DNA from: Limnothrix sp. FACHB-406 | Lineage (GTDB): Bacteria; Cyanobacteriota; Cyanobacteriia; CACIAM-69d | Reading direction: 5' to 3' | Length of the DNA: 64,000 nucleotides | Assembly (NCBI RefSeq): GCF_014698235.1 | Contig: NZ_JACJSP010000001.1 | Location: 248,001-312,000 of the forward strand | Part shown: piece by piece, positions 1-64,000 of the stretch | How positions within the stretch are numbered: the stretch's first letter is position 1 | Layout of the letters: each line of letters opens with the position of its first letter | Made by a program: the position numbers and the translations under genes | The notes under the pieces: generated by a model | The model's database searches: none | What the model was told of the DNA's origin: nothing | The model's input: the letters and a program-made list of their open reading frames with translations, nothing else

Positions 1-296
1 TGCGCACCGGTCAGGGAAATCGCCGGTTGCCCCGCCGCCTGCAGCGCCATGCTCAACAGGGCGATCGACACCTGCTCCCCGGTCGAAAGCAGCATATCCA
101 TTTCCCGGCGGCTGGGCTGATCGCTAATTTCCCGCGCTAAGGCCACCAGCCCATCGGTGGTTTTGCCCATGGCCGAAACCACCACCACCACGGAGTTTCC
201 CGCTTTCACCGTGTCGATCACCCGAGCCGCCACGGACTGAATCCGCTCGATCGAGCCAACCGATGTACCGCCATATTTCTGAACGATCGTTGCCAT
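1..296 (-). CDS. lysC: Aspartate kinase, N-terminal part (cut by window edge)
   Basis: Aspartate kinase phosphorylates L-aspartate, the first step of the lysine, threonine and methionine pathway. About 98 N-terminal residues are visible. They start [20 protein letters not shown], which carries the family's nucleotide-binding KYGGTSV motif, and continue with the [12 protein letters not shown] strand-loop and the [17 protein letters not shown] stretch. The start codon is the ATG read from 296. The remainder, including the C-terminal ACT domains, lies to the left of the window. Family assignment is secure; completeness cannot be judged. Confidence 0.93.
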
Positions 297-463
297 TGGT
301 CTTTGCCCCCACAACCGCTAAAGGTGCAAAAAACTTTACCGGAAACCGTCGCCGGCCGCCGCTGCCCCGTCTGCGATCGCGGCTACGGTTTGCCCAGGTT
401 TCCGATTCTTTTTGGTTTTTTGACCATCTCGATCGAGGTCGGGATCAGCTCAAAATGGGCCTT

Positions 464-1033
464 TCAACTGGGCAATGATACGTCTTCGTACAAATCGCTG
501 ATCATTCCTTGCCAATCGATGCTGTGGAAAAACACGCGATCGCCCGGGCCATACCACTCCAAAACCCATCGATTATTGTCATCGCGGCGAAAGCACTCCA
601 CTCGCATCTTGTCCTGACTAATTAGCACATATTCTCTCAGGCTTTCTAAAGCAGAATAGTTAAAGAATTTCTCACCGCGATCACGCAGCTCCGTGCTATC
701 GGAAAGCACTTCAAGAATTAATTTAGGAAAGCATTTGTAATAATCTGTGTTTTGGTCGCGCGGATCACGGGTGACGAGTAAATCAGGATAGTAAAAGCAA
801 TTGTGGCGATCGACTCGCACTTTCATATCACCGGTAAATAGCTGACAACCTTGCTGGCGAACAGATTTCAGGAGCAGCGCCGTTAAGGTTGCCACGATCG
901 TGCAATGGGCACTACTCGCACCCGCCATCGCTACAATTTCTCCATCAATATAGTCATGCTTTTGGGTGGATTTTGCCTCCTGTTGTAAATAGTCATCGGG
1001 GCTAAGGAAATATAAATCCTGTTGAGCAATCAT
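464..1033 (-). CDS. Uma2 family protein (restriction-endonuclease-like fold)
   Basis: This 189-residue protein belongs to the Uma2/DUF820 family, which is strongly expanded in cyanobacteria and predicted to have a PD-(D/E)xK nuclease-like fold; its biological role is unknown. Visible hallmarks are the N-terminal YLQQEAKSTQKHDYIDGEIVAM segment, the metal-site region FYYPDLLV followed by LILEVLSDST, and the DRGEKFFNYSALESLREYVLI segment typical of the family. It is a single gene with no evident operon partner. A second, diverged Uma2 gene lies at 47781-48389. Confidence 0.88.
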   Translation of the reverse strand: MIAQQDLYFLSPDDYLQQEAKSTQKHDYIDGEIVAMAGASSAHCTIVATLTALLLKSVRQQGCQLFTGDMKVRVDRHNCFYYPDLLVTRDPRDQNTDYYKCFPKLILEVLSDSTELRDRGEKFFNYSALESLREYVLISQDKMRVECFRRDDNNRWVLEWYGPGDRVFFHSIDWQGMISDLYEDVSLPS

Positions 1034-1176
1034 GGACTTGTTAATTTCTCCTGATCAATTGCTTTCAGTGCGACATCGATCCTAACTTCAGTGTAGCAAT
1101 GCGGTTGAATGAGCTGCATATTTGAGAGTGAGTGTCGTCTTAAACTCTCGAATTTTTAGAATCAAGTAATTTGAGA

Positions 1177-1806
1177 TTATGGATAGCCATAGGGTAATAA
1201 AAGACCAGGAATTTTTATAAACTCCACTGTCTGGGCTTCGTCGTCAAAAATGCCATATCGCAGAAACCAGCCACCGCCGCGAGGATAGCCCACAGCTCCA
1301 AAACAAATCACATACCGATTACGAGGATCAAGCGAATAACAGCCAACATCAACAAAATGGCTAGTGCTGTTAGCATATTCATCGCAATCTGCGCTAAACA
1401 GAGCAGGAAAATGATTGTGGCCAATAAAAATGAAGCGATACTCGGTTTCGTCAAAAATATTCCAGGCTTCGATACTAGTCGAGACTCGTTTTGGTGTTTT
1501 GCGTGGTGAAATGTGTGTAAAAACGATGGATTCTTCCACAAAGGTAGTAGGCAGTTTTTGCAACCACTGAAAGTTGTCAGGCTGTAAATCGCAGTTGTTG
1601 TAGTCATCATGGTTGCCTCGAATAGTGAGAATGTTGTTGGTTTTGAGGAAGGTGACAACTTGGTCGTTGTAATCACCACCTTCGACCACATCTCCTAGGC
1701 AAATGATGCGATCGACCTGCATGGTGTTGATGTGATCGCAAACGATTTTTAAGCCATCCCAGTGACCATGAATATCGGAAATGATTGCAGTTCTCACCAT
1801 TTGCAA
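1177..1806 (-). CDS. Metallophosphoesterase
   Basis: Calcineurin-like phosphoesterase of about 209 residues. The metal-binding motifs appear in the usual order: ISDIHGH near the N-terminus, GDVVEGG, RGNHDDY and GHNHFP. This is the short single-domain type that acts on phosphodiesters or phosphoproteins in the cytoplasm; the substrate cannot be read from sequence. Translation may start at the second Met (1800), giving MVRTAIISDIHGH, which fits the family N-terminus better. The gene stands alone between a Uma2 gene and a small conserved gene on the same strand. Confidence 0.88.
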   Translation of the reverse strand: MQMVRTAIISDIHGHWDGLKIVCDHINTMQVDRIICLGDVVEGGDYNDQVVTFLKTNNILTIRGNHDDYNNCDLQPDNFQWLQKLPTTFVEESIVFTHISPRKTPKRVSTSIEAWNIFDETEYRFIFIGHNHFPALFSADCDEYANSTSHFVDVGCYSLDPRNRYVICFGAVGYPRGGGWFLRYGIFDDEAQTVEFIKIPGLLLPYGYP

Positions 1807-1941
1807 ATCACCTACTGCGCCAACAGCTTACTAGCTTCAAGATACCCAAACTGAATTACAGATTGATCGACGGTGCGTGGGAGAAAATGCCAGCGCGATC
1901 GTTTCCCCGCAAGCGTTCTCCCAAGCACCCTACACACGAAC

Positions 1942-2214
1942 TTAACTCAACGACAATAGCCGCCGCATCAAGCTCATCACCTCACCGGGATTTTGCGTCG
2001 GCTGCATGGGCGACCACTCATACAGCTCCGCAAAGCCGCGCAAATACAGCACGCGGATCGTGTTTTCGACGGCACGTGGCGACCCGATCACCATCACCTT
2101 CACCGTTTCGCGCCCATCCGATCGCGCCAGCAAGGAATCGAGCTGAGATCGCCCCTCAGTCAAGGATTCCGAGGCGATCGGCGTTTCTACAAAACTCTGC
2201 ATTGTCATGGCCAT
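1942..2214 (-). CDS. Small conserved cyanobacterial-type hypothetical protein
   Basis: A 90-residue protein with no domain I recognise. The N-terminus is polar. The middle (VKVMVIGSPRAVENTIRVLYLRGFAELYEWSP) has an alternating beta-alpha pattern, and the C-terminus reads PGEVMSLMRRLLSLS. An alternative start is at Met4. HIP1-like CGATCG sites and normal codon use suggest a resident gene. No function is proposed. Confidence 0.6.
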   Translation of the reverse strand: MAMTMQSFVETPIASESLTEGRSQLDSLLARSDGRETVKVMVIGSPRAVENTIRVLYLRGFAELYEWSPMQPTQNPGEVMSLMRRLLSLS

Positions 2215-2414
2215 ACCTTCTCAAATGGATTGGCTGCTGTGAATGATTCAGAGCAAGACAAACAAGACACCACCCTCGGCTCAGGCTTGCAGTCATGACC
2301 AGCCTAGAGGTTTTGTGCCTGATGTTGTCTTTTGAGTCAACACTTGGATGTTATGTGCTGTCAGCTCAAAGGTCAACATTTACCGGATTAAGATTCTTTG
2401 ACAGGATTGGGGGC

Positions 2415-2645
2415 ATGGGAAGAGCAGGAAAAGCCCTCAAATCCGTATTAGACCAGCACAAAATCAGCCAGAACCGGCTGGCGGTGCTGTTGCAAGTTGA
2501 TCGGTCAGTGGTTTTTAAGTGGTTTCACGAGCAGCGCGACCCTACGGCTGAGACCGTTGTGGAGATCGTCACAGCTTTGAAAGGATTGAACCCCGAAGCT
2601 GCCCGCGACTTTGTGCAGTGCTACTTAGGCGAGCTTTTGGAATAG
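2415..2645 (+). CDS. Small XRE-family helix-turn-helix regulator
   Basis: A 76-residue DNA-binding protein made almost entirely of one Cro/C1-type helix-turn-helix: VLDQHKISQNRLAVLLQVDRSVVFKWFHEQRDPTAETVVEIVTAL. The ATG at 2415 places the HTH close to the N-terminus as in the family. The same frame is open upstream to 2295, but that extension has no family resemblance. No adjacent operon partner is seen, so targets are unknown. Confidence 0.82.
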   Translation: MGRAGKALKSVLDQHKISQNRLAVLLQVDRSVVFKWFHEQRDPTAETVVEIVTALKGLNPEAARDFVQCYLGELLE

Positions 2646-2765
2646 CCGATCGGCCTTGCCAGCTCCCCGCTGGATTTGCCAACTCTAATCGATATCACGG
2701 TCAGATCATTCAGTGATGCACTGTTGACATATCGCAGCGACAAGGGTGCGATCGATATTTCGTAG

Positions 2766-2819
2766 GGTGCGTAGAGCAATGCTTGCTTCTTCCAAAATCT
2801 CATCTATACCATACGCACC
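2766..2819. repeat. Short element with inverted ends (GTAGGGTGCGT type)
   Basis: The left end reads GGTGCGTA (2766-2773) and the right end TACGCACC (2812-2819), an exact 8-bp inverted pair enclosing about 38 bp. It begins with GTAGGGTGCGT, a motif dispersed widely in filamentous cyanobacterial genomes. It lies in the gap between two converging genes and abuts the end of the 2821-3810 gene. Confidence 0.5.
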
Positions 2820-2820
2820 G

Positions 2821-3810
2821 CTAATAATATTCAGCTAATATTTCGGTTAGAAATTCATCAAACTTTGGTAAAACGCTAGACTCAAGATATTGAGTATTAA
2901 AAGGATCTTTATCTGTCAGCGCGATGATTTCCTTAATCCAAGAACAGTGATTACCTAGGTCTTGTGTCATTGAAGATAGTAGCATTCTCATTTTGTGAAG
3001 ATCTGAGTCTTCATAGCCACTATCAGATCTTATCGAGCCAACGAACGCATTCATAAAATCAAGGAAATTATAGTCTGGAAGGTTGGCTTTAGTAGAATAG
3101 TGCTTAACTCTTGATTTAAGCTCATTTTTGAATTTGACAATATGGAAATTAAAACTTTGATCATTTTTCAACTCAGAGATCTCAGAAATAAGGTCTATTA
3201 CTATGCTACTTAAGAACATTTCCCGAAGTCTTTTGAGTTGATTCCCTACTTGTTTTTCAAACACTTCAACCTTGTAATCTTTTTCCAGAAAAATCCTGAT
3301 TCTGCTTTTAGTGAGTGCCTTAAAAATGCCAATTTCGACTTCGTCAAAAGGCTTATTTGCATAGAGAATTAGAATGTCTAATAGGGAATGAGCCTTGTTA
3401 GGGTTGCCCAAACCTTCAGTTTCATCTAGGATTGAGTCGAAATGACTAAAAGCATGGCCAATTGACAACATCCTTGGGCACAGATAGGGATTTCTTGCTT
3501 CGTAGTCCATGGCATGTTCTAATGCGCCGTAAAGACTATCATTTATCTCATTTAACCTCCTGCCATCTTGTCGTGTCAGTAGCAAAAAATTAATGAGCCT
3601 AGGATTCGCAAATACCCTAAGGTTTCTAAGTCTTGCAAGCTCTAAATTGCGATCATACACTCGCTTGTAATACGTTTTGGGTGATTCACTTTTCTCAATC
3701 CAATATGATAAAATCATTGTTAAAACAGACTTAATGCAACGAACTCTATCAAGAGTGTTTTTGGACTGTAAATCAATGACTATAGTCGTGTCAGGTAGTT
3801 GAATTCTCAT
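2821..3810 (-). CDS. AT-rich orphan hypothetical protein
   Basis: A predicted protein of about 329 residues with no domain I can name. It is rich in Lys, Ile, Asn, Leu and Ser and looks largely alpha-helical, with long amphipathic stretches such as KQVGNQLKRLREMFLSSIVI and no membrane segment. Base composition is clearly more AT-rich than its neighbours and no GCGATCGC site was seen inside, suggesting recent acquisition. The chosen start gives MRIQLPDTTIVIDLQ; upstream ATG and TTG codons would add up to 8 residues. It may be a defence or island gene, but nothing in the sequence proves that. Confidence 0.6.
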   Translation of the reverse strand: MRIQLPDTTIVIDLQSKNTLDRVRCIKSVLTMILSYWIEKSESPKTYYKRVYDRNLELARLRNLRVFANPRLINFLLLTRQDGRRLNEINDSLYGALEHAMDYEARNPYLCPRMLSIGHAFSHFDSILDETEGLGNPNKAHSLLDILILYANKPFDEVEIGIFKALTKSRIRIFLEKDYKVEVFEKQVGNQLKRLREMFLSSIVIDLISEISELKNDQSFNFHIVKFKNELKSRVKHYSTKANLPDYNFLDFMNAFVGSIRSDSGYEDSDLHKMRMLLSSMTQDLGNHCSWIKEIIALTDKDPFNTQYLESSVLPKFDEFLTEILAEYY

Positions 3811-3911
3811 GTTGACTGTCCAAAAACACATCAATGAAATTCAAAATATTCGTCTAACGCCAAAGGACCCTAATTAAGGCTTTTGTTGTTTGCAATTTTA
3901 GATTTAACGAA

Positions 3912-3942
3912 CATCTTGAGGCAAGATACTTGCCTCAAGATG
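3912..3942. terminator. Perfect 14-bp inverted repeat, possible terminator
   Basis: CATCTTGAGGCAAG (3912-3925) is followed after ATA by its exact complement CTTGCCTCAAGATG (3929-3942). The weaker outer arms AACG and CGTT extend the palindrome. It lies just downstream of the minus-strand small gene at 3981-4124. A long T run is lacking, so a terminator role is only likely; it could be a palindromic element. Confidence 0.5.
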
Positions 3943-3980
3943 CTTCCGTTGAGAGGCAAAAATCGTGTGGTTATTAGCGA

Positions 3981-4124
3981 TCAGACAATCGCATTGATTG
4001 ATTTCTGCTCCTTCTGAAGCTTGTTCACTTGCTTGGTGATTGCAGGGACATAATTTTTGAGTCCATTGTAGGAATCCGCAGATTTCCCAGCATCGCAGCA
4101 TCCAAACTCATACTTCTTTGCCAT
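3981..4124 (-). CDS. Possible small protein (47 aa)
   Basis: The reading frame MAKKYEFGCCDAGKSADSYN... ends with KLQKEQKSINAIV. Composition is protein-like, with a lysine/glutamine-rich helical tail. It is not a family I recognise. A different minus-strand frame (3904-4101, 65 residues) overlaps it but has a less plausible composition. Downstream on the minus strand lies a strong palindrome that could end its transcript. Coding status is uncertain. Confidence 0.3.
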   Translation of the reverse strand: MAKKYEFGCCDAGKSADSYNGLKNYVPAITKQVNKLQKEQKSINAIV

Positions 4125-4493
4125 GTCTGTTTTTTAGTCCATGAGGATTAGTGAGAAGTTGATTCTTTATCAAGCTACTCATGACTTAGACTTTAAATTC
4201 TCTTGGCTCTGTATGACAATCAGATTGATACAAAACTTATCAAAATCAAAGACATCGTGTTCTTGTACTATATAGCCATTCCCTAAAATGATGGGTACGC
4301 CATACTGCAGATGCAATGAAGCAGTTATTTGGCTGCGAAGTGCTCACCCTGCGGGTCACGTTGCTTAGTAAGCAAGGTAAAGGCTGTATGTTGTCTGAGT
4401 ATTTGGGCGAGAGTTCGAGACTATAAGGTTTCTGCCAGACTCTGTGTATGTAGTGTCCGGTACTACTGCCCTCAGCGAACTGGATTTATACGA
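4125..4493. other. AT-rich spacer without recognisable gene
   Basis: No convincing reading frame or RNA gene is visible. It contains the string AGGTAAAGGCTGTAT near 4375-4389, which matches the right terminal repeat of the MITE-like element at 29086-29193, so a remnant of that element family may lie here. The spacer ends at the decayed copy of the oxoprolinase gene start. Confidence 0.4.
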
Positions 4494-4550
4494 TAGGCGC
4501 TTCGGGTGGGGTAGGGCGTGGATCGGCGTTGGTGATTTTGGATCGATCGC
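4494..4550 (+). pseudogene. Decayed duplicate of the oxoprolinase gene start
   Basis: These 57 bp match 4850-4906, the region spanning the oxoprolinase start codon, with only a few substitutions and the same orientation (offset 356). In this copy the ATG has become GTG, and the sixth codon TGG has become TGA, so it cannot be translated past five residues. It and the intact copy bracket the DUF2283 gene. Confidence 0.8.
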
Positions 4551-4568
4551 AGCGTGAGGAACTGTTGA

Positions 4569-4808
4569 ATGGATTCAAACCTGAGCCTTAGTTACGATCG
4601 CACGGGTGACAGCCTCCTCATTGTCATTTGTCCGCCCTATCCCGAACAAGAAACCGAAGAACTGGGTGATGGTTTGCTCGCACGGTTCAACCCTGACACC
4701 AACGACATTGAAGCGATCGAAATCTTCTTCTTTTCCCAACGCCTCCAAACCGATCGCCCCCTGCAACTTCCCCTTTGGGCCGATTTGCGCCTTGCGATCG
4801 CCCCATAG
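4569..4808 (+). CDS. DUF2283 domain protein
   Basis: A 79-residue protein showing the DUF2283 pattern: LSYDRTGDSLLIVI near the start, then a polar segment and GLLARFNPDTNDIEAIEIFFFSQRL. Members are small beta-rich proteins often next to DUF4258 genes in arrangements suggestive of toxin-antitoxin pairs. No DUF4258 partner was found beside it. The gene sits between two copies of the 5' end of the neighbouring oxoprolinase gene, so it probably arrived as an inserted cassette. Confidence 0.8.
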   Translation: MDSNLSLSYDRTGDSLLIVICPPYPEQETEELGDGLLARFNPDTNDIEAIEIFFFSQRLQTDRPLQLPLWADLRLAIAP

Positions 4809-4873
4809 CGCAACGGACTAACCGATCCGCTCCTATGATGAATCGAGATTAGGCGCTTCGGGTGGGGCAGAGC

Positions 4874-7800
4874 ATGGATCGGCGTTGGTGGTTTTGGGTT
4901 GATCGCGGGGGCACGTTTACCGACATTGTGGCGCGGCGGCCCGATGGGCGGCTGGTGGTGTATAAGCTGCTGTCGGAAAACCCTGATCGCTATGCCGATG
5001 CGCCCGTCCAGGGGATTCGCGACCTGATGGGATTAGCCGCCGATGAGCCGATCGACTTGGCGCAGATTGGGGCGATCGAGATGGGAACCACTGTCGCCAC
5101 CAACGCCCTGCTGGAACGCAAAGGCGATCGCACCGTGCTGGTGATCACCGAAGGGTTTGGCGATGCCCTGAAGATTGGCTACCAAAACCGACCGGATATT
5201 TTTGCGCTGGAGATTCGCAAGCCCGCGCCGCTCTATGAACGGGCGATCGAGGTGCGGGAACGGTTGAGCGCCCAAGGCGAGGTGGTGCGCCCCTTCGACG
5301 CGGCCGCCCAGGCGGACTTATTGGCGCAACTGAAAGCGGCGCGGGCCGAGGGTTGCACCAGTTGCGCGATCGCCCTGATCCATGGCTACCGTTACCCCCA
5401 GCATGAGCACATCGCGGCGGCTCTGGCGGAGGCAGCGGGGTTTGAGCAAATTTCCGTGTCCCATCATGTGAGTCCGCTGATTAAGCTGGTTAGCCGCGCC
5501 GAAACCACCGTGGTCGATGCCTACCTGTCGCCCGTGCTGCGGCGTTATGTGAACCAGGTGCGATCGACCCTGGCGGGGCCGGACAGTGAGGCCTTGGCGG
5601 GCAAGCTGTTTTTTATGCAGTCCAACGGCGGGCTGACCGATGCCGATCGGTTCCGGGGCAAGGATGCGGTGCTGTCGGGGCCGGCGGGCGGCATTGTCGG
5701 GGCGGTGCAAACCTGCGTGGCGGCGGGCTTTGAGCAAATCGTCACCTTTGACATGGGCGGCACGTCCACCGATGTGGCCCACTATGCGGGCGAGTATGAG
5801 CGGCAGTTCGAGACGGAGGTGGCGGGGGTGCGGCTGCGGGCCCCGATGATGGCGATCCATACGGTGGCGGCGGGCGGCGGCTCGATTTTGCACTTCGATG
5901 GTCAGCGCTACCGGGTGGGGCCCGACTCGGCGGGGGCGAATCCCGGCCCGGCGGCCTACGGGCGCGGCGGCCCTCTGACCGTTACCGATTGCAATGTGCA
6001 GCTTGGCAAGTTGCACCCGGACTTTTTCCCGGCGGTGTTTGGCCCCGAGGGCGATCGCCCCTTGGACAAGGCGATCGTGGCGGAACGGTTCGCGGCCCTC
6101 ACGGCGACGATCGCCCAGGCCACCGGCGATGGTCGCAGCCCGGAAGCGGTGGCGGCCGGGTTCCTGGCGATCGCGATCGAGAAAATGGCAGCGGCGATTA
6201 AGCAAATTTCCGTCCAGCGCGGCTACGATTTGGCGCACTACACCCTCTGTTGCTTCGGCGGGGCGGGCGGCCAGCACGCTTGCCTATTGGCGGAAGCGTT
6301 GGGGATGACGCGGATTTTTATCCATCCCTACGCCGGGGTGCTGTCGGCCTACGGGATTGGGCTGGCGGATGTGCGGCAAATTGGTGAACGGGCGATCGAG
6401 CAGGTCTTGGAACCGGGGGCGATCACCGCGTTGGAACCGAGCTTTGGCGACTTACAAAGGTCACTGGAGCCGCAATTGCCGGGATTCCAGGAAGCGATCC
6501 GCACGGCCCGGCTGCGCTACGGCGGCACGGATTCGCCCTTGGTGGTGAGCTGGCCGGCGGCGACGGAACCCGACCCGGCGGGCTGGTTGCGCGATCGCTT
6601 CGAGGCAATCCACCGCCAGCGCTACGGGTTCGCCCTGCCCGATAAGCCGGTGGTGATTGAGGCGATCGCCCTGGAGTTGGTGCGCCATAAAGATCTGCCG
6701 CCGGAACCGCTGCTGGTGGCCAGTCGATCGACTCCGCCGGAACCGATCACGACGATTCGGATCTATACGGCCGATCGCTGGTGGGATGCGCCGGTCTTTG
6801 GGCGATCGGACTTGCAACCGGGCGATCGGATCGTCGGGCCAGCGGTGATTGTGGAACCGACGGGCACAAATGTGATTGAACCGGGCTGGGCGGCCACCTT
6901 GGGCGATCGGGGCGGCCTAGTCCTCGAAACCCTCGCCCCAACTGACCCGGACAAGGGGCTTAAGCCCCTTGCTGCCAACCGTTCCGATGATCTAATCGAT
7001 CCATCCGCAAGTCGGCTCAACTCTGAAGACAAGGGGACACAGTTCATTAACGCCCCAAATCTCGACAGCAAGGGGCTTCAGCCCCTTGTCTCCGACGACG
7101 AGCCAACGCCGCAACCCGATCCGGTGCGGTTGGAGATCTTCAACAATCGGTTCAGCGCGATCGCCGAGCAGATGGGCGCAACCCTGCAAAACACCAGCTA
7201 TTCCGTGAATATCAAGGAGCGGCTGGACTTTTCCTGCGCCCTGTTCGATCGCGCCGGGCAACTGATCGCCAACGCCCCTCACATTCCCGTCCACCTCGGT
7301 TCCATGGGCGAAACGGTCACGGCCCTGATGGCGGCGCGGGAGCTGCGGCCCGGCGATGTGTTTGCCAGCAACAACCCCTACAACGGCGGCACGCACCTGC
7401 CCGATATCACGGTGATTACGCCGGTCTGGTTGCGATCGCCCGCCGGAGTCCTGAGTGATCGCCCGGATTTCTTCGTCGCCTCCCGCGGCCACCACGCGGA
7501 CTTGGGCGGCCTGACCCCAGGATCGATGCCACCCCACAGCCACTCGATCGCCGAAGAGGGCATCCTGTTTGACTTCCTGCCGATCGTCCACGCCGGGGAA
7601 TTCCTAGAGGCTGACGTGCTGGCGCAACTGGCTGATAATCCCTACCCCGCCCGCAACCCGGTGCAAAACCTGGCGGACTTGCAGGCGCAAATTGCCGCCA
7701 ACGAGCGCGGTTGCCAGGAATTGCAGCGCCTAGCGGATACCTACGGAGCCGCCACGATCCAAGCCTACGCCGGGTTTGTGCAGGACAACGCCGCCGCCTC

Positions 7801-8659
7801 GGTGGAACGGGCGATCGCCCAATTGCGGGACGGGCAAGCGACGATCGCCCTCGATTGCGGGGCGCAAATTACGGTGCAAGTGCGGATCGATCGGGCACGG
7901 CGGCGGGCGGCGATCGACTTCAGCGGCACATCGCCCCAGCAGCCGAACAACTTCAACGCCCCGATCGCAATCACCAAAGCCGCCGTCCTCTACGTGTTCC
8001 GCACCCTCGTGGCCGACGAAATTCCCCTGAATGCCGGGTGTTTGCGCCCGATCGATCTGACCGTGCCACCCGCCAGCCTGCTCGATCCCCGATTGCCCGC
8101 CGCCGTCGTGGCCGGCAACGTGGAAACCTCCCAAGCCGTAGTCGATGCGCTCTACCAAGCCCTCGGGGTGATGGCCAACGCCCAGGGCACGATGAACAAC
8201 TTCACCTTTGGGAGCGATCGCCACCAATATTACGAAACGATCTGCGGCGGCGCGGGGGCGGGCGCAACCTTCCCCGGAGCCGACGCGGTGCAAACGCACA
8301 TGACCAACTCCCGGCTCACAGATCCCGAGGTGTTGGAGTGGCGCTATCCGGTGCGGCTGGAGTCCTTCCAAATTCGCCCCAATAGCGGCGGCGCGGGCCA
8401 ACAGCGCGGCGGCCACGGCGTGATCCGCAAACTGCGCTTTTTGGAACCGATGACGGCGGCGATCGTTTCGGGGCGGCGATCGACCCAACCGGCGGGCCTG
8501 GCCGGCGGCGCACAGGGTCAACCGGGCCGCGCCTGGGTGGAACGGCTGAACGGGGCGATCGACCCTCTCGGCGCTACCGATCAGGTGCAAGTACAAGCCG
8601 GTGAGGCGATCGCGATCGAAACCCCCGGCGGCGGCGGCTATGGCCGATTGGGGAAGTAA
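4874..8659 (+). CDS. 5-oxoprolinase (ATP-hydrolysing), fused HyuA-HyuB
   Basis: A 1261-residue cytosolic enzyme expected to open 5-oxo-L-proline to glutamate with ATP; a related hydantoinase activity is possible. The N-terminal hydantoinase A half begins [20 protein letters not shown] and carries [14 protein letters not shown] linker of roughly residues 690-750 follows, then the hydantoinase B half (starting near [17 protein letters not shown], with [15 protein letters not shown] and [10 protein letters not shown]), ending with a Gly-rich tail. The ATG at 4874 is preferred over the in-frame GTG at 4862 because homology starts there and the duplicated upstream copy also diverges around it. Oddly, the linker contains two genomic palindromic repeats read in frame as KGLKPL and KGLQPL. 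Confidence 0.9.
6952..6971. repeat. Palindromic repeat inside oxoprolinase linker, copy 1
   Basis: CAAGGGGCTTAAGCCCCTTG is a perfect 20-bp palindrome. It is translated in frame as KGLKPL within the linker between the HyuA and HyuB halves. Near-identical copies lie at 7069-7088 and, in intergenic DNA, at 36118-36137. Confidence 0.85.
7069..7088. repeat. Palindromic repeat inside oxoprolinase linker, copy 2
   Basis: CAAGGGGCTTCAGCCCCTTG differs from copy 1 only at one central base and is read in frame as KGLQPL. It is the same element as the intergenic copy at 36118-36137. Confidence 0.85.
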
Positions 8660-8709
8660 TCAGATGCAAACTATAGAGCACCTATAACTGATGCGAATTA
8701 GCCGCAGGC

Positions 8710-9075
8710 TCAATCTGAATTAGCGGAACTTGAATCCAAAGCATCCGGTAGGCGAGCTTCAGGAAATTGTTTCAGGCCCCAGCGAGCGATCGAGCGCAGC
8801 ACAGGACGCAAACTTTCGCCCGCCTCCGTAAGTTGGTAATTCATGCGGCGAGTGTGATTGCTGTAGGGCTGTTTGGTAATCAGCCCCAGGGCTTCCAGAG
8901 ACTTCAGGCGGCTGGCCAAAATATTGGTAGAAATTCCCTCGGGCGATTCCAAAAACTCCTCAAAGCGCTGCTTACCAAAAAACAGCATGTCCCGAATGAC
9001 CAGCAGCGTCCACCGATCGCCCAGCAGATCCAGCGTACAGGCGATCGGGCAGTGAGATCGGTGGTCAACCGCCAT
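8710..9075 (-). CDS. HxlR-family winged-helix regulator
   Basis: A 121-residue transcriptional regulator of the HxlR/MarR-like class. It shows the family opening HCPIACTLDLLGDRWTLLVIRDML (Cys next to Pro, possible redox sensor), the winged-helix core RFEEFLESPEGISTNILASRLKSLEALGLI, and YQLTEAGESLRPVL. The ATG at 9075 has GGAG nine bases upstream and is preferred to the TTG at 9090. It is divergent from the cupin gene at 9202. HxlR regulators often control a divergent neighbour in response to electrophiles or quinones, so the cupin is the likely target. Confidence 0.88.
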   Translation of the reverse strand: MAVDHRSHCPIACTLDLLGDRWTLLVIRDMLFFGKQRFEEFLESPEGISTNILASRLKSLEALGLITKQPYSNHTRRMNYQLTEAGESLRPVLRSIARWGLKQFPEARLPDALDSSSANSD

Positions 9076-9090
9076 AGCACAAGGCTCCAA

Positions 9091-9201
9091 AATTCATTCC
9101 CGTTCAGGAATTTACAACTTTTTCAAGTCTCCCTTGCATTTTACAAGTAACCCTGTTAGTTTGATTTTGACTTGCAACTTGCAATTTAAAAGTTAATTGC
9201 C
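9091..9201. promoter_or_regulatory. Divergent regulatory region with HxlR-type operator candidates
   Basis: This 111-bp AT-rich gap separates the divergent regulator and cupin genes. It holds the palindrome TTACAAGTAA (TTAC-2-GTAA) at 9141-9150, and the octamer ACTTGCAA occurs twice in tandem near 9170-9185. Short TTAC/GTAA inverted sites are typical of HxlR-family operators; assignment to this regulator is inference. Confidence 0.45.
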
Positions 9202-9762
9202 ATGTACCACGCCCCATCCAACACCCAACCCACAGCCCAGACCGGCCCAGACTTTGCCGTGACCCACGCGGGGCCGCTTGCCAACCTCGAACAGTTCACC
9301 TTTACCCTCAACCTGGGCGATCGATCGCTGCCAACGCCTGGAAAACTGTTCTTGAAGGATTTACTAGGGTTAACCGGGGCAGAAATTTCTGTTAATAGCC
9401 TTTCGCCCAAAGAGTCGCTGCTTTTCTATCACAAACATCAGCAAAATGAAGAGGTTTATCTCTTTTTGGCAGGGGAAGGAGAATTTCAAGTCAATAACTG
9501 GGTTTTTCCAGTCCAAGAAGGCAGCTTTGTGCGGGTTAGTCCCGATGGTGAACGCTGTTTGCGCAATCGATCGCCCGTCGATCGCCTAGTTTGGATTGTG
9601 GTACAGGTGCGTGCTCAGTCCTATTCCTCGGGGAGCACCACGGAGGATGGAATCATGGTTCCCAAGCGGGTGAGTTGGATGGGCAAACAGGTGCTTAGCC
9701 CTGATAAAGTTCCAACGTCTCAACAAGGGCTAGATTCTGCACAAGGTGACCGTGGAGCTTAG
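9202..9762 (+). CDS. Cupin-domain protein
   Basis: A 186-residue protein with a single cupin barrel. The segment LLFYHKHQQNEEVYLFLAGEGEFQVN gives the first cupin motif, with metal-ligand candidates His, His and Glu. VFPVQEGSFVRVSPDGERCLRNRS gives the second; its usual His is replaced. The long N-terminal extension contains DRSLPTPGKLFLKDLLGLTGAEISVNSL. The C-terminal tail (after MGKQVLSP) is polar. Divergent from an HxlR regulator, it may be an oxidative or electrophile-stress gene; the substrate is unknown. Confidence 0.8.
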   Translation: MYHAPSNTQPTAQTGPDFAVTHAGPLANLEQFTFTLNLGDRSLPTPGKLFLKDLLGLTGAEISVNSLSPKESLLFYHKHQQNEEVYLFLAGEGEFQVNNWVFPVQEGSFVRVSPDGERCLRNRSPVDRLVWIVVQVRAQSYSSGSTTEDGIMVPKRVSWMGKQVLSPDKVPTSQQGLDSAQGDRGA

Positions 9763-9975
9763 AAAAATTCAGCTACCCAGCGTTTACCGAGTGTTAACAA
9801 AGGCAATCCATTTCCAGCGATCGGGCGATCGCAAGCACAATCACAGAACAGGAATCTTGTTGGACGATCGATCCATCAACAGAGAAAAGCAATCAAGCGC
9901 AATCCCCTAACGTTGCTCCACCATCCAACAAGTTTTTCATCTCAAACTCAATCGACTTGCACACTAACCAATACA

Positions 9976-10476
9976 CTACTTACCGGCACAGTAGGTATTC
10001 ACTTCCTTGACCAAGGCGCTTTCGTCCTTCGCCGCCGTTTCTCCCATCTTGCTGGCCCCGGTCACATCTTCCTGCAATTGCTTCAGCCGCTTCAAGCTTT
10101 CAGGACTCGGCTTTTTCGTCTTTTCCATTTCCTCCAATGCGCCGCCCACTTTGCTGGAAGCGGTGCTCAAGTCCGAATAGATTTTGACAAACCGTCCCTG
10201 AAAACCCTTCAGGGTCTCATCGGCCACTTCCACAGCCCCAATTTCTGTCGATAAGCCACTCAGATCCGTGGACAGTTTCTTCATCGCCGGGGCATCCATC
10301 CCCTTAATGCTGGAGCTGATCTGCTGCCCTTTGTTCACAACGGCAATCAGCTTATTGCATTGGGCAACTTTGCTTTCGCCACAACCCACCAAAGCTAAGG
10401 ACAGCACCGCAGAAGCGGCCACTAATCGCCCAGCAGATAGGGATTGACCAAGGCGATGCATCAGGGTGAAAGACAT
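9976..10476 (-). CDS. Lipoprotein, unknown function
   Basis: A 166-residue predicted lipoprotein. The start MSFTLMHRLGQS is supported by a GAGGAG ribosome-binding site about nine bases upstream. A hydrophobic signal (LVAASAVLSLALVGC) ends in the lipobox LVGC, with Cys as the lipidated residue. The mature part is helical and Ala/Lys/Ser-rich (STDLSGLSTEIGAVEVADETLKGFQGRFVKIYSDLS) with a second Cys near the C-terminus. It resembles uncharacterised periplasmic lipoproteins of cyanobacteria. No operon partner is apparent. Confidence 0.78.
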   Translation of the reverse strand: MSFTLMHRLGQSLSAGRLVAASAVLSLALVGCGESKVAQCNKLIAVVNKGQQISSSIKGMDAPAMKKLSTDLSGLSTEIGAVEVADETLKGFQGRFVKIYSDLSTASSKVGGALEEMEKTKKPSPESLKRLKQLQEDVTGASKMGETAAKDESALVKEVNTYCAGK

Positions 10477-10965
10477 GGGTAAAACACTCCTCAAATGGAA
10501 GTCATTTTGAATGATCTAAAAAATCAGCCAATTGCGCTAGCCACGAAACCCAAAGCTTATCAAAATTTTCGGAAATTAACACAGTTGACAAGCACGATTC
10601 TGATTATCCACAATCAATCACCACAAGAAATTGAATGATGATTGATATTTCGATTCAGTCAAGTCTTGATCGCAAGAAATTGTTTCCTGAGGTTGATGAA
10701 TTTTGAAGAATTTGGATCTAATCAGAGTTCCGTCTTAGGTTGCGCAATCGCCGGCGGAATACGAATTGGTTGTTCACGAAAACCAGCAACTCATCACTCA
10801 AGAACCATGGCTAGCCGTTAAAGGAATCGGTCTTTTTTATTTTTATTACCTATACGGACAGGCTCAACCGCTCGTAGAGTCTTTGAATGAATGGAATGTG
10901 GTTTCAGCAGTGATCCTGATGTGCTGATAGCCTATTCTATGCTTGCGATCGTAACCTTGCCCCCT
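10477..10965. other. Intergenic region between divergent genes
   Basis: An AT-rich spacer between the lipoprotein (minus) and the heptose kinase (plus). It must hold the promoters of both. I see no RNA gene, repeat or reading frame with support. Confidence 0.4.
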
Positions 10966-12000
10966 ATGACTTTTGATCCAGACTTCATGCCGTTGTTGCG
11001 CCGATCGACCGATCGACTCTTGACCCTGATCGATCGCTTCGGGGAAGCGCAGGTGTTGGTGGTGGGCGATCTGACCTTGGATGAGTTTCTGACGGGATAT
11101 GTGGAACGAATTTCCCGAGAAGCGCCAGTGCCGATCATCCGCCACGAACGAACGCGCCAAGTGCCCGGCGGCGGGGCCAATGCGGTCTATAACCTAGCTA
11201 AGCTCGGGGCAAACGTCCAGGTTGCTGGCTTTTTGGGGGACGATGTGCAGGGGCTGGCCATGCGTCAAATCTTTGAGGCGGCGGGCATTGACACCACCGG
11301 GGCGCTGGTGGAAGCGGCGCGGCCCACGGTGACGAAAACCCGGATTTCGGCCCACTCGCGCCAGTCCGTGACCCAACAGATCGTCCGGTTCGATCGCAAA
11401 TCTGACGATCCCCCCACGGCGGCCGACTGCGAGCGCCTGGCTGAGTTTGTGGCCGATCGCGCCCCCAAGGCCCAAGCAGTGGTTTGCTCCGACTATGGCG
11501 ATGGGGTGTTTTCCAGCGGCGTGATCCAAGCGGCCCTGACCGGCCAGCCGGTAATCGTGGATGCCCAAAAGGAACTCACCCGCTACCGGGGAGCCACTTG
11601 GTTCACGCCCAACCTGCCGGAAGCGGAGCGGGAAGCGGGCTTTGGCATCACCGATCAAGAGAGTTTGCTGAAGGCGGGGGCAACGCTGCTGGCCAAAACC
11701 GAGGCGGAATACGTGTTGATCACCTGTGGTGAGTCGGGAATGAGCTTGTTTGGGCGATCGGGCGACGTGTCCCACATTCCCGCCTTCAACCGGGCGGAGG
11801 TGTTTGACGTGACCGGCGCGGGCGACACGGTGGTGGCGGCCTTGACCTTGGGCTATGTGTTGGGGGCCACGCCCTGGGAAGCGGCGGTGCTGGGCAACTT
11901 GGCCGCCAGCCTGGTGGTGCGCCACATCGGGACAGCTACCACCAGCCGGGATGAGATGAAACGAGCCTTGAAAGCTATGCTCGATCGCGACAGCCAGTAG
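10966..12000 (+). CDS. hldA: D-glycero-beta-D-manno-heptose-7-phosphate kinase (PfkB family)
   Basis: A 344-residue carbohydrate kinase matching the kinase half of HldE/RfaE. It phosphorylates heptose 7-phosphate at C1 on the route to ADP- or GDP-activated heptose for lipopolysaccharide or other glycans. Visible are LVVGDLTLDEFLTGYVERISREAPVPI (typical RfaE N-terminus), the PGGGANAVYNLAKLGA motif, and the PfkB signature DVTGAGDTVVAALTLGYVLG with catalytic Asp. The nucleotidyltransferase half is absent, so the enzyme is monofunctional. The ATG at 10966 is favoured; earlier in-frame starts exist. It is followed 110 bp on by dTDP-glucose dehydratase, consistent with a surface-sugar role. Its TAG stop lies inside a dispersed repeat. 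Confidence 0.88.
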   Translation: MTFDPDFMPLLRRSTDRLLTLIDRFGEAQVLVVGDLTLDEFLTGYVERISREAPVPIIRHERTRQVPGGGANAVYNLAKLGANVQVAGFLGDDVQGLAMRQIFEAAGIDTTGALVEAARPTVTKTRISAHSRQSVTQQIVRFDRKSDDPPTAADCERLAEFVADRAPKAQAVVCSDYGDGVFSSGVIQAALTGQPVIVDAQKELTRYRGATWFTPNLPEAEREAGFGITDQESLLKAGATLLAKTEAEYVLITCGESGMSLFGRSGDVSHIPAFNRAEVFDVTGAGDTVVAALTLGYVLGATPWEAAVLGNLAASLVVRHIGTATTSRDEMKRALKAMLDRDSQ

Positions 12001-12020
12001 GGGCGCACGGCCGTGCGCCC
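11997..12020. repeat. GTAGGGGCGCAC palindromic repeat, copy 1
   Basis: GTAG precedes GGGCGCAC-GGCC-GTGCGCCC (12001-12020), a perfect inverted repeat. The TAG (11998-12000) is the stop codon of the heptose kinase gene, so the element supplies it. A second copy with spacer CGAT is at 43139-43162. It could also act as a transcript-ending hairpin. Confidence 0.75.
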
Positions 12021-12109
12021 TTAGGGCAAGGATCGGCGATCGACCTGGGTTGAAGGAATCGCCTGACTGAAGAATCTGAATTCATTGCTCGCACAGTTTG
12101 CACGAATCT

Positions 12110-13225
12110 ATGACTGACTCGATCGCCCGTTCCCCTCGCCGCATCATCATCACGGGTGGTGCGGGCTTCATTGGTTCCAACTTTGTCCGCCATTGGTGCG
12201 ATCGCTATCCGGGCGATCGGGTGGTGGTGCTCGATGCCCTGACCTATGCGGGCAACCGGGCAACCTTGGCCGATCTCGAAGCGGCCGATCGCCTGCGGTT
12301 TGTCCAAGGCGACATCACCGATCGTGTTCTGATCGATCGGCTCCTGAGCGAAGAGCAAATCGACACGATCGCCCACTTCGCCGCCGAATCCCACGTCGAT
12401 CGCTCGATCCTCGGCCCCGGTGCATTTGTGCAAACCAACGTGGTTGGTACGTTCACCCTGCTGGAAGCCTTCCGCCAACATTGGCTGGCGGCGGGCAAAC
12501 CGGCCGATTGGCGGTTCCTGCATGTGTCAACCGATGAGGTCTACGGCTCCCTGGGCGAAGACGATCCCGCCTTCAGCGAAACCACGCCCTACGCGCCCAA
12601 CAGCCCCTATTCCGCCTCCAAGGCCGGCAGCGACCACCTGGCCCGCGCCTACTTCCACACCTACGGGATGCCAACGATCATCACCAACTGCTCGAATAAC
12701 TACGGCCCCTACCATTTCCCGGAAAAGCTGATCCCCTTGATGTGCATCAACATCCTGCTGGGCAAGCCGCTGCCGGTCTATGGCGATGGGCAAAATATCC
12801 GCGACTGGCTCTACGTGGAAGATCACTGCGGCGGGATTGATGCGGCAATCCACAAGGGCCAACCGGGCGAAGCCTACAACATTGGCGGCAACAACGAGGT
12901 GCGCAACCTGGACTTGGTGAAGTTGCTGTGCGAGCTGATGGATGAGCTGGCCCCGCAGTATGGCTGGCACCTGCCCCAGCAGCCCAGCAGCAGCCTGATT
13001 ACCTTCGTGACCGATCGCCCCGGCCACGATCGCCGCTACGCGATCAATGCCGAAAAAATCCGCACCGAGCTGGGCTGGGAACCCTCCGTCACCGTCGAAG
13101 AGGGATTGCGGCGCACGGTCACTTGGTATTTGACGAACCGCAGTTGGTGGGAGCCGCTGCTCTCGGCCGATTACCAAACCTATTACCAAAAAATGTACGA
13201 TCGCCGCCCGGAAGCGGTGGGCTAA
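12110..13225 (+). CDS. rfbB: dTDP-glucose 4,6-dehydratase
   Basis: A 371-residue SDR-superfamily enzyme converting dTDP-glucose to dTDP-4-keto-6-deoxyglucose, the second step to dTDP-rhamnose. It shows the NAD-binding motif ITGGAGFIGSNFVRHW, the FAAESHVDRSI signature, the catalytic HVSTDEVYGSLGEDDPAFSE (Thr-Asp-Glu) and YSASKAGSDHLARAYFHTYGMP (Tyr-xxx-Lys), then NCSNNYGPYHFPEKLIPLM. Full length for the family. The ATG at 12110 is preferred to the upstream in-frame TTG. Together with the preceding heptose kinase it points to lipopolysaccharide or exopolysaccharide sugar supply; rfbA, C and D are not in view. Confidence 0.95.
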   Translation: MTDSIARSPRRIIITGGAGFIGSNFVRHWCDRYPGDRVVVLDALTYAGNRATLADLEAADRLRFVQGDITDRVLIDRLLSEEQIDTIAHFAAESHVDRSILGPGAFVQTNVVGTFTLLEAFRQHWLAAGKPADWRFLHVSTDEVYGSLGEDDPAFSETTPYAPNSPYSASKAGSDHLARAYFHTYGMPTIITNCSNNYGPYHFPEKLIPLMCINILLGKPLPVYGDGQNIRDWLYVEDHCGGIDAAIHKGQPGEAYNIGGNNEVRNLDLVKLLCELMDELAPQYGWHLPQQPSSSLITFVTDRPGHDRRYAINAEKIRTELGWEPSVTVEEGLRRTVTWYLTNRSWWEPLLSADYQTYYQKMYDRRPEAVG

Positions 13226-13468
13226 TCGTAAGTACAGGGGGCGATCGCCTCGTTAACCCCAACCCTAATCTGAGCGATCGCCACAACCCTGTCCATCCCT
13301 GGGAACAAGCCAGGATCACGGGGGCTGGGTGAGGAGACCCCACCCCTGCGACTGATCGGTTGGGAGAACGAAATCATCGGGGTTTCAGGCAATTTGACGA
13401 CAGGCCCTACTACCCTGTGATTATGCTTAAAACTCAAAAATTATTTTTTGCGGTTAACAAATCCAGCA

Positions 13469-14836
13469 ATGGGCAGAATCAGGACACCACGAACCTTTGA
13501 GCAACTCAGCGCAGCAATTTCCTTTGAGCAATGGTCGCCACTGCTGCCGCGCTATGGCGTGATTGATGAACAAGGCCGCTATCTGCATTGGAATGACTTT
13601 CAATGGCGGGTTCAGCCCGGTGACGATGCACAAGCCGCTTGGCTAGCAACCAAATGGGCTAGGGGAATGATTTGCCAAGACATTCCAATCTTGGTGGCGG
13701 AGGGCGATCGCCCCTTTCGGTCTTGTATGCCCAATTCCCTGCTGGCCAACTTGCACCACATTGATCGAATGACCGGCTTGGGTGACAAAGTGGGCGACAC
13801 GGCCGCGAGTTTCCGCACTGACGAAAAACATAGCTACTTGGTCAAGAGCCTGATCCAAGAAGAAGCGATTACTTCATCACAGTTGGAAGGCGCTTCAACG
13901 ACTCGGTCTGTGGCCAAAGATATGCTTGAAAAAGGATTAGCTCCCAAAGATAAATCGCAACGGATGATTTTTAACAACTACCAATTAATGAAAAAGGTGG
14001 TTGAGCAAAAGTCCGAACCATTATCGATTCATTTCATCCGTGAACTGCACCAAATTGCCACGGATCAGGCGATTGAAAATCAGGCAGTTCCTGGAGAATT
14101 CAGAACAGACAATCAGATTTTTATTGCTGACGCTTATCAAGAGACGATTTTCCAGCCGCCCGACTGGGAAACTATTCCCGATCGCCTAGAAGCGCTTTGT
14201 ACGTTTGCCAACGGCGACTATGGCATCAATAATGCCAAGAGCTTTATTCATCCGGTGGCTAAAGCGATTATTCTGCACTTTCTGTTGGCTTATATTCACC
14301 CCTTCGGCGATGGGAATGGTCGCACTGCCCGCGCACTGTTTTATTGGAGTGTGCTGAGGTCAGGCTATGACGTTTTTGAATATATTTCCATTAGCAAATT
14401 TATTCAGTCCAAGCGCGGTGACTACGATAAAGCGTTTATCTATACGGAAACCGATGACTTTGATTTGACCTATTTTCTTTATAACCAAACGGAAACAATC
14501 ATCAAAGCAATCCAAGCTTTGCATGACTATTTGGAACGCAAGCAACGAGAATTTTATGAATTTATGGGCTGGATCGATCGCAGCCCGATCGCCAAGACCC
14601 TGAAGCGTGGTCATTTAGAAATTTTAAAAGCAGCTTTCAAGCAACCCGGTCGGGAATTTACCGCCAAACAAACGGCTACGGAATTTGGTATTAGCGAAAA
14701 TACGGCCCGTAGCTATCTGAATCGATTGGTGGCTCAGGATTTGTTGATTGAGGCGCGATCGAAGGTGGAAAAATTCACCGTTTACATCGCGCCCGCCAAT
14801 CTACCGACCCGCTTACAATTGACCGAGTTGCCCTAG
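13469..14836 (+). CDS. Fic-domain protein with intramolecular inhibitory motif and C-terminal wHTH
   Basis: A Fic AMP-transferase-type protein of 455 residues. The catalytic motif HPFGDGNGRT starts at about His277. Upstream, SSQLEG (about Ser136 to Gly141) fits the inhibitory [S/T]xxxE[G/N] motif whose Glu blocks ATP, as in self-inhibited class II Fic proteins. The C-terminal part (FTAKQTATEFGISENTARSYLNRLVAQDLLIEA) is a winged helix. Such proteins usually AMPylate themselves or partners; target unknown. The ATG at 13469 is used; an in-frame TTG lies 21 bases upstream. It runs convergent with proS, only 6 bp apart. Confidence 0.9.
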   Translation: MGRIRTPRTFEQLSAAISFEQWSPLLPRYGVIDEQGRYLHWNDFQWRVQPGDDAQAAWLATKWARGMICQDIPILVAEGDRPFRSCMPNSLLANLHHIDRMTGLGDKVGDTAASFRTDEKHSYLVKSLIQEEAITSSQLEGASTTRSVAKDMLEKGLAPKDKSQRMIFNNYQLMKKVVEQKSEPLSIHFIRELHQIATDQAIENQAVPGEFRTDNQIFIADAYQETIFQPPDWETIPDRLEALCTFANGDYGINNAKSFIHPVAKAIILHFLLAYIHPFGDGNGRTARALFYWSVLRSGYDVFEYISISKFIQSKRGDYDKAFIYTETDDFDLTYFLYNQTETIIKAIQALHDYLERKQREFYEFMGWIDRSPIAKTLKRGHLEILKAAFKQPGREFTAKQTATEFGISENTARSYLNRLVAQDLLIEARSKVEKFTVYIAPANLPTRLQLTELP

Positions 14837-14842
14837 CGATCG

Positions 14843-16645
14843 CTATGCCTGCAAGGCTTCGGTGATTTTGGTTTGCAACGTGCTGACCAACTCCGCGATC
14901 GCCACTTCTTCGGCCGTGGCCGTCGCCCGCGTCACCAGTTCCACCTTGCCCTGGGCGATCGCCCGGCCCGTCACCACCCGGAACGGAATCCCGATCAAGT
15001 CGGCATCCTTGAACTTCACGCCGGCCCGCTCTTCCCGATCGTCCAGGATCGTTTCGATGCCTGCTACATTCAGGTCGCTGTAGAGCTGCTGGGCGATCGC
15101 CATTTGGTTTTCGTCGGCAATGTTCGGCACGGTGACGATCGCTTGGTACGGGGCGATCGCCACTGGCCAAATCACGCCATTTTTGTCGTGGGACTGTTCC
15201 ACCGCCGCCTGGGCAATCCGCGACACCCCCACGCCGTAGCAGCCCATCCAAAAGGGCTGGCTCTCGCCGGATTCCGTCGTGAAGGCCGCGCCCATGGCCT
15301 GGGAATATTTCAGACCCAGTTGAAAAATGTGACCGGCTTCGATGCCCCGCGCTGATTGCAGAATTTGCGAGGGGTCATGCACCGCCCGATCGCCCGGCCG
15401 CGCCAAGTCCAGCTCCACCACTTCCGGCAGTTTGTATTGAGCGCCCCAGTTCGCCCCCACCACGTGATAGCCCGGTTGATTCGCGCCAGTCACAAAGTTC
15501 TGAAGCTGGCTGGCGTTCGGATCCACGAGCCGCAGGAATTGGGGAGCCGTGTCCTTGGCCTGGGCGATGTGGTCGTCGCTCAAGTCTGGTGCAATGTAGC
15601 CCAGGGGCAAGGGTTTGGCGGCCCAGGCGGCTTGGGCATCCGCATCGGGCACTTTCAGGGCCAGCACCTTCGTGCCGCCGTAGTTCGGGGCCCGCTGGGT
15701 GATCGCGTTGAACAGCTTCACCTCGTTCACGTCCCGATCGCCCCGAATACTAATCAGCACCAGCACTCGCTTGCCGTTATCCAGCACGGCTTCATAGAGC
15801 ACGTTTTTCACCACCTGGGTCGGGTCGCACTTCAGCACCTCGCACAAGCGGGCGATCGTGGTGGTGTCTGGCGTTTCCAGGGTTTCAAAACTCGTAAAGG
15901 GCGAAGGAACCGCATCCACTGGCTGCGACACAGCTTTTTCCACGTTGGCGGCGTACTGCTCATCTTCCGTGAACAGGATTTCGTCTTCGCCCGTGTCCGC
16001 CAGGATCATAAATTCCTGGGAGGCGCTGCCCCCGATCGCCCCGGAATCGGCCTGCACCGGCCGGAACTTCAGGCCACAACGGCGCAGCATATTTCGATAG
16101 GCCTGATCCATCGCGTCGTAGGTTTCCTTCAGGCTTTCGGGCGAGGTGTGGAAGGAATAGGCATCCTTCATAATGAATTCGCGACCCCGCAGCAGGCCAA
16201 AGCGCGGGCGAATTTCATCGCGGAATTTGGTTTGAATTTGATACAAATTCACCGGCAGTTGGCGATAGGAACGGATCAGTTCCTTGGCCACGGTGGTGAT
16301 CACTTCCTCGTGGGTGGGCCCGAGCATCAGCTCCCGATCGTGGCGATCGCTCAGGGTAAAGGCGATTCCTTCTGCTTTGTATACATCCCAGCGGCCGGAC
16401 TCCTGCCACAGTTCCGCCGGTTGCAATTGCGGTAGCAGGCATTCTTGCGCGCCCGTCGCGTCCATTTCCTCGCGCACAATCTGCGACACCTTTTGCAGCA
16501 CGCGCCACATCAAGGGCAAATAGGCATAAATCCCGCTACCGATTTGGCGGATGTAGCCCGCACGCAGCAACAGCTTGTGGCTGGTGACAACGGCTTCGGC
16601 GGGGTCTTCACGAAGGGTGACGAACAGGGCTTGGGACAGACGCAT
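14843..16645 (-). CDS. proS: Prolyl-tRNA synthetase
   Basis: A 600-residue bacterial-type class II synthetase charging tRNA-Pro. The start [49 protein letters not shown], the motif 2 region [25 protein letters not shown] and the motif 3 region [18 protein letters not shown] are all present. The insertion (editing) domain spans roughly residues 230-400 and the C-terminal anticodon-binding domain follows. Its first 45 bases and upstream region are duplicated in decayed form at 17466-17575, beyond an MNT/HEPN toxin-antitoxin pair. Confidence 0.97.
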
Positions 16646-16710
16646 AAAACAGCCAGGAGCAATGCACAGTCCAGAATATCGCAGTTGGGGCGATCGGGCA
16701 GGGCGATCGC
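16601..16710. repeat. Long direct repeat, intact copy (proS 5' end)
   Basis: This 110-bp segment covers the first codons of proS and its upstream DNA. It matches 17466-17575 (offset 865) with about eight substitutions. The two copies flank the MNT/HEPN pair. Confidence 0.88.
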
Positions 16711-16780
16711 GCGGGTAATGGGGTGAGCCTGACGCTTGGCAAGCCGATCCATTACGATCGGAATAAAAAAATGACAGCCG

Positions 16781-17074
16781 ATGACACTCAACGACTTAAC
16801 CCCAGTGCTCAGAGCACGCATCAAAGAAATTGCGGCGCAACACGGAGCCTACAATGTCCGCATTTTTGGCTCCGTTGCCCGTGGGCAGGCTGATCACCAT
16901 AGCGATCTGGATCTATTGGTGGATTACGATCTCAGTCGCATTAGTCCTTGGTTTCCGGTGGGGTTGATTCGAGATTTAGAAGACTTACTCGCCATTAGAG
17001 TTGATGTGGTGACTCCTGCCGGTTTGAAAGATCGAATTCGCCAAGAGGTTTTACAAGAAGCCTGCCCCTTATGA
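16781..17074 (+). CDS. mntA: MNT-type nucleotidyltransferase antitoxin
   Basis: A 97-residue minimal nucleotidyltransferase. The catalytic signature is [20 protein letters not shown] (Gly30-Ser31, Asp42, Asp44), with a third acidic residue likely in RVDVV. In characterised MntA-HepT systems the antitoxin adds AMP to a Tyr of the HEPN toxin and silences its RNase activity. The stop overlaps the next start (ATGA), so the pair is translationally coupled. The pair was apparently inserted upstream of proS, with duplication of the proS start. Confidence 0.9.
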
Positions 17075-17400
17075 GAAATGACCTTGAGCGAATCAAAGAT
17101 ATCCAAGAGGCTATTCAAAAAATAGAAAAATATGCACAAAGAGGTGAGAAAGAGTTTTTTGAAAATGAATTAATTCAAGGCTGGATCCTACTTCAACTAC
17201 AAATTATTGGCGAGGCGGCAAGAGCGATCAGCAGGGAAACCTATAGTCAATACCCAAATATTGCTTGGCGTGATATTATTGGCTTCCGAAATCTCTTGGT
17301 TCATGAATACTTTCGAGTTGATCTAAGAATTGTTTGGAGAATTGTTGATCAAGAGATTCCTGAATTGAAATCTCAAATTCAAGTCATTCTTGACTCATAA
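17071..17400 (+). CDS. hepT: HEPN (DUF86) toxin
   Basis: A 109-residue HEPN-domain RNase toxin. The active motif RNLLVHEY places Arg73, His78 and Tyr80 in the R-x4-H-x-Y arrangement; in the family Arg/His form the nuclease site and the Tyr is the AMPylation target. The rest is helical, with IIGEAARAIS typical of DUF86. More AT-rich than its neighbours. It overlaps mntA by 4 bp and follows it in the same operon. Confidence 0.9.
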   Translation: MRNDLERIKDIQEAIQKIEKYAQRGEKEFFENELIQGWILLQLQIIGEAARAISRETYSQYPNIAWRDIIGFRNLLVHEYFRVDLRIVWRIVDQEIPELKSQIQVILDS

Positions 17401-17465
17401 TCCTATCAAAAATAGTAGTGCGATAATCCAATAGTCAGTAGGTTAGGTTGAGCCTTGCGAAACCT

Positions 17466-17575
17466 GGGGTCTTCACGAAGGGTGACGAACAAGGCTCAGG
17501 ACAGACGCATAAAACAGCCAGGAGCAATGCACAGTTCAGAATATTGCTGTTGGGGCGATCGGGCAGGGCGATCGC
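17466..17575 (-). pseudogene. Decayed duplicate of the proS 5' end
   Basis: This is about 93% identical to 16601-16710, in the same orientation relative to proS. Read on the minus strand it starts ATGCGTCTGTCC and then TGA replaces the CAA codon of real proS, so translation stops after four residues. It marks the far border of the MNT/HEPN insertion. Confidence 0.85.
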
Positions 17576-17606
17576 CCCAGAAGCCGACAGACCGCAGCCA
17601 GTTTCA

Positions 17607-18074
17607 CTAGAAATTCAGACCGATTCCAGATTGCCCCACCTCAGCAGCATTCGGTTGTTCAAGACGAAATTCATCTTGAATTCGGCAAACAACTTGATAA
17701 CTTTTAGGAGGCGAAATGGGCAAAGCGCGTAAGTACAAAAAAGCGGCTTGAGCGCCAGATTCCAGCAACAAAACCAGATCGGTTTCGGGGTTATAGCTGT
17801 CAACGGCTTGCAAGATGTGACCATTGATATGGTGATGATTCAAAATAACCGTGTCAGGAAAGGCTAGCCAAGCATTTAAAAATGCTGCGAGCCGTGGCCT
17901 CACAACATAATGGGTGCGAAATGTTTCTCCTGTAATATTGAGTTGCGGTGAATTCAAGCTACAAATAACTGCACCTCGTCCTCCCGCCAGATAATTACTC
18001 CAAGCGTTATATCCCAGAACAATTAAATTTGTGGCAACAAAGGACTCCTGCCAATCAGAAGAAGATGTCGCCAT
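17607..18074 (-). CDS. Unknown protein, paralogue of 20388-20822
   Basis: A 155-residue protein, last gene of the riboswitch operon. I recognise no known family. It clearly aligns with the product of 20388-20822: both have F-x3-N then GY-x-AW-x2-YL-x2-GRG-x-V-x-C near the N-terminus, a central DxVLLLESG-type strand segment after Y-x-P, and end with Y-x-VC-x4-EF-x-L. Predicted soluble alpha/beta protein with no CxxC motif and no membrane segment. The start at 18074 has GGAG eight bases upstream. Its position directly after the ribonucleotide reductase small-subunit gene suggests an accessory role there, which is inference. Confidence 0.72.
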   Translation of the reverse strand: MATSSSDWQESFVATNLIVLGYNAWSNYLAGGRGAVICSLNSPQLNITGETFRTHYVVRPRLAAFLNAWLAFPDTVILNHHHINGHILQAVDSYNPETDLVLLLESGAQAAFLYLRALPISPPKSYQVVCRIQDEFRLEQPNAAEVGQSGIGLNF

Positions 18075-18175
18075 ACAAAAACTCCAATTCGTCACAACTT
18101 CAAATCAAAAACCATGGTCGAAAAAGTTGAAAAATACGATTGTCAGTGATAGAATCCAAGCCGCTGCCTGACCAG

Positions 18176-18895
18176 CTATCGATAACTCGGCAGGGCATCG
18201 TTAGCAATTTCAAAAAATGCAGGCTGAATCGCGCGGCGGGTTTCCACCAAATCAGAGGCACCTTGATAGAGCAAGCTATCTGATGCATCCAACCAACGTT
18301 GAGGCTTCCCAGAGCGTCCTGCTTCAGGAATCCGCAAGCCATCAACAAGCCAACCAACGGTATCTCTTCTGAGACGGTCTAAGGAACTGCTGTAGGTCAA
18401 TCCCAGATCATGAGCTATTTGGCGATGCACAGCCGCATGGACAGACTCATCACCAGAAATATCGCCCGAGATGATTCCTAAACCCACACCACCAAACATC
18501 CGAAGCAAGGGCAAAATCACAAAGAAAACAGAATTTTCTAATACAAAGGCCTTAACCAGCGGGTGATCAGGATGATTAATCCATTGCTGGTGAATTTGCT
18601 TGGCTGTTTCTTCATCTCTATCTGTCGTTAATTGATAGATTTGAGCGGCCATGCCTAATACTTTGTCGTGCCGTTCCTCGTCCAGAATATTAGAGCGCAG
18701 ACATTCAACTGCTGTTGCTGGAAGTGTCGTTTTACCCAAAGCCTCGTCTAGCCATTCCGCCACTTCTAATTCAAGAATGCGCAGAGCCAGGGCCCGCCCC
18801 AAAACTTGATCTGCCCCCGGCACTGTATTCATTTTTTCGCCACAAGTGGGTGTCCAAGAGCGCTTACGAGCTAATTGTTCAGTGTAAAAGTCCAT
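18176..18895 (-). CDS. Ferritin-like ribonucleotide reductase small subunit (R2-like), no radical Tyr
   Basis: A 239-residue helical protein with a complete dimetal ligand set: Glu42, Glu73-x2-His76 (DEERH), Glu120 (VLENSVFFVILP) and Glu150-x2-His153 (DESVH). Spacing Glu42 to Glu73 is 31, as in E. coli R2 Asp84 to Glu115. In R2 the radical Tyr sits four residues after the His; here that residue is Leu80. A Glu first ligand with a non-Tyr residue recalls class Ic (Mn/Fe) subunits. A Tyr near the C-terminus (Tyr238) could serve radical transfer. It is much shorter than the usual 320-375 residues. The start has AAAGGA seven bases upstream. It follows the large-subunit gene by 12 bp. R2-like oxidase is the alternative. 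Confidence 0.75.
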   Translation of the reverse strand: MDFYTEQLARKRSWTPTCGEKMNTVPGADQVLGRALALRILELEVAEWLDEALGKTTLPATAVECLRSNILDEERHDKVLGMAAQIYQLTTDRDEETAKQIHQQWINHPDHPLVKAFVLENSVFFVILPLLRMFGGVGLGIISGDISGDESVHAAVHRQIAHDLGLTYSSSLDRLRRDTVGWLVDGLRIPEAGRSGKPQRWLDASDSLLYQGASDLVETRRAIQPAFFEIANDALPSYR

Positions 18896-18907
18896 CAGAA
18901 GTCCTTT

Positions 18908-20287
18908 CTATTCAGCACAAGCAACACATTCGTCAGCCGCCAGATCGCAAGTGACCTGTTTCTGTTGAATGATGGTTTTATCAAGGGCAACCTGCTGACG
19001 GACTGGTAATCGATAGTAGGTTGTCCAGAGAGCCGATCTCATCCATTGTTCTAGGAAAGCTTGATCAATCACCTGGGTATCCCAAACGTTAAAGGATATC
19101 GAGTGAGCCTGTCCCGTCGCTTCCATACTTTGCTGCCAACAATTGGCCAATCGGAAATAGTCCTCATACCCCACTTCTGAAGCAATTTCTACTCGGGGAT
19201 GATGATCATAGGTTTGAATCCCAAAAACGCCACTGTAGCGATCGACTTCACAGGCGATCGGGGGGCTAATTTCCGGTGTTGTTGTGTAGCCGTCGCGATC
19301 AACATAGCGATAAGCACAGGAAGCCGTTGGCGCAATTGTTAGACTGCGCTCCATTCCCTTTTTTCGGGCCCAAGCCGCAGCACGATCGAACCCTTCAATC
19401 AGACTGCCCACTAATCGATCGGCCTTGGTTTGATTTTTGGTGTGGTCGATCGGCCGCAGGCGCAATTCCCAAGCTTCAACTAACTCATGATAAGTAATCC
19501 CTTCGATCGCCAAAAGCGATGCCAAGCCGATTACCCCCAACCCCACCTGTCGATCGTGTTCGGGCGATCGATAAAGGCCGCTCTCACCCACACCAGTCAC
19601 AGGGTGAATTGCACAGAGCATCTTCATACCATGCTCGAAAGCATCAGGAATATCCTCAATGCAGCACATTCCCAAGTTGACATGCTGCAGCAAACAGGTT
19701 CCCCGTGACGGCAAGAAGATTTCATTGCAAACATTGCCATACAGCAAATTTCCCGCAGCGTCAGTCCGAGCTTTAGAGAGCCACAAACTGCCGGATTGCA
19801 TTTGCTCCATGATGTCATTTAGGTATGGCAATTGCAGCAAATCATCATGGACAATTAGCGTGCGTTTAGCCCAAGGCAAGCGATCAATTGGAATATTAAT
19901 AAAGTCCTGAGCATCGGGGTGATGACTATCCAGATGCAAATTGACCGCTCCGTTTTTAAATCGGCCGCCCCGGCGGATCGTCTCATTCAGAACACTGTAA
20001 ATGCGGGCAAAAGATGTGGGGCCAGAGGCCGTGACATTCGGCGAAACCGTACCAGCGGGCCGCAGCGCTGACAAGTTGATCGCGACACCGGCCCCATAGC
20101 GGAGGGCCTGGCTCGTGAAATGCCAACTGTCTTCGATGCCATCCGGGCCATCCATTCGATCCTGCACAGCCAGAACCGTGCAGCTCACGGGCAATCGCCC
20201 CGCAGGATCATGTAGCCAATGATCCACTCGCCCTGTCACTGCCACGGTGGGATGGTCTGCCAATGCCAAAATTGACTGCTTATTCAT
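18908..20287 (-). CDS. Compact ribonucleotide reductase catalytic subunit
   Basis: A 459-residue enzyme expected to reduce ribonucleotides to deoxyribonucleotides. Active-site elements: SC at Cys36, the NVCNEI motif (Asn185, Cys187, Glu189), the resolving Cys198, the loop TIAPTASCAYRY, the class I-type YY dyad (Tyr424-Tyr425 in WTTYYRLP) and a C-terminal CVAC (Cys454, Cys457). The N-terminal ATP cone and most of the helical N-terminal region are absent; typical class I large subunits exceed 700 residues. The Cys187 to Cys198 spacing of 11 resembles class II enzymes, but the YY dyad and the adjacent R2-like gene argue for class I. The ATG at 20287 is chosen; an in-frame TTG lies 18 bases upstream. 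It is in an operon under a cobalamin riboswitch. Confidence 0.82.
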   Translation of the reverse strand: MNKQSILALADHPTVAVTGRVDHWLHDPAGRLPVSCTVLAVQDRMDGPDGIEDSWHFTSQALRYGAGVAINLSALRPAGTVSPNVTASGPTSFARIYSVLNETIRRGGRFKNGAVNLHLDSHHPDAQDFINIPIDRLPWAKRTLIVHDDLLQLPYLNDIMEQMQSGSLWLSKARTDAAGNLLYGNVCNEIFLPSRGTCLLQHVNLGMCCIEDIPDAFEHGMKMLCAIHPVTGVGESGLYRSPEHDRQVGLGVIGLASLLAIEGITYHELVEAWELRLRPIDHTKNQTKADRLVGSLIEGFDRAAAWARKKGMERSLTIAPTASCAYRYVDRDGYTTTPEISPPIACEVDRYSGVFGIQTYDHHPRVEIASEVGYEDYFRLANCWQQSMEATGQAHSISFNVWDTQVIDQAFLEQWMRSALWTTYYRLPVRQQVALDKTIIQQKQVTCDLAADECVACAE

Positions 20288-20387
20288 AAATGAAAGAGGA
20301 CACAATGAGCTAGCTCATTCATCGAGCTGATAGGCCGAATCAATCATCAACCTTGAAATTTTTGGTGTTAATTCAGCTCCTATCGAG

Positions 20388-20822
20388 TTAAGAAGCCAAA
20401 TTAAACTCTGACCAGCGATCGCACACTTGGCGATAACACTCAGAAGGCGCAATTGCTAGGTTTTGCAGCCAGTCAATCTCAACCTCTTGACCGTGCTTGA
20501 CCAAAATCAAAATTTCTCGATCGGGTGCATAGGTTTTGATTGTGTTCAACAGGCGATCGATTGAACTAACAGGCACAAGGCAAAGGTCAAGATATAAAGC
20601 AGCAAGGTCAAACGGAATATATTGCACAGACCTTGCTGTTACATTCTCAATCCAGCCCAAGCGAGTAGTCACCGTTTCTTTCGCCGCACAAGCCACGATT
20701 CCTCGTCCATGTTTGAGGTAGCCCTGCCATGCAACATAGCCGATATACAGGAAGTTTTCCTGAATAAAAGTAGGTGACTCAACAGTCAGGTCAGGCAACC
20801 TTGAACTAGTGGGATGAATCAT
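20388..20822 (-). CDS. Unknown protein, paralogue of 17607-18074
   Basis: A 144-residue protein overlapping the end of metE by 17 bp, with GGGAAG just upstream of its ATG. No known family recognised. It shares with the last operon gene the N-terminal pattern F-x3-N-x4-GY-x-AW-x2-YL-x2-GRG-x-V-x-C, the central Y-x-P-x5-ILVKHG segment and the C-terminal Y-x2-VC-x4-EF. It looks like a small alpha/beta cytosolic protein. The two paralogues bracket the two ribonucleotide reductase genes, so they may be regulators, assembly factors or subunits; no direct evidence. Confidence 0.72.
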   Translation of the reverse strand: MIHPTSSRLPDLTVESPTFIQENFLYIGYVAWQGYLKHGRGIVACAAKETVTTRLGWIENVTARSVQYIPFDLAALYLDLCLVPVSSIDRLLNTIKTYAPDREILILVKHGQEVEIDWLQNLAIAPSECYRQVCDRWSEFNLAS

Positions 20823-23055
20823 GAATTTCTTCCCGTAGCTTTTGCGTGGCGAGCACCATATTTTTGAGCGCAGGAAGCACTTCTTCCCACTGGCGAGTTT
20901 TTAGCCCGCAGTCAGGATTAATCCAGGTTTGCTGAACAGGCAAAAGATCAACACCAGTGCGCAACTGTTGGAGAATTTGCTCCACACTAGGAACGCTTGG
21001 GCTGTGGACATCATAGACCCCGTTCCCAACTTGATACTGATATCCAGCATCCGTAATTTCAAAGAGCGTTGCGTTGTTGCTGCGGCTATTTTCAATGGAT
21101 AGAACATCAGCATCTAGACGCTCAATGTGCTCAATAATGTCTCCAAACTCGGAATAGCACATGTGCGTGTGAATCTGGGTTTCAGCCTTCGCGCCACCGG
21201 TGGCTAATCGGAACGAATCCACAGCCCAACTGAGGTACTCATTCCACCGGGCAGATTTCAAGGGCAACCCTTCCCGGAGAGCCGGTTCATCCACTTGCAC
21301 CATGGCAGCTCCGGCGGCTTCCAAATCGGCAACCTCATCTCGTAAAGCCAGCGCAATCTGCATGGCCTGTTCACGGCGCGGGAGGTCAGCTCGGGGAAAT
21401 GACCAATTGATCATTGTGACTGGGCCAGTGAGCATTCCCTTCACTGGCTTGTTTGTCAACGATTGTGCAACTCGGAATTCCCGAACGGTCATGGGTTGCA
21501 AGCGGGACACATCACCATAAATGATGGGTGGGCGCACACAACGACTGCCATAACTCTGCACCCATCCATCCGTTGTGAAGGCAAAGCCCTGGAGTTGCTG
21601 TCCAAAATACTCCACCATGTCAGTCCGCTCAAATTCACCGTGGACTAGCACATCTAGCCCAACTTCCTCTTGGCGCTTGATGCACTCTGCAATCTTGATA
21701 TCGATCGCCTGGTGATAGTCTGTTTGGGAAATTTCTCCCTTTTTGTATCGGAGCCGCAGTTGTCGGATGTCTTGGGTTTGAGGAAAAGAACCGATCGTGG
21801 TGGTGGGCAAGGGAGGGAGTTTGGGTTGCCGATTCAGTCGTTGCTCATAGGGAAGGGAGCGCTGAAAATTCTCTACTTTTAGGGTTTGCAACACGTCGCG
21901 CACCACCGGATTGGGCAAGTTAAAGCGCTTGAATGCCTGCCAACGCAACTCGATCGCCGCTTGCTCATGGGCAATGTCTTGTCCGTTGAGGCCCCTGGCC
22001 AGCAACACCACTTCCGTTAACTTTTGCTCCGCAAAGCTGAGGACATCGCGCAAAGGTTGGGGGAGTTGAGTTTCGCAGGTTGCATCATGGGGAACGAACT
22101 GGAGCGACGCGGAGGGCTGAACGCGCAAATTTGGTGTGATTGCCTGCAATTCCTGAAGCAGTTCCAGCAGTCCCTTGGGTTCAATTGCCCAAACGCTCCG
22201 CCCGTCCACAACACCGGCCCCAAGCACTTTGTCGCGAGGAATGCCATGGGCTTTCACTAAAGACAGATTGTTGCCTCGCGTGAAATCGAGGCTAACTCCA
22301 GCTACCGGGAGCTGCATCACCCAGCTATAGGCATCCCCCAGATCATCAAAGTAGGTCACCAGTTGAATCGGCAGCCCCGCAGTTGCTAGCTGATGGTAGG
22401 TATGTTTAATGGCAGTTTCTAAATCGCCGGCATGACTGGTCACCAAGGCTGGCTCATGGAATTGCACCTCGGTGATTCCCAGAGATTTCAACTGCCCCAG
22501 CAGGTCAAGGTAGAGAGGCAGCAACCGATCCAAATCTGAGTAGAGATCGTTGGAGCGCCGACTGAGGGTGAGCAGCGTGACCGGACTGAGGATCACGGGA
22601 GTCGCCCGATCGCGGAGAATGAGCTGTGCTCGCTTGACCGTTGCCAGAAAATCATCGAAATTGGCCGCGGGAGCAAGATCAGACTCAATTTCGGGCACGA
22701 GATAGTGATAGTTGGTATCAAACCATTTCGTCATTTCGAGGGCAGGAATCCCGTCTTTGCCCCTGGCCATAGCAAAGTACTGATCAATGCCTGTGAACTG
22801 CCGAAACCGAGCGGGAATTAACCCCAGACGCACCGACCAATCTAGAACGTGGTCGTAAAGAGTTTGGTCTCCGACGGCAATTCGATCGACCCCAGCCTTT
22901 AACTGGGTTATCCAAGCGTGGGTTTCCACGGCTTCTACGACCGATCGCAAGGCGCTGATCTCACACTTGCCATACCAAAAAGACTCTAGGGCCTTTTTGA
23001 CTTCACGATTTTTACCCATGCGGGCATAGCCCAAGGTGGCGGTTTGAATAACCAT
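20806..23055 (-). CDS. metE: Cobalamin-independent methionine synthase
   Basis: A 749-residue enzyme transferring the methyl group of 5-methyltetrahydropteroyl-triglutamate to homocysteine without B12. The zinc ligands His631, Cys633, Glu655 and Cys716 fit the spacing of E. coli MetE (641, 643, 665, 726). The N-terminus TATLGYARMGKNREVKKALESFWYGK and the core TTTIGSFPQTQDIRQLR, INWSFPRADLPR and VQVDEPALREGLPL are typical; both barrels are complete. AGGAG lies ten bases before the ATG. It is the first gene of the operon after a cobalamin riboswitch, so it should be repressed when B12 is plentiful and MetH can work. Confidence 0.97.
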   Translation of the reverse strand: MVIQTATLGYARMGKNREVKKALESFWYGKCEISALRSVVEAVETHAWITQLKAGVDRIAVGDQTLYDHVLDWSVRLGLIPARFRQFTGIDQYFAMARGKDGIPALEMTKWFDTNYHYLVPEIESDLAPAANFDDFLATVKRAQLILRDRATPVILSPVTLLTLSRRSNDLYSDLDRLLPLYLDLLGQLKSLGITEVQFHEPALVTSHAGDLETAIKHTYHQLATAGLPIQLVTYFDDLGDAYSWVMQLPVAGVSLDFTRGNNLSLVKAHGIPRDKVLGAGVVDGRSVWAIEPKGLLELLQELQAITPNLRVQPSASLQFVPHDATCETQLPQPLRDVLSFAEQKLTEVVLLARGLNGQDIAHEQAAIELRWQAFKRFNLPNPVVRDVLQTLKVENFQRSLPYEQRLNRQPKLPPLPTTTIGSFPQTQDIRQLRLRYKKGEISQTDYHQAIDIKIAECIKRQEEVGLDVLVHGEFERTDMVEYFGQQLQGFAFTTDGWVQSYGSRCVRPPIIYGDVSRLQPMTVREFRVAQSLTNKPVKGMLTGPVTMINWSFPRADLPRREQAMQIALALRDEVADLEAAGAAMVQVDEPALREGLPLKSARWNEYLSWAVDSFRLATGGAKAETQIHTHMCYSEFGDIIEHIERLDADVLSIENSRSNNATLFEITDAGYQYQVGNGVYDVHSPSVPSVEQILQQLRTGVDLLPVQQTWINPDCGLKTRQWEEVLPALKNMVLATQKLREEIHDSSH

Positions 23056-23625
23056 GGGAATCGAGGCTCCTGAAATTTTGTGAAATGTTGAGTGACGATG
23101 ACACCGCCATTGAGGGGTGCTCTGTTCGATCGAGCACCCGCTGATCGGCTAGGCAAGTCCGCGCGATGTCAAGGAATGAATGTTGAAACCAAGTCCTGGG
23201 CGACAAACAGACCTAATCCAGCCAAGATGCAGCGAGTGTGGGCATTACTCTGAGGTTGCCTAAGTCTCGCTTTGGGGGCTAGGTTCGCAAGATTGGCGGT
23301 TGTGCCCCTGTGCTGGAGTTTGTCACTGGTGAGAGCGACGAAGGTTGAGTTTGTCGGTCTTTTTAGTCCCGCTGACACCAAGTCCCGCTAATTTTGACGG
23401 GGCGATCGGGTTTCTCATAATCTGGAGAAATTCCAAATTGCAACCAGCGATCGGGCAACCTGATAGTCAGTCCCCGGTCATCGTGGTTGGCCCTTGCCAT
23501 TGGGTAGAAACTGGATTGCCCTAGCGGTCAGCTCTTTGAGGGAATTAGGATCCACGCCCGCCTGGACTTAGAAGTTTGCCGGACAGGAAGGCACGGTCAA
23601 GGTGCTGAGCTGAAATGTTGCGCTG
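23056..23625 (-). other. Long untranslated leader between riboswitch and metE
   Basis: About 570 bases lie between the leader hairpin and the metE start codon. I see no supported reading frame; a 70-codon frame at 23169-23381 has an unlikely composition. The length is unusual, because riboswitch expression platforms normally sit close to the first gene. It may hold an extra promoter or a processed leader. Confidence 0.5.
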
Positions 23626-23661
23626 TAAAAGCTTGACGACCCAATTTTCTGGGGGTCGTCA
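23626..23661 (-). terminator. Leader hairpin, probable riboswitch-controlled attenuator
   Basis: Read on the minus strand, TGACGACCC (23661-23653) and GGGTCGTCA (23642-23634) form a 9-bp stem with a 10-base loop, followed by AGCTTTT. It lies downstream of the cobalamin aptamer, as expected for an intrinsic terminator in the leader of the metE operon. The T run is short, so strength is uncertain. Confidence 0.6.
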
Positions 23662-23714
23662 GCAAAATGCTGTAGGTTCATCTGTACCTCGCAGATGTGT
23701 GGTGCTTTGTAGGA

Positions 23715-23850
23715 TTGAATCGGCGGGCATTCTGACTCGGAGAAACGCTTCTCCTTCACAGCTGCGGGACAGTGCCGGATTTACACCGAACTTTCCCCGT
23801 TACCTCTGGCGGCTGCTCCCCGCTAGAACCGACTCGGTGCAGTATAGCAT
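23715..23850 (-). ncRNA. Cobalamin riboswitch
   Basis: On the minus strand the conserved core reads GGGAAAGTTCGGTGTAAATC, then CGGCACTGTCCCGCAGCTGTGA, a GGAGAAGC-TTCTCC hairpin and the B12-box-like AGTCAGAATGCCCGCC. The closing helix is formed by GAGTCGG (near 23835-23829) and CCGATTC (23723-23717). A further small hairpin, CATCTG/CAGATG (23679-23697), follows. All downstream genes on this strand (metE to 17607) can be read as one unit, so cobalamin binding should switch off B12-independent methionine synthesis and the compact ribonucleotide reductase. Confidence 0.93.
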
Positions 23851-23930
23851 CGTTTCCCCAACTTTCAGCGCTGGTGAGATGGGAATTCATCAATGCTCAC
23901 CTTTTGGGCAGGAGTCTATTGGAGACTGAA

Positions 23931-26900
23931 CTATCGGGTGTCGCCAATCAGGGTGAAGGCGGCCCAGTCGATCGGGTCGGGATATTCCTGAATGGTTCTT
24001 AGGGTGGCTTGGCGCAGGGCCGCCGCCTTGTCCATTCCTTGCCCCAGGAATTGATAGAACTGGGTCATCAGGAAGGCGGTGGGTGCGTCGGGCACGGCCC
24101 ATTGGGTGACGATCGCGCTGGGGGTTCCGGCCGCCAGGAGCGATCGGGATAGGCCCACAATCCCATCACCGGAAATTGCCCCCTGGCCAGTGTTGCAGGC
24201 GCTGAGAACGACTAACTGCGCCTTCAAGTCCAGGTTCAGTAGTTCTCGGGCGGTCAGCCAACCATCATCCCCTGGGCTGTTGCTGGGGGCCAGGGCGATC
24301 GCGCTGTCTAGGCCATGTTTCGCATCCAGAATTCCATGGGTGGCCAAGTGGATCAGGCTGGCTTGCTCCATTTGCCCCAGGACGGCGGCTTTGGTGGCTT
24401 GGGATCCCAACAGGGGACGAGCGTTCAACATGTGGGCGATTGATTGGGCTTCGATTTCCGCATTGGGCAGCGGGGCCAATTGCGATCGAGTATTGGATCG
24501 GCTGCTGGGTAGACGCGGCATGGTTGGATTACCCACGATCAAGGGGCGATCGGTCAGGGCTGTTCCTCCCTGGCGCAGGCGCTGGGCCTGGCGTTGGGTG
24601 CGATCGAGCACTTGAATTGAAGGAGCCATGGCCAAACTGTGGCGCTCGATGAGATATCGGCCTTGATCATCTTGCAGGGCAGAAAAGGGCACCAGGAACA
24701 GATCCTGCTGGGGCATCACAATCAATTGATCGCCCGGTTGGGTGGGTAACCATTCGGCGATCGGCTCAATCAACAGGCGATGGAGCTGGCGCAAACCGGG
24801 GGTAATCGATCGCCGGTTGCCGTTCACCGTGGACTGGGCTGATCGGCTGGCGGTGCGTGTTCCCAAAAACAACCGCAACAGGGGAATTTGATCGCGTAGG
24901 GTTTGGCTGTTGGGCAAGGGCACTTGGCGAAAATGCACCTGTCCCGAAGGTTGCACCACCCAAATATTGATGGCTAAGTCGAGGAGCTGGCGTTGGCCCT
25001 CGTGGTCTCGGGTATCCCGCTCGATCGCGTAGGAAATCAGCGTGGCGGACTGCTCGCGGGCCACCCGCTGAATTTGCCCTAGGTCGATCGAGTCCGTCAA
25101 TTCCGATGGATTGGGAGTTGGGGCCGATCGCGCGGCGGATCGATCGCCCCATTGGCTTTCCTCCGCCAACAGTTTCAAGAGGGCTTGGGCCCGACCCCGT
25201 TCATTGGCCAGCAGGGCCTGTTCCGGTTTTTGGGCCGCAATCAACACCGTTTGCAAGGTGCTGTAGGTGGTTTCTTGGGTTTCAAAAATCGCCAGCCGGG
25301 CCCCATCGCTGGTCAGGTTCTCGCGCACCTGTTCCCAAGAGGCGATCGCCCGTTGCAGATAATCCGTGGCCGCGTCAAAGTCTTGGAGTCGATAGTATGT
25401 ATCTCCCAGGTTAGACAGGGCCCGCGCCGTACCGTGGCGATCGCCCAAGGCCTGGGACAGGGCCAGGGCCTTTTGTTGAACCGTGGCCGCAGTTCCATAG
25501 TCCCCTTGGGCATAGTAGGCCAAGCCCAAATTATCGAGGGTGCGGGCGATCGCCGGTTGATCGTTCGCCTGTTCCGCCAGGGCCAAACTGGCCTGATGGG
25601 CTTTCACGGCCGCCTCGTAGCGCGTGGCTTGGTAATCCAGCAGGCCAATTTGGGTGAGGGCGCGGGCTTGGTTGCTCAGATCCTGATGCTGCTGGGCGAT
25701 CGCCAAGGACTGTGCAAAATAGGCGCGGGCTTGCTCCAGGTTTTGTTGATTGGTCGCCATCAGACCCAAGTTATTCAGGATATTGCTTTCCAACGTGGGC
25801 GCAGGGTTCGATCGCAACAGGGCCAAGGCCTGCTCATAATGGGCGATCGCCTCTGGGTATTGACCCAAAGCCCCATAACTACTGCCCAGGTCACTTTCCG
25901 CGATCGCGGCCAACAGGGGCTGATCCGTTGCCAAATCACGACTTTCACGATGGGCCAAAATCGCATCGCCATATTCACCCGCTTGGTAGTGGGCCCGACC
26001 CAACCGCTGCAAGGCCACCACGATCGCCTTGCGATCGCCACTGTTGCGGGCCCGCTCAAGGTCTTTGCGTTGGCAATCTAACCAAACGGTGTTGTCGCAA
26101 AGGGCTGCTTGCAGGGTTTCGGCCCGCAAGGCTTGCAAATTCAACACTTGCCCTGGATCGGTTACTGAGCCGTTGGCGGGGATTCCCGAGGAATTTGTGC
26201 TCTCCAAACCGGGCGATCGAGACCCCAGTAAAGCCGTTTGGTTAATCGCCTGGTTGGTTTGGAAATCCACCACGCCGGCCGAATGGGCCAGGTTCGAGCC
26301 ACCCTCTCCAATTGCACCACTGTTAGGTAAGGGGTTACTGCTCACCGGTAGCCCCGTTGCCAAGGTTCCCACCATCGAGTTGTTGGCCGCATCCGTCACC
26401 CCCGAGGGCGGAACCAAAGGCGCTGCATTGGGAGACTGGCCGGAAGAAGGCGCGATCAATGGCGCGATCGACAAATTCGTGGATGTGGGAACTGCACTGG
26501 TCACAGGGGCCGCATTGCCAGCAACGCCGTTCACCGATGCCGGGTTCGCCGCAAAGGCAGCGGAGGCCAGATTCGCCCGCTGCACGATCGAATCGGAACT
26601 AATGGCCGCGCTTAGGTTATTGCCAATCAGGTTCGTATTCCCAGCATTGGCAGTTCCCGCCACTGGGCTACTCCCCCCCGCGCTCACCGGTTGTTCAGTG
26701 GTGTTGGCCAAGGTGGACTGCACTAACCCATCCACATTGGCGGCCCAAGGAGCCGAAATGGGTGCCTTGCCGGTAGAGAAATGGATTCCTTGATTGGTTG
26801 GTGTCAATAAGCCACCAAAGTTTGCTCCGTCAAGGCTGATGTTGACCGTAGCCACCGTGAATGAAGGGCCAGTGTTCCCGGTATTAGCGGTGTTGGAATT

Positions 26901-28733
26901 GTTGTTCACCACGATCGGCTTCACAGGCAAGAAAGCAGATCGATCGTCCTCATCCTCTGAATTGGTGGAATTGGTTGTGGTTGAGTCCACAGGGGCGATC
27001 GGGATCAAGCTAAAGGAAGTGTTCAGGCCGCTAACGGTGGTGTTGGTGGTGCTGGAATTGGAGCCAGTTTGCATGGGAGCCACCGGAATCAGCGACACTG
27101 AACTGCTCAGGGTTGGATTGGTACTGGGGGGATCGTTGGTTGTGCCGGGAATCAGGGTAATGGATCCGGGGTTGATCGTACCCGTTGTCCCTGTGCTCGT
27201 GCCCGTTGTTCCCGTGCCCGTGCCCGTTGTGCCCGTAGGGTTCAAAGGAACGACAGGGCGTAGGGTTGTGGAGCCAGTGCTGGTGCTGCTGCTGGAACTG
27301 GTGCTGCTGGGTGAGGGCGTAGTGGGTCTAGTGGTGGTGGTAGCAACCACGGGCGAGGAAATGAAGGGAGCGCGGTTGCTGCGGGCGGGTGTGGAGCCGA
27401 AGGCAAGGGTGGTTTGACCATCGCGATCGCTGAAGATCGGTTCAAAGACCGTGCGAAACAGCACCCGATCGCCCGTCGGTTGCGTCACAAACAATTGACC
27501 ACCCGTGCGCAGGGGCAAATTCCCGGCGATCGCCCCTGAACTCACTAAAAAAAGATTGAGATCACTGATGATGCCGCTGTCGGAGTGGTGCAAGCCGTAT
27601 AGATCCACCTGCCGATCGCCCCAGAGGGTCAACTGTCCCCCGGCGCTCAACCGCAAAGGATTCGTGGAATTGTCGCGCCCGATCGCCGCTTGTCCCGCCA
27701 GTAAATGTAAATCGCCCGTGGTGCTGAGCTGACTAGACAGCAGCAGCAAGTTATGGGCCGCCGACAGGGTGGCCGTTCCGGCCGTGGCTGACTGCACCGC
27801 CACATCACCCGCCGCCAAGGGGCCCTCAGAATGGCCGATCGAAACCGTGCCATCAGGCCGCACCGTCAAGGCATTGGCCGTGACCGGTTGCCCCGCCAGC
27901 AGTTCCGGAATGGTTCGCGGGGCGATCGGGTCCAACGCCAAATCCGCACCGGGCCGCCCCCCGATCGGCAAATCCAACGCCAGCACCGACCCTTCCGGCG
28001 TGAACCGCACAAAGCGATCGCCCGGAACCGCCGCCACCATCAGCCGCCCCCCCGGAGCCGACAGGGTTCCCACGCTCAAGACCGCGCCCCCCACCAAACT
28101 CAAGCTTTGGCCCGTTGGCACAGCCAGGGCCGCCCGGTTCAAAATTCCTGCCGGTTGCGACAGGGCAAACGCCAGCCCCGTTGGATCGCCCAACAAATTC
28201 GCGTATTGATTGGCTCCTGTCGCTTGGAACCAAAATTCCCCAGACTCACCAAAGCTCGCACCCGTGGCCGTGGTGGCCGTGAAGGAAGCGGGCACATTCA
28301 GCCGAGCATTGGGCCCAAACACCAAACCCGCTGGATTCACCAAAAACAGATTGGGGTTGCCACCGCTGACCTGGATGAGTCCATCAATTCGCGACGGATC
28401 GCCCCCCACCACACGCCCCAGAATGTTGCGCAAGTCCGGCGTGGCCAGGAAATTCGCAATTTCCTGGGTGTTGAGATTAAACCGCTCAAAGCTGTGGAAC
28501 AGGTTGGCCCCATCGCTCGATCGACTGCCGCCGCTGATATCTAAGCGATCGCCCTGGGGAGTCACCACCGTGCCCGTGCCGTCGGCCGCCGGGGCGATCG
28601 ACTGGGCCCAAACCGCCCCCGAGTCAGCACCCAGGCTCCCGATCGTCAAAAAACCCGCAATTCCCGCAATTAAACAGCCCCCAACACCTGCCCCCACGAA
28701 GGAGCAGCCACCTAAGTTCCGCAAGACATGCAT
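23931..28733 (-). CDS. TPS-secretion domain / TPR / CHAT protease fusion protein
   Basis: A 1600-residue protein with three parts. After a signal-like N-terminus ending in AQS, residues to about 300 form a filamentous-haemagglutinin TPS domain (FHSFERFNLNTQEIANF, LFLVNPAGLVFGPNARLNV), which normally directs two-partner secretion through an outer-membrane TpsB pore. A long Ser/Thr/Asn-rich low-complexity region follows. Roughly residues 900-1200 are TPR repeats (GDYGTAATVQQKALALSQAL and similar). The C-terminal CHAT domain has the caspase-like dyad His1466 (HLATHG) and Cys1513 (LSACNTG). The start at 28733 is preferred to an earlier in-frame codon because it leaves a normal signal peptide. Probably a secreted or surface-exposed protease; the TpsB partner is not in the window. 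Confidence 0.88.
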   Translation of the reverse strand: MHVLRNLGGCSFVGAGVGGCLIAGIAGFLTIGSLGADSGAVWAQSIAPAADGTGTVVTPQGDRLDISGGSRSSDGANLFHSFERFNLNTQEIANFLATPDLRNILGRVVGGDPSRIDGLIQVSGGNPNLFLVNPAGLVFGPNARLNVPASFTATTATGASFGESGEFWFQATGANQYANLLGDPTGLAFALSQPAGILNRAALAVPTGQSLSLVGGAVLSVGTLSAPGGRLMVAAVPGDRFVRFTPEGSVLALDLPIGGRPGADLALDPIAPRTIPELLAGQPVTANALTVRPDGTVSIGHSEGPLAAGDVAVQSATAGTATLSAAHNLLLLSSQLSTTGDLHLLAGQAAIGRDNSTNPLRLSAGGQLTLWGDRQVDLYGLHHSDSGIISDLNLFLVSSGAIAGNLPLRTGGQLFVTQPTGDRVLFRTVFEPIFSDRDGQTTLAFGSTPARSNRAPFISSPVVATTTTRPTTPSPSSTSSSSSTSTGSTTLRPVVPLNPTGTTGTGTGTTGTSTGTTGTINPGSITLIPGTTNDPPSTNPTLSSSVSLIPVAPMQTGSNSSTTNTTVSGLNTSFSLIPIAPVDSTTTNSTNSEDEDDRSAFLPVKPIVVNNNSNTANTGNTGPSFTVATVNISLDGANFGGLLTPTNQGIHFSTGKAPISAPWAANVDGLVQSTLANTTEQPVSAGGSSPVAGTANAGNTNLIGNNLSAAISSDSIVQRANLASAAFAANPASVNGVAGNAAPVTSAVPTSTNLSIAPLIAPSSGQSPNAAPLVPPSGVTDAANNSMVGTLATGLPVSSNPLPNSGAIGEGGSNLAHSAGVVDFQTNQAINQTALLGSRSPGLESTNSSGIPANGSVTDPGQVLNLQALRAETLQAALCDNTVWLDCQRKDLERARNSGDRKAIVVALQRLGRAHYQAGEYGDAILAHRESRDLATDQPLLAAIAESDLGSSYGALGQYPEAIAHYEQALALLRSNPAPTLESNILNNLGLMATNQQNLEQARAYFAQSLAIAQQHQDLSNQARALTQIGLLDYQATRYEAAVKAHQASLALAEQANDQPAIARTLDNLGLAYYAQGDYGTAATVQQKALALSQALGDRHGTARALSNLGDTYYRLQDFDAATDYLQRAIASWEQVRENLTSDGARLAIFETQETTYSTLQTVLIAAQKPEQALLANERGRAQALLKLLAEESQWGDRSAARSAPTPNPSELTDSIDLGQIQRVAREQSATLISYAIERDTRDHEGQRQLLDLAINIWVVQPSGQVHFRQVPLPNSQTLRDQIPLLRLFLGTRTASRSAQSTVNGNRRSITPGLRQLHRLLIEPIAEWLPTQPGDQLIVMPQQDLFLVPFSALQDDQGRYLIERHSLAMAPSIQVLDRTQRQAQRLRQGGTALTDRPLIVGNPTMPRLPSSRSNTRSQLAPLPNAEIEAQSIAHMLNARPLLGSQATKAAVLGQMEQASLIHLATHGILDAKHGLDSAIALAPSNSPGDDGWLTARELLNLDLKAQLVVLSACNTGQGAISGDGIVGLSRSLLAAGTPSAIVTQWAVPDAPTAFLMTQFYQFLGQGMDKAAALRQATLRTIQEYPDPIDWAAFTLIGDTR

Positions 28734-29483
28734 GGTAAGGACAACAAGCAGTGAGTAGGAGTCAGATCCAGCGAGATCAAGACGCAAGCAAAATCAAGAT
28801 GCCATCAAATCGCTGAAGTTTCTGGAGAGCTGCTCAACAAGCAACATACCCATTTTTCGCAAGAATTTGATCCCAGACGCTCCCTGGCCAGTCTAGAACA
28901 TTCGTTTATGAAATTTAGAAACGATGCAGGCTGTTCAAGATCCGGTTCTGAATCCATTCAAAAACTGATGAAACCGTCAATTAAATTACTGATCAAGTTC
29001 TATTATTAATTTTTCTCATTACAGACAAAAACGCCGAATTTTTCATTCGTAATTCTTTAGCGCAATGAATATCAGAACCAATGAATACAGCCCTTACCTC
29101 GATTAGTAGCCCGTAGGGTGGGCACTGCCCACCGAGCCGTTGCTTCATGGTATCTGTGATATGGCGTGCCAATTATTTTAGGTAAAGGCTGTATCAAGCG
29201 AATATCAGAATTAGACTTGAAACTCAGCCTCAAGTAACTGTGTGATCTTGTTGTGACTTTGCAATCAATTCTCAAATAAAAAAGATAAACCCTGATGACT
29301 GTCAGACTTTCTTGAGCATCCAAACAGGCATGGTGTCCAAAATTTCTGCCATTTTTGCAATTACTCGCAGCGCCAGAAATGATTGATCAATGCCATCGAT
29401 CCTTTGGATTACAAGTTTATGGCCTGCTTTTTTCACTAGTGAACAGAGCGAAAACCACACTCCCAAAAATCAGTTAAGCGCCT
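28734..29483. other. AT-rich intergenic region carrying a MITE-like element
   Basis: No gene is supported. The only structure found is the element at 29086-29193 (listed separately), flanked by an 11-bp direct repeat. Left of it (28790-29080) is simple AT-rich spacer that should hold the promoter of the TPS-CHAT gene. Confidence 0.45.
29086..29193. mobile_element. MITE-like element with 14-bp terminal inverted repeats
   Basis: The ends TACAGCCCTTACCT (29086-29099) and AGGTAAAGGCTGTA (29180-29193) are inverted repeats with one mismatch. The interior holds GTAGGGTGGGCACTGCCCACC, whose core GGTGGGCA-C-TGCCCACC (29117-29133) is a perfect hairpin. The 11-mer GAATATCAGAA occurs on both sides (29067-29077 and 29200-29210), a few bases outside the ends. 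There is no coding capacity. A matching end motif also occurs near 4375. Confidence 0.6.
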
Positions 29484-30065
29484 TTAGGCCGTTTCAGCAC
29501 TCGTGTCAGCGCTATGAATTCGATGGCGCTGATGTTGACGTAATTTCAACATTAAATCGGGAGGCAACTTGGCAGACTTCCAATAGGCATCCTGGAAATT
29601 GGACTCGGCTAACTTTGCCATATGCAGGTCGGCCCCGGCAAAATTGGCTCCCAAAATATTTGCTTCTTGTAAGTTCACTCCCACCAACGATGCGCCCACA
29701 AAATCAGCTCCCAAAGCGCAGAGTCGATGAAGATTAGCACCATCAAAGGTTGCCCCGGTGAAGACCGCTTCGATCGAGTTAGTGGCTGATAAATTGGCTC
29801 CGGTAAAGTTGGCCCCGATCGCCCTGACCCAAGTGAGGCTAGCTCGACTGAGATTCACCCCAATCAAATCCACCCCAATCAAGTTTGCACCGTTCAAATT
29901 GGCTTCACTCAAGTTGGCACGGGTTAGGTTAGCCAACACCAAATTGGCTTCGCTCAAATTAATTCCCGGTAGCTCAGCCGCAATCAGATTAACTTCACTG
30001 AGATCTGCACCTCGAAAATTCCGTTCTCCTAAGCGATAGCGCCCCAACAGTTCATCTGCATCCAT
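29484..30065 (-). CDS. Pentapeptide-repeat protein
   Basis: A 193-residue protein built of A(D/N)LxX-type pentapeptides (SEANLNGANLIGVDLIGVNL and so on), predicted to form a right-handed quadrilateral beta-helix. It begins MDADELLGRYRLGERNFRGADL, the usual start of cyanobacterial members, so the ATG at 30065 is chosen over one four codons upstream. The C-terminal tail (KLPPDLMLKLRQHQRHRI) lies outside the repeats. Function is unknown for most cyanobacterial members. Confidence 0.9.
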   Translation of the reverse strand: MDADELLGRYRLGERNFRGADLSEVNLIAAELPGINLSEANLVLANLTRANLSEANLNGANLIGVDLIGVNLSRASLTWVRAIGANFTGANLSATNSIEAVFTGATFDGANLHRLCALGADFVGASLVGVNLQEANILGANFAGADLHMAKLAESNFQDAYWKSAKLPPDLMLKLRQHQRHRIHSADTSAETA

Positions 30066-30295
30066 GACGTTATTCACCCCATTTACTTCAATTGGCTTGG
30101 GAATGAGCCAAATCGATCGCCCCTTGTCGTCACAAAGGGCTGTTACTGCTCAATATGACTGAATTATGACGAAGTATTGTCATCAATTCTGGGTAATCGA
30201 CAATCTCACTGCTTCCCTCTATTCTGTTCAGAATAACGATGAGTAGAAACGAGTTGGCTTAATTATCGATTGATTTAGTTTTTATTCCCTTCCAG

Positions 30296-31243
30296 TCAAT
30301 CTATCTTTACAAGCAGTTTGAGGGTGAATTCTGAAACCGCATGGGTGAAAGCTGCGGTGGATTCATAGGGCAAAACATTCCGTCCTGGAAGTTTGTAGCC
30401 TTCACCTTGGGGAAGGTTTTCAAGGTAAAGATTGAGACGCTGATCGGGACTTTCCTGCTTGCCGCTTTTGCTGATGCTAGAAGCGGTTTCCCCAAACAAG
30501 GCCAAGGTTGGGTAGGGGATTTTGCGAATTTTTTCGGCATAGCCCTTCTGCCAAAACCGAGCCAGAAACGCAAAAACCGCATGGCGACTGGCCGGATCCG
30601 CAGCCCCTTGATCCAGCATGGAAAGCCATTCTTCGTCAATGTCTGGCAAGGCAGCAAAAAGCTGTTTTGCCGAAAAAGAACTCAAAAATTGCCGCCGCTT
30701 CGCATATTGAAAAAAAGCAGCCCCGATCCAAGAGTCAAACAGCCCATTCCAGAGCAATTTCTGTTGCCACTTTGGCGCAACTTCGGCCATCACTTGCCAA
30801 GCAGGCGGCCCCGAGAGAATCAGGCCGCGAATGTCGATCGCCCCGTTGGCATTGTTGGCATGGGTCGATCGCTCCACCATCTCGATCGCCACGGGAAACA
30901 ACGCCCCTTGCACCACCAAAATCACCGGCCGCTGCACCACCGTTTGCACAAAATGCAGCAGTTGATCGGCCCAATCTTCTGGATAAAGGGCGTAACGAGG
31001 CTTGGCCGCATCCCCACAGCCCAACAAATCTGGATTAAAGATGGCTAAGGCACTGCCCGATCGCTCCCAAGCATTAATGAACCGCGTCCAAAAGTGTCGC
31101 GATAGGCCAACCCCGATCGGGTGAATTAATAACAAAACTGGCTGATTCGGCTGGGCTGTTCCCCACTGATCATAGCTACAGCGATAGCCTTGCCAATCAT
31201 AAAATTGAGTGGCGCGATCAGTCGAATTTTTCAGATTAGTCAT
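30296..31243 (-). CDS. Alpha/beta-hydrolase-fold protein, probable pseudoenzyme
   Basis: A 315-residue alpha/beta-hydrolase-like protein starting MTNLKNSTDRATQFYDWQGY. The oxyanion region LLLIHPIGVGLSRHFW and FNPDLLGCGDA are typical. At the nucleophile elbow, where GxSxG is expected, the sequence is VVQGALFP, so Ser is replaced by Gly. Near the C-terminus the segment that normally carries catalytic His reads PGRNVLPYES and has none. I infer that it is not a classical Ser hydrolase. The frame is open 25 codons further upstream, but without family similarity. Confidence 0.8.
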   Translation of the reverse strand: MTNLKNSTDRATQFYDWQGYRCSYDQWGTAQPNQPVLLLIHPIGVGLSRHFWTRFINAWERSGSALAIFNPDLLGCGDAAKPRYALYPEDWADQLLHFVQTVVQRPVILVVQGALFPVAIEMVERSTHANNANGAIDIRGLILSGPPAWQVMAEVAPKWQQKLLWNGLFDSWIGAAFFQYAKRRQFLSSFSAKQLFAALPDIDEEWLSMLDQGAADPASRHAVFAFLARFWQKGYAEKIRKIPYPTLALFGETASSISKSGKQESPDQRLNLYLENLPQGEGYKLPGRNVLPYESTAAFTHAVSEFTLKLLVKID

Positions 31244-31317
31244 GGTTTTTGCTCGCAAATAATGGCTAAATTCAGGTGTCTGTTTCGGCTTTTCAGATAT
31301 CTTCCGAAATTGGCTCA

Positions 31318-31400
31318 TGAACTTGAGTTTTGAAACTGGCTCATGAACTTGAGCTTTGAAATTGAGCTTTGAAATTGAGTTTTGAAATTGGGTTCAAAGA
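31318..31400. repeat. Degenerate tandem repeats
   Basis: Variants of the unit TGAGCTTTGAAAT are repeated about five times in a row upstream of the hydrolase-like gene. They resemble replication-slippage products. Similar arrays occur at 32219-32400 and 37620-37990. Confidence 0.5.
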
Positions 31401-31434
31401 TGGGGCGAAGGGTGAATGCAACAACGGTGATTTC

Positions 31435-32013
31435 TTAACTGGACTCCGAAGACTTTGGATCCGGATCACAGCGAATTTCTACCATGAATCCGTCAGGGTC
31501 GTAAAAGTAAACACCGCGACCGGTGGGGCGAGTGACGGGCCCATGGGCGATCGCCACTTGGTGCTGCTGAAGGACAGCAAGGGCGCGATCGAACGCTTCG
31601 GGGGCAATATCAAAGGCCAAATGATTGGCGCGGGTAAATTGCTGACCCGGATCCGGGTGCGGCGGCTGTAGGTCTGGCTCCCAAAACAAATCCAAAATCA
31701 AGCCATCGGGGAGCAAAAAGTTGGCAACCTTGCCCGCCGCCACCAGGGATTTGAGGGTGCTGGGAACCCGATCGCCCGTTAACTCCTCCAGACCCAACAG
31801 ACCACCATAAAAGCGACGGGCGGCCTCCATATCCTTGACGTTGAGGGCGATGTGGTGAACCTTGCGCAGGGTGGCTGGTCCCAATCCAACGGACGCTGAC
31901 GGGGCGGATGCCAACCCACAAGGCAAAGGAGACAAAGATGGCGAATCAACTTCCGGGGTCACATCCGGCGCGATCGCTTCAGGGTTCACCACTCGATCGA
32001 CTGCTGTTTCCAT
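31435..32013 (-). CDS. VOC-family (glyoxalase/dioxygenase fold) protein
   Basis: A 192-residue protein. After a Pro/Ser-rich N-terminal tail of about 45 residues comes one VOC domain: VHHIALNVKDMEAARRFYGGLLGLEEL, then NHLAFDI and GRGVYFYDPDGFMVEIRCDP. The metal ligands are the first His, the His in NHLAF and the Glu in MVEI. Members are metal-dependent lyases, dioxygenases or resistance proteins; substrate unknown. The ATG at 32013 follows an alternative start six codons upstream. Confidence 0.85.
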   Translation of the reverse strand: METAVDRVVNPEAIAPDVTPEVDSPSLSPLPCGLASAPSASVGLGPATLRKVHHIALNVKDMEAARRFYGGLLGLEELTGDRVPSTLKSLVAAGKVANFLLPDGLILDLFWEPDLQPPHPDPGQQFTRANHLAFDIAPEAFDRALAVLQQHQVAIAHGPVTRPTGRGVYFYDPDGFMVEIRCDPDPKSSESS

Positions 32014-32413
32014 CGCTCCATGCTTTCCCAACGCTTCGTGCCTTTCAGGTTAACAGGGCGATCGGGTGGGTGTCGTTGCCGTAAATTTGCGGAGAAAGGT
32101 GCTGAGAACCGGCGCATGAGTCACAGACCAGGGGTGAAGGGCAGGATCGATCGCGCCGTTCCAAACATCCTCTTAGAATGGGACAGCGAGTGCTGCCCTT
32201 GGTCATCCAATCGCTGCGTTTTGCCGCGTTGAAATGTTTGCCGCGTTGAAATGACTGTGCTCAACGCCAAAGCGGTCTGGAGCAATCCCAGAGCCATACC
32301 CAGAGCTATTCCAGAGCTATTGCTGTATTTTTTTGATCTCAACTGATCCCAATTGATTTCAACATTGATTTCAACTCGCGTCCCAATTGATTCCAACTCG
32401 CGATCGCCTAAGT
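32014..32413. other. Intergenic region with tandem slippage repeats
   Basis: No gene is supported. TTTGCCGCGTTGAAATG occurs twice in tandem (about 32219-32252), followed by repeats of CCAGAGCYAT and then of CAATTGATTYCAAC (to about 32400). The region must also hold the promoter of the DUF3119 gene. Confidence 0.5.
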
Positions 32414-32881
32414 ATGTCTGAACCCAACGCAACCCCATCCGCTGTCCAGTCGCCCGACTTGTCCCCGATCGCCCCTGGGGAAACCACCGCTGGCTCGCTG
32501 CCTGATTCGGAGGTGATCGAACTGCCGCCGGATTTTGTGTTGCCCACGGGGTTGGCGGCCATCTCAATTCTGTTTTTGGCTTGGAACTTGTTGGCGGCGT
32601 TGGCGCTGGCGGCGTTTTCGGCGTTTTTGACCCTGCAAGCGGCCACCCTGCGGCTGTTGTTCACGGCAACGGCTTTGGACATTTACCGGGGCGACAAGCT
32701 GATTCGGCGCTTTCCTTACCAGGATTGGGAAAACTGGGATATCTTTTGGTACTACCTACCGACCCTGTTCTATTTCAAGGAAGTGAAGAGCTTGCATTTC
32801 CTGCCCATTTTGTTTGACCCCAAGCTCTTGCGGGCCTGTTTGGAAGCGAAACAACTACCTAAGCGCCGCGCTTGGCAATAG
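32414..32881 (+). CDS. DUF3119 family membrane protein
   Basis: A 155-residue cyanobacterial protein of the DUF3119 family. The polar N-terminus is followed by a hydrophobic segment (GLAAISILFLAWNLLAALALAAFSAFLTLQAAT), likely one or two membrane helices, then the conserved block DIYRGDKLIRRFPYQDWENWDIFWYYLPTLFYFKEVKSLHFLPILFDP. The start is the ATG at 32414. It precedes a DUF3086 gene by about 220 bp on the same strand, an arrangement recurrent in cyanobacteria. Function unknown. Confidence 0.85.
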   Translation: MSEPNATPSAVQSPDLSPIAPGETTAGSLPDSEVIELPPDFVLPTGLAAISILFLAWNLLAALALAAFSAFLTLQAATLRLLFTATALDIYRGDKLIRRFPYQDWENWDIFWYYLPTLFYFKEVKSLHFLPILFDPKLLRACLEAKQLPKRRAWQ

Positions 32882-33099
32882 GGCCGCTGGGGCACGATCG
32901 AGCGCCGGGGAAATTTCTGAGGGCGATCGAGCGGGCGCGATGGAATTGGCGAGATCGGTCACTTTCGGGAAACCCGACCGAAGATCGGGTGGGGCTACGA
33001 ATCATAATTGTCCAAGGAACTGGGATGATGGCGGCCAAGGTTTAAACGCTCAGTGTTGTTCCGCTTGAGCGTTCCACTGTTTGCAATCTAGTGCTTGAA

Positions 33100-34494
33100 A
33101 TGTCTGATATTGCTGATCTGTCCGAATCGATCGATCGCCCCTCGGAAACCAACTGGGACGATGAACCGTTGCCCACCCCTGCCCCATCGCCCCAGGTGGG
33201 AGAAGCGGCGACGACCGGAACACCGGTCAGCTCGGCAGATCGATCGAGCACAGCAGCGCTGACAGCCACAGGGGAATCGATCACCGATTTGGCCCCCGAG
33301 GCTTCCCCCGCCCCGGAACCGACAGCGACACCGGACACGATCGGCGCACCATCCCCGATCGACAGCTCCCCGGTGGCTCCGGCCCCGATCGTCGCGGCCC
33401 CAGAGTCGGCAGCGCCTCCGGCGGATAACCCCGATCGAGCAACGCCAGCAGCCACTTCAAGTGCAGACCCAAATCCAAACCCAGATCCCGATCCAAGCGC
33501 ACAGCCCAATCTCGACCCAGCGCCAACTTCAAATTCCCAAAATTCCCAATCAGCCACCCAAGACTTAGCCGATCGCGTGGCCGATCTCCAAGAGCAACGC
33601 GATCAACTGCTGGCGGAAATTGCCCAAGCCCGTCGCGACCTCAGCCGCATTCTCAGCTTGGGAACTGCCGAGCTGGAACAGCGCCGCCAAAACCTGACCG
33701 CCAGCATTGAGCAACTGGAGCGCCGTCAGGAACGAATTCGCCAGGAAATGAAAAGCACGTTCGCCGGTGCATCCCAAAACGTTGCCGCCAGGGTTCAGGG
33801 TTTCAAGGACTACCTGGTGGGCAGTTTGCAAGAGTTGGTGGCCGCCGCTGAGGAGTTATCCTTTGCGCCGCCGCCCGCCCCAACTCCAGCCCCGGCTCCG
33901 GAGCGATCGGCCCCCACGCCACCCACCGCGATCGAGGGACAATTTCAGGGCGATCGCCGCAAAATTGAGCAAATCCTAGAGCGATATCGCACCCGGCCGG
34001 ACTATTACGGCCCCCCGTGGCGTTTGCGGCGCACCTTTGAGCAGGTTCACGCCGATCGGGTCAGTCAGTGGTTTTTTGACCTCAGCGGTCGAGGGGCCCT
34101 GCGCACCATGGGCAGCCGCCTACAAAACATCCTGGTGGTTTCCGCCACCATCTCTGTGCTGCGGGCCATCCATGGCGATCGACTCCGAACCCTGATCCTG
34201 ATCGACAGTCCCGAGCGGCTGGGCGACTGGCGGCGCGGCCTGCAAGACTCCCTGGGCATTTCCCGCGCCGACTTTGGGGCCGAACAGGGCGTAATGCTAT
34301 TTGAGTCCCCGGATCCCTTGGCGCAACGGGCCGATCGAATCCAGCGGGGCGGTGGCGTGCCGTTCATTGTGGTGGACGAGTCCGACGGTCGCATTAGCCT
34401 TTCGTTGTTGCAGTTCCCCCTATGGCTGGCGATCGCGCCGGATCCCCGGATTGCGCCCCCCAGCGGCCTCGGCGGCAGCAGCTATGACTACTAA
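33100..34494 (+). CDS. DUF3086 family protein
   Basis: A 464-residue cyanobacterial protein. Residues 1-150 are Pro/Ala/Ser/Asp-rich and probably disordered. A coiled coil follows (ADRVADLQEQRDQLLAEIAQARRDL through RQERIRQEMKS), and the C-terminal DUF3086 domain begins near RKIEQILERYRTRPDYYGPPWRLRRTFEQVHADRV. No signal peptide or membrane segment is seen. The start is the ATG at 33100, with an in-frame upstream TTG possible. It lies downstream of DUF3119 in the same direction. Function unknown. Confidence 0.88.
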   Translation: MSDIADLSESIDRPSETNWDDEPLPTPAPSPQVGEAATTGTPVSSADRSSTAALTATGESITDLAPEASPAPEPTATPDTIGAPSPIDSSPVAPAPIVAAPESAAPPADNPDRATPAATSSADPNPNPDPDPSAQPNLDPAPTSNSQNSQSATQDLADRVADLQEQRDQLLAEIAQARRDLSRILSLGTAELEQRRQNLTASIEQLERRQERIRQEMKSTFAGASQNVAARVQGFKDYLVGSLQELVAAAEELSFAPPPAPTPAPAPERSAPTPPTAIEGQFQGDRRKIEQILERYRTRPDYYGPPWRLRRTFEQVHADRVSQWFFDLSGRGALRTMGSRLQNILVVSATISVLRAIHGDRLRTLILIDSPERLGDWRRGLQDSLGISRADFGAEQGVMLFESPDPLAQRADRIQRGGGVPFIVVDESDGRISLSLLQFPLWLAIAPDPRIAPPSGLGGSSYDY

Positions 34495-34740
34495 CGTTGA
34501 GCTAGCCGACACCAATGGTCAGGATCGAGTAGACACCGCGAATGAGTTGTTAGGGCCAGTTGTTAGGGCCAATCCAAGCGATCGAGGGCTGAAGCCCCAT
34601 GGCGATCGGGCAACGAGAGTGGCAAAATTCGTAAAAATCCTTGAAGCTTCAAGCCATCCAACCTATTGATGGCTAGCATGTCCAAGTAACTGCAACCAGT
34701 TCAAGATCACTGGGCGCTGTATTTCGGTGTGGTGCAACCT

Positions 34741-36030
34741 ATGGTGAAGCTGAAAATCGTTCAACCCACGATCTTCAAAAGCCGGCCAGTCTCGTCGAGT
34801 GAACTGCCAACCGCAGAAAAACTCTCGGTTGCCCCCCGCGAACTCACGGTACAGGCGGCCGTCTTGGAAGGAAGTCACTATCGGGTGACCCTGATCGAGC
34901 CGATCGGGAATCGCCAAGAGTGGTTCATCTTTAAGGATCATTTGGAAATTGCCGCCGTCCCCACCCTGGTTGTCAAGAGCGAAACCGTTTTTAAAACCCG
35001 TGTGGCCCTGTCTTCGGCCCTGAGCAGCGCGGAGAAGCTGAGCGTGGCCCGGGGTGAATTTCCCCTTGAAAGCTACGAAGAAGCGCCCGATTCCCACCTG
35101 AGCGTGGTGTTGATGCAGCCCCTGCGCGATCGCAAAAATTGGGTCGTGTTTAAGGGGCACATCGAGCTATTGAACGTGCCGCCCTACCCGCCGCCAAAGG
35201 ACGCAACTAATTTTCCGCCCCTGCCCAAGATTCGGGTCAAAGTGCCCACCATCTTTAAGCAGCGCCCCGTCTCTTCCGCAGAACTCAAGGATGATGAAGA
35301 GGTGTCCGTATCGCCGGGCGATTTTCGGATTCGGGCCATCAGTCGATCGGGCAGCCACTATCAGGTGCAGCTCAGTGAGCCGGTGGGCGATCGCCAAACT
35401 TGGTTTGTGTTTGCCGGCCATGTGGACTTAATTGATGCCGATCAATTGCTTTCGGCCAGTCCGGCTCCTAGCCCTGCCCCGGCTCCCGCTCCTAGCCCCG
35501 TGCCCGCCCCGGCTCCAGCCCCCGCCCCAAGACCGGCCCCGGCTCCCGCGCCCGCGCCCGCCCCTCAACCTGCGCCCGCGCCTAGTCCTAGCCCCGCGCC
35601 TTCCCGCGGCCCCGCCATTCGGATCCCTGGCTATGGTGTGGTGGGAACCCGTGATCCAATTGTGCCGAACGGTTCCTTTTTCTGGGGAGAAGCGACTAAG
35701 GACGGCACCAGGCTCCCTGAGTCGGAAGAAATTGCCCGCAACATTGTGCGGATGGCTCAACAGATGCAGCGAATTCGCACCAAATTGGGCGATCGCGCCA
35801 TCACCATCACCAGTTGGTATCGACCGCCAGCGGTGAACCGGGCTGTGGGCGGTGCTTCCAACTCAACCCACATGCGCGGCCATGGGGTGGATTTTGTGGT
35901 CGAGGGTCTTTCGCCCCAAGCGGTGCAGCGGATTCTGGATCCTTGGTGGGAAGGGGGCCTGGGATATGGCTCCACCTTCACCCATGTGGATAACCGGGGG
36001 TATCGGGCCCGGTGGAATTACGGCAATTAA
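34741..36030 (+). CDS. M15-type zinc D,D-carboxypeptidase-like protein with three N-terminal repeats
   Basis: A 429-residue protein. Three repeats of about 75 residues (each with 'TIFKxRPVSSxEL...VSP/ARGEF...WFVFxGHxEL') resemble small SH3-like beta domains that could bind cell wall. A Pro/Ala-rich hinge (about residues 235-290) follows, then a peptidase M15A domain: SWYRPPAVNRAVGG, STHMRGHGVDFVVEG and the HVDNRGYRARW tail. These give the His/Asp/His zinc set and suggest cleavage of peptidoglycan peptides. No signal peptide is visible, which is odd for a wall enzyme. The ATG at 34741 is preferred; another start lies 12 bases upstream. Confidence 0.85.
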   Translation: MVKLKIVQPTIFKSRPVSSSELPTAEKLSVAPRELTVQAAVLEGSHYRVTLIEPIGNRQEWFIFKDHLEIAAVPTLVVKSETVFKTRVALSSALSSAEKLSVARGEFPLESYEEAPDSHLSVVLMQPLRDRKNWVVFKGHIELLNVPPYPPPKDATNFPPLPKIRVKVPTIFKQRPVSSAELKDDEEVSVSPGDFRIRAISRSGSHYQVQLSEPVGDRQTWFVFAGHVDLIDADQLLSASPAPSPAPAPAPSPVPAPAPAPAPRPAPAPAPAPAPQPAPAPSPSPAPSRGPAIRIPGYGVVGTRDPIVPNGSFFWGEATKDGTRLPESEEIARNIVRMAQQMQRIRTKLGDRAITITSWYRPPAVNRAVGGASNSTHMRGHGVDFVVEGLSPQAVQRILDPWWEGGLGYGSTFTHVDNRGYRARWNYGN

Positions 36031-36117
36031 TGCCTGAGACAGGTAATCCCATCTAGCGCCTAAGCGGGTGTCTGAGAAGCAACTTGAGAGGCCTGCAAAG
36101 CACGAGTCATCGTGGAG

Positions 36118-36137
36118 CAAGGGGCTTCAGCCCCTTG
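36118..36137. repeat. CAAGGGGCTTCAGCCCCTTG palindromic repeat, intergenic copy
   Basis: Identical to the 7069-7088 copy inside the oxoprolinase gene. A truncated relative (AGGGCTGAAGCCCC) lies at 34585-34598. It is located between the peptidase gene and the shared terminator. Confidence 0.85.
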
Positions 36138-36239
36138 TTTTCGATGATCGATGAGACTCGCAAGGTGGCAGTGATGACTTTTCAGATATCCCCTAAAATT
36201 TCGCGAACTTCGCTGCTAAAATCTGGCTGCTAAAAAACG

Positions 36240-36267
36240 GCTTCCCCCTGATCGATCAGAGGGAAGC
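36240..36267. terminator. Bidirectional intrinsic terminator
   Basis: GCTTCCC, CTGA, TCGA, TCAG and GGGAAGC form a long hairpin. It is followed by GCTTTT on the plus strand and by CGTTTTTT on the minus strand. It sits between the convergent M15 peptidase and hisC genes and can end both transcripts. Confidence 0.85.
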
Positions 36268-36331
36268 GCTTTTGTTGCAAATTTTTCAGCAAATTTTGGC
36301 AGCACGGTTCAGCAAATTGCAGCCCGATCGC

Positions 36332-37492
36332 CTAGCGGGAGGCAACGGTTTGCGCCAGGGCCACCCGCATTCGATCGACAGTACGTGCATTTTCCGCCGG
36401 GCTGCCCACGGTAATACGCAATCCGCCTCCTGTGTGACGAATCAGGGTTCCCTGCTGCTTAAGCTGCTGAACCAAATGAGCCATGGCTTCATCGGTGTTG
36501 GCGGCTCCCTTCAGGCGAGCATAAAGAAAATTCGCTTGGCTGTCCCACAGTTCCAGTCCTGGCAGGGCCCGTAACTGCTGGAGCAATCGATCGCGCTCCG
36601 TCAAAATTTCTGGGACGATCGCCAACAGGTCTCGGCGGTGGGCCAATGCGGCGAGGGCGGCCGCTTGGGTAAAGCTGGGCAGGTTGTAGGGTAGGCGTAC
36701 CTTTTCCAGAATGGCGGACAACTCGGGATTGGCGATCGCGTAACCCACCCGATGGGCCGCCAATCGAAACGCCTTCGAAAACGTCCGCAAAACCACCCAG
36801 TTGGGCCGCGCTTGCAGTTCGCCCACCACGGTGCGACGGCTGAATTCAAAATAGGCTTCGTCAATCACCACCAAAATATTGGGTGGCAGTCCCCGCAACC
36901 AGTTGAGTTCCGCCGTCGTCAGAGCGTTGGCGGTGGGGGAGTTGGGATGCACCATCCACACCACCCGCACGGGCGAGGGGGTCAGTTGCGCTTGGGCAAT
37001 GACCTGACGCGCGGCATCCAGATCAATTTCAAAGGTTTTGGGCGATCGGCCCACTCGTTCCACCGGAATTCCCAGGGTTTGGGCCAAAATCCCATACATG
37101 CCAAAGGTGGGCTGGGCCACCAACACGCGACCACGACCGCCCACACAGGTGGCAATCAAGATCGATCGAATTAATTCATCCGAGCCATTCCCCACGGAAA
37201 TTTGCCCAGGGGCGATCGCCTCCGCCGTGCCGTTGGCAATGGCCGAGCAGGCTTCATTCACGTATTGGGCGATCGCCCGCTTCAGATCCGTATGATCGCC
37301 TCCCGGGTAACGGTTAGTTTCAATCAGGTTCTGATAGGTTAAGCAGAGTTTTTCTTTCAGCGCTTCCGGCAACTGATAGGGACATTCATTGGTGTCCAGA
37401 CGATCAATCTCAACGCCCGTGGGTAACTCTCCCCCCGGGTGAGCCTGATAGGCGACAAACTCAACCAAATCTGGACGCAAAAACTCCAACAT
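36332..37492 (-). CDS. hisC: Histidinol-phosphate aminotransferase
   Basis: A 386-residue class II PLP aminotransferase converting imidazole acetol phosphate to histidinol phosphate. Visible: LDTNECPYQLP, NRYPGGDHTDLKRAIA, VGNGSDELI, VWMVHPNSPTANAL, VVIDEAYFEF and the PLP-lysine region RTFSKAFRLAAHRVGYAIA, then the C-terminal RHTGGGLRITVGSPAEN. Full length. No other his gene is adjacent, which is normal in cyanobacteria. It shares a terminator with the convergent peptidase gene. Confidence 0.93.
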   Translation of the reverse strand: MLEFLRPDLVEFVAYQAHPGGELPTGVEIDRLDTNECPYQLPEALKEKLCLTYQNLIETNRYPGGDHTDLKRAIAQYVNEACSAIANGTAEAIAPGQISVGNGSDELIRSILIATCVGGRGRVLVAQPTFGMYGILAQTLGIPVERVGRSPKTFEIDLDAARQVIAQAQLTPSPVRVVWMVHPNSPTANALTTAELNWLRGLPPNILVVIDEAYFEFSRRTVVGELQARPNWVVLRTFSKAFRLAAHRVGYAIANPELSAILEKVRLPYNLPSFTQAAALAALAHRRDLLAIVPEILTERDRLLQQLRALPGLELWDSQANFLYARLKGAANTDEAMAHLVQQLKQQGTLIRHTGGGLRITVGSPAENARTVDRMRVALAQTVASR

Positions 37493-38237
37493 GGTGCGGG
37501 CTACAAATGGCTGTTAGGGAGGTTGACCGGCCTTCCGTCTTCAAACAACGGAATGGGCTGCACAAAAAATCTGAAACAAACCCCAAAAATTCAATTTCAA
37601 CTGCAATTAGATGGGCAACACCGATATTGATCTGCTGTTGATCTGTTATTGATCTGTAGTTAGTCTGTGATTTGGCTAGGATCCCCCCCTTGAATCGCGA
37701 ACTGAATCACAGGTAGAACACAAACTTAATCTAGTTCAAGCAAGCCAGTCTAATCAAGCTAGTTTCATTGGGCTAATTTAGTCGGGCTAATTCGCTCAGG
37801 CTCATTCAATCCGACTAATTCAACCGGGCTGATGCAATGCATTGGATAAGTTGATTAGTTGGGGCTTCCATAGCACCGGGTTGAAAAGCCACCAGTTAAC
37901 GCAAAAATGATCAGCATTGAAACAAGAATTGATTGGCGATTTAACCTAAAGATGGCTTGAAGATGGCTTGACCTGAAGGTGGCTGGATGGAGCTGAAGGT
38001 TCTTCAAAAATGATCTAGTCCCAAAACCACGGCGGCCAACATTTTCTCAAGATTTTTGAGGATGCATTTGGATGATCGCCCTCATCATACCGAGATTCTC
38101 CTTGCAAAAACACTGGACTCCAGAAAACGCAATCGAAAACCGGTTGGGGCCTCCGCTCTGCCCGACCTTGGGGAGCGATCGTCGCTGGCCTCGGAGGCGA
38201 TCGCTCCAGCAGCACATTCAGCGGCCCCATCGGCTCC
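37493..38237. other. Intergenic region with degenerate tandem repeats
   Basis: About 745 bases without a supported gene. Short imperfect tandem units fill much of 37620-37990: TTGATCTGYTR (near 37630), then GGGCTAATTYA-like units (37770-37830), then GATGGCTTGAA (37950-37985). The repeats look slippage-derived. The last 200 bp are higher in GC, with short open frames that lack support. Confidence 0.5.
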
Positions 38238-39431
38238 CTATAGCCCCGTCAGGTTGACCTGAACCGATCGCGCCACTCGATTGGCCTTGGCCCGGGCCTG
38301 GTCGATCGAGTCAGCCCGCGCCAGGGCCACCCCCATCCGCCGATATTGACGGGTGCTGGGTTTGCCAAACAACCGCACATCCGTGCCCGGCTCCATCAGG
38401 GCTTCCGCCAACCCGTCATAGACCACCGACTCTGCGGGATCCGACTGGCGATTGGCCAAAATGGCAGCACTCGCAGCCGGTTCGTAAACCGTAATTTCTG
38501 GGATGGGCAACCCCAGAATGGCCCGCAGGTGCAACTCAAACTCATTCAGGTTTTGGGAGATGAGAGTGACCATGCCCGTGTCGTGGGGGCGGGGCGACAG
38601 CTCAGAGAAAATGGCAGCGTCAGGCGTGATGAAAAATTCCACCCCAAAAATGCCCGCGCCGCCCAGGGCCTCCGTCACCCGTTGGGCGATCGATTGGGCC
38701 TGTTTCAACAGCTCCGGAGCGATCGGGGCCGGTTGCCAGGATTCTTGATAGTCACCGCGTTCTTGACGATGGCCGATCGGGGGGCAAAACAACGTTGGCC
38801 CCGCCCACTGCCGAATCGTCAGCAGCGTGATCTCCAGCTCAAAGTGAATAAATTCCTCAACAATCACCTTGGACTGGTCACCGCGCCCCTGTTCGGTGGC
38901 GTATTGCCAAGCGGTGGTTAGCTCCTCGGGCGATCGCACCACGGATTGGCCCTTGCCCGACGAAGACATCACCGGCTTCACCACATTCGGAAAGCCAATC
39001 TCCGCCGCCACGGCCTGCAATTCCGCCAAGGTGGCCGCATAGCCATAGCGAGCCGTGCGCACCCCCAACTCGCCCGCCGCCAAGTCCCGGATTCGATCGC
39101 GGTTCATGGTGTAGTGGGTGGCGGCGGCCGTCGGAATGACGGTGATTCCGCGTGCTTCAAATTCCGCGAGCTTTTCGGTGCGAATTGCTTCAATTTCCGG
39201 AACGATGAAATCTGGGCGATGCTTCGTCACGATCGACTCCAGCGCATCCCCATCCAACATTGAGATGACCTCTGCCTCGTCGGCCACCTGCATCGCGGGC
39301 GCATTGGCATAGCGATCGACCGCAATCACCTGGTTGCCCAGACGCTTGGCCGCGATCGCAAACTCTTTGCCTAACTCGCCGGAGCCAAGCAGCAAAAAGG
39401 TTTTAGGCAAAGTAGAACCGGTGACGGACAT
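38238..39431 (-). CDS. purT: Phosphoribosylglycinamide formyltransferase 2 (formate-dependent)
   Basis: A 397-residue ATP-grasp enzyme that formylates glycinamide ribonucleotide using formate and ATP in purine synthesis. Hallmarks: [83 protein letters not shown] and [25 protein letters not shown]. Full length. A monocistronic gene on the minus strand, followed upstream by prmC on the same strand. Confidence 0.96.
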
Positions 39432-39698
39432 GAACTTTCAACACACCATAGCTGAACGATCATCAACGCCGCAGCCCCAGACCAGAGGCCACGTTTTCCT
39501 TGAACATTTTTGCCTGAACGCTTTCCTGGATGCAGTCAACGCCACTGAACTGGATTCGGCTCTTTCTGGAGGCGGCACTGATTCCAGCGCAACCACCCGA
39601 TCAAGCACCCATCCCAGTCCCGATCGCCATCCCGATCGCCCCTTAGAAATCGCTCAGGCAACCCAGGGCAAAAGCCCGTTCAGATAACCTTCCTATTA

Positions 39699-40607
39699 TC
39701 ACGCGGTGGGGGCGATTTCCACAGAGAGCGGGCGACGCAGCGGTTGGTATCTAGCCGAAACAAATCGATCAATCCCCGCCAAATCCCGATGGGCCGTAAT
39801 CTCCTGATAAGACCCCTTGGCCCACAACAGTTCCATCACCGTCGGAGCCTGCCCAGCCATCACCTCCACCAACCAAACGCCACCCGGTCGGAGATAGGCC
39901 GGAGCTGTCTTCACCAAATGACGCAAGCAATCGAGGCCATCGGATCCCCCATCGAGCGCCCCATGGGGTTCATGGTCAGCAACTTCCGGCTGCAATGCAG
40001 GCACTTCCGCACTCGGGATATAGGGCGGATTGGAAACCATCCCCGCCAGGTGGCCCGCCAGATCCGTCAGGGGTTCAAACCAGTTCCCCAACGCAAGGTG
40101 AATTCGGTGATCCAGCCCTGTGTGCATGGCGTTGAGATGGGCAATTTCCAGCGCCGCTGTCGATCGATCCACCGCCCAAATTGTTGCCTCCGGCATGGCT
40201 TCCGCCAGCGCCAGGGCGATCGCCCCGCTCCCCGTCCCCAAATCCGCCCAAACACCCCGCCGCAAGAGGGCATTCGTCGCCGTCAGCTCCCAAGCCAAGT
40301 CCACAATTAACTCCGTCTCGGGCCGAGGAATCAGCACCCCGGGAGACACCTGCAGCCGAAAATTGCGCCAGCCCACCACCCCAGCCAGGTACTGCACCGG
40401 TACGCGATCGATCAATCGCCGCTGCCACAGTTGATCCAAGCGTTCTAGGTCGATTCCCGAAGGCAAATCGCCCACCTGGAGCCGCAGCCGCAGCCGATCG
40501 ACCCCGGCCCATTCAACCAAGAGCCAATCCAGTTCCCCAATGGGCACTTGCTGCTCCGATGCTTGGCGGCGCGCTTGCGCATACCAAGTCCAAAAATCCG
40601 CTGTCAT
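39699..40607 (-). CDS. prmC: Peptide chain release factor N5-glutamine methyltransferase
   Basis: A 302-residue SAM-dependent enzyme methylating the Gln of the GGQ motif in release factors. Motifs: [43 protein letters not shown] (SAM site) and the catalytic NPPYIP. Shared family features such as [17 protein letters not shown] near the N-terminus are present. It lies between purT and the inserted restriction-modification cassette. The plus strand is also open across it, but that frame is a composition artefact. Confidence 0.95.
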
Positions 40608-41065
40608 GGATCACACCGCTCCGCAATTGCCACAAAGCCCCGAGTGAACAGTGCCCCGCTGCGATCGCTTTGTACCGCTTCATGGCCCTTCTCGCAATGA
40701 CCGGGCCACAAATTGTGCCCATGGAACCCGCCCAAAAATCAACGGCAACCATTGGCCCGAGCACCCACTCAGGCGATCGGCAATCCATTTCAGGAATGAT
40801 TTCGGCTAAAACACGCCCGCCAAGGCCAAAACGCAGCGATCGCACGCCAGCACAGAACACCTCAGGCGCGGTTGTTAATTCTGAACTGCAACACTCTCCC
40901 CAGATCTTGAGCCTCAGATCTTTTGATTTTTGCAAGGAATTTCATATCATGGCAAAGTCAGAGATCTTGCAAGGGCAATGCCCAATCCTTAGTCATTATC
41001 AGTGGGTGCTGTTAGCCCAAATTCCTTACCGTCACCATCAATTAATAGCTGTTAATAGCTTTCAT
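40608..41065. other. Spacer between prmC and the methyltransferase gene
   Basis: Contains the duplicated ileS 3' end (40815-40847) in otherwise unassigned sequence; base composition drops in GC after about 40860, where the cassette begins. TTAATAGCTG is repeated near 41042-41060, just upstream of the methyltransferase start. Confidence 0.45.
40815..40847 (-). pseudogene. Duplicated fragment of the ileS 3' end
   Basis: 32 of 33 bases match 43187-43219 in the same orientation. Read on the minus strand the surrounding bases give [14 protein letters not shown] followed by a stop, versus LACDRCVSALAGTF at the true IleS C-terminus. Together with the intact copy it brackets the restriction-modification pair. 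Confidence 0.8.
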
Positions 41066-42295
41066 ATGATTCAAGCCTTAAGTTTTTTTTCAGGGTGTAT
41101 GGGCCTTGATTTAGGTCTCGAAAAAGCGGGTATTGAAGTGTTACTCGCATCAGAAATTGATCCAGCCGCTCGACAAACTATTCAACTGAACCGTCCCTAC
41201 CTACCCCTATTAGGCGACGTGAGAGATTACACAGCCCCCGAAATTCGATCCCTAGCCAAGCTAAAAGCTAATCAGGATCTTGATTTAGTTGTGGGTGGGC
41301 CACCTTGCCAAGCTTTTAGCAGTGCTGGTAAACGTCAAAGCTTTAATGATGATCGTGGCAATGTTTTTCTATTGTTTATTGATTTGGTAATTGAATTAAA
41401 TCCTCGTTTTTTTGTCCTAGAAAACGTCCGAGGATTGCTATCAGCAACTCTCCAGCACCGCCCCATGCACCTGCGCGGCAAACAAGCACCACCCCTGAAT
41501 CCAGAGGAAAAACGAGGTAGTGCCCTATTGCACATCATTCAAAAAATTAAATCTGCTGGCTATAGTGTTTCATTCAATTTATACAATGCTGCTAATTTTG
41601 GCTCTCCTCAACAACGAGAACGGGTGGTGATTGCTTGCAGTCGCGATGGGCAGAAATTGCCCTATTTAACACCAACCCATTCTGAAACAGGGCTGTATAA
41701 TTTGCCGCGATGGCGCACGCTACAGGATGCCTTAGCGGGCTTACCCACCGAAGGTCATGAATTTGTGAAATTCCCTGAAAAGCGCTTGAAATATTATCGC
41801 CTGTTAAAAGCCGGACAATATTGGCGAGATTTACCACCAGAATTACACGCGGAAGCCCTTGGCGGTTCCTATCAAGCAGTGGGCGGAAAAACGGGTTTTT
41901 ATCGCCGTTTAGCCTGGGATAAACCATCGCCCACGATCGTGACTCATCCAGCAATGCCGGCTACCGATTTAGCACATCCTGAGGAAGATCGTCCCTTAAG
42001 TGTTCAAGAATATAAACGCTTACAGGAATTTCCAGATGATTGGAAAATTGCCGGTGGATTGCTCGATCTCTATCGCCAAATTGGTAATGCAGTGCCCTGT
42101 TCGCTAGGGAAGGCGATCGGCCAAATGTTACTGGACTATCTCAATGGTCAAACAGAAACCAAATATCCTGACTTTCCCTATTCTCGTTACTCTAAAACTG
42201 ATGACGTGAGCTGGTGGGCCGACGTTGTTGGCAACTCAGAACAGCCTGAACATGGTCATGACAAATCACAGCAGCTTTGCTTAGATATCTTTTGA
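41066..42295 (+). CDS. DNA (cytosine-5-)-methyltransferase
   Basis: A 409-residue type II C5-methyltransferase. Motif I is [18 protein letters not shown], motif IV with the catalytic Cys is [13 protein letters not shown], followed by [21 protein letters not shown] (motif VI), [12 protein letters not shown] (motif VIII) and [21 protein letters not shown] (motif X). The target site cannot be read. The start at 41066 puts motif I next to the N-terminus; an in-frame ATG at 40949 with a better AAGGA site would add 39 residues without family similarity. More AT-rich than the host genes. Its stop is one base from the stop of the convergent partner gene. Confidence 0.92.
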
Positions 42296-42296
42296 T

Positions 42297-43088
42297 CTAT
42301 TGCTCACTTTGAAAAGCGAGATAAGCCGCTTCAATATTCAAAATCATGGTTTTTACGCTGTCTTCAACTAGACCATACTCAATCCCAATCTTTGACCAAA
42401 ACTCCTGACCGCAAGCCCGAGGAATTGTGGGACTAGAAAAGTTCCAAGTCCCTAAACAGAATGCAGCAGCAAATAAGGAAAATTCATGAATAGCTAACTC
42501 TTCCTGAGATCTGGGCTTTTGGCTACCGGTTAATGTGCCAGGTGTCGTTTTGAGTTGCGTGAAGATCGGGTTGGTGTGGCCCACCTCAAAAATAATGATG
42601 TCTATTCCTGTAATTTTGATCCCAAAGTCTTTTTCTGGGCTGATGGCATAAGGACTGATTTTAGCCAAATCTTCCCATAGTTGACCCATTTTGGTGCTTA
42701 AACTGCGAGAAATTGCATTACTAGCAGTAAAGAGTGTTGCACCACAGAGTTCATAGAGATTTTTGGGATTTTCAGCAGCTTGGCGAGGCGATCGCACTAG
42801 GGACGGAATCGAGTCGATAAATTGCTGGGCAAATGCATGACATTTTTGGGTGATCGCCTCTGATTGGTTTTGGCGATCGAGTACAGAGTTGTCTTGCTGA
42901 TCGGCTGTAATTTGTTCACGGCAATAGTCCAGCAATAGCGGCTTGATGGCAGTTGCTCGCTGATAGGCAGTTTGCAAACTCGGTTTGATTTGTGGAGGAA
43001 CTGTTATTGACTTGGCATAGGTATCAATCAACGTTGCCCGATCGCCCAAGGAGAGTGATCGCAAGTCATCTATTTTCAAATCATTCAT
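42297..43088 (-). CDS. Probable cognate type II restriction endonuclease
   Basis: A 263-residue protein convergent with the C5-methyltransferase, with stop codons one base apart. The segment GIDIIIFEVGHTNPIFTQLKTTPGT fits a D-(x)n-QxK version of the PD-(D/E)xK nuclease core and is followed by helices typical of type II enzymes. The N-terminal half (LGDRATLIDTYAKSITVPP onward) is helical. No named restriction family is recognised by eye. Context makes the endonuclease role likely: a restriction gene paired with a methyltransferase inside an insertion-with-duplication footprint. Confidence 0.72.
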   Translation of the reverse strand: MNDLKIDDLRSLSLGDRATLIDTYAKSITVPPQIKPSLQTAYQRATAIKPLLLDYCREQITADQQDNSVLDRQNQSEAITQKCHAFAQQFIDSIPSLVRSPRQAAENPKNLYELCGATLFTASNAISRSLSTKMGQLWEDLAKISPYAISPEKDFGIKITGIDIIIFEVGHTNPIFTQLKTTPGTLTGSQKPRSQEELAIHEFSLFAAAFCLGTWNFSSPTIPRACGQEFWSKIGIEYGLVEDSVKTMILNIEAAYLAFQSEQ

Positions 43089-43138
43089 AAAGTCTGGCCG
43101 AGATGATTAGCAGAGCAGAATCATTCAGCATGTTCCAG

Positions 43139-43162
43139 GTAGGGGCGCACCGATGTGCGCCC
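43139..43162. repeat. GTAGGGGCGCAC palindromic repeat, copy 2
   Basis: GTAGG precedes GGGCGCAC-CGAT-GTGCGCCC (43143-43162), the same element as at 11997-12020 with a different four-base loop. It is located just downstream of ileS, on the cassette side. Confidence 0.75.
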
Positions 43163-43177
43163 GCAATTTCGCCAGTT

Positions 43178-46081
43178 TTAAAAAGTGCCCGCCAAGGCCG
43201 AAACGCAGCGATCGCACGCTAAGGGATGTTCCTCAATCGTGCCGACCGAAGGCGAATAGTTCCAGCAGCGATCGCACTTGTGCCCCTCGGCATCCACCAC
43301 GCCCACACCCAGCGGCTCCGATTCAAAGCTGTATTTCAAGCCCTGGAGCCGATCGACTCCATCCAGCAATTCCACCTGGGAGGTGATGAACAAATAGCGC
43401 AATTCATCGACCCCGTTCGTGTCATCGCCCAGGGAAGAAACCGGGTTGAATTTTGACAGTTGATCGCGCAGGGAATCATCGGCCACATAGAGCAGCAACT
43501 TCGCTTCCAAGCTGGCCCCGATCGCCCCGTCCTTGCGGGCCGCTTCCAAGACCTTGTTGGTTTCCATGCGGATTTGGCGCAGGCTTTGCCACTTTTCCGC
43601 GAGGGCGGGTTGCGACCAATCGGGATCGATCGCCGTCCAACCGGCTTGGAACACCGATTGATGGGATTTGGTGTAGGGAATCGCTTGCCAGATGTCTTCG
43701 GCCATGTGGCAGAGCACCGGGGCGATCGCCTTAGCCAGATTTTCTAGGGCGATCGCCAATACCGTTTGGCAACTGCGGCGACGGAAGGCGGTCGGCGCAC
43801 TGATGTAAAGTCGATCTTTGGCGATATCCAGATAGAAATTCGACAGATCGACCACGCAGAAATTCTGCACCGTTTGGAAGAATTTGAAGAATTGGAAACT
43901 GTCGAAGGCTTCCGTAATTTCGCCAAAGACTTCCGAGATCCGATGCAGCAAATAGCGATCGAGTTCCGGCAGTTGATCGTAGGGAACTGCATCTGTTGCC
44001 GGGTCGAAATCGTGCAGGTTTCCTAACAGGAACCGCGCCGTATTCCGGATCTTGCGGTACACATCGGCCATCTGTTTCAGGATCGTTTTTCCGATCGGCA
44101 CATCGGAGGAATAGTCCACCGACGACACCCACAACCGCAGCACATCCGCGCCGTAGGGCGGGTTTTGTTTTTGATCCTTGCCGCCGTTGATGATTTCCAG
44201 CGGGTCGATGATGTTGCCCAGGGATTTGCTCATTTTGCGGCCCTGTTCATCGAGCGTGAACCCGTGGGTCAACACCGTTTTATAGGGCGCATGGCCGGAG
44301 TTGGCGACGCTAGTGAGCAAGCTCGATTGGAACCAGCCCCGGTGTTGGTCGGAGCCTTCCAGGTAGAGATCGACCGGGTAGCCCAGGCCGCGCTGTTTGG
44401 CCACCGCCGCCCAGGAGGAGCCGGAGTCGAACCACACATCCATCGTGTCCGTGCCTTTGGTGTAGGTGCGGCCGTTGCTGCGGTAGGGTTCCGGCAACAG
44501 TTCCGCTACGGACAGTTCCCACCAGGCATCGGAGCCGCGCTGGGCGAAAATGTCGCGCACATGGGCGATCGTCTCGGCGTTCATCAGCACCTCGCCGGTT
44601 TCCGCGTCGAAGAACGCCGGAATCGGCACGCCCCAACTGCGCTGGCGGGAAATGCACCAGTCCGATCGCTCGCCCACCATCGACTCGATCCGGTTTTGGC
44701 CCGTGGCCGGAATCCAGCGCACCTGCCCGATCGCCGCCATGGCCGCCTCCCGGAAGCCATCCACCGACGCGAACCACTGCTCCGTGGCCCGGAAGATCGT
44801 CGGCTTCTTCGTCCGCCAATCGTAGGGATATTTGTGAGCGTAGGGTTCCCGCTTCAGCAGGGATCCCGCCTCGGTCAGGGCGGCGATTACCGCGTCGTTG
44901 GCATCCTTCAGCACGTTCAACCCGGCGAAGGGGCCCGCTTCCTCGGTAAAATTCCCCCGATCGTCCACGGGCGACAACACCCCTAACCCGTACTTTTGCC
45001 CGGTGATGAAGTCCTCTTGACCATGGCCGGGAGCCGTATGCACCAGCCCTGTCCCCGATTCCGTGGTGATGTATTCGCCGCCGATCACGACGGGTGAGGT
45101 GCGATCGAACAGCGGATGCTGGTACTGGCAATGCTCCAACAGCGCACCCTTGAACGTGGCTTGCACCGTCAGGGCCGCCCCGAAGGTCTCCGCCAGCGAC
45201 TCCGCCAAATCCTTAGCCACCACGAGATAGCGCGGCAGGCCCGCCAGTTCTCCGGCCGTGTCCACCACCGCGTAATCCAAGGCCCCATTCACGGCCACGC
45301 CCAAGTTGCCGGGGATCGTCCAGGGGGTCGTAGTCCAAATCGCCACGCCCAAGTCCGCCGCGAACTCACCCAGCACCGGTTGAGCCGCCGCGCTCAGTTC
45401 CGTCACCCGAAACGCCGCATAGATCGACTGGGAAATGTGCCCCTCGGGATATTCCAACTCCGCTTCCGCCAAGGCCGTTTGGGAACTGGGACTCCAATGC
45501 ACCGGCTTCAGGCCGCGATAGATATAGCCCTTGGTGAACATTTCGCCAAAGACTTCCAGTTGCGCCGCCTCGTATTCCGGCTTCAGGGTCAGGTAGGGAT
45601 TTTCCCAGTCGCCCCACACGCCCAAGCGCATGAATTGGGCTTTTTGGATCTCGACCTGTTCGAGGGCGTAGGCTTTGGCCTTTTGGCGCAGGGCGATCGG
45701 GGTAAGGCCGGCGCGTTCGTCTTTGCCCAGGGATTGCAGCACTTTCAGTTCGATCGGCAGGCCGTGGCAGTCCCAACCGGGAACGTAGCGCCCTTTGCGG
45801 CCGCGCAGCAGTTGGTAGCGGTTGATGATGTCCTTCAGGGTTTTGTTGAGGGCGTGGCCCATGTGCAGCGACCCGTTGGCGTAGGGTGGGCCGTCGTGCA
45901 GGGTGAAGGTTTCGCCGGGGTTGCCTGCTGCCAAGGTTTCGTAAATGTTGGCTTCTGCCCAAAAGGCCTGAATTTCCGGTTCGCGCTTGCTGGCGTTGGC
46001 CCGCATGTCGAAGGCGGTCTGGGGCAGGTTAACGGTGTCCTTATATTGGCTTTCGGCCTTGGCAGTTTTGTCGGCAGTCAC
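43178..46081 (-). CDS. ileS: Isoleucyl-tRNA synthetase
   Basis: A 967-residue class I synthetase. The HIGH-type motif lies in DGPPYANGSLHMGHALNK and KMSKS in LDEQGRKMSKSLGNIIDP; the CP1 editing region includes TTPWTIPGNLGVAV. The C-terminus carries the zinc-finger-like CDRCWNY and CDRCVSALAG. The start codon is GTG at 46081. It is full length. Its last codons are duplicated at 40815-40847, beyond the restriction-modification pair, but the intact gene end is here. Confidence 0.97.
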   Translation of the reverse strand: MTADKTAKAESQYKDTVNLPQTAFDMRANASKREPEIQAFWAEANIYETLAAGNPGETFTLHDGPPYANGSLHMGHALNKTLKDIINRYQLLRGRKGRYVPGWDCHGLPIELKVLQSLGKDERAGLTPIALRQKAKAYALEQVEIQKAQFMRLGVWGDWENPYLTLKPEYEAAQLEVFGEMFTKGYIYRGLKPVHWSPSSQTALAEAELEYPEGHISQSIYAAFRVTELSAAAQPVLGEFAADLGVAIWTTTPWTIPGNLGVAVNGALDYAVVDTAGELAGLPRYLVVAKDLAESLAETFGAALTVQATFKGALLEHCQYQHPLFDRTSPVVIGGEYITTESGTGLVHTAPGHGQEDFITGQKYGLGVLSPVDDRGNFTEEAGPFAGLNVLKDANDAVIAALTEAGSLLKREPYAHKYPYDWRTKKPTIFRATEQWFASVDGFREAAMAAIGQVRWIPATGQNRIESMVGERSDWCISRQRSWGVPIPAFFDAETGEVLMNAETIAHVRDIFAQRGSDAWWELSVAELLPEPYRSNGRTYTKGTDTMDVWFDSGSSWAAVAKQRGLGYPVDLYLEGSDQHRGWFQSSLLTSVANSGHAPYKTVLTHGFTLDEQGRKMSKSLGNIIDPLEIINGGKDQKQNPPYGADVLRLWVSSVDYSSDVPIGKTILKQMADVYRKIRNTARFLLGNLHDFDPATDAVPYDQLPELDRYLLHRISEVFGEITEAFDSFQFFKFFQTVQNFCVVDLSNFYLDIAKDRLYISAPTAFRRRSCQTVLAIALENLAKAIAPVLCHMAEDIWQAIPYTKSHQSVFQAGWTAIDPDWSQPALAEKWQSLRQIRMETNKVLEAARKDGAIGASLEAKLLLYVADDSLRDQLSKFNPVSSLGDDTNGVDELRYLFITSQVELLDGVDRLQGLKYSFESEPLGVGVVDAEGHKCDRCWNYSPSVGTIEEHPLACDRCVSALAGTF
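43187..43219. repeat. Direct repeat, intact copy (ileS 3' end)
   Basis: A 33-bp segment encoding the last residues of IleS. It matches 40815-40847 at 32 of 33 positions. The pair flanks the methyltransferase and endonuclease genes. Confidence 0.8.
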
Positions 46082-46333
46082 GGCGGTGTCGCTTGCGTCA
46101 TCAAAGGGTTGCAGTCCCTAAGATTCTACCGGCTGACGGCCGGGCTGGCGGGGTGGCTGAAATTCAAGATTGGTATAATGGTTTGTGAGGTTTTGTTGGC
46201 TGGGCGATCGTATACTGAACTGAAATTTAGATACTAAACTGAAATTCAGAATACTCAAAGTAGCTTAAAACCAGCAATCTTCGTATCGAAGCCTACTTTG
46301 TTTTTTAGTCAACTCTCAACTACATTCAGACTT

Positions 46334-47659
46334 ATGAAGGTTAAGCGAGATATCAGTCGAGGAGGCTTTGGAAGAGTGGAAGAAGTCATTCTTGCAGATG
46401 GTAGCTCTGTCGCAAGAAAAACATTTGATCCACTACCTAGTGTCAAGTCAGGAACTGACATCAACAAGCTTAGGAAAAGATTTAAAAAGGAAGTGTTGTA
46501 CCAGAAAAGCTTATCCAGTTCCAGTCAATTTTTTCTACCTGTTTTAGAATCCAACTTGGAGTGTGACAAGCCTTGGTTTACAATGCCCATGGCAGAAACT
46601 ACATTAGAAAAGTTTATTAAAAAGAATAAGGAAAATCCCGAGGAGCTAAAATCAGCACTATTTGATATTCTCAATTGCCTAGAAGAACTACATTCCCAGG
46701 ATCTTGTCCATAGAGACTTAAAACCTCAGAATGTACTATTGCATCAAGAAAATTGGAAATTATGTGATTTTGGATTAATCTTAGCTCATGGTGAAGACTT
46801 CACAGATCTGACATCTACAGATTCAGCAAAATGGGGATCAAAATTTTATTGTGCTCCAGAGCAAATGGAAAATTTCAAGCATGTAAAGCCACAAGCAGAT
46901 ATTTATTCATTTGGATGTATCTTACATGATATTTTTGACGGGTCTACAAGAATACCATTTGCTGAACATCGAGCCGAAGGGAACATTGGCTTCATTATCG
47001 AAAAGTGTACCAAGAAAGACTGGAAAAGAAGATATAAAAACATTTCGGCATTAAGAAATGCACTTTCATCATGCTTGACAACTTCTCGATTAACTCTAGT
47101 ACCAGGAGATGAGGAGTGGATAAACTATCTAAAAGATATCAGCATCCAGGAAAATTCAAAAGTTGACATTGAAAAACTAGGATTGTTTGTCAGATTTTTA
47201 AACAGATCCGAAGTCCTGAACCTAGATAATATTTTTAGAATAGTGGATGAAGGAATTCTTGAGAAAATACACACAAGCGATGAAGATTGCTGGGAAGAAC
47301 TGGCTAGTGCTTATTGTGAGTGGACACATCAGAAGTTTGTTTTTGAATACTGCGACGTTATCGTTAAGCGTCTGGAGAAAATTTTTGACTTAGGAAAGCC
47401 ATCACTCAAAGCAGAAGCAGCAGTAGCAATGGCTCGGCTTGGTGCAACTCATAATCGTTGGTTTGTTATGAAGAGATGCCTCCTTAAATGCTCTCCTGCA
47501 CTGACAGAATCAGTAGCAAACAGAATTAAAATGGAAATTCTGTCAAACGATGAGTCTCAGGGACATTTTCGGGTATGTGCATCTGCATTTAAGGGTGAGA
47601 GTATTCATTCTTTTCATCCACTTATTGCAAACATTTTGTTGAAGCATACCAATACTTGA
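46334..47659 (+). CDS. Hanks-type serine/threonine protein kinase with helical C-terminal region
   Basis: A 441-residue soluble kinase. It has a Gly-rich loop ISRGGFGRVEEV (Gly10-Gly13), a candidate VAxK lysine in SVARKTF, the catalytic loop HRDLKPQN (His126, Asp128), DFG at about Asp145 and APEQ; the kinase domain ends near residue 250. The rest (LGLFVRFLNRSEVLNL and on) is helical and resembles HEAT/ARM-like repeats, with no membrane segment. Strongly AT-rich with no GCGATCGC site seen, unlike the flanking genes, so likely acquired. Targets unknown; a defence or signalling role is possible. The ATG at 46334 is preferred to upstream TTG. Confidence 0.88.
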   Translation: MKVKRDISRGGFGRVEEVILADGSSVARKTFDPLPSVKSGTDINKLRKRFKKEVLYQKSLSSSSQFFLPVLESNLECDKPWFTMPMAETTLEKFIKKNKENPEELKSALFDILNCLEELHSQDLVHRDLKPQNVLLHQENWKLCDFGLILAHGEDFTDLTSTDSAKWGSKFYCAPEQMENFKHVKPQADIYSFGCILHDIFDGSTRIPFAEHRAEGNIGFIIEKCTKKDWKRRYKNISALRNALSSCLTTSRLTLVPGDEEWINYLKDISIQENSKVDIEKLGLFVRFLNRSEVLNLDNIFRIVDEGILEKIHTSDEDCWEELASAYCEWTHQKFVFEYCDVIVKRLEKIFDLGKPSLKAEAAVAMARLGATHNRWFVMKRCLLKCSPALTESVANRIKMEILSNDESQGHFRVCASAFKGESIHSFHPLIANILLKHTNT

Positions 47660-47704
47660 TAGCTACCGGGATAAATGCTCTGTGTACCGTTGAGACCGAT
47701 ATCA

Positions 47705-47735
47705 TATCGTTCCCAGACTTCACGCGGGAACGATA
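47705..47735. repeat. Inverted repeat TATCGTTCCC / GGGAACGATA
   Basis: Exact 10-bp arms with an 11-base loop. It resembles the CGTTCCCAG...GGGAACG repeats dispersed in filamentous cyanobacterial genomes. It lies between the kinase gene and the convergent Uma2 gene and could also terminate transcripts. Confidence 0.55.
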
Positions 47736-47780
47736 CGAGAGTACGGGAACTATGCGAATCAACATTGCCTCGGCTGAATA

Positions 47781-48389
47781 TCACACGATCGGGAAGTTGA
47801 CCCGTCGGTAGATTTCGGCTAGGGGAATCGAGAGTTGCAGATTGCTTAACCAGAGAGCCGCATTGATTTCCCCGTAGCTGGTAAACGTCCAAGCCACCGC
47901 ATCAGTTTTGCAATAGTGCTCGATGTAGGGTTCCTCAGCACTAATCAACAAATAATCTTGAAAGCTGGGGAGCGATCGATATTTGCGGAACTTTTCGCCC
48001 CGATCGCCCCATTCCATTGCAGGCGACAACACCTCCACAATCAAACTAGGATTCAGGATTTCATCATTGCGATCGCCGTGAAATTCTGGCTCCCCCCGCA
48101 CCACCATCCCATCCGTATAAGTGCAGCAGCGATAGTCAGGAATCCAAACCCGCAAATCGCTGTTATATACCTGCCAATCCGTATCCCGCAGCGCAAAATG
48201 CAGAAACGCCACCAGGTTCACCGCGATTTTGCTATGGGCCTCTGATCCGCCAGCCATTTCCACTCGAATTCCATCGTGATATTCATGCCGCTGATCGGCG
48301 ATCGCTTCCTGCTGCCAATAATCAGCCAACGACAGGCGATCGCCCTGCGATGGCGGCACGCTCGGAGCGGATGGGGTTGACGCAACCAT
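47781..48389 (-). CDS. Uma2 family protein (restriction-endonuclease-like fold)
   Basis: A 202-residue member of the Uma2/DUF820 family. It shows RLSLADYWQQEAIADQRHEYHDG, an EMAGGSEAHSKIAVNLVAFL helix, the metal-site region with NPSLIVEVLSPAM and the trailing WGDRGEKFRKYRSLPSFQDYLLI. It is diverged from the copy at 464-1033 but shares its architecture. It is followed upstream by another nuclease-like gene on the same strand. Function of the family is unproven. Confidence 0.88.
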   Translation of the reverse strand: MVASTPSAPSVPPSQGDRLSLADYWQQEAIADQRHEYHDGIRVEMAGGSEAHSKIAVNLVAFLHFALRDTDWQVYNSDLRVWIPDYRCCTYTDGMVVRGEPEFHGDRNDEILNPSLIVEVLSPAMEWGDRGEKFRKYRSLPSFQDYLLISAEEPYIEHYCKTDAVAWTFTSYGEINAALWLSNLQLSIPLAEIYRRVNFPIV

Positions 48390-48465
48390 AGCGAAACCCG
48401 AGGGAAACGGGAACTTTAGGTTAATGCTTAGTTTAGCAAGGCGATCGAGAGGCTGCCGGTCGGCG

Positions 48466-49089
48466 TTATTGATTGCCGAGATTGCGCAGAATTTGAGTTG
48501 CGATCGCCAATTCCTCCAGGGAAGTTAGGGGCGAAAAAAGTCGCGAAAGATCGTAACAACGACGCGGTTGCTGTTGCAATTTCACGAAAAACATTTCATC
48601 CCCATTAGTGACAAAGCCAAAGCTGGGGCGATCGGGATCAGGATTCGCTGCCAAATAAGCCAATGATTGGGGCAAAGCTGTCCACACCGAAAGAGCCGTT
48701 TTTTTGGACTCAATCACCACAATCCAAAGGCGATCGCGCAAGACCAACACATCCAAACGACCTTGCAGGATTTCATCCCCATCCCCGATCGCCAATTCCA
48801 CCGAGGGTTCCGCACAAATTTGAAACGGTGGATCGTAAAAACCCGCGATCGCCAACAGGGGCGAAGTGAGCAACAAATTCACCGTTCCTTCCAAAAGTTG
48901 CCCGGCCGATCGCTGATAGAGATATCGTCGTCGCAATTGCGCCAAGGCCGCGCGATCGCTCTCCGACAGCGGCGGTAAACGATCGCGCCATTCCGTGAAG
49001 AAGTCGCCGCCCTCTTCCCAACGCGCCAACGCCAGGGTTTGTTCTGCAACCGCCAGACTTGTGATGGCATCAGTAACCGCGATCGGCAT
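48466..49089 (-). CDS. PD-(D/E)xK nuclease-like protein (HsdR N-terminal type)
   Basis: A 207-residue protein resembling the N-terminal nuclease region of type I restriction R subunits and related stand-alone cyanobacterial proteins. The core GRLDVLVLRDRLWIVVIESKKTALS supplies Asp, Glu and Lys of the PD-(D/E)xK site, followed by PQSLAYLAANP and FGFVTNGDEMFFVKL, both characteristic. No helicase domain or HsdM/HsdS neighbour is present, so it is not part of a full type I system here. Actual activity unknown. Confidence 0.78.
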   Translation of the reverse strand: MPIAVTDAITSLAVAEQTLALARWEEGGDFFTEWRDRLPPLSESDRAALAQLRRRYLYQRSAGQLLEGTVNLLLTSPLLAIAGFYDPPFQICAEPSVELAIGDGDEILQGRLDVLVLRDRLWIVVIESKKTALSVWTALPQSLAYLAANPDPDRPSFGFVTNGDEMFFVKLQQQPRRCYDLSRLFSPLTSLEELAIATQILRNLGNQ

Positions 49090-49230
49090 GAAATCAACCG
49101 TTAGGAATTGTTAGTGTGGCAGCGTCGTTCTGGTAACCAAAGCCGATCGCCCAGATTTGGTTGAATTTCACGGGCGATCGCCGGATGAATTGTCCCAATG
49201 ACTAACCGTTAGGAGTTGACCGGGAGCAAA

Positions 49231-49596
49231 CTAGTATCCCAAAACAGCCTGAATTTTTTGCTTCAGCGTCTCGGCATTGAAGGGCTTAACAATGTAGTTG
49301 TTAACACCGGCTTCCTTGGCAGCGATCACATTCTCCGTTTTGGATTCTGCTGTCACCATAATGAAAGGTGTGGTGCTTAGCTTGCTGTTAGCTCGCACTT
49401 CTTTCAACAGTTGCAGCCCTGTCATTGGCTCCATGTTCCAATCTGCAATAATCAGCCCAAACTTGCTCTCTCGCAGCTTCTGAAGGGCGCTAACACCATC
49501 ACCCGCTTCTTCAATATCGTCATAACCAATCTGCCTCAGCAAATTCCTGATGATTCGACGCATGGTGGCGTAGTCATCAACGACTAGAACTTTCAT
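49231..49596 (-). CDS. CheY-type single-domain response regulator
   Basis: A 121-residue receiver domain without an output domain. It has VLVVDDYATMRR with the acidic pair, the phosphoacceptor Asp in LIIADWNMEPMTG, the Thr/Ala switch in IMVTAES, and KPF with the conserved Lys. The whole protein, including RNLLRQIGYDDIEEAGDG and GVNNYIVKPFNAETLKQKI, is very close to classical chemotaxis CheY. The partner kinase is not in the window. Likely role: phototaxis or pilus motility signalling. Confidence 0.93.
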   Translation of the reverse strand: MKVLVVDDYATMRRIIRNLLRQIGYDDIEEAGDGVSALQKLRESKFGLIIADWNMEPMTGLQLLKEVRANSKLSTTPFIMVTAESKTENVIAAKEAGVNNYIVKPFNAETLKQKIQAVLGY

Positions 49597-49798
49597 CTTC
49601 TGTTGCTCCTATGGGTGAAGAGATGGTGAGCCATCAGGTCTATGCTTGGGCGAAAAATGCAGCGCTTGGCAAGTTTGACTGTGATGGTCACGACAATGAA
49701 TGAATCTTAATAGATTGGATTGGTTAATGCGGCTAAAAATATCGAGACTCAAAATTAGTTTATGTTTTTTAATTTTTTGGATATCAATCTTTTAGATT

Positions 49799-50305
49799 TC
49801 AATCTTTTGGCTGGATTGTTTCTGAATTTGCCACTTCCGAATTGGCTAAATTAACTGGTTCAATGCCCTCGGTTTCGATCGCCACAGAGGCGATCGACTG
49901 GTTGCCCGATCGCTGATATTTGGCCCAAAGGGGATGGGGCCGGCCGGCCATTGCATCGGAGTCGATCGCGCCGGGGCCCAGGGCCGCCCGCCAAGACCAG
50001 GTTTCCGGCAAGGGGTCATAGCCTCCCGGTTGGAAGGGATGGCAGCGCAGGATGCGGGCCAAGGCTAACCAGCCTCCGCGTCCGAGGCCAAACCGCTGAA
50101 TCGCCCCGATCGCGTAGTGGGAGCAGGTGGGGTAATAGCGACAGTTGGGGCCCAACAGGGGCGATAACAGGACTTGGTAAAGACGCACCAGCCCGATCGC
50201 CAGTCGGCCAGGGAGCGATCGCAACAGGGAAATATGGTTGGTAAAACCTGTTTGGTAAAACCCGTTTGGTAGCTGTTTAGGCTTTTGAGATATCCTCTCA
50301 GGCAT
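49799..50305 (-). CDS. yidD: YidD-type membrane protein insertion efficiency factor
   Basis: A 168-residue protein whose core matches Yid[64 protein letters not shown]. The conserved Cys residues and amphipathic helix are present. YidD aids insertion of membrane proteins by YidC. It is unusual in length: most YidD proteins have 70-100 residues, while here about 30 precede and 60 follow the core. The ATG at 50305 begins five bases after the stop of the YCII gene, so the two are co-transcribed; alternative starts within that gene exist. Confidence 0.88.
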
Positions 50306-50310
50306 CTTTT

Positions 50311-50580
50311 TTAGAAGGCTTGAATCCATTCTTTGATTTCGTATTCTGTCCAAATACCATTTTCCCAATAGGGATCGGCTTCAATGAGCTGACGAACGAT
50401 TTCTTCGCTGTCTGCTTCATAGATGCCAAATACTTTGCTGTTGTCTTTGGTGGGGCCTAGGGTGATCAAAATGCCTTCTGCTTTTTGTTTAGCTAAGCCG
50501 TCTAGGTGCGCCTGTCGATAGGGGGTGCGTTTTTCGAGGGCATCTTCACAGTAGCTGCCAAACAAAATGTATTTAGCCAT
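50311..50580 (-). CDS. YCII-family protein
   Basis: An 89-residue single-domain YCII protein (YciI-like ferredoxin-like fold). It begins [32 protein letters not shown] and carries GTxx-type [19 protein letters not shown] at the C-terminus. The conserved His and Asp of the family's putative active site (AHLDGL and EADPY) are present. The substrate is unknown. It is the first gene of a pair with yidD. Confidence 0.88.
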
Positions 50581-50697
50581 GGTTCAAGAGTTGTGATGAA
50601 TTAGGTTTTTTGGGGCTGCCGATTGCGTGAAAAAGCAAAAGCAAGCATGAAAGCGGTGGCTGAACGTGGCTCCTTTCAGCCACCGCCTTCAGGCAAC

Positions 50698-52191
50698 TTA
50701 GGAAGTGGATTTGGGATGCCAAACTCCATGGAATCCGAGGTTAATCGGGTGGGGGAAGGCTAAGCGGGCGATCGGGACATCATCTAGCCGATCGTTCTGC
50801 CAGATGCGCAGGTCGCTGCAATCCCGGTTGCCATCATAGACCACGCTCAGGATCCAACCCGATCGCCCGTCGCCGGCCGGGTCGGCCACAAACAATGGCT
50901 CCGAAGGATAGCACCCCGGTTCTAGGCTGGCATAGGTGATGCGATCGGTTTGGGCATCGTGGCGGGCGATCGTGCCGAATTGTTCCTGTTTGAAAGCGGC
51001 GGGGCGATCGAGGTCGGGTCGATGGGCCGAAAAGTAGCTGTAGCGGTTGGGGGAGCCAACTTCGCTGGGGGCCACGGTCGGAAAGTCCGAATGGCGATCG
51101 AACAGGATCCGTTGATCCAGCAATTGCCGCCGCTGGAGATCGAACCGCAATTCCACGTATTGGGATGTTGCAAGGGTGTTGATTTTGCCGCTGGCCGCTT
51201 CCTTCAGGTGTTGATTGGTGGCAAAGTTTGGGTAACGCGCCATGGTCAGGCTGACGGAGCGATCGGGATTCTGCCAACCGTTGCCAAAGTGCCACTGAAA
51301 CCAAGGTTCCGCTTCAATGGTGGCGGCGAGGGTCAGGGTTTCACGATCGACAAACCAAACTTGCGTGGGCCGATTGCCCTGCCACTTCATCGCGTCACTG
51401 AAACACTTGAAGTTCAACAGCGCTGGCAACAGTTCCAAACTCAAGGGCGGAATGCAAAAGACCAGATAGGGCCCCGCCAACACACAATCATGGATTAAGG
51501 GCAGGGATCGCAGGGGCAGTTGGCGTTGGGCCAGGAGGCGACCGGCGCGATCGAACCGCAGCAAGTTCAGCTTGGGACGGGGGCCCGGCAACACTCCAAA
51601 GTTATAGATTTCGCCCGTGGCTGGATCCACCTTGGGGTGAGCAGAGAAGGCCTGACCCGGCTTCAGCACCCCATCCAAGGAATCGGGGCCGATCGTGGTC
51701 AAGTTGTCTAAATCCAGCGCATGGGGCCAACCCCCTTCCCACAGGGCCAGGAGCCGATCGCCCAAGGGCAAAACGGAAGTATTGGCCGCATTTTTGAGAT
51801 CGCGCCCCACCCGTTGCCACCAAGGTTTTGGAGCCAGTTGCCCGTAATTGGCAAACAACCATCGATCGGCCGCTTCTTCCTGTTCGTAGGCGGCCGTTTG
51901 CACCATCCGATAGGTGGCTCGGGCCTGGGGTGGGCCTTGGGGTTGATCGGGCGATCGGCCAAAATGCACCGCCAACACCGCCCCATCTCCATCAAACCAA
52001 TGGCCCGTGGGCTGTCCCGATCGCACTATCCGGCCCGGCCCGTTGCGGTAAAGCGTGCCTTGCAAATTTTCGGGAATTGCCCCAGCGGTCACCGTCAAGG
52101 GAGTGAGCGGAAATTCGATCGCCGGTCGCTGCACGGCCGGCAACCACTGAGGATCGCGACTCGTCTGAGCTTGCTCTGTTGCTAAAACCAT
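50698..52191 (-). CDS. Carotenoid cleavage oxygenase
   Basis: A 497-residue RPE65/carotenoid oxygenase-family enzyme using non-haem iron to cleave carotenoid or apocarotenoid double bonds. The N-terminus has LQGTLYRNGPGR and HWFDGDGAVLAVHF. The four iron-ligand His residues fit SAHPKVDPATGE, LIHDCVLAGPYLVF, FQWHFGNGWQ and GFHGVWHPK at the very C-terminus. Full length, with no signal peptide. Actual substrate unknown. It is the last clear host gene before the integrated element. Confidence 0.92.
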   Translation of the reverse strand: MVLATEQAQTSRDPQWLPAVQRPAIEFPLTPLTVTAGAIPENLQGTLYRNGPGRIVRSGQPTGHWFDGDGAVLAVHFGRSPDQPQGPPQARATYRMVQTAAYEQEEAADRWLFANYGQLAPKPWWQRVGRDLKNAANTSVLPLGDRLLALWEGGWPHALDLDNLTTIGPDSLDGVLKPGQAFSAHPKVDPATGEIYNFGVLPGPRPKLNLLRFDRAGRLLAQRQLPLRSLPLIHDCVLAGPYLVFCIPPLSLELLPALLNFKCFSDAMKWQGNRPTQVWFVDRETLTLAATIEAEPWFQWHFGNGWQNPDRSVSLTMARYPNFATNQHLKEAASGKINTLATSQYVELRFDLQRRQLLDQRILFDRHSDFPTVAPSEVGSPNRYSYFSAHRPDLDRPAAFKQEQFGTIARHDAQTDRITYASLEPGCYPSEPLFVADPAGDGRSGWILSVVYDGNRDCSDLRIWQNDRLDDVPIARLAFPHPINLGFHGVWHPKSTS

Positions 52192-52393
52192 TAATTTCGC
52201 AATCTCCTGACGAATGATGGCCTGTGTTTCGCGGTTCAGCGCGGCCCTACGTCAATCTGGGATGACCTGGGACGAGCTGAAATGAACTGGCATGAATCCC
52301 CAACCTTTTATCATCGCCGGTGCGATCGCAGCAACTCGATCGGTGGGCCTTCACTGCTGGGGCGATCGAGCTGCCGTGATCGACGGGTCTGTT

Positions 52394-52966
52394 TTAGAGC
52401 AAATTGATCGCCGCGATCGACCGCTCATCCATGGGGTCTGTCTCTATGTATCTGGACAGCACCGATAGAGACTGATGGCCGGTTAACGTCTGGATGGTGG
52501 CCAGCCCTACACCTTTTGCGGCCAATCCAGAGCAAAATCCTCGGCGGGCGGAATAGAGCGATAGGCCCAAGCCGGTTAACTTAGCTCGGATCAGCGCTCG
52601 CCTGAATGCTGCATCCATGGTGCGACGGTGAATTTCTCGATCGGGCGATCGGCGCGATGGGAACATGAGCAGCCCTGGGTCTGGCCGGTAAGCCAGCAAA
52701 TACGGGTGTAACTTCCGCGCGATCGGCACCTCTCGGGTGCGGCCGCATTTGCGCGATCGCCCGCTGAAGACGATCGCCCTCAGCGGCTGGCCACCACTGC
52801 CATAAACGCTGGCTTGGGGCAACCGCAAGATTGCCGTGGGTCGCTCGCCTGTATACCAAGCGATCGCCCAATAAAGTCGATGTGCATTTTCAGAAAATGC
52901 ATCCAAAATCTTAAGAAATAATTGATCTGTTAGAGGCGTAGATCGCCCAGTTCTATTGATTTTCAT
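52394..52966 (-). CDS. Tyrosine recombinase (phage-type integrase, short form)
   Basis: A 190-residue protein consisting of the catalytic domain only. Residues: Arg42 (YTGERPTA), Arg141, His164 (LTGHQSL) and the nucleophile Tyr173 (SRYIE), nine residues after the His. Where HxxR is usual, the sequence is Tyr138-Ser-Ala-Arg141, so the first His is replaced by Tyr. The N-terminal SAM-like core-binding domain is missing or very short. Likely integrates or excises the element to its right, from which it is divergently oriented. Confidence 0.85.
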   Translation of the reverse strand: MKINRTGRSTPLTDQLFLKILDAFSENAHRLYWAIAWYTGERPTAILRLPQASVYGSGGQPLRAIVFSGRSRKCGRTREVPIARKLHPYLLAYRPDPGLLMFPSRRSPDREIHRRTMDAAFRRALIRAKLTGLGLSLYSARRGFCSGLAAKGVGLATIQTLTGHQSLSVLSRYIETDPMDERSIAAINLL

Positions 52967-53150
52967 ACCTCTTTTTTGCCCTGCCTAACTAATCAGGTAT
53001 CTTGATAAGATCCTTTCAGCTTGCAAAGCTCATAAAGCTTGTTTCATAAGGATCTCAGCTCTTTTCAAAATAGCCTCTTTTGTATAGTTGAGGCAATTTT
53101 TGTATTACTTAAAAACGCATTAGATTACTGATCAGAGTTTGGCATTAAAA

Positions 53151-53453
53151 ATGCTTCTAGACCGCACTCAGATCCCACCTTCGATTGCAACCGTCGAACA
53201 GTTGGCCGTTTGGGCTGGCACTCTGTTGGATAACGTGACCGGCACAAAACAAATCAAAGAGCAAGAAAATTCACTGCTGGTTTACGCGGCTCAATTTCAA
53301 GTTTTTCGGGCGGCCGATGAAACGGTGCGCTGCATCATCAGGCAGTCGATCGAGCTGGATCCTGCCTATGTCGCTGATCAAAGCAAAAAGCTTTGGATGT
53401 TTGCGCGCCCCTTGACCACGGCAGAACTCCCCCTGGGATTCCGAGTTGATTAA
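53151..53453 (+). CDS. Hypothetical protein of the integrated element
   Basis: A 100-residue protein starting MLLDRTQIPPSIATVEQLAVWAG, predicted alpha-helical with no recognised domain. The ATG at 53151 is used; an in-frame TTG lies 12 bases upstream. First gene of the plus-strand block and divergent from the recombinase gene, with which it shares about 180 bp of AT-rich promoter DNA. Confidence 0.65.
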   Translation: MLLDRTQIPPSIATVEQLAVWAGTLLDNVTGTKQIKEQENSLLVYAAQFQVFRAADETVRCIIRQSIELDPAYVADQSKKLWMFARPLTTAELPLGFRVD

Positions 53454-53480
53454 CGATCGCTAATCTGTCAGGCGATCGCC

Positions 53481-55223
53481 ATGCCCGAAATTCCCTTACC
53501 CGGCTCCATCTTCCCTACTGCCAATAGCGTCGCTGGCCAGCCCAGCAACGAAGATTTGCAGCGGCAGATCGATGATGCATGGTCACGGGGCCGGCCGTGG
53601 GAGGCTCCGTCGCTGGCTCCAGCGCTTAAGCCGATCGTCCCTGCGTTGCCCCCGGCGCTATCGGGGGGCCCGATTAATCCAGTCGGGGGTTCACCATCAT
53701 CGGCCACAAGCGGCCGCCATCCAGGCGATCGGTTACCGGCCCCAACCGGCGGATCGCCGGGTGAGGATCCGGGTACAGGGCCGGGCGATGGGCCCGATGA
53801 GTTCACCATTCCTTACCGAAAATCTAAAATCAGGTTTACCGTCTGGATGGCCGAAGCGATTTATGACCCCAAAGACAAAATCTATGATTTTGGGGGCTGG
53901 TCTTTCTTTTCGAGTCGCATCACCGATCTGCCGGCCGGGCCCTATCGCTTCCGAATCACGCCTATGGAGCCGGAATACGCCGGCCGCTACCGATCGCCCC
54001 CGAGTGGTGCAAAACGTCTCTACGAAGCCGTGCCCTTAGACCCCACCGCTCGCACCGTCCAACTGGCGTTCGCATCCTGGGGCTGCATTGCGGCGATCGA
54101 GATCGTCTCCAGCGAGGATCCCGATAGCACCCCGGTTCCTGATTTTCCTGATTTTCCCAGTGGTGACGGCTTTACCATCAACAGCCCGCCAATCCGCACA
54201 CCCCCTAACCGGGCCCTACCGCCGCTTGCCTTTCCGCCCGGTTCTACTGGTCGCTTTCCCGGAGGTGGATCCGTGTCTCAGTGTCGTTTTGAGAAGGCTA
54301 ATCTCGATAAGATTTTGAAAAACCAAGACGATATTCTGAAGCGTCTTGGGCCTGAAATCAAAAGTAAGAAGGGCGGTGAATACGGGCTGTCTGGTGCAGT
54401 TCAAAACGTTCAGAAGATGCAATGGCTCAACCAAACACTAAACGTTTTGAGCGTATTTTTTAGCCTGCATAACGCTTTGATGTTATCTCGTAATCTGACT
54501 GAATCGGTAACGGGATTGTTGGACGTTGGTTTGCAAGCGTTTATGAGAGTTTTTCGGCTATCGGATCCCGATGAAGATGCTCAAATTGATGTAGCAGACC
54601 TGATCAGCAAAGGTTGGCAAGCTTTGATGATTGATGTGTTCGGTAAAGAGCAATGGATTTTGATTCAAGCCAAAATCGATGCTGCTAATCGCATTTTGCA
54701 AAGTGCCAGCAACGTTTATTTCAATGTTCAATCAATTTTTGATGGGACTAGAGGGCTGATTGAAATTGCGACTAATAATGTTAGTCGCATTGGCAATGCT
54801 TTAAAGAAATCAAGAATTGTTGGTGAGAATGATTATAAATGGATGCCAACGGGCATCAATGCAAACTCAGGTAGGATTCAAAAGCTGTATGACACAATTA
54901 ATAACGCAACTGAATTGACCGATGTGCTAACAGGAATTGCGGGTGAGGTCGTTAACATTAGCGATGAATCGCGCGAGTTGGCCAAGGCTCAGGCGGAGTT
55001 AACCAAGCAGCTTTCAGGCGCTCAGGAAATCCTAAATAAGGAGGACTTGCCTGAAGGCGAGATCCGACCTGTTGGCTCTGGCTTCAATCCTGAAAACGTG
55101 CCACAGACTCTAATTGCTGAGTCGGCCAAAAAAGCGAGTGAGGCAAGCGATATCTCGGCGCTTGACCTTTTTAGCGACGACGCGCCTTGGGAATTCCTGG
55201 GCGATCCACCGCCTAAGGGGTAG
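53481..55223 (+). CDS. Large proline-rich protein A (paralogue of 55231-57351)
   Basis: A 580-residue protein of unknown family. The first 110 residues are Pro/Gly-rich low complexity. Residues of about 115-215 (IPYRKSKIRFTVWMAEAIYD ... IAAIEIVSSEDP) look like a beta-domain. A second Pro-rich linker follows, then a helical C-terminal half from SQCRFEKANLDKI with TNNVSRIGNALKKSRI-VGENDYKWMPTG and NVPQTLIAESAKKASEASD. The C-terminal half is clearly shared with the next gene. No signal peptide. The layout recalls modular virion or adhesion proteins with flexible hinges; that is inference. Confidence 0.75.
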   Translation: MPEIPLPGSIFPTANSVAGQPSNEDLQRQIDDAWSRGRPWEAPSLAPALKPIVPALPPALSGGPINPVGGSPSSATSGRHPGDRLPAPTGGSPGEDPGTGPGDGPDEFTIPYRKSKIRFTVWMAEAIYDPKDKIYDFGGWSFFSSRITDLPAGPYRFRITPMEPEYAGRYRSPPSGAKRLYEAVPLDPTARTVQLAFASWGCIAAIEIVSSEDPDSTPVPDFPDFPSGDGFTINSPPIRTPPNRALPPLAFPPGSTGRFPGGGSVSQCRFEKANLDKILKNQDDILKRLGPEIKSKKGGEYGLSGAVQNVQKMQWLNQTLNVLSVFFSLHNALMLSRNLTESVTGLLDVGLQAFMRVFRLSDPDEDAQIDVADLISKGWQALMIDVFGKEQWILIQAKIDAANRILQSASNVYFNVQSIFDGTRGLIEIATNNVSRIGNALKKSRIVGENDYKWMPTGINANSGRIQKLYDTINNATELTDVLTGIAGEVVNISDESRELAKAQAELTKQLSGAQEILNKEDLPEGEIRPVGSGFNPENVPQTLIAESAKKASEASDISALDLFSDDAPWEFLGDPPPKG

Positions 55224-55230
55224 ACCAATC

Positions 55231-57351
55231 ATGGGTGTATCCTCTCTCGACAGCCCTGAAGGCTACAGAGTCCTAAATGATCCGATTTTGCGATCGGGTG
55301 CTCAGGCCAGACCGATCGGAGAGCCGATCAAAATCCCCCTACCACCCGTGCCCATCCCATCGGGCGGTGGCCGCGGCGGGGATGATTTGGATCCGGCTCC
55401 GTCCAGGGCTAACGATGACTTAGACCCGGCCCCGCCCAGGCCGGAAGATATCCCGCCGCCACCAGCCGCACCAGCTCCACCACCCACAAACCCGTGGGAT
55501 TTTTTGCCCGATTGGTTGAGATCGCCCCCGGCGCTGCCGTCGATCGCCCTACCGCAATTGCCACCGCTCCCGGATTGGCCAGCCTGGCCCGGGCCGCCGG
55601 CTGTGCCCATGGGCTGGCCTAAACCTGGCATCCGGCCGCCTAGTGATGCGCTGCCAAAACCGACCGGTGCATCACCCTCGGCCGCAAAACCGGCCGACAT
55701 CCCGGGGGAACCGGGAGAGAGAGCGCCGATCGGCTCATCGGCTCGGCCCTACTGGGTTGCCTATGAGTGGTGGAGGACGGCCTATGAGCGATATAACCCG
55801 GCTACTCGTAAATTTCGATTCACGCACTGGGGTATATCGGGCCGTGGGGTCTTAACTCTGCAAGGGCCTCTTACCGTGGTGCGAGTGCCGATTTTGACAA
55901 GCATTAGGGCTAATTATGACCCCGATGCGCTGCCAAGTGAGTGGCAAGACATCTATATTCGGGATGGCGCTGGCCGTACTCATTACTTGGTTGATGGGGC
56001 ATACTTTGGGGCGGCCTCATGGGCGATCACGGCTGTGGATGGCCTGCCTGAGCCATGGTTACCCGATCGGCAACCCAAACCACCTCAGCCAGGGGTAGAC
56101 CCCTACCCCTCTCGGAATCCAGCACCTGTGCTTGGTCGCCCGGCCGCCATTCCCCAGCCAGCTATCCCCCAACCGGACGATCGCCCCGATGTGCCAGCCC
56201 TGCCCACCCCAGTTCCAGGGGCGGCGAACCCCCCGATTGAGATCCCGCTCCCGGCCAATATTCCGGTAGACAAACCGGCCGCCCTTGATACGCCCTTTGC
56301 ACCTGGACTCGCGGGCGCTCCGGGCATTCCTACCCTTCCGGGCCTGCCATTGATCGGCTCGCCTTTCCCGGCGATCGGCTCACCAGCCATTCCATCGGAT
56401 GCGCCCAAGGCCGGTTACGGCCCCAGCGCGGCGATCGTCTGTCGATTCCAGGCGATCGACCTTTCTGAGATTCTGCGCACCAACGATCGGGCCTTGGCCG
56501 CAATCGGCAGTATTGAGCTGGTTGGGCCCATGCAGGGGATGACCCTAACCAAGCGGATCGAGACCATTAGGCGGCGGTTTGAAATTCAGCAAGCGCAATT
56601 TTCTTTCGTCAATTTACTCGAAATTCACAATGGTTTAATTCAATCATCCGATTTTCTTGAATCAGTAACTAATACCTTTTCCGGTTTCCTGAATAACTTC
56701 ATTAGCGAATTTAGTTTAACTGCTACTGATGACTTGACCGCGCCACCTGATTTTGCAGAGACCATTCAACAAAGTTTCACAAGCTTTGTTAATGCGTTGA
56801 TTGGTCAAGAAAATTGGGCTAACTTTCTATCAAAACTACTGAATCAGAATCGGATTGTTACCAGTTCTGCCAACTTATTCAGTAGCCTTTCTACCAATTT
56901 CCAGGGCACTAATGCCGTCGCTGAGGTGCTAACAAACAACGTCAGTAGAATTGGCAATGCATTGAAAAGGTCAAGAATTGCTGGTGAAAATGATTATAAA
57001 TGGATGCCCGTGGGAATTACGGGCTTGATTGGTCGATCAATTTTGCTCTTTGGTGCTCTAACGGGTAGTGGTGTTGTAGAACTGCCAGATTTAACAACTC
57101 TATTTGGCAAAAAACCGTTATCGATTGATGAAGAGACCTTGTTGCTGGCTCAAAATCAGCAAGATTTCAGAGCGCAAATTGCTAACGCAGAGGAACCGAT
57201 TAAGGATGAAAACTATAACCCAGATTTGCCAAGACCGATTGGCAAGGCAGCACAGGAAGATAATGTGCCACAAACATTAATGAATGAAGCGGCTAAGAAA
57301 GCCAGTAAGGCGAGCGATTTAAGTCCCGATGATTTGGAATTTGGAGATTAA
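55231..57351 (+). CDS. Large proline-rich protein B (paralogue of 53481-55223)
   Basis: A 706-residue protein beginning MGVSSLDSPEGYRVLNDP; the ATG follows the previous stop by seven bases. Its Pro-rich N-terminal region (about residues 30-165) includes PPPPAAPAPPP. A beta-like domain (WVAYEWWRTAYERYNPATRKF ... ITAVDGLPEPW) follows, then a long Pro-rich linker (to about 390). The helical C-terminal half carries CRFQAIDLSEILRTNDRAL, TNNVSRIGNALKRSRI-AGENDYKWMP and NVPQTLMNEAAKKASKASD, the same anchors as protein A. The N-terminal beta domains differ in sequence, suggesting shared attachment and different outer functions. Confidence 0.75.
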   Translation: MGVSSLDSPEGYRVLNDPILRSGAQARPIGEPIKIPLPPVPIPSGGGRGGDDLDPAPSRANDDLDPAPPRPEDIPPPPAAPAPPPTNPWDFLPDWLRSPPALPSIALPQLPPLPDWPAWPGPPAVPMGWPKPGIRPPSDALPKPTGASPSAAKPADIPGEPGERAPIGSSARPYWVAYEWWRTAYERYNPATRKFRFTHWGISGRGVLTLQGPLTVVRVPILTSIRANYDPDALPSEWQDIYIRDGAGRTHYLVDGAYFGAASWAITAVDGLPEPWLPDRQPKPPQPGVDPYPSRNPAPVLGRPAAIPQPAIPQPDDRPDVPALPTPVPGAANPPIEIPLPANIPVDKPAALDTPFAPGLAGAPGIPTLPGLPLIGSPFPAIGSPAIPSDAPKAGYGPSAAIVCRFQAIDLSEILRTNDRALAAIGSIELVGPMQGMTLTKRIETIRRRFEIQQAQFSFVNLLEIHNGLIQSSDFLESVTNTFSGFLNNFISEFSLTATDDLTAPPDFAETIQQSFTSFVNALIGQENWANFLSKLLNQNRIVTSSANLFSSLSTNFQGTNAVAEVLTNNVSRIGNALKRSRIAGENDYKWMPVGITGLIGRSILLFGALTGSGVVELPDLTTLFGKKPLSIDEETLLLAQNQQDFRAQIANAEEPIKDENYNPDLPRPIGKAAQEDNVPQTLMNEAAKKASKASDLSPDDLEFGD

Positions 57352-57353
57352 TT

Positions 57354-58229
57354 ATGCCAACACCTAACCGTTTCCCCTCAGACCAATTACCTAAGAATTT
57401 TTCCCCGACTGAACACTTTCAGGATCAAGTGAAGCGGTTAGTTAATCCCGAAGTGGCTCGTTATTTTCGCGACGTTGGCGATGAGTCTTGGACTCCCGGC
57501 CAAAATGGCGATCTGTCAAAGAGTCCTAGAGCGTCGATCCGACTGGCTTGCTCCCATCTCGAACCCGACACGATCGACCTAACGATCGGGCGGTTGATTT
57601 TGTTTTACCTGGTGACCAGACGTGATGAGCTTGTGAATCCACCGATTTACGGTTTGCCAATCCCTGGGTTTCAGCAGTCGGTTAAATTTTTGCCCCAAAT
57701 CTCCCTGTTTTTTCGGGAAAGCCGTCAGGATCTTGAACCTGGTCAGACCCCGATTACGGGTGAGGTTTCGTTTCGATTGAAATCGGGTGAGTCGCTCTCG
57801 GAATCGGCTTTAGAGGCGATCGGTCGCAGAATCAAATCAGAGTTCCCACCTGGTGCGGAAAGTCATTGGCAGAAAGGCCGCGATTGCATGGCCTACCGTG
57901 ACTTGGAACGCAACCCACCCATTCAGCTCAAAATCCTTTGCGCCTCAAAAGCTGCTGGGCGCGACATGGTGGAGGCGATTTTTCGAGTTTTGGGGGAGGC
58001 TCCCGACTGGTCTAAGGCCCACTTCAGCCAAAACGAACAGGAAGGGACGGCCTACCCGGTGGTTCCTGGCTCCGATACGGTGCTGGGGCGATCGCGCAAA
58101 TTGCCACGACGGCGGCCCATGGCCAGGGTGAAGCTCCAATATGCCGTGGCGCACATCTGGCCTGTCCCTGTCCCCATTCCGATTTATGACACAACGGGGC
58201 GGTTTGGGGCCGCGCTGGTTAGGGGGTAG
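57354..58229 (+). CDS. Hypothetical protein of the integrated element
   Basis: A 291-residue soluble protein of unknown family, starting MPTPNRFPSDQLPKNFSPTEHF two bases after the previous stop. It has alternating hydrophobic strands (LTIGRLILFYLVTRRDELV, KILCASKAAGRDMVEAIFRVLG) and a basic C-terminal region (RSRKLPRRRPMARVKL). No transmembrane segment. Tight spacing indicates co-transcription with the two large proteins. Confidence 0.7.
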   Translation: MPTPNRFPSDQLPKNFSPTEHFQDQVKRLVNPEVARYFRDVGDESWTPGQNGDLSKSPRASIRLACSHLEPDTIDLTIGRLILFYLVTRRDELVNPPIYGLPIPGFQQSVKFLPQISLFFRESRQDLEPGQTPITGEVSFRLKSGESLSESALEAIGRRIKSEFPPGAESHWQKGRDCMAYRDLERNPPIQLKILCASKAAGRDMVEAIFRVLGEAPDWSKAHFSQNEQEGTAYPVVPGSDTVLGRSRKLPRRRPMARVKLQYAVAHIWPVPVPIPIYDTTGRFGAALVRG

Positions 58230-58231
58230 TG

Positions 58232-58387
58232 ATGCCTGTGCGGCGATCGCCTGTACCCAAGCCCGATCGGCCGGAGTTTGCGAGGAGACCTATTAGGTTT
58301 CCGGCTGTTTTTTGGAGTTCCAAGTGGGGTCAGACTGAGAGCAGAATTCAATCACGCACCTGCTTTCAGGGCTTAGGTAATGGCTAA
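58232..58387 (+). CDS. Possible small basic protein (51 aa)
   Basis: An ATG two bases after the previous stop opens a frame MPVRRSPVPKPDRPEFARRP... that ends eight bases inside the next gene. The product is strongly basic and Arg/Pro-rich. The position, coupled at both ends in a packed operon, favours a real gene, but nothing else supports it. Confidence 0.4.
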   Translation: MPVRRSPVPKPDRPEFARRPIRFPAVFWSSKWGQTESRIQSRTCFQGLGNG

Positions 58388-58739
58388 CTCGCTCGTTCAA
58401 AAGATGCTTGAGGATAAACCGGGACTGATCTTCGCAGACGGCGAATGGATCGGTGTCAAGGTTGCTGATCTGCTGGGCCCCGTAACCGTACCTACTTCGG
58501 CGGAGGCCATTGGAGATGACCTTTTGATGGGTCTCTTGTATCGCCTGATGGAGGTGGTCTCCAAGGCCGAAGATGCATGGGTTCCGCCTGCTGGCACTAA
58601 AAAGGTCAACTCCCTATCGGTGGTTGAATCTACGTCCTTGCAACAAATTGCGCCAGGCGTTCGGGGTGTGATCAACCAAGCCACGATCCGAGTGGTGCAG
58701 CCGGTTGAAATGCAGCAAGTCGAAGCGGTTCGGTCTTAA
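58380..58739 (+). CDS. Hypothetical protein of the integrated element
   Basis: A 119-residue protein starting MANSLVQKMLEDKPGLIFADGEWIG. A central helix (GDDLLMGLLYRLMEVVSKAEDAW) is flanked by strand-like segments, and the end ATIRVVQPVEMQQVEAVRS is polar. No known family. It lies in the plus-strand block, 70 bp before the next gene. Confidence 0.65.
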   Translation: MANSLVQKMLEDKPGLIFADGEWIGVKVADLLGPVTVPTSAEAIGDDLLMGLLYRLMEVVSKAEDAWVPPAGTKKVNSLSVVESTSLQQIAPGVRGVINQATIRVVQPVEMQQVEAVRS

Positions 58740-58807
58740 GGATTGAGTGGGTTTGACGGCATCAAACCCGCTCTATGACTGTTTTTTTTAAGTGGTAGGG
58801 CAAGACA

Positions 58808-59350
58808 ATGCGCAAGCGACGGTTTAATCGGATCAAGCAAGCAATTAAAAACGGGGCTACTGGCGGATACCTGACTAAGTACCTCAGTTATCAGTCCGGG
58901 TCCAGCCCGCTCACGATTACCAAGGTGGTAGATCGTAAAGGCACGATCAAGAAGGCTCTAAATCCTTTTGGTGACGCTGCTACTGTGCCGGTGTCTCTAC
59001 TGGTGTCTTTTACGGGCCGAGCGGCCGCGGCTCAGGCGGGCTTCGGGGTTACTGATACCATCCTGGCTCTTGATGATGTTGACGCTTCAACGGTCAAAAA
59101 TCGGGGCTTTTTGCCGGCCAAGGCTGTTTTGACTGAGCGGTCGTCTGGATCGGCCCCTAAAGTCAGCGGAATCACGGGGTTATCTTACAAAAAACCAACC
59201 AGCAGCGATTCTTTCACTTTGCCTTTTGGTCAGGTCACGGGGGAGGGTGAGTTTGAGCGTCAGGCCGTTATCGTCGCTGCCGTGACGGCTGCATCTTCCC
59301 CAACCAACATCAAATCGGTCAGCTTTAAGCCTGAGCGAATGTACTCGTAA
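58808..59350 (+). CDS. Hypothetical protein, basic N-terminus and beta-rich body
   Basis: A 180-residue protein. The N-terminus MRKRRFNRIKQAIKNG is strongly basic. The body is rich in Ser, Thr, Val, Gly and Ala, with many predicted strands (PVSLLVSFTGRAAAAQAGFG, AVIVAAVTAASSPTNIKSVSF). A basic arm followed by a beta-rich body is compatible with a structural nucleic-acid-packaging protein, but no capsid family is recognised and the reading is speculative. Confidence 0.65.
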   Translation: MRKRRFNRIKQAIKNGATGGYLTKYLSYQSGSSPLTITKVVDRKGTIKKALNPFGDAATVPVSLLVSFTGRAAAAQAGFGVTDTILALDDVDASTVKNRGFLPAKAVLTERSSGSAPKVSGITGLSYKKPTSSDSFTLPFGQVTGEGEFERQAVIVAAVTAASSPTNIKSVSFKPERMYS

Positions 59351-59352
59351 CG

Positions 59353-59604
59353 ATGCGTTATCTGGAGCCGCTGGAAGACTGCTTTCGGCCTGAGCTGGTC
59401 TGTCTCCCCGAGTTGGAGGACAGCGACATTTTGGCAGCCTGCCAGCAGCTCTGGACGATCAATCAGGCGCTCGATCAATTTCTGTACGGCAATCTGAGCG
59501 AAAGTGATTTTTGCGACATTTTGGAGGCCAACGGCCAACAGATGGATGATTACCTGGCGATCGCGATCGCCAACACAGAATTGATCGGGCTGGATTTAAC
59601 TTAG
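59353..59604 (+). CDS. Small acidic hypothetical protein
   Basis: An 83-residue acidic, mostly helical protein: MRYLEPLEDCFRPELVCLPELEDSDI, then LDQFLYGNLSESDFCDIL and LAIAIANTELIGLDL. It starts two bases after the preceding stop. Its charge contrasts with that of its basic neighbour; the two could interact. No known family. Confidence 0.65.
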   Translation: MRYLEPLEDCFRPELVCLPELEDSDILAACQQLWTINQALDQFLYGNLSESDFCDILEANGQQMDDYLAIAIANTELIGLDLT

Positions 59605-59617
59605 GGGCGAGATCGGC

Positions 59618-60154
59618 ATGGGCTGGGACTTCCTGGGGTTGCATGAACTGGATTTGCTGGCTAGCAACGCCTGGGAATTTCCTTTCCTGGTGCTGCCGGT
59701 GTCGCCGCTCGATCACTTTGCGGTGCGGGTGACCTATGTTGCTGGGATTGTGATCGTTGCCGGTAAGCAGCGCTACCCCACGATCACGGGATTACTTGGG
59801 CAGTTCCTCAAGGAACCGGGCCTGGCTGATAGCTATCAAGTTCAGACCCATCGCCTGTCATTTGAACAAGACCAATCAATCGTTTTTAACTTTGGCCCCC
59901 AAGGCCATACTTACGACGAAAGCACGGGCCAAACCGTGGCCGGGTCTACGATATGGCAACGCGACGGGGCGGGCAATCTCGAGCTGCGGACGGCGGTAGA
60001 AACCTGGATCGGGGTTAAGGCCGTGCCCAAAAAACGCGGGGTTAAGCCAGTCACGATCCTTACTTCCACAGGCGAGCAAGTCACTCGATATCCCTGGTGG
60101 TATGACACTGAGCGATCGAAATTCACGATCCAGGTTGAAATTTACACGGAGTAA
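59618..60154 (+). CDS. Hypothetical protein of the integrated element
   Basis: A 178-residue protein starting MGWDFLGLHELDLLASNAWEFPFLVLPV. It is strand-rich (VRVTYVAGIVIVAGKQRYPTITG, SIVFNFGPQG, VTILTSTGEQVTRYPWWY) and ends FTIQVEIYTE. No recognised domain. It lies 14 bp after the previous gene and 7 bp before the next, so it is in the same operon. Confidence 0.65.
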   Translation: MGWDFLGLHELDLLASNAWEFPFLVLPVSPLDHFAVRVTYVAGIVIVAGKQRYPTITGLLGQFLKEPGLADSYQVQTHRLSFEQDQSIVFNFGPQGHTYDESTGQTVAGSTIWQRDGAGNLELRTAVETWIGVKAVPKKRGVKPVTILTSTGEQVTRYPWWYDTERSKFTIQVEIYTE

Positions 60155-60160
60155 CAGGCG

Positions 60161-60523
60161 ATGGATGCTGTGGGTTTCTTGAGCGATCGGCTAAAGCATT
60201 TAGAAGAAACGGTGAATCAGGGCGATCGCGCGATTTTGCTCGAGCTGGGTGAAATTCGTGAAAAGTTGGGGGGTGTCACTGGCCTGACGGATCAGGTGAA
60301 CGACATCGATGGCCGGGTGAACGCGATCGAACAGTTGTTGGCCCGGGCCGGTGAAACGGGATTGGTGTTGGCGGCCCGGGCCGCCCGGGCGGCCCAAGCC
60401 ATGCCCGGGGGCTGGCGCGGTTGGGGCCTGCTGGTCTTGGCCGGTGCGATCGCGGTTGATTTGCTGGTGGATCTGTTGGGCTGGGGGGAGCTGCTGCGGG
60501 CGATCGCTCACCGGCTGTTTTAA
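60161..60523 (+). CDS. Small protein with coiled coil and C-terminal membrane segment
   Basis: A 120-residue protein. Residues of about 5-65 form a coiled coil (SDRLKHLEETVNQGDRAILL, VNDIDGRVNAIEQLLARAG). A hydrophobic C-terminal helix (WGLLVLAGAIAVDLLVDLLGW) predicts a membrane anchor. In phages such small coiled-coil/TM proteins can be holin-like or tail-accessory; here the role is unknown. Last gene of the plus-strand block. Confidence 0.65.
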   Translation: MDAVGFLSDRLKHLEETVNQGDRAILLELGEIREKLGGVTGLTDQVNDIDGRVNAIEQLLARAGETGLVLAARAARAAQAMPGGWRGWGLLVLAGAIAVDLLVDLLGWGELLRAIAHRLF

Positions 60524-60533
60524 ACTTCGCAGC

Positions 60534-60965
60534 TCAACCGTCGGTAATTTTGCCCAGATAAGTCGATCGCAGTTTGCCTGCCGATCGCCATCGCAGATAC
60601 AGATACGGCCCATGGCGGCCAATTTTTTTTAGCTCGAAATATCCACCGCTCGGTTGTGCCGATTTTTCGGCTTTTCCACAACTTAGGGAGCGGTTTTCTT
60701 GGGTTTCGGCGGGGGTTTGCTCCCTAAGAGCTTGGGACAATCCCGCGATCGCATCCTGCAATAACAGCAGCTCCGAGGGGGATAGTTTGGCGGCGGCCTG
60801 GATGGCGATCGACAACCGATCGATCTTTCGATCGGCTTCCGGTGGTGCAGGTGGTGCGGTTGGTGCAGGCCCCCAACTGGGGTCAAGCTCCCTGCTTTTG
60901 CGATCGGGCTTCAATTCTGCCGAAATTGGGATGTTCCCAAAACCTAATGCGAGCTGCTCTCTCAT
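60534..60965 (-). CDS. Hypothetical protein with DUF6788-like C-terminus
   Basis: A protein of about 143 residues starting MREQLALGFGNIPISAELKP. The middle is a helix (KIDRLSIAIQAAAKLSPSELLLLQDAIAGLSQAL). The C-terminus GGYFELKKIGRHGPYLYLRWRSAGKLRSTYLGK resembles the 'GPYYYLRYR-GK-S-YLGK' ends of DUF6788-type proteins, small possible nucleic-acid-binding factors of mobile elements. The start is uncertain: a TTG at 61016 would add 17 residues. Confidence 0.6.
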   Translation of the reverse strand: MREQLALGFGNIPISAELKPDRKSRELDPSWGPAPTAPPAPPEADRKIDRLSIAIQAAAKLSPSELLLLQDAIAGLSQALREQTPAETQENRSLSCGKAEKSAQPSGGYFELKKIGRHGPYLYLRWRSAGKLRSTYLGKITDG

Positions 60966-61018
60966 TTCTCCCGGGGTAGAATTACCAAACCACAGAGCCT
61001 TTTCACAACTAAGCAAAA

Positions 61019-61053
61019 CGAGCGATCGCGTCGGGCGATCGCTCGTTTTTTTT
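61019..61053. terminator. HIP1-containing intrinsic terminator
   Basis: CGAGCGATCGC (61019-61029) and GCGATCGCTCG (61035-61045) form an 11-bp perfect stem with a five-base loop. The plus strand follows with eight T residues and the minus strand with TTTTGC. It lies just beyond the end of the minus-strand gene at 61059. Both arms contain the HIP1 octamer. Confidence 0.75.
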
Positions 61054-61058
61054 GGGCG

Positions 61059-61232
61059 CTACTCGGTTGGGGTCGGCGGATCTTCAGGTGCGAGCGTTTC
61101 TACAGTTTCCTGCCACTCCGCGAGAACTTGCTCTAAATTGCTCAGACGATCCTTGAGGCGCTGCTCCCTCTGCTCCAGGCGCTCTCTGTCTAATTGGCAA
61201 TCCTCAATCTGATCTCGCAATTCCGCAATCAA
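61059..61232 (-). CDS. Small coiled-coil protein
   Basis: A frame of about 57 residues from a TTG at 61232, with EQREQRLKDRLSNLEQVLAEW as a clear coiled coil and an acidic Pro-rich tail. The same frame is open further upstream, but there it overlaps the ribbon-helix-helix-like gene in another frame and has a poor composition. It begins five bases after that gene's stop, so coupled translation is likely; a frameshift-made fusion to the upstream regulator is possible. No function known. Confidence 0.5.
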   Translation of the reverse strand: MIAELRDQIEDCQLDRERLEQREQRLKDRLSNLEQVLAEWQETVETLAPEDPPTPTE

Positions 61233-61237
61233 GTAGC

Positions 61238-61429
61238 TCAGGGTTTTCCCGTGAGTTCGCGGCTTAGGTCGTTGCCCAGAAGATCCCGTGCAAAGCGTTC
61301 TACTAGCTCGCTGGCGCTGGTTCGTAGCGCCTTGGCTTTCACTGTCAGCAATTTGCGGGCAGTGGGAGTCAGGGTCAGTTCGTAAACCTTTTTTTGCTCG
61401 CCGTAGGTTGGTTTTCGTCCTGCTCGCAT
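61238..61429 (-). CDS. Ribbon-helix-helix-like DNA-binding protein
   Basis: A 63-residue protein starting MRAGRKPTYGEQKKVYELTL. The basic N-terminus, the strand YELTLTP and the helices RKLLTVKAKALRTSASELVERFARDLL fit CopG/MetJ-like or small cyanobacterial plasmid-type RHH regulators. Immediately upstream of its start is an array of three palindromes (61461-61525) that look like operators, suggesting autoregulation. It is probably the repressor of this part of the element. Confidence 0.65.
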   Translation of the reverse strand: MRAGRKPTYGEQKKVYELTLTPTARKLLTVKAKALRTSASELVERFARDLLGNDLSRELTGKP

Positions 61430-61460
61430 TGAAAGAGTCCCCCATAACTATCCCCCAATT

Positions 61461-61525
61461 TTATCCGGGATAATGCTTGATTTTTAATCCCGGATTGATT
61501 TACTATTTGAATTGTATCAGGGATA
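61461..61525. promoter_or_regulatory. Array of three palindromic operator candidates
   Basis: TTATCCGGGATAA (61461-61473), AATCCCGGATT (61486-61496) and TATCAGGGATA (61515-61525) are palindromes sharing ATCC/GGAT half-sites. Their centres are 24 and 29 bp apart. They lie upstream of the minus-strand RHH-like gene and in front of the plus-strand genes from 61740, so one repressor could control both directions. Confidence 0.55.
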
Positions 61526-61739
61526 AATTGAAATTGAGCAAAGCGCCCCTGATGGCGCGGTCTATGACCAGCGCGGGATTTGGGGGAGACCGGCACAAAC
61601 GGCGGCCGGCCACCTTGCACCCGAGATCACCGCGTGAATTTGCGTCCCTGATTGGTGTTGAGAGATTGGTTTGCAGCGGGCGATTCACCACACGGACGAT
61701 CGCCCACTTTCCTTCCCCCCAAACTTCGGAAAATTGCCT

Positions 61740-62057
61740 ATGCAGAAATCTATCTACGACGACCGCACTGAGGCTCTCACCTTCGGGGCAGAGCAACTGT
61801 CTCTACTGGTGGCCCGAGTTCGGCAAGCCCTGAAGGAACTGGGTTACACCATCCGCAAGCGCAACCAGCGCCCTGAGTGGCTGATCATCGCGCCTAACGA
61901 AAAATGGGCGCTGCTGGTCTATTCCCACGCCAACGGATGGGAAGTAAAGGGGCCGGCCGATAGCTCAGACAAAACCACGATTTCTGAAACCATTCAGCGT
62001 TTTATCGTTGCCGTCAGTGCATATGAAACGAGATCTCGACAGTCTAGACAATTGTGA
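61740..62057 (+). CDS. Hypothetical protein of the integrated element
   Basis: A 105-residue protein starting MQKSIYDDRTEALTFGAEQL, with a helix (LLVARVRQALKELGYTIRKRN) and strands (EWLIIAPNEKWALLVYSH, GWEVKGP). No known family. It overlaps the next gene by 35 bp in another frame. First gene of a small plus-strand operon downstream of the operator array. Confidence 0.6.
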   Translation: MQKSIYDDRTEALTFGAEQLSLLVARVRQALKELGYTIRKRNQRPEWLIIAPNEKWALLVYSHANGWEVKGPADSSDKTTISETIQRFIVAVSAYETRSRQSRQL

Positions 62058-62283
62058 GCTGATTGATCGCAGTCCATCTCTACCATGGGTCGTCTATCGG
62101 TTGGGACGGCCCAACCGCCACGGCCAGCGGTCGCGGATCCGTCAGGCCGCATTTACGAGCTACGTTCACGCTCAACTCTTCGTCCGGGGATTAATTGCCA
62201 TTAATTCCGACTTGGCCCACTGCCTAGAAATTAAAAATTGCGAAGGGAGGTTACCCGATGATTCGATTGTTAGCCGTGCCTAA
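62023..62283 (+). CDS. Hypothetical protein of the integrated element
   Basis: An 86-residue protein, MKRDLDSLDNCELIDRSPSL..., with a basic middle (LGRPNRHGQRSRIRQAAFTSYVHAQLFVRGL). No recognised domain. The ATG at 62023 lies inside the end of the previous gene and its end overlaps the next by 26 bp, a compact arrangement typical of mobile elements. Confidence 0.55.
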   Translation: MKRDLDSLDNCELIDRSPSLPWVVYRLGRPNRHGQRSRIRQAAFTSYVHAQLFVRGLIAINSDLAHCLEIKNCEGRLPDDSIVSRA

Positions 62284-62635
62284 GGTGAATCGTCTCCATT
62301 GGCTCCATGCCTTGAGACCCGCTGGCCGGCTTTTACCGCTGCATCCTGGCGTACCGATCCGATCGGTGCGGCCTCGGCGGGATGTTCCCATCGGGGGTGA
62401 GGCCGAATGCTGGTGCTATGAGTTGTCCGATCAAGAGCTGACCGATTGGCAGAAATCAATCTTGGTCAGGTCAATGGACCAGGAGGGGCTGGATCGAGAA
62501 GCAACACTATGCAGGCTCGATCGCGGTTTCCCCGTGCCCGTTGCTGATGTCGATTTTGTCCAGATCGAAGCCAACGGGGCCATCCAAACGGTTGTGATGT
62601 TCCCAATTGAAATACCGGAGGTCACCGTTTCATGA
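62258..62635 (+). CDS. Hypothetical protein of the integrated element
   Basis: A 125-residue protein starting MIRLLAVPKVNRLHWLHALRP; GGGAGG lies seven bases upstream of its ATG. Sequence features: a basic N-terminal half, an acidic middle (YELSDQELTDWQKSIL) and a strand-rich end (GAIQTVVMFPIEIPEVTVS). Unknown family. Overlaps the next gene by 4 bp. Confidence 0.6.
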   Translation: MIRLLAVPKVNRLHWLHALRPAGRLLPLHPGVPIRSVRPRRDVPIGGEAECWCYELSDQELTDWQKSILVRSMDQEGLDREATLCRLDRGFPVPVADVDFVQIEANGAIQTVVMFPIEIPEVTVS

Positions 62636-62943
62636 ATTCAGTGATTTGGGTGGGCGATCGCTTTTTGAATCTCGACTGGATTCGGCAAATCCATGCTGAG
62701 GCAAGAACTGGCGAGCTGACCATCGTTTGGGCCGATGGGGACACCCTGAACCTCAGTGGCACGATGGCCGTGGGCTTGTTCCATGCGCTCAAGGAACGGT
62801 GTGAGGGGAAAAACCTGGCGGTGGAAGTGATGCAAGATTTGCACACCGCTCTACCCGACTGGTTTCAGGAGCTTTGGGGCGTAGGTCAGTATCCGGAGCC
62901 AGTGGAGTTGGAAAACAACATCCTAGACGACCTTGAGTTTTAG
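62632..62943 (+). CDS. Hypothetical protein of the integrated element
   Basis: A 103-residue protein, MNSVIWVGDRFLNLDWIRQIHA..., with strands ELTIVWADGDTLNLSG and helix TMAVGLFHALKERC, and an acidic C-terminus. The strand pattern loosely recalls small DUF-type proteins that bind DNA ends, but no family is recognised. The ATG overlaps the previous stop (ATGA), indicating coupled translation. A strong hairpin follows its stop. Confidence 0.6.
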   Translation: MNSVIWVGDRFLNLDWIRQIHAEARTGELTIVWADGDTLNLSGTMAVGLFHALKERCEGKNLAVEVMQDLHTALPDWFQELWGVGQYPEPVELENNILDDLEF

Positions 62944-62947
62944 ACAT

Positions 62948-62990
62948 GCCCCAAACTTGCTCGGTCTGACTCACCGGGCAAGCTTGGGGC
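62948..62990 (+). terminator. Strong hairpin after the small-gene operon
   Basis: GCCCCAAACTTGCTCGG and CCGGGCAAGCTTGGGGC pair over 17 positions with one mismatch and one G-U, around a nine-base loop. It begins four bases after the stop of the preceding gene. No T run follows, so it may be a stabilising or processing structure rather than a classical terminator. Confidence 0.6.
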
Positions 62991-63039
62991 AGCGTCCAAA
63001 CCTGCTCCAACCGTCTGGCGATCGCGCTCAGGGCCTGAG

Positions 63040-63196
63040 GCATGAACCGAGCTTTCGCGCTCTTTCTGATTCATAGGCTCGGCGCGATCAATTGACGGTT
63101 TAACCCACACAACCGGCCCATAACCAAAAGCCGGTAAATGCCTTAAGAGGGAATTGAGCTAGGCAACTGTCCCGGCTTTTGGGTGATTCATAGGCT
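63040..63196 (+). ncRNA. Candidate bridge-RNA-like structured region upstream of IS110 transposase
   Basis: Two hairpins lie directly upstream of the transposase start. The first pairs CCGAGC with GCTCGG (about 63047-63082). The second has perfect 11-bp arms CCAAAAGCCGG (63124-63134) and CCGGCTTTTGG (63172-63182) with an internal loop and an inner GCCT/AGGC stem. The 13-mer TGATTCATAGGCT occurs in both hairpin neighbourhoods (63067-63079 and 63184-63196). IS110-type elements are known to encode a bridge RNA in the non-coding end next to the transposase; assignment here is inference from position and fold. Confidence 0.4.
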
Positions 63197-63230
63197 TGCT
63201 GTGTGGGGTCAACCAACACCCATTCATACC

Positions 63231-64000
63231 ATGCGAGTTATTGGTATTGACGTAAGCAAAGCATCGGTCACAGCTTGCGTTACAGACACCAGACCGACCG
63301 AACCTCGACAATTTTATTACGATGCAAAATTTCTGACCCTGCCCGCCAACGCGGCCGGCATTCGGGCCTTGCTCGACTTGGGGGCCGATGTGGCCGTGCT
63401 CGAACCGACCGGAGTTAATTACTCCAAACTCTGGGGGACTCAGCTCGCCCGCGCCGGTGTGCGGGTGGTGCTGGTCGGCCACAAGGAGCTGCGGGGTTAT
63501 CGTGCGGGCCATCTCGGATTACCCGATAAAGATGACGATGCTGATGCCTTGGCCCTGGCCTGCTACTACTGGGACTATTGCGACTCACCGCGGCGGTTTG
63601 TGTCCGATCGCACTGAGGCGATCGTGCAAATCAGGCGATTGGTGCTGAGACTTTGCCACCTCAACCGGGTGCAAAGTCCGATCGTTAATCGTCTGCGTCA
63701 GGATCTCGCGTGGCAATTCCCAGAGGTGGCCCATGTCAAATCAAGGCGGGTTTTGCTCTCAGATTTGCCGCCGCTTCTATGGAGCTGGATGGCTGGGCTG
63801 CGTCCGTCGGCCAAATATGATCGCCTGTACGCGGCGACCTGCGGGCTGGGATTGGATGAGCTGTCGCGCAACCATGCCGCGCGACTCTGCAATCTTCATG
63901 CTGAAGAATGCGCGATCGAACGTCAGCTTTACCAATATCTTCAGGCTCCTGACTTTGCACCCTATCGCAAGGTTTTCGCCCGATTTGGGTTTGGTATGCG
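63231..64000 (+). CDS. IS110-family DEDD transposase, 5' part (cut by window edge)
   Basis: The first 256 residues of a transposase starting MRVIGIDVSKASVTACV. The RuvC-like acidic residues appear in GIDVSK, VLEPTG (Glu) and LPDKDDDADALALA (Asp pair), the DEDD signature of IS110-family enzymes. Helical segments follow (RRLVLRLCHLNRVQSPIVNRLRQDLA). The catalytic Ser of the C-terminal Tnp domain lies beyond the window. It may be the element's own recombinase or an IS inserted in it. Confidence 0.85.
   Translation, partial: MRVIGIDVSKASVTACVTDTRPTEPRQFYYDAKFLTLPANAAGIRALLDLGADVAVLEPTGVNYSKLWGTQLARAGVRVVLVGHKELRGYRAGHLGLPDKDDDADALALACYYWDYCDSPRRFVSDRTEAIVQIRRLVLRLCHLNRVQSPIVNRLRQDLAWQFPEVAHVKSRRVLLSDLPPLLWSWMAGLRPSAKYDRLYAATCGLGLDELSRNHAARLCNLHAEECAIERQLYQYLQAPDFAPYRKVFARFGFGM

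What the first reader, a model, noticed from the sequence alone, without database searches (positions are those of the whole stretch)
17607..23850. Riboswitch operon that swaps out B12-dependent methionine synthesis and probably ribonucleotide reduction
A clear cobalamin riboswitch precedes five collinear genes: metE, unknown A, a compact ribonucleotide reductase large subunit, its ferritin-like partner, and unknown B (paralogue of A). MetE replaces B12-dependent MetH. The reductase pair would replace class II NrdJ. Riboswitch control of metE, and of class I reductases in some bacteria such as Streptomyces, is established. Joint control of both with a pair of unknown paralogues is not something I know to be described in cyanobacteria.
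Basis: partly seen in the sequence, partly recalled or inferred. Interest (0 to 1): 0.85.

Follow-up and report, generated by a model that had tools for sequence, protein, structure and literature searches.

The report
Riboswitch operon bypassing vitamin B12
A freshwater cyanobacterium carries a vitamin-B12-sensing RNA switch ahead of one operon that encodes B12-free versions of its two B12-dependent enzymes, one of which is a miniature DNA-precursor enzyme otherwise known mainly from viruses of cyanobacteria.

Summary
A cobalamin riboswitch (23848-23705, minus strand) is followed by metE, A, RNR alpha, RNR beta and B.

(1) The reductase is not an ordinary class I NrdAB. It is class Ø, the minimal RNR clade described from cyanophages and marine bacteria. 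Its best PDB match is 7URG (cyanophage S-CBP4). Class Ø hallmark residues are present and selection is strongly purifying (dN/dS about 0.05). It was found in only one of 142 cyanobacterial genera sampled.

(2) The genome also has intact MetH, class II NrdJ and a B12-synthesis gene. The operon is therefore a conditional bypass, not a replacement. The genome's other two riboswitches precede cobalt-uptake genes (hupE-cobW) and a CbiX-like gene.

(3) A and B are not local oddities. They belong to an unnamed cyanobacterial family; 27 of 29 loci fetched from other genomes have a cobalamin riboswitch upstream, often as riboswitch-metE-A-B. Modelled structures of both match one known protein, the carboxysome chaperone CcmS. 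In Limnothrix the phage-type RNR pair sits between A and B, as if inserted into that older operon.

Transcript continuity, B12 response, RNR activity and A/B function are inferred, not shown.

The parts
23705..23848 (-). cobalamin riboswitch aptamer (RF00174)
   Evidence: 60.9 bits, gathering 31.5; conserved in L008
23841..23868 (-). promoter-like CTGAAA-16-TATACT just upstream of / touching the aptamer 5' end
   Evidence: consensus match only, 9 of 12
23056..23704 (-). about 650-nt leader between aptamer and metE; holds a hairpin GACGACCC...GGGTCGTC whose stem is kept in L008
   Evidence: sequence, fold; on/off mechanism not resolved
20806..23055 (-). metE, B12-independent methionine synthase
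   Evidence: NF003556 979 bits, TIGR01371 934.5 bits, both over cut-off; dN/dS 0.094
20388..20822 (-). gene A, CcmS-fold protein; start codon overlaps the end of metE
   Evidence: AlphaFold pLDDT 81.6; only significant PDB folds are CcmS; family tied to Cbl riboswitches
18908..20287 (-). class Ø ribonucleotide reductase alpha subunit, 459 aa, ATG start
   Evidence: phmmer to 7urg E 3e-131; catalytic residues; dN/dS 0.054
18176..18895 (-). class Ø ferritin-like (beta) subunit, 239 aa
   Evidence: phrog_6799 E 5e-70; 42-46% to the best-matching cyanophage betas; ligands and C-terminal Tyr
17607..18074 (-). gene B, paralogue of A, CcmS fold
   Evidence: AlphaFold pLDDT 83.7; CcmS E 1.9e-6

Best explanation
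This is a B12-shortage bypass operon. When cobamide is scarce (for example under cobalt limitation) the riboswitch is expected to let transcription or translation proceed, making MetE in place of MetH and a class Ø, metal-dependent RNR in place of the B12-dependent NrdJ. These are the two enzymes for which cyanobacteria are said to need B12. The operon seems to have been built by placing a cyanophage-type class Ø alpha-beta pair inside an older cyanobacterial riboswitch-metE-A-B operon. A and B are CcmS-fold proteins, most likely small dimeric binding or assembly proteins serving the enzymes made under the riboswitch. Shown by computation: the parts, their order, conservation in two species, purifying selection, presence of MetH, NrdJ and a B12-synthesis gene, the family-wide link of A/B to cobalamin riboswitches, and the CcmS fold (predicted). 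Inferred: OFF-switch behaviour, one transcript, RNR activity and metal, direction of transfer, and the function of A/B.
For: Riboswitch. MetE. Class Ø alpha and beta. C36/C187/C198, YY424-425 and C-terminal CVAC correspond to C30/C185/C196, Y420-421 and the CXXC described for class Ø; Leu80 stands at the radical-Tyr site, as in class Ø beta. Same operon in two Limnothrix species with dN/dS about 0.05 for alpha and beta. NrdJ, MetH and CbiB are present, so B12 is probably both made and used. The other two riboswitches of the genome precede hupE-cobW and a cbiX-like gene (annotation by sequence inspection). 27 of 29 A/B loci from other genomes have a same-strand Cbl riboswitch upstream; contiguous metE-A-B in L043, L044, L046, L049 and L054. 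Class Ø alpha in 2 of 386 and 2 of 390 cyanobacterial genomes, both Limnothrix. Harrison et al. 2019 (PMC6370689) proposed that this RNR type lets cyanophages avoid host B12; a host gene under a B12 sensor fits that.
Against: No transcript data. The alpha-beta genes lie more than 3 kb downstream of the riboswitch; a weak internal promoter-like site exists at 20371-20343 (9 of 12; such matches are no more frequent than in shuffles). The leader hairpin lacks a conserved U-tract, so it is not clearly a terminator. A third genome of the genus has neither metE nor A/B nor alpha, so the trait is dispensable. The alpha sequence is only about 50% identical to the sampled phage alphas and falls outside them, so the immediate donor and the direction of transfer are not shown. 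Class Ø RNR activity had not been demonstrated with its beta in the paper read (PMC9531940).
Confidence: 0.78

Rival explanations
1. The RNR pair is a recent or passing phage-derived insertion in the metE operon with its own promoter; B12 does not control it, and its position behind the riboswitch is incidental.
For: The pair is absent from the same operon in other cyanobacteria and from a third Limnothrix. There are gaps of about 100 nt on both sides, and a weak promoter-like match in the A-alpha gap.
Against: Retained in order in two species with strong purifying selection (dS 0.28-0.47, dN/dS about 0.05). Alpha lies far from all sampled phage sequences, so it is not a recent arrival from any of them. 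Function and location match, since NrdJ is a B12 enzyme. No strong terminator was found between the genes.
Confidence: 0.15
2. The operon is ordinary: a typical class I NrdAB under a cobalamin riboswitch, as in Streptomyces, joined to metE.
For: The regulatory logic is the same (Streptomyces precedent, own knowledge). Alpha has the YY dyad and beta has two EXXH motifs.
Against: Alpha scores 51.8 against a cut-off of 341 for NrdE_NrdA and 70.9 against 400 for NrdJ_Z. Beta hits no Pfam or NCBIfam model. The best match is class Ø 7urg at E 3e-131.
Confidence: 0.04
3. A and B act on the carboxysome, as CcmS does, adjusting shell assembly when B12 is short, rather than serving MetE or the RNR.
For: The only significant PDB fold match for both A and B is CcmS, which binds the tail of shell protein CcmK1 (PMC11635287).
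Against: Identity is 15-20% and TM about 0.5-0.6. In the loci examined the partners are metE, methyltransferases, desaturases and cobW. The sequence profile barely touches CcmS (E 0.76-0.91).
Confidence: 0.15

Closest known systems
Class Ø RNR (Cyano SP clade), cyanophage S-CBP4, PDB 7URG (PMC9531940, PMC6370689)
   Same: Size, lack of an ATP cone, catalytic Cys set, Tyr dyad, C-terminal double-Cys motif, short ferritin-like beta with Leu at the radical site and a C-terminal Tyr, alpha-beta gene order
   Different: Chromosomal in a freshwater filamentous cyanobacterium that also has NrdJ; downstream of a cobalamin riboswitch with metE; about 50% (alpha) and 44% (beta) identity; CXXC tail rather than CXC
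Streptomyces nrdABS operon under a cobalamin riboswitch (own knowledge)
   Same: B12-independent RNR behind a cobalamin riboswitch in a genome that keeps NrdJ
   Different: Class Ia there, class Ø here; here joined with metE, A and B in one operon
Cobalamin-riboswitch metE genes (isozyme class of PMC3766115)
   Same: MetE behind RF00174
   Different: Followed by A/B and, in Limnothrix, by the RNR
CcmS (All1292), beta-carboxysome assembly chaperone (PMC11635287; PDB 8ZLH, 9IUR)
   Same: Predicted fold of A and B; length about 140 aa
   Different: No clear sequence similarity; coded with metE or other enzymes behind cobalamin riboswitches rather than in ccm clusters; partner unknown

Membership tests
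Cobalamin riboswitch RF00174 | full-length match above gathering score | tested here: met
   60.9 against 31.5 bits, positions 1-189
Cobalamin riboswitch RF00174 | cobamide binding and gene control | not testable with these tools
   needs probing or a reporter assay
MetE (EC 2.1.1.14) | both MetE domains over curated cut-offs | tested here: met
   PF08267, PF01717, NF003556, TIGR01371
Class Ø RNR alpha | minimal length without ATP cone | tested here: met
   459 aa; Pfam barrel begins at residue 34, no ATP cone
Class Ø RNR alpha | three active-site Cys, Tyr dyad, C-terminal CXXC or CXC | tested here: met
   C36, C187, C198, Y424-Y425, C454-C457 aligned with phage members
Class Ø RNR alpha | groups with class Ø rather than class I/II | tested here: met
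   7urg E 3e-131, next best PDB chains 4e-9; far below class I/II cut-offs; no tree with class I/II references was made
Class Ø ferritin-like beta | about 240 aa, two E/D+EXXH motifs, Phe/Leu at radical-Tyr site, ends just after a C-terminal Tyr | tested here: met
   239 aa; E42, E73-H76, E120, E150-H153; L80; Y238 penultimate
   NrdE_NrdA 51.8 against 341; no ribonucleotide reductase small-chain hit for beta
CcmS | CcmS fold | tested here: met
   two independent models, E 1.4e-5 and 1.9e-6, the only PDB hits at E <= 0.001
CcmS | recognisable CcmS sequence | tested here: inconclusive
   profile E 0.76-0.91
CcmS | gene lies with ccmK1 carboxysome genes | tested here: not met
   neighbours identified are metE, methyltransferases, desaturases, cobW, DUF1636
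CcmS | binds the CcmK1 C-terminal tail | not testable with these tools
   needs a binding assay

The most novel reading that the evidence does not exclude
A cell has domesticated the cyanophage-type class Ø RNR as its B12-free dNTP supply under a B12 sensor, and A/B are a new family of CcmS-fold chaperones dedicated to the B12-independent enzymes made under cyanobacterial cobalamin riboswitches.
Probability: 0.3. Interest if true: 0.87.

Novelty: new variant of a known kind. Interest (0 to 1): 0.74.

Why it matters
Class Ø is the clade placed at the base of class I and II RNRs, described so far from phages and marine bacteria, with an unstable and uncharacterised beta subunit. A cellular copy behind a B12 sensor, beside an intact B12-dependent NrdJ, gives a genetic setting in which its activity, metal and B12-independence can be tested. 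It bears directly on the proposal that cyanophages carry this enzyme to escape host B12. The A/B family is a new, widespread and unnamed member of the cyanobacterial cobalamin regulon, with an unexpected structural tie to a carboxysome chaperone.

Tried and rejected
NrdJ or MetH absent from the genome: rejected. A TAG reported inside the MetH match is not a disruption: the ORF is 1202 aa and the alignment only runs over its end. PF02867 misses the cyanobacterial NrdJ, so TIGR02505 was used. A/B as phage genes: none in phage records or viral contigs (one search relied on a single narrow pattern), and no significant viral fold. A C-terminal tail shared by MetE and a methyltransferase (AAKILREE..., L071) looked like a CcmS-type docking tail; the DNA shows it covers a Shine-Dalgarno-like GGAGG and the overlapping start of A, so it is better explained by translational coupling and gene replacement. 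Terminator at the leader hairpin: stem kept, U-tract not, left open. Recent capture from a sampled phage: not supported by the tree, but cellular class Ø sequences other than Limnothrix were not sampled and the root is a midpoint. Papers on joint metE/RNR riboswitch control in cyanobacteria: none found in the held library.

Full report
THE OBSERVATION. The window holds one RNA-family match, a cobalamin riboswitch at 23848-23705 on the minus strand. Behind it on the same strand lie five ORFs: metE (23055-20806), A (20822-20388), RNR alpha (20287-18908), beta (18895-18176) and B (18074-17607). The two species differ enough to measure selection: dN/dS is 0.094 for metE, 0.25 for A, 0.054 for alpha, 0.047 for beta and 0.165 for B. 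All are under purifying selection, the RNR most strongly.

THE REDUCTASE IS CLASS Ø. Alpha is far below the cut-offs of class I and class II models, but matches PDB 7URG, the class Ø subunit of Synechococcus phage S-CBP4, at E 3e-131, with the next chain at 4e-9. Aligned with phage members it keeps C36, C187 and C198 (counterparts of C30, C185, C196 in 7URG as described), the tyrosine pair Y424-Y425 and a C-terminal CVAC; class Ø tails are CXXC or CXC, with CXXC reported as the older form. Among the sequences compared, CXC predominates, 64 to 21 (that count of 85 includes Limnothrix and the reference phages). Beta matches PHROG 6799 and the cyanophage betas at 42-46% among the best hits. It has the E/D+EXXH ligands, leucine at the radical-tyrosine position and a penultimate C-terminal tyrosine, as described for class Ø. 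In cyanobacteria alpha was found only in two Limnothrix species: 2 of 386 genomes (one of 142 genera) drawn from the phylum and 2 of 390 drawn from the class. A third genome of the genus lacks it and lacks metE, A and B as well. In a tree with viral sequences the Limnothrix pair lies outside all of them at about 50% identity. It is therefore not a recent capture from a sampled phage, although cellular class Ø relatives were not sampled and the root is a midpoint.

THE GENOME. The host keeps class II NrdJ, a complete 1202-aa MetH and CbiB of B12 synthesis. It has three cobalamin-riboswitch matches. One is upstream of this operon. One precedes hupE-cobW, cobalt uptake genes. A third, just below the gathering score (29.9 against 31.5 bits), precedes a CbiX-like gene (my reading of the sequence, no model run). 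The set reads as one response to shortage of cobalt or B12: import cobalt, insert it, and meanwhile run B12-free versions of the two B12 enzymes. That cyanobacteria use B12 in MetH and NrdJ is stated in PMC6370689; other possible B12 enzymes of this genome were not searched.

A AND B. Neither has a significant match in Pfam or NCBIfam. Homologues occur in 32 of 386 cyanobacterial genomes, 22 of 142 genera. Of 29 stretches fetched around them from other genomes, 27 have a cobalamin riboswitch upstream on the same strand; of the two others, one contig starts inside metE (L049) and one holds degraded copies (L056). From the three sites in 4.5 Mb of this genome, about 1% of such 13-kb stretches would have one by chance. 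Many read riboswitch-metE-A-B with A and B adjacent (L043, L044, L046, L054, and L049 apart from its missing 5' end). In several A is the first gene behind the riboswitch (L062, L065, L066, L070). In loci without metE, A sits with SAM methyltransferases, fatty-acid desaturases, cobW or DUF1636. In L067/L068 the last codons of a lost metE still precede A. So A/B are old members of the cyanobacterial cobalamin regulon, and the Limnothrix RNR pair sits between A and B, as if inserted there.

FOLD OF A AND B. AlphaFold models of A (pLDDT 81.6) and B (83.7) each find only two PDB structures at E <= 0.001, both CcmS. CcmS is a dimeric chaperone that binds the C-terminal tail of carboxysome shell protein CcmK1 (PMC11635287). 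The sequence profile touches CcmS only at E about 0.8. I therefore file A/B as CcmS-fold, not as CcmS. My best guess is that they bind and help assemble or stabilise enzymes made under the riboswitch (chance about one in three); action on the carboxysome is the rival.

WHAT IS SHOWN AND WHAT IS NOT. Shown by computation: parts, order, conservation, class Ø identity, coexistence with NrdJ and MetH, the riboswitch link of A/B, the predicted fold. Not shown: one transcript, response to B12, catalytic activity, metal, direction of transfer, function of A/B. The mechanism of the switch is open: a conserved hairpin follows the aptamer, but its U-tract is not conserved.

NOVELTY. Riboswitch-controlled metE and riboswitch-controlled class Ia RNR are known separately (PMC3766115 for isozymes of B12-dependent enzymes; Streptomyces nrdABS, own knowledge). 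New here, as far as the held library shows: a class Ø RNR in a cyanobacterial chromosome behind a B12 sensor, both bypass enzymes in one operon, and the riboswitch-linked CcmS-fold family. I call it a new variant of a known kind.

Noticed in passing
window 16781-17400 (+), flanked by repeats 16601-16710 and 17466-17575: A nucleotidyltransferase/HepT toxin-antitoxin pair (PF01909, PF01934) sits between B and proS, flanked by 110-nt direct repeats 95% identical. In G042 the alignment skips this stretch (window 16710 to 17466), as if it holds one repeat copy and no pair; G386 has a diverged copy (79%).
   Followed up: partly
L067 6883-7014, L068 5912-6043 and the 60 nt before A in both: metE remnants (first 44 codons and last codons) between riboswitch and A: decayed metE with A retained under the riboswitch.
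   Followed up: partly
L071 5858-5933; L059 and L060 just upstream of A: The gene before A (metE, a methyltransferase or cobW) ends in a GGAGG-type site and overlaps A's start, suggesting translational coupling of A to whatever gene stands before it; the L071 methyltransferase ends like MetE (EAAKILREEANANAK).
   Followed up: partly
L058, L067, L068, L070, L071: Cobalamin-riboswitch loci combining A, a fatty-acid desaturase and, in most, SAM methyltransferases: a possible unstudied B12-regulated lipid or quinone modification.
   Followed up: no
L056 (G318): Two or more copies of B, one with in-frame stops, and no riboswitch within the stretch: apparently decaying copies.
   Followed up: no
window 23931-28787 (-): 1618-aa protein that reads like a filamentous-haemagglutinin N-terminus, TPR repeats and a CHAT-type domain, directly upstream of the riboswitch (no model run).
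   Followed up: no

Follow-up and report, generated by a model that had tools for sequence, protein, structure and literature searches.

Which class of ribonucleotide reductase does a cyanobacterium use when it carries an alpha subunit of only 459 residues that combines class I and class II features, and why would such a gene lie behind a cobalamin riboswitch? We addressed this question in Limnothrix sp. FACHB-406, using a stretch of 64,000 nucleotides (contig NZ_JACJSP010000001.1, positions 248,001 to 312,000; hereafter the window). An earlier note, made from the letters of the sequence, had described the gene as a minimal large subunit of mosaic character and possible phage origin.

The alpha subunit belongs to class Ø

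The alpha subunit gene occupies positions 18908..20287 of the window on the minus strand and encodes 459 aa from an ATG start. The coordinates and length given in the earlier note held, with one correction as to strand: read in the plus direction, 18908-20287 is full of stops. All catalytic residues that had been named are present (Cys36, Asn185/Cys187/Glu189, Cys198 and the C-terminal Cys454-x-x-Cys457), as is the Tyr424-Tyr425 dyad. An alignment of 18 alpha sequences (the window protein, a second Limnothrix protein and 16 from cyanophages) showed that N185, C187, E189, C198, Y424 and Y425 were invariant in 18/18 rows, and that C36 was found in all rows except one with a truncated annotated start. 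Phage S05C849, which has a truncated annotated start, was omitted from the trees.

The closest solved relative was the alpha subunit of phage S-CBP4 (PDB entry 7urg; E 3e-131), the next best match having an E-value of 4e-9. For a structure model (pLDDT 86.5) we combined the window protein with 19 further alpha subunits. In a PDB fold search with this model, 7urg again ranked first (E 6e-49), with 405 aligned columns and a TM-score, normalised by target, of 0.94. A Pfam search with E-values up to 0.1 returned the barrel domain PF02867 alone, with no N-terminal domain and no ATP-cone domain, in agreement with the earlier note. That note had also spoken of lacking allosteric regions, which proved too broad as far as the specificity site is concerned: the homologous S-CBP4 alpha subunit binds TTP at the normal specificity site, according to PMC9531940, and our model aligns with it.

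Cys187 and Cys198 are 11 residues apart, a spacing that had been recognised as class II-like and that equals the one in S-CBP4 (C185 and C196 in PMC9531940). The tail of the protein reads CVAC (CxxC, Cys454/Cys457); S-CBS4, SS120-1 and Syn5 are phages that share CxxC, and CxC is the form in most of the others. At 81 viral loci, drawn from the best of at least 595 and biased to close relatives, the alpha tails comprised 65 CXC, 14 CXXC and 2 open ends. Against the family models, the window protein scored 70.9 bits for TIGR02504 (class II; cut-off 399.95) and 51.8 bits for TIGR02506 (NrdE_NrdA, class I; cut-off 341.05), below the threshold of each. A small rooted tree separated the class Ø alpha subunits at 100/100, but its outgroup branches were extremely long, so that a position apart from classes I and II is tentative.

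The length, residues and tail of this protein are those of a lineage named clade or class Ø (eLife 2022, PMC9531940) and earlier called Cyano SP (PMC6370689). As described in PMC9531940, its hallmarks are a minimal alpha subunit (mean 412 aa), a double Cys tail, a ferritin-like gene immediately downstream, a Phe or Leu in place of the radical Tyr and a penultimate Tyr, and class Ø genes are already known in marine bacteria. The window alpha is a member of this class. The distinct lineage suggested by the class I/class II mosaic is therefore real and already published: the enzyme type itself is not new, and the mosaic is the published class Ø signature.

A ferritin-like beta subunit is encoded next to alpha

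The R2-like partner that the earlier note had anticipated starts 12 nt downstream of alpha. This class Ø ferritin-like beta (R2) subunit gene (18176..18895, minus strand) encodes 239 aa and matches phrog_6799 (E 5e-70). The protein keeps the ligand residues E42, E73, H76, E120, E150 and H153, with two EXXH motifs (E73xxH76 and E150xxH153). Leu80 occupies the site of the radical Tyr, and the penultimate residue is Tyr238 (chain end Tyr238-Arg). A model of beta had a pLDDT of 88.1, and R2 proteins filled the top of its PDB list at modest E-values (best 1.3e-3). The window beta had no Pfam match, so none to the Ribonuc_red_sm family, and PF00268 was matched weakly by 2 of 10 class Ø betas.

We then considered the viral relatives, of which the best 80 of at least 595 loci were kept, with counts biased to close relatives. 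A beta ORF was found at 78 of the 81 alpha loci from this best part and was adjacent to alpha in 76; the radical-Tyr position held Leu in 77 of these 78 betas and Phe in 1. A later viral set comprised 57 loci, of which 51 were used, L323-L328 (five short matches and the near-full L324) being left out; an alpha of >420 aa was present in 50 of the 51 and a beta in 44 of those 50. Some loci of this later set come from contigs already represented (L272 = L260, L305 = L088). The viral alphas in L280-L282 and L320 are 516 aa long and end in CEACGGD, with no beta ORF in the stretch examined. A class Ø-like beta (34% identity) is also encoded by Microcystis phage Mic1 (L115 5007-5777), where no neighbouring gene is annotated as alpha.

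The reductase genes follow a cobalamin riboswitch and metE

A cobalamin riboswitch (RF00174) lies at 23705..23848 on the minus strand and scored 60.9 bits, above the gathering score of 31.5. On the same strand it is followed by a hairpin, metE, a small gene (P0004), alpha, beta and a second small gene (P0003), which are predicted to be co-transcribed. The metE gene (20806..23055, minus strand) encodes a B12-independent methionine synthase of 749 aa (NF003556, 979 bits). It overlaps P0004 by 17 nt; 100 nt separate P0004 from alpha, and 80 nt separate beta from P0003. The sister genome, Limnothrix sp. CACIAM 69d (L002), has the identical gene order, a riboswitch of 61.5 bits and a leader 94% identical to that of the window. 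The distance from the riboswitch end to metE is ~650 nt, a long leader that speaks against a switched operon. Among 30 relatives searched, a cobalamin riboswitch lay 287-670 nt upstream of metE in 7 of the 8 that carry metE.

A terminator-like hairpin 3' of the riboswitch (23627..23661, minus strand; stem 23634-23661, TTTT 23627-23630; z -3.85) was absent from the list of the terminator scan. Its stem is retained in the sister genome, with a weaker T run. The scan listed no minus-strand terminator-like site between metE and alpha. Promoter-like hexamers just before the riboswitch (23841..23868, minus strand) were weak, with 4 found against 5.5 expected by chance, and the 100-nt gap between P0004 and alpha held one weak promoter-like match, not above chance. 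A structured attenuator in this gap was rejected, as folding there was not exceptional (z -1.71). The gap also contains a 16-nt palindrome (8+8; 20304-20319, minus strand), a possible operator, two bases of which differ in the sister genome.

Several other features were noted in the genome. A second strong cobalamin riboswitch (G000:C2:281176-281316; L092 2177-2317) has downstream of it genes for a His-rich membrane-type protein and a CobW-like GTPase, both named from ORF reading alone. Just downstream of the operon is a nucleotidyltransferase/HepT-like pair, a module of toxin-antitoxin type (16781-17400, plus strand), and 23931-28787 on the minus strand encodes a 1618-aa protein with a TPS secretion domain, TPR repeats and a CHAT domain.

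The reductase pair is an insertion relative to other metE operons

P0004 (20388..20822, minus strand) and P0003 (17607..18095, minus strand) encode small proteins that sequence comparison revealed to be paralogues (27% identity). Neither has a Pfam or PHROG family or comes near an NCBIfam cut-off. Their family occurs in 102 of 388 cyanobacterial genomes. Nine other metE genomes have a P0004-like and a P0003-like gene immediately after metE, with 22-79 nt between the two. This spacing is 2298 and 2304 nt in the two Limnothrix genomes, where the reductase pair occupies the space. Relative to these other genomes, the pair was inserted into an existing operon (riboswitch - metE - P0004 - P0003) of which both small genes are ancestral members; the metE operon without the reductase pair is the widespread state. 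In nine further tabulated metE genomes, a P0003-like gene is near metE and a P0004-like gene is missing; in one of these, G188, the P0003-like gene lies 3.7 kb from metE with other genes between.

We rejected the idea that P0003 and P0004 are phage genes: neither has a PHROG, and P0004, the one searched against phage records, had no phage match. They seem to form a family of the B12 regulon of cyanobacteria that has not been described before. Tandems of the P0004/P0003 type also stand behind a cobalamin riboswitch without metE in L263 and L269.

Distribution, selection and viral relatives

Of 388 cyanobacterial genomes surveyed, 2 encode a full-length class Ø alpha, and these belong to the genus of the window. 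G001 and L002, each 97% identical to the window and with contigs of equal length (42,340), were taken as one genome, giving two genomes in all. The third genome of the genus (G002) has neither class Ø nor metE, a point against a backup role. A scan of genome contigs with window-protein patterns alone returned L002 and one distant match of 33%, distant bacterial class Ø being beyond its reach. Between the two Limnothrix genomes, dN/dS was 0.054 for alpha and 0.047 for beta, 0.094 for metE, 0.25 for P0004 and 0.18 for P0003. Alpha and beta are under strong purifying selection.

Alpha matched 87 phage records at E 1e-5, all with <60% identity, and 56 of them covered >=80%. Its closest relatives outside Limnothrix are large viral contigs, with 51-55% identity: a contig of 150 kb (L260/L272) encodes an alpha 52% and a beta 51% identical to those of the window, and the alphas of L278 (154 kb) and L279 (101 kb) are 55% identical. 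These contigs group with the Limnothrix alpha at 100/100, although long branches meet there, which leaves the exact sister group unsure. Six of ten neighbouring ORFs from four of these viral contigs match phage families, including DNA polymerase, thymidylate synthase and HNH endonuclease. The relatives outside the genus agree with the phage origin that the earlier note had considered possible. Nesting inside the known cyanopodovirus group was not seen, Limnothrix branching separately with the large viral contigs, and a plasmid origin was rejected, as 0 out of 23 matching plasmid records hold most of the query. Transfer from virus to cell would be the simpler direction. The locus is likely an instance in which a cell took over an enzyme of phage DNA replication, whereas the usual account runs from host to phage.

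The genome also encodes B12-dependent counterparts

Searches with PF02867 and TIGR02504 had suggested that class Ø is the sole reductase of the organism. We rejected this, as a search with the RTPR model recovered a class II reductase gene that is intact (C1:467422-469683, 792 bits). MetH is also encoded in the genome, on C10. The operon therefore duplicates both B12-dependent functions with enzymes that are B12-independent or, for class Ø, predicted to be so. We found no further class I type reductase by PF02867 and no match to the class III family NRDD in this genome. The cobamide gene CobS is present, as in all 30 relatives searched; the genome therefore probably makes cobamide, which makes the need for a backup less certain.

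Full-size class I nrdA genes were found divergently beside a cobalamin riboswitch in three other cyanobacterial genomes of different families (G014, G188 and G374; L089 1020-3296, L261 10370-12724 and L262 14558-16813). These were chosen for a reductase match on the metE contig within ~10 kb, and are 3 of 9 other genomes with P0001 and metE matches. With nrdA on the opposite strand, they show nearness to the riboswitch, not shared control.

A proposed B12-independent backup reductase

We think it likely that the class Ø pair is a captured phage-lineage reductase that serves, within the metE operon, as a riboswitch-controlled, B12-independent backup. Alpha and the ferritin-like beta would have come from a large-phage lineage and entered an existing cyanobacterial operon. 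When cobamide is plentiful, the riboswitch would keep the operon low and the cell would rely on RTPR and MetH. A shortage of cobamide or cobalt would lead to expression of the operon, MetE then making methionine and the class Ø enzyme making deoxynucleotides. In an active enzyme, a metal centre in beta would generate the oxidant, and the radical would pass from Tyr238 of beta through Tyr424/Tyr425 of alpha to Cys187. Cys36 and Cys198 would reduce the sugar and would then be re-reduced by the C-terminal CxxC.

We weighed this backup role against four other explanations. It is highly improbable that alpha works with AdoCbl, as a minimal class II reductase, and that the ferritin-like gene is an incidental neighbour. 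The class II-like Cys spacing and the higher score with the class II than the class I model (70.9 vs 51.8 bits) agree with such an enzyme, but a beta ORF is present at 78 of 81 viral alpha loci from the best of at least 595, 76 of them adjacent, and the Tyr dyad is invariant in 18/18 rows. In S-CBP4, as reported in PMC9531940, these tyrosines stack beside the catalytic Cys and fill the class II adenosyl space. An AdoCbl enzyme behind a B12-repressed switch would, moreover, make no sense: a B12-dependent enzyme would be useless in an operon that B12 turns off, so the context argues for B12 independence of class Ø. Very unlikely, too, is a phage or prophage relic without a host role. Such a relic would explain why the nearest relatives outside Limnothrix are viral and why a single genus carries the genes. 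However, genes of the host operon flank the pair on both sides, the ORFs from metE to proS include no recognisable phage structural gene, dN/dS is ~0.05 for both genes between two species, and the same locus is found in an independent genome (L002/G001).

Two further explanations concern regulation and history. The pair might have a promoter of its own and act as a reductase for general use or for stress, with the riboswitch acting on metE alone, for which the 100-nt gap before alpha, with its weak promoter-like match and small palindrome, would provide room. We consider this unlikely, as promoter matches were below chance expectation (4 vs 5.5), no minus-strand terminator-like site was listed between metE and alpha, and the insertion preserved the direction of the operon. 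Alternatively, Limnothrix may have retained an old cellular class Ø gene that passed from cells to phages, a history compatible with the same function. The rooted tree favours neither direction of transfer, and the published clade, as presented in PMC9531940, takes in marine bacteria. This is nevertheless also unlikely, given that the gene is absent from a congener, from the rest of the family and, altogether, from 386 of the 388 cyanobacterial genomes searched, that the metE operon without the pair is widespread, and that viral relatives are many, with an adjacent group of large viral contigs supported at 100/100.

For the captured backup reductase, we lean towards a B12-independent, beta-dependent cellular enzyme, such that loss of B12 would swap methionine synthase and reductase together. 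If so, Limnothrix would offer a cellular class Ø enzyme under regulation, through which the proposed ancestral clade could be studied in vivo with respect to its metal use and radical chemistry. According to the authors of PMC9531940, the instability of beta in the absence of metals hindered its study. Whether class Ø depends on a metal centre in beta, like class I, or on B12, as its class II-like sequence might suggest, is the question about this class, and the B12-switch setting predicts B12 independence. This genomic argument for class Ø working without B12 is now testable genetically in a cell. It fits the proposal of Harrison et al. that phages carry the Cyano SP enzyme to avoid B12 dependence (PMC6370689), in that escape from B12 would be the benefit of this enzyme.

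Comparison with known systems

A literature search that covered few subscription journals yielded no publication on a class Ø-type reductase controlled by a B12 riboswitch or occurring in Limnothrix. Judged from sequence, what appears to be new is the chromosomal, metE-linked setting behind a B12 riboswitch, together with the function that this setting suggests.

The Limnothrix pair resembles that of S-CBP4 in its minimal alpha without an ATP cone, N-C-E finger loop, 11-residue Cys spacing, Tyr dyad and C-terminal double Cys, and in its short downstream beta with a Leu at the radical site and a penultimate Tyr. By contrast, the Limnothrix alpha is ~50% identical to that of S-CBP4, has a shorter C-terminal tail and forms its own sublineage with large viral contigs; its pair lies in a chromosomal riboswitch-metE operon, whereas that of S-CBP4 lies in a phage replication module.

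The control of a MetE/MetH pair by a cobalamin riboswitch is a tested case, as described in PMC9600662. In the cyanobacteria PCC 7002 and PCC 11901, a cobalamin riboswitch likewise precedes metE, the B12-independent counterpart of MetH (PMC7205611); no reductase is mentioned in the available text of that paper, whereas in Limnothrix a reductase pair sits between the two small genes. In Streptomyces, the class Ia genes nrdABS are under a B12 riboswitch and the class II reductase NrdJ is also present (PMC4991794, citing Borovok et al. 2006). Limnothrix shares with this system, as it is described there, a B12 riboswitch before a B12-independent reductase and a class II reductase in the same genome. 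The Streptomyces reductase, however, is of class Ia and has its own riboswitch, whereas in Limnothrix a class Ø reductase was added to the metE operon.

Follow-up and report, generated by a model that had tools for sequence, protein, structure and literature searches.

A restriction-modification pair flanked by a duplicated ileS 3' end in Limnothrix, with tails that match two different relatives

The region downstream of ileS in Limnothrix sp. FACHB-406 raises the question of how small restriction-modification (R-M) and toxin-antitoxin units can move when they have no transposase. In the 64-kb stretch of this genome that we analysed (64,000 nucleotides, referred to as the window), the 3' end of ileS occurs twice, and a compact R-M pair lies between the two copies. 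The elements of the locus are the following.

39699-40607, minus strand: prmC (TIGR03534), the resident neighbour, directly downstream of ileS in the related genome G001
40807-40847, minus strand: repeat copy 2, a remnant ileS 3' end with the resident, G001-like tail leading to prmC
40848-41065, no strand: spacer of about 218 bp from repeat copy 2 to the start of the methylase
41066-42295, plus strand: C5-cytosine DNA methyltransferase (PF00145, TIGR00675, PADLOC MTase_II)
42297-43088, minus strand: predicted type II restriction endonuclease of 263 aa, PD-(D/E)XK-like (by adjacency, alignment and model)
43178-46081, minus strand: ileS, isoleucine--tRNA ligase, intact (TIGR00392, 980 bits; zf-FPG_IleRS at the C-terminus), with its 3' end at 43178-43219
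43179-43219, minus strand: repeat copy 1, the functional IleS C-terminus ending in ACDRCVSALAGTF and a stop, with a G002-like tail

An earlier note on this DNA had reported that 33 bp encoding the IleS C-terminus recur at 40815 with one mismatch, and both the coordinates and the mismatch count proved exact: the 33 nt at 43187-43219 are present again at 40815-40847 in the same orientation. With its flanks, the repeat comprises 41 nt at 90% identity (40807-40847 and 43179-43219), and the copy within ileS is translated as ACDRCVSALAGTF followed by the stop. The frame was also said to stop in both copies, which is so, but the stop and the last two codons differ, being ACT TTT TAA in the ileS copy and GTG TTT TAG in the copy at 40815, outside the 33 nt. 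When the 90 nt around the left copy were used as a query against the 4.5-Mb genome, these two places were the only matches; by chance, two 3-kb stretches are expected to share a 33-mer with no more than one mismatch about 1e-10 times. The left copy might have belonged to an unrelated gene, a case that the earlier note had itself raised against its reading; we found that it is what remains of an ileS end and that it belongs to no other gene.

Between the copies (40848-43178) there is no transposase gene, no integrase gene and no terminal inverted repeat, and besides the R-M genes no gene of at least 60 aa lies on a plausible strand. The 218 bp at 40848-41065 have no counterpart in G001, G002 or the stretches of other relatives that were compared. 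The methyltransferase and endonuclease genes expected between the copies are found there as a C5-methylase and a predicted nuclease, arranged tail to tail. The methylase is well supported by its families (PF00145, 205 bits, E 2e-60; TIGR00675, 178 bits). Its frame is open further upstream, with an ATG also at 40949; however, homologues align from about residue 41 of that longer reading, so that the start is probably at 41066.

The 263-aa protein matched nothing in Pfam, NCBIfam or PADLOC, gave nothing useful in a sequence search of the PDB, and had no homologue in the plasmid, phage or IMG/VR collections. In a class-wide search, all 12 readable loci have a relative of the protein next to a related methylase, as have 52 of the 57 named loci from bacteria, most of them cyanobacteria; the family alignment contains invariant E139, D163 and Q178-x-K180. 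The AlphaFold model is of high confidence (pLDDT 93), and its comparison with known structures by VIA-align placed EcoO109I at the top (Z 11.8 over 187 residues; next Z 6.1), the rows below being mostly type II endonucleases too. Foldseek alone returned no match at E <= 0.001, and the restriction enzymes HindIII, BsaWI, AgeI and BamHI that recur in its list are all above that value. The EcoO109I-type PD-(D/E)XK type II endonucleases are thus the best fold match by a wide margin, with a C5-methylase partner in both cases; they differ from the present protein in sequence (9% identity) and in that many such enzymes have E-x-K where Q178-x-K180 is invariant here. On adjacency, alignment and model we take it to be the predicted cognate endonuclease of the methylase, and we infer activity for both enzymes.

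The comparison with cassette-free relatives that the earlier note had called for was possible with the congener G001, which has no cassette at the same locus. Window positions 36216-40849 and 43190-46153 correspond in G001 to two adjoining blocks with a 32-nt overlap on one ileS end; prmC follows ileS immediately, and there is a single ileS end and no R-M genes. G002 (a further congener; named record RDXB01000042.1, an Oscillatoriales MAG; like G001, a draft assembly) is the occupied counterpart: window positions 41069-46157, that is, ileS and the R-M pair, are matched continuously, and then a different gene follows. No second copy of the ileS end was found in G002. DNA identity between the window and G002 is 84% in the R-M genes and 93% in ileS, and for this reason we regard G002 as a stand-in for the donor type and not as the direct donor; the R-M proteins are about 91% identical. 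prmC is present in a single copy in each of the six genomes searched, and the G002 protein is 69% identical in amino acids.

The surroundings of ileS vary in other ways. The prmC-purT-like block (window 38238-40607) is 96-97% identical to G001 and 68-78% to G002, the other loci being about 92-94% identical to both, and from these values it looks as if one lineage has had the block replaced or has moved it. In G002, another type II R-M pair, different from the first, lies upstream of ileS (L034:745-2888), so that ileS is bordered by R-M genes on both sides there; the corresponding place in the window is occupied by a Ser/Thr kinase gene (46298-47659) with weak PD-T4-6/Stk2-like hits. The same R-M pair is also found, truncated, in the distant cyanobacterium Fischerella thermalis PCC 7521, where its distance upstream of ileS is about 2.3 kb (L162:6067-9367), possibly a coincidence.

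We then compared the ends of the two copies. The ileS copy beside the R-M pair ends in GGC ACT TTT TAA AACTGGCGAAATT and the ileS of G002 in GGC ACG TTT TAA AGCTGGCGAAATT; both have the tail TF-stop, and the match continues into the intergenic DNA (AAA[AG]CTGGCGAAATT). The remnant beside prmC ends in GGC GTG TTT TAG CCGAAATCATTCC and the ileS of G001 in AGC GTG TTT TAG CCGAAATCATCCC, both with the tail VF-stop and with TAGCCGAAATCAT. Because x-F-stop closes most of the cyanobacterial IleS proteins that were read, each of the tails is an authentic ileS end. Had a single resident end simply been duplicated, we would expect one tail and insert sequence; since the two copies carry different authentic ends, the locus is probably not a simple duplication of one target. 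In this test of a single resident origin, the cores of the copies are nearly identical and the tails match two different relatives: the 33-nt core has one mismatch to its own partner, three to G002 and five to G001. The long target duplication proposed in the earlier note therefore holds as to the repeat and the empty site in G001, but strict duplication fits poorly, since the tails match different relatives. Among the informative sites within ileS, G002 is favoured only in the last 54 bases, by 8 to 2, so that any donor tract is short; a recombination breakpoint sought inside ileS and proS likewise revealed no long donor tract.

The ileS locus had been described as the third such event in 40 kb, involving different gene types, and both statements hold: gene-end repeats at 4494/4850 and 16601/17466 make three within 39 kb, at an oxoprolinase gene with a DUF2283-like gene and at proS with an MNT-HepT pair. 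Their elements are the following.

4494-4550, no strand: 57-nt copy of the oxoprolinase 5' region (left copy)
4569-4808, plus strand: DUF2283-like gene, the cargo (PF10049, E 1.7e-4, 22.2 bits, just below the Pfam cut-off of 23)
4850-4906, no strand: copy at the oxoprolinase 5' end, 89% identical
16601-16710, no strand: 110-nt repeat copy over the proS 5' end
16781-17400, plus strand: MNT nucleotidyltransferase (16781-17074, PF01909) and HepT-like RNase (17071-17400, PF01934), the cargo
17466-17575, no strand: second 110-nt copy of the proS 5' end, 95% identical

For the oxoprolinase event, the insert is shared by G002, where the copies are 100 nt long, and is absent from G001, which has a single copy. 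G001 is also a perfect empty site for the proS event, with one 110-nt copy. Outside the window, a DUF2511 lipoprotein gene lies between 58-nt copies of the 3' end of a chlD-like gene (identified by reading the protein), and G001 is empty at this site, with a 70-nt overlap. G001 has cases of its own in stretches chosen for being orthologous to the window. Two copies of the oxoprolinase 3' end enclose an MNT-HepT pair, adjacent to XisI/XisH (L082:7674-8511), and a Fic-domain gene is flanked by 49-nt copies of the proS 3' end (L082:17187-18958). The window lacks both this MNT-HepT pair and XisI/XisH. It also contains a short tandem array of 13-nt, GAAATTGAGCTTT-like units (31306-31404) and a dispersed hairpin-like repeat, AGCAAGGGGCTTCAGCCCCTTGT, at 36116-36147, 7067-7098 and 6950-6981, which is found near other insertion junctions as well.

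From what was observed, namely the repeat, the occupied site and the empty one, both tails and the R-M pair, we propose that recombination placed an ileS end linked to the R-M genes next to the resident one, a proposal to which we give about an even chance. A compact type II R-M pair, without transposase or integrase, would have been added between ileS and prmC in this lineage, arriving joined to its own ileS 3' end in the arrangement still present in G002. Recombination within the last tens of bases of ileS would have placed the donor end on the resident gene; the far end of the incoming DNA may have been joined illegitimately, a few bases before a GCGATCGC (HIP1) site in the resident ileS end, and the old end would have been left beside prmC as the 33-41 bp repeat. 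The incoming DNA could have been linear, integrating by homology on one side and illegitimately on the other as in natural transformation, or a circle taken up by a single crossover, and the pair may then have been retained through post-segregational killing. We infer the direction (gain, not loss), the recombination route and the order of the steps. The far junction abuts the repeat with 1-2 nt shared, and the ileS side is homologous to G002. This resembles homology-facilitated illegitimate recombination in natural transformation (PMC3240628), in which one side is homologous, the other has little or no homology, and foreign DNA comes to lie beside the homologous gene; that process, however, usually yields deletions at the illegitimate side and not duplications, whereas here the gene end is kept twice, and this counts against the proposal. 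So do the 33-nt core, which is nearest to its own partner as simple duplication would also predict, and the 218 bp upstream of the methylase, which have no matching source in the sequences compared.

A classical long target duplication, in which the R-M pair inserted into one resident ileS end and duplicated it, by a staggered break or by a template switch returning upstream of its departure point, with the tails diverging later, is in our judgement unlikely, if still a real contender. The target is single in G001 and double in the window, the proS event fits this course cleanly (110 nt present once in G001 and twice in the window, with the proS-side and far-side flanks as expected), and there is precedent: R-M insertion with long, variable target duplications is established by genome comparison in Helicobacter pylori and others (Nobusato et al. 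2000, through PMC1643837, PMC3874152 and PMC3031569). Against it stand the concentration of four of the five ileS mismatches in the last 9 of 42 positions, and the R-M-side tail being shared with G002 as an authentic ileS end. We also hold it unlikely that the arrangement predates the species split, which would mean that the repeats recombined in G001 with loss of the cassette and that a rearrangement removed the prmC side in G002. The window genome and G002 do have ileS and the R-M pair with the same junction, common descent would fit their protein identity of about 91%, and deletion between the repeats would yield exactly the G001 sequence. G001 could be such a deletion product, and the three species cannot fix the polarity because the ileS-prmC adjacency is absent in G002, G003 and G004, a point that also weighs against the proposed gain. 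Yet the unconstrained remnant differs from ileS at only one of 33 positions, the G002 prmC at 69% is not the plain orthologous neighbour that was lost, and the origin of the repeat would still need explaining.

A site-specific mobile element that attaches at gene ends with an integrase acting in trans, the repeats being its att sites, would account for the gene-end location, for the restoration of the gene and for several events within one genus. We consider it very improbable, since no core is common to the targets except HIP1-like words, the repeat length varies from 33 to 158, and no integrase occurs in any cassette read. Nothing was found in support of chance similarity or an assembly artefact beyond the draft state of G001 and G002; with a chance of about 1e-10 and independent assemblies agreeing on both flanks, its probability is negligible.

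We then asked how general the anatomy is. Scanning 2.05 Mb of this genome for repeats, we obtained 37 unique pairs, of which many lie within paralogous or repetitive genes; those at gene ends or between genes also enclose or adjoin a ParE pair, XisH next to MNT-HEPN genes, VapC and a sulfonate-type operon. Clean empty sites were demonstrated only for ileS, proS and chlD, and for the oxoprolinase pair through G002 against G001; four more repeat cassettes (ParE, XisH, sulfonate operon, VapC) have no clean empty site in G001 or G002. Four events in the 2.05 Mb have the support of a relative lacking the insert, and as three of these fall inside the 64-kb window, its density of events is not representative of the genome. 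In an unbiased comparison covering about 110 kb aligned from G001 C24, C100 and C16, no further clean insertion turned up, which indicates a low rate of such events. Another 392 kb of G001, selected solely for the length of the contigs, contained three unique repeats. One belongs to a DarT and ADP-ribosylglycohydrolase pair at the acnB 3' end (L284:13518-16727, that is, C24:233518-236727), the far side of which carries a 158-nt, 96% copy of that end; by its anatomy it is a close analogue of the ileS case, and no empty site was found among the genomes compared. The second encloses a VapC-type gene. A scan for repeat-flanked selfish cassettes, which the earlier note had suggested genome-wide, has over these 2.05 Mb, 0.39 Mb of G001 and the G001 stretches orthologous to the window yielded further repeats around such genes (ParE, VapC, Fic, DarT, MNT-HepT), and R-M or toxin-antitoxin cargo is indeed common; it is not exclusive, however, as the DUF2511 lipoprotein gene and the sulfonate-type operon are carried too.

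Other candidates did not belong to this class. The inserted segment at C1 397237 is not flanked by the repeat, the 146-bp repeat in G001 C100 is a dispersed MITE-like element and no target duplication, and the L186 repeat is IS-derived by its ORFs. The C100 element (about 146 bp; L286:10850-10990 and 15730-15890) has the inverted termini TAGGGCCTGTCGTC...GACGACAGGCCCTA and occurs also in C3 of the window genome (G000). Among the remaining repeats, C1 172379 is a complex locus and C3 1248 lies at a contig end. The same R-M family in other genera is mostly without flanking repeats (57 loci). Two loci of the family in other cyanobacteria have direct repeats: of 176 nt at L167:3520-6149, one copy being the 3' part of a neighbouring gene, and of about 60 nt at L200:5706-8109. 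On their sequences, these two are plausible candidates for further cases in other genera.

GCGATCGC lies at most 14 nt from a repeat end in five of the six gene-end events, against a gene-end-matched background of 3.4%; seven of 19 non-paralogous repeats examined show the same proximity, and one of 17 in the paralogue control. By eye, the two candidate repeats in other genera have no HIP1 at their ends. The pattern was spotted before the measure was chosen and the sets are small and partly hand-picked, so that nominal p-values are not to be taken at face value, and we treat HIP1 near gene-end repeats as a lead. It is tempting, if quite doubtful, to extend it to the genus, in which R-M and toxin-antitoxin cassettes would spread without a recombinase by joining at HIP1 words in or beside gene ends, the repeat being a by-product that keeps the host gene intact. 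HIP1-associated recombination in cyanobacteria has been reviewed, the role of HIP1 being unresolved (PMC4390886); the likeness to it is the presence of GCGATCGC near one end of most gene-end repeats here.

The ileS locus is a fresh case of a known pattern, and the earlier interpretation was right in kind. As in the H. pylori R-M insertions, the genes are flanked by a direct repeat in the range of tens to hundreds of bp, of which a related genome has only one copy, and there is no transposase; the ileS locus differs in that the repeat is a gene 3' end whose copies bear two different allelic tails, and in that the same anatomy is found in this genus also around toxin-antitoxin and other genes. 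We found no report of such insertions in cyanobacteria or for toxin-antitoxin genes in a search that was thin on subscription papers, so that novelty is weakly supported. What appears new are the allele-specific ends revealing recombination, the extension to toxin-antitoxin genes and the post hoc link to HIP1.

One genus thus offers several occupied and empty sites, including sites beside the essential genes ileS and proS, at which the movement of small R-M and toxin-antitoxin units can be followed, and the recombination at ileS can be reconstructed from sequence because the two copies keep the tails of two parental alleles. Since a full ileS would always have been kept, an essential gene could serve as a landing site, and the locus points to a route by which addiction genes could, with no transposase, become established next to essential genes and leave these intact. 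If gene-end duplication is a general footprint, addiction cassettes would be findable genome-wide by the repeat alone and, if the link to HIP1 is true, HIP1 would be a genome-wide set of landing sites.
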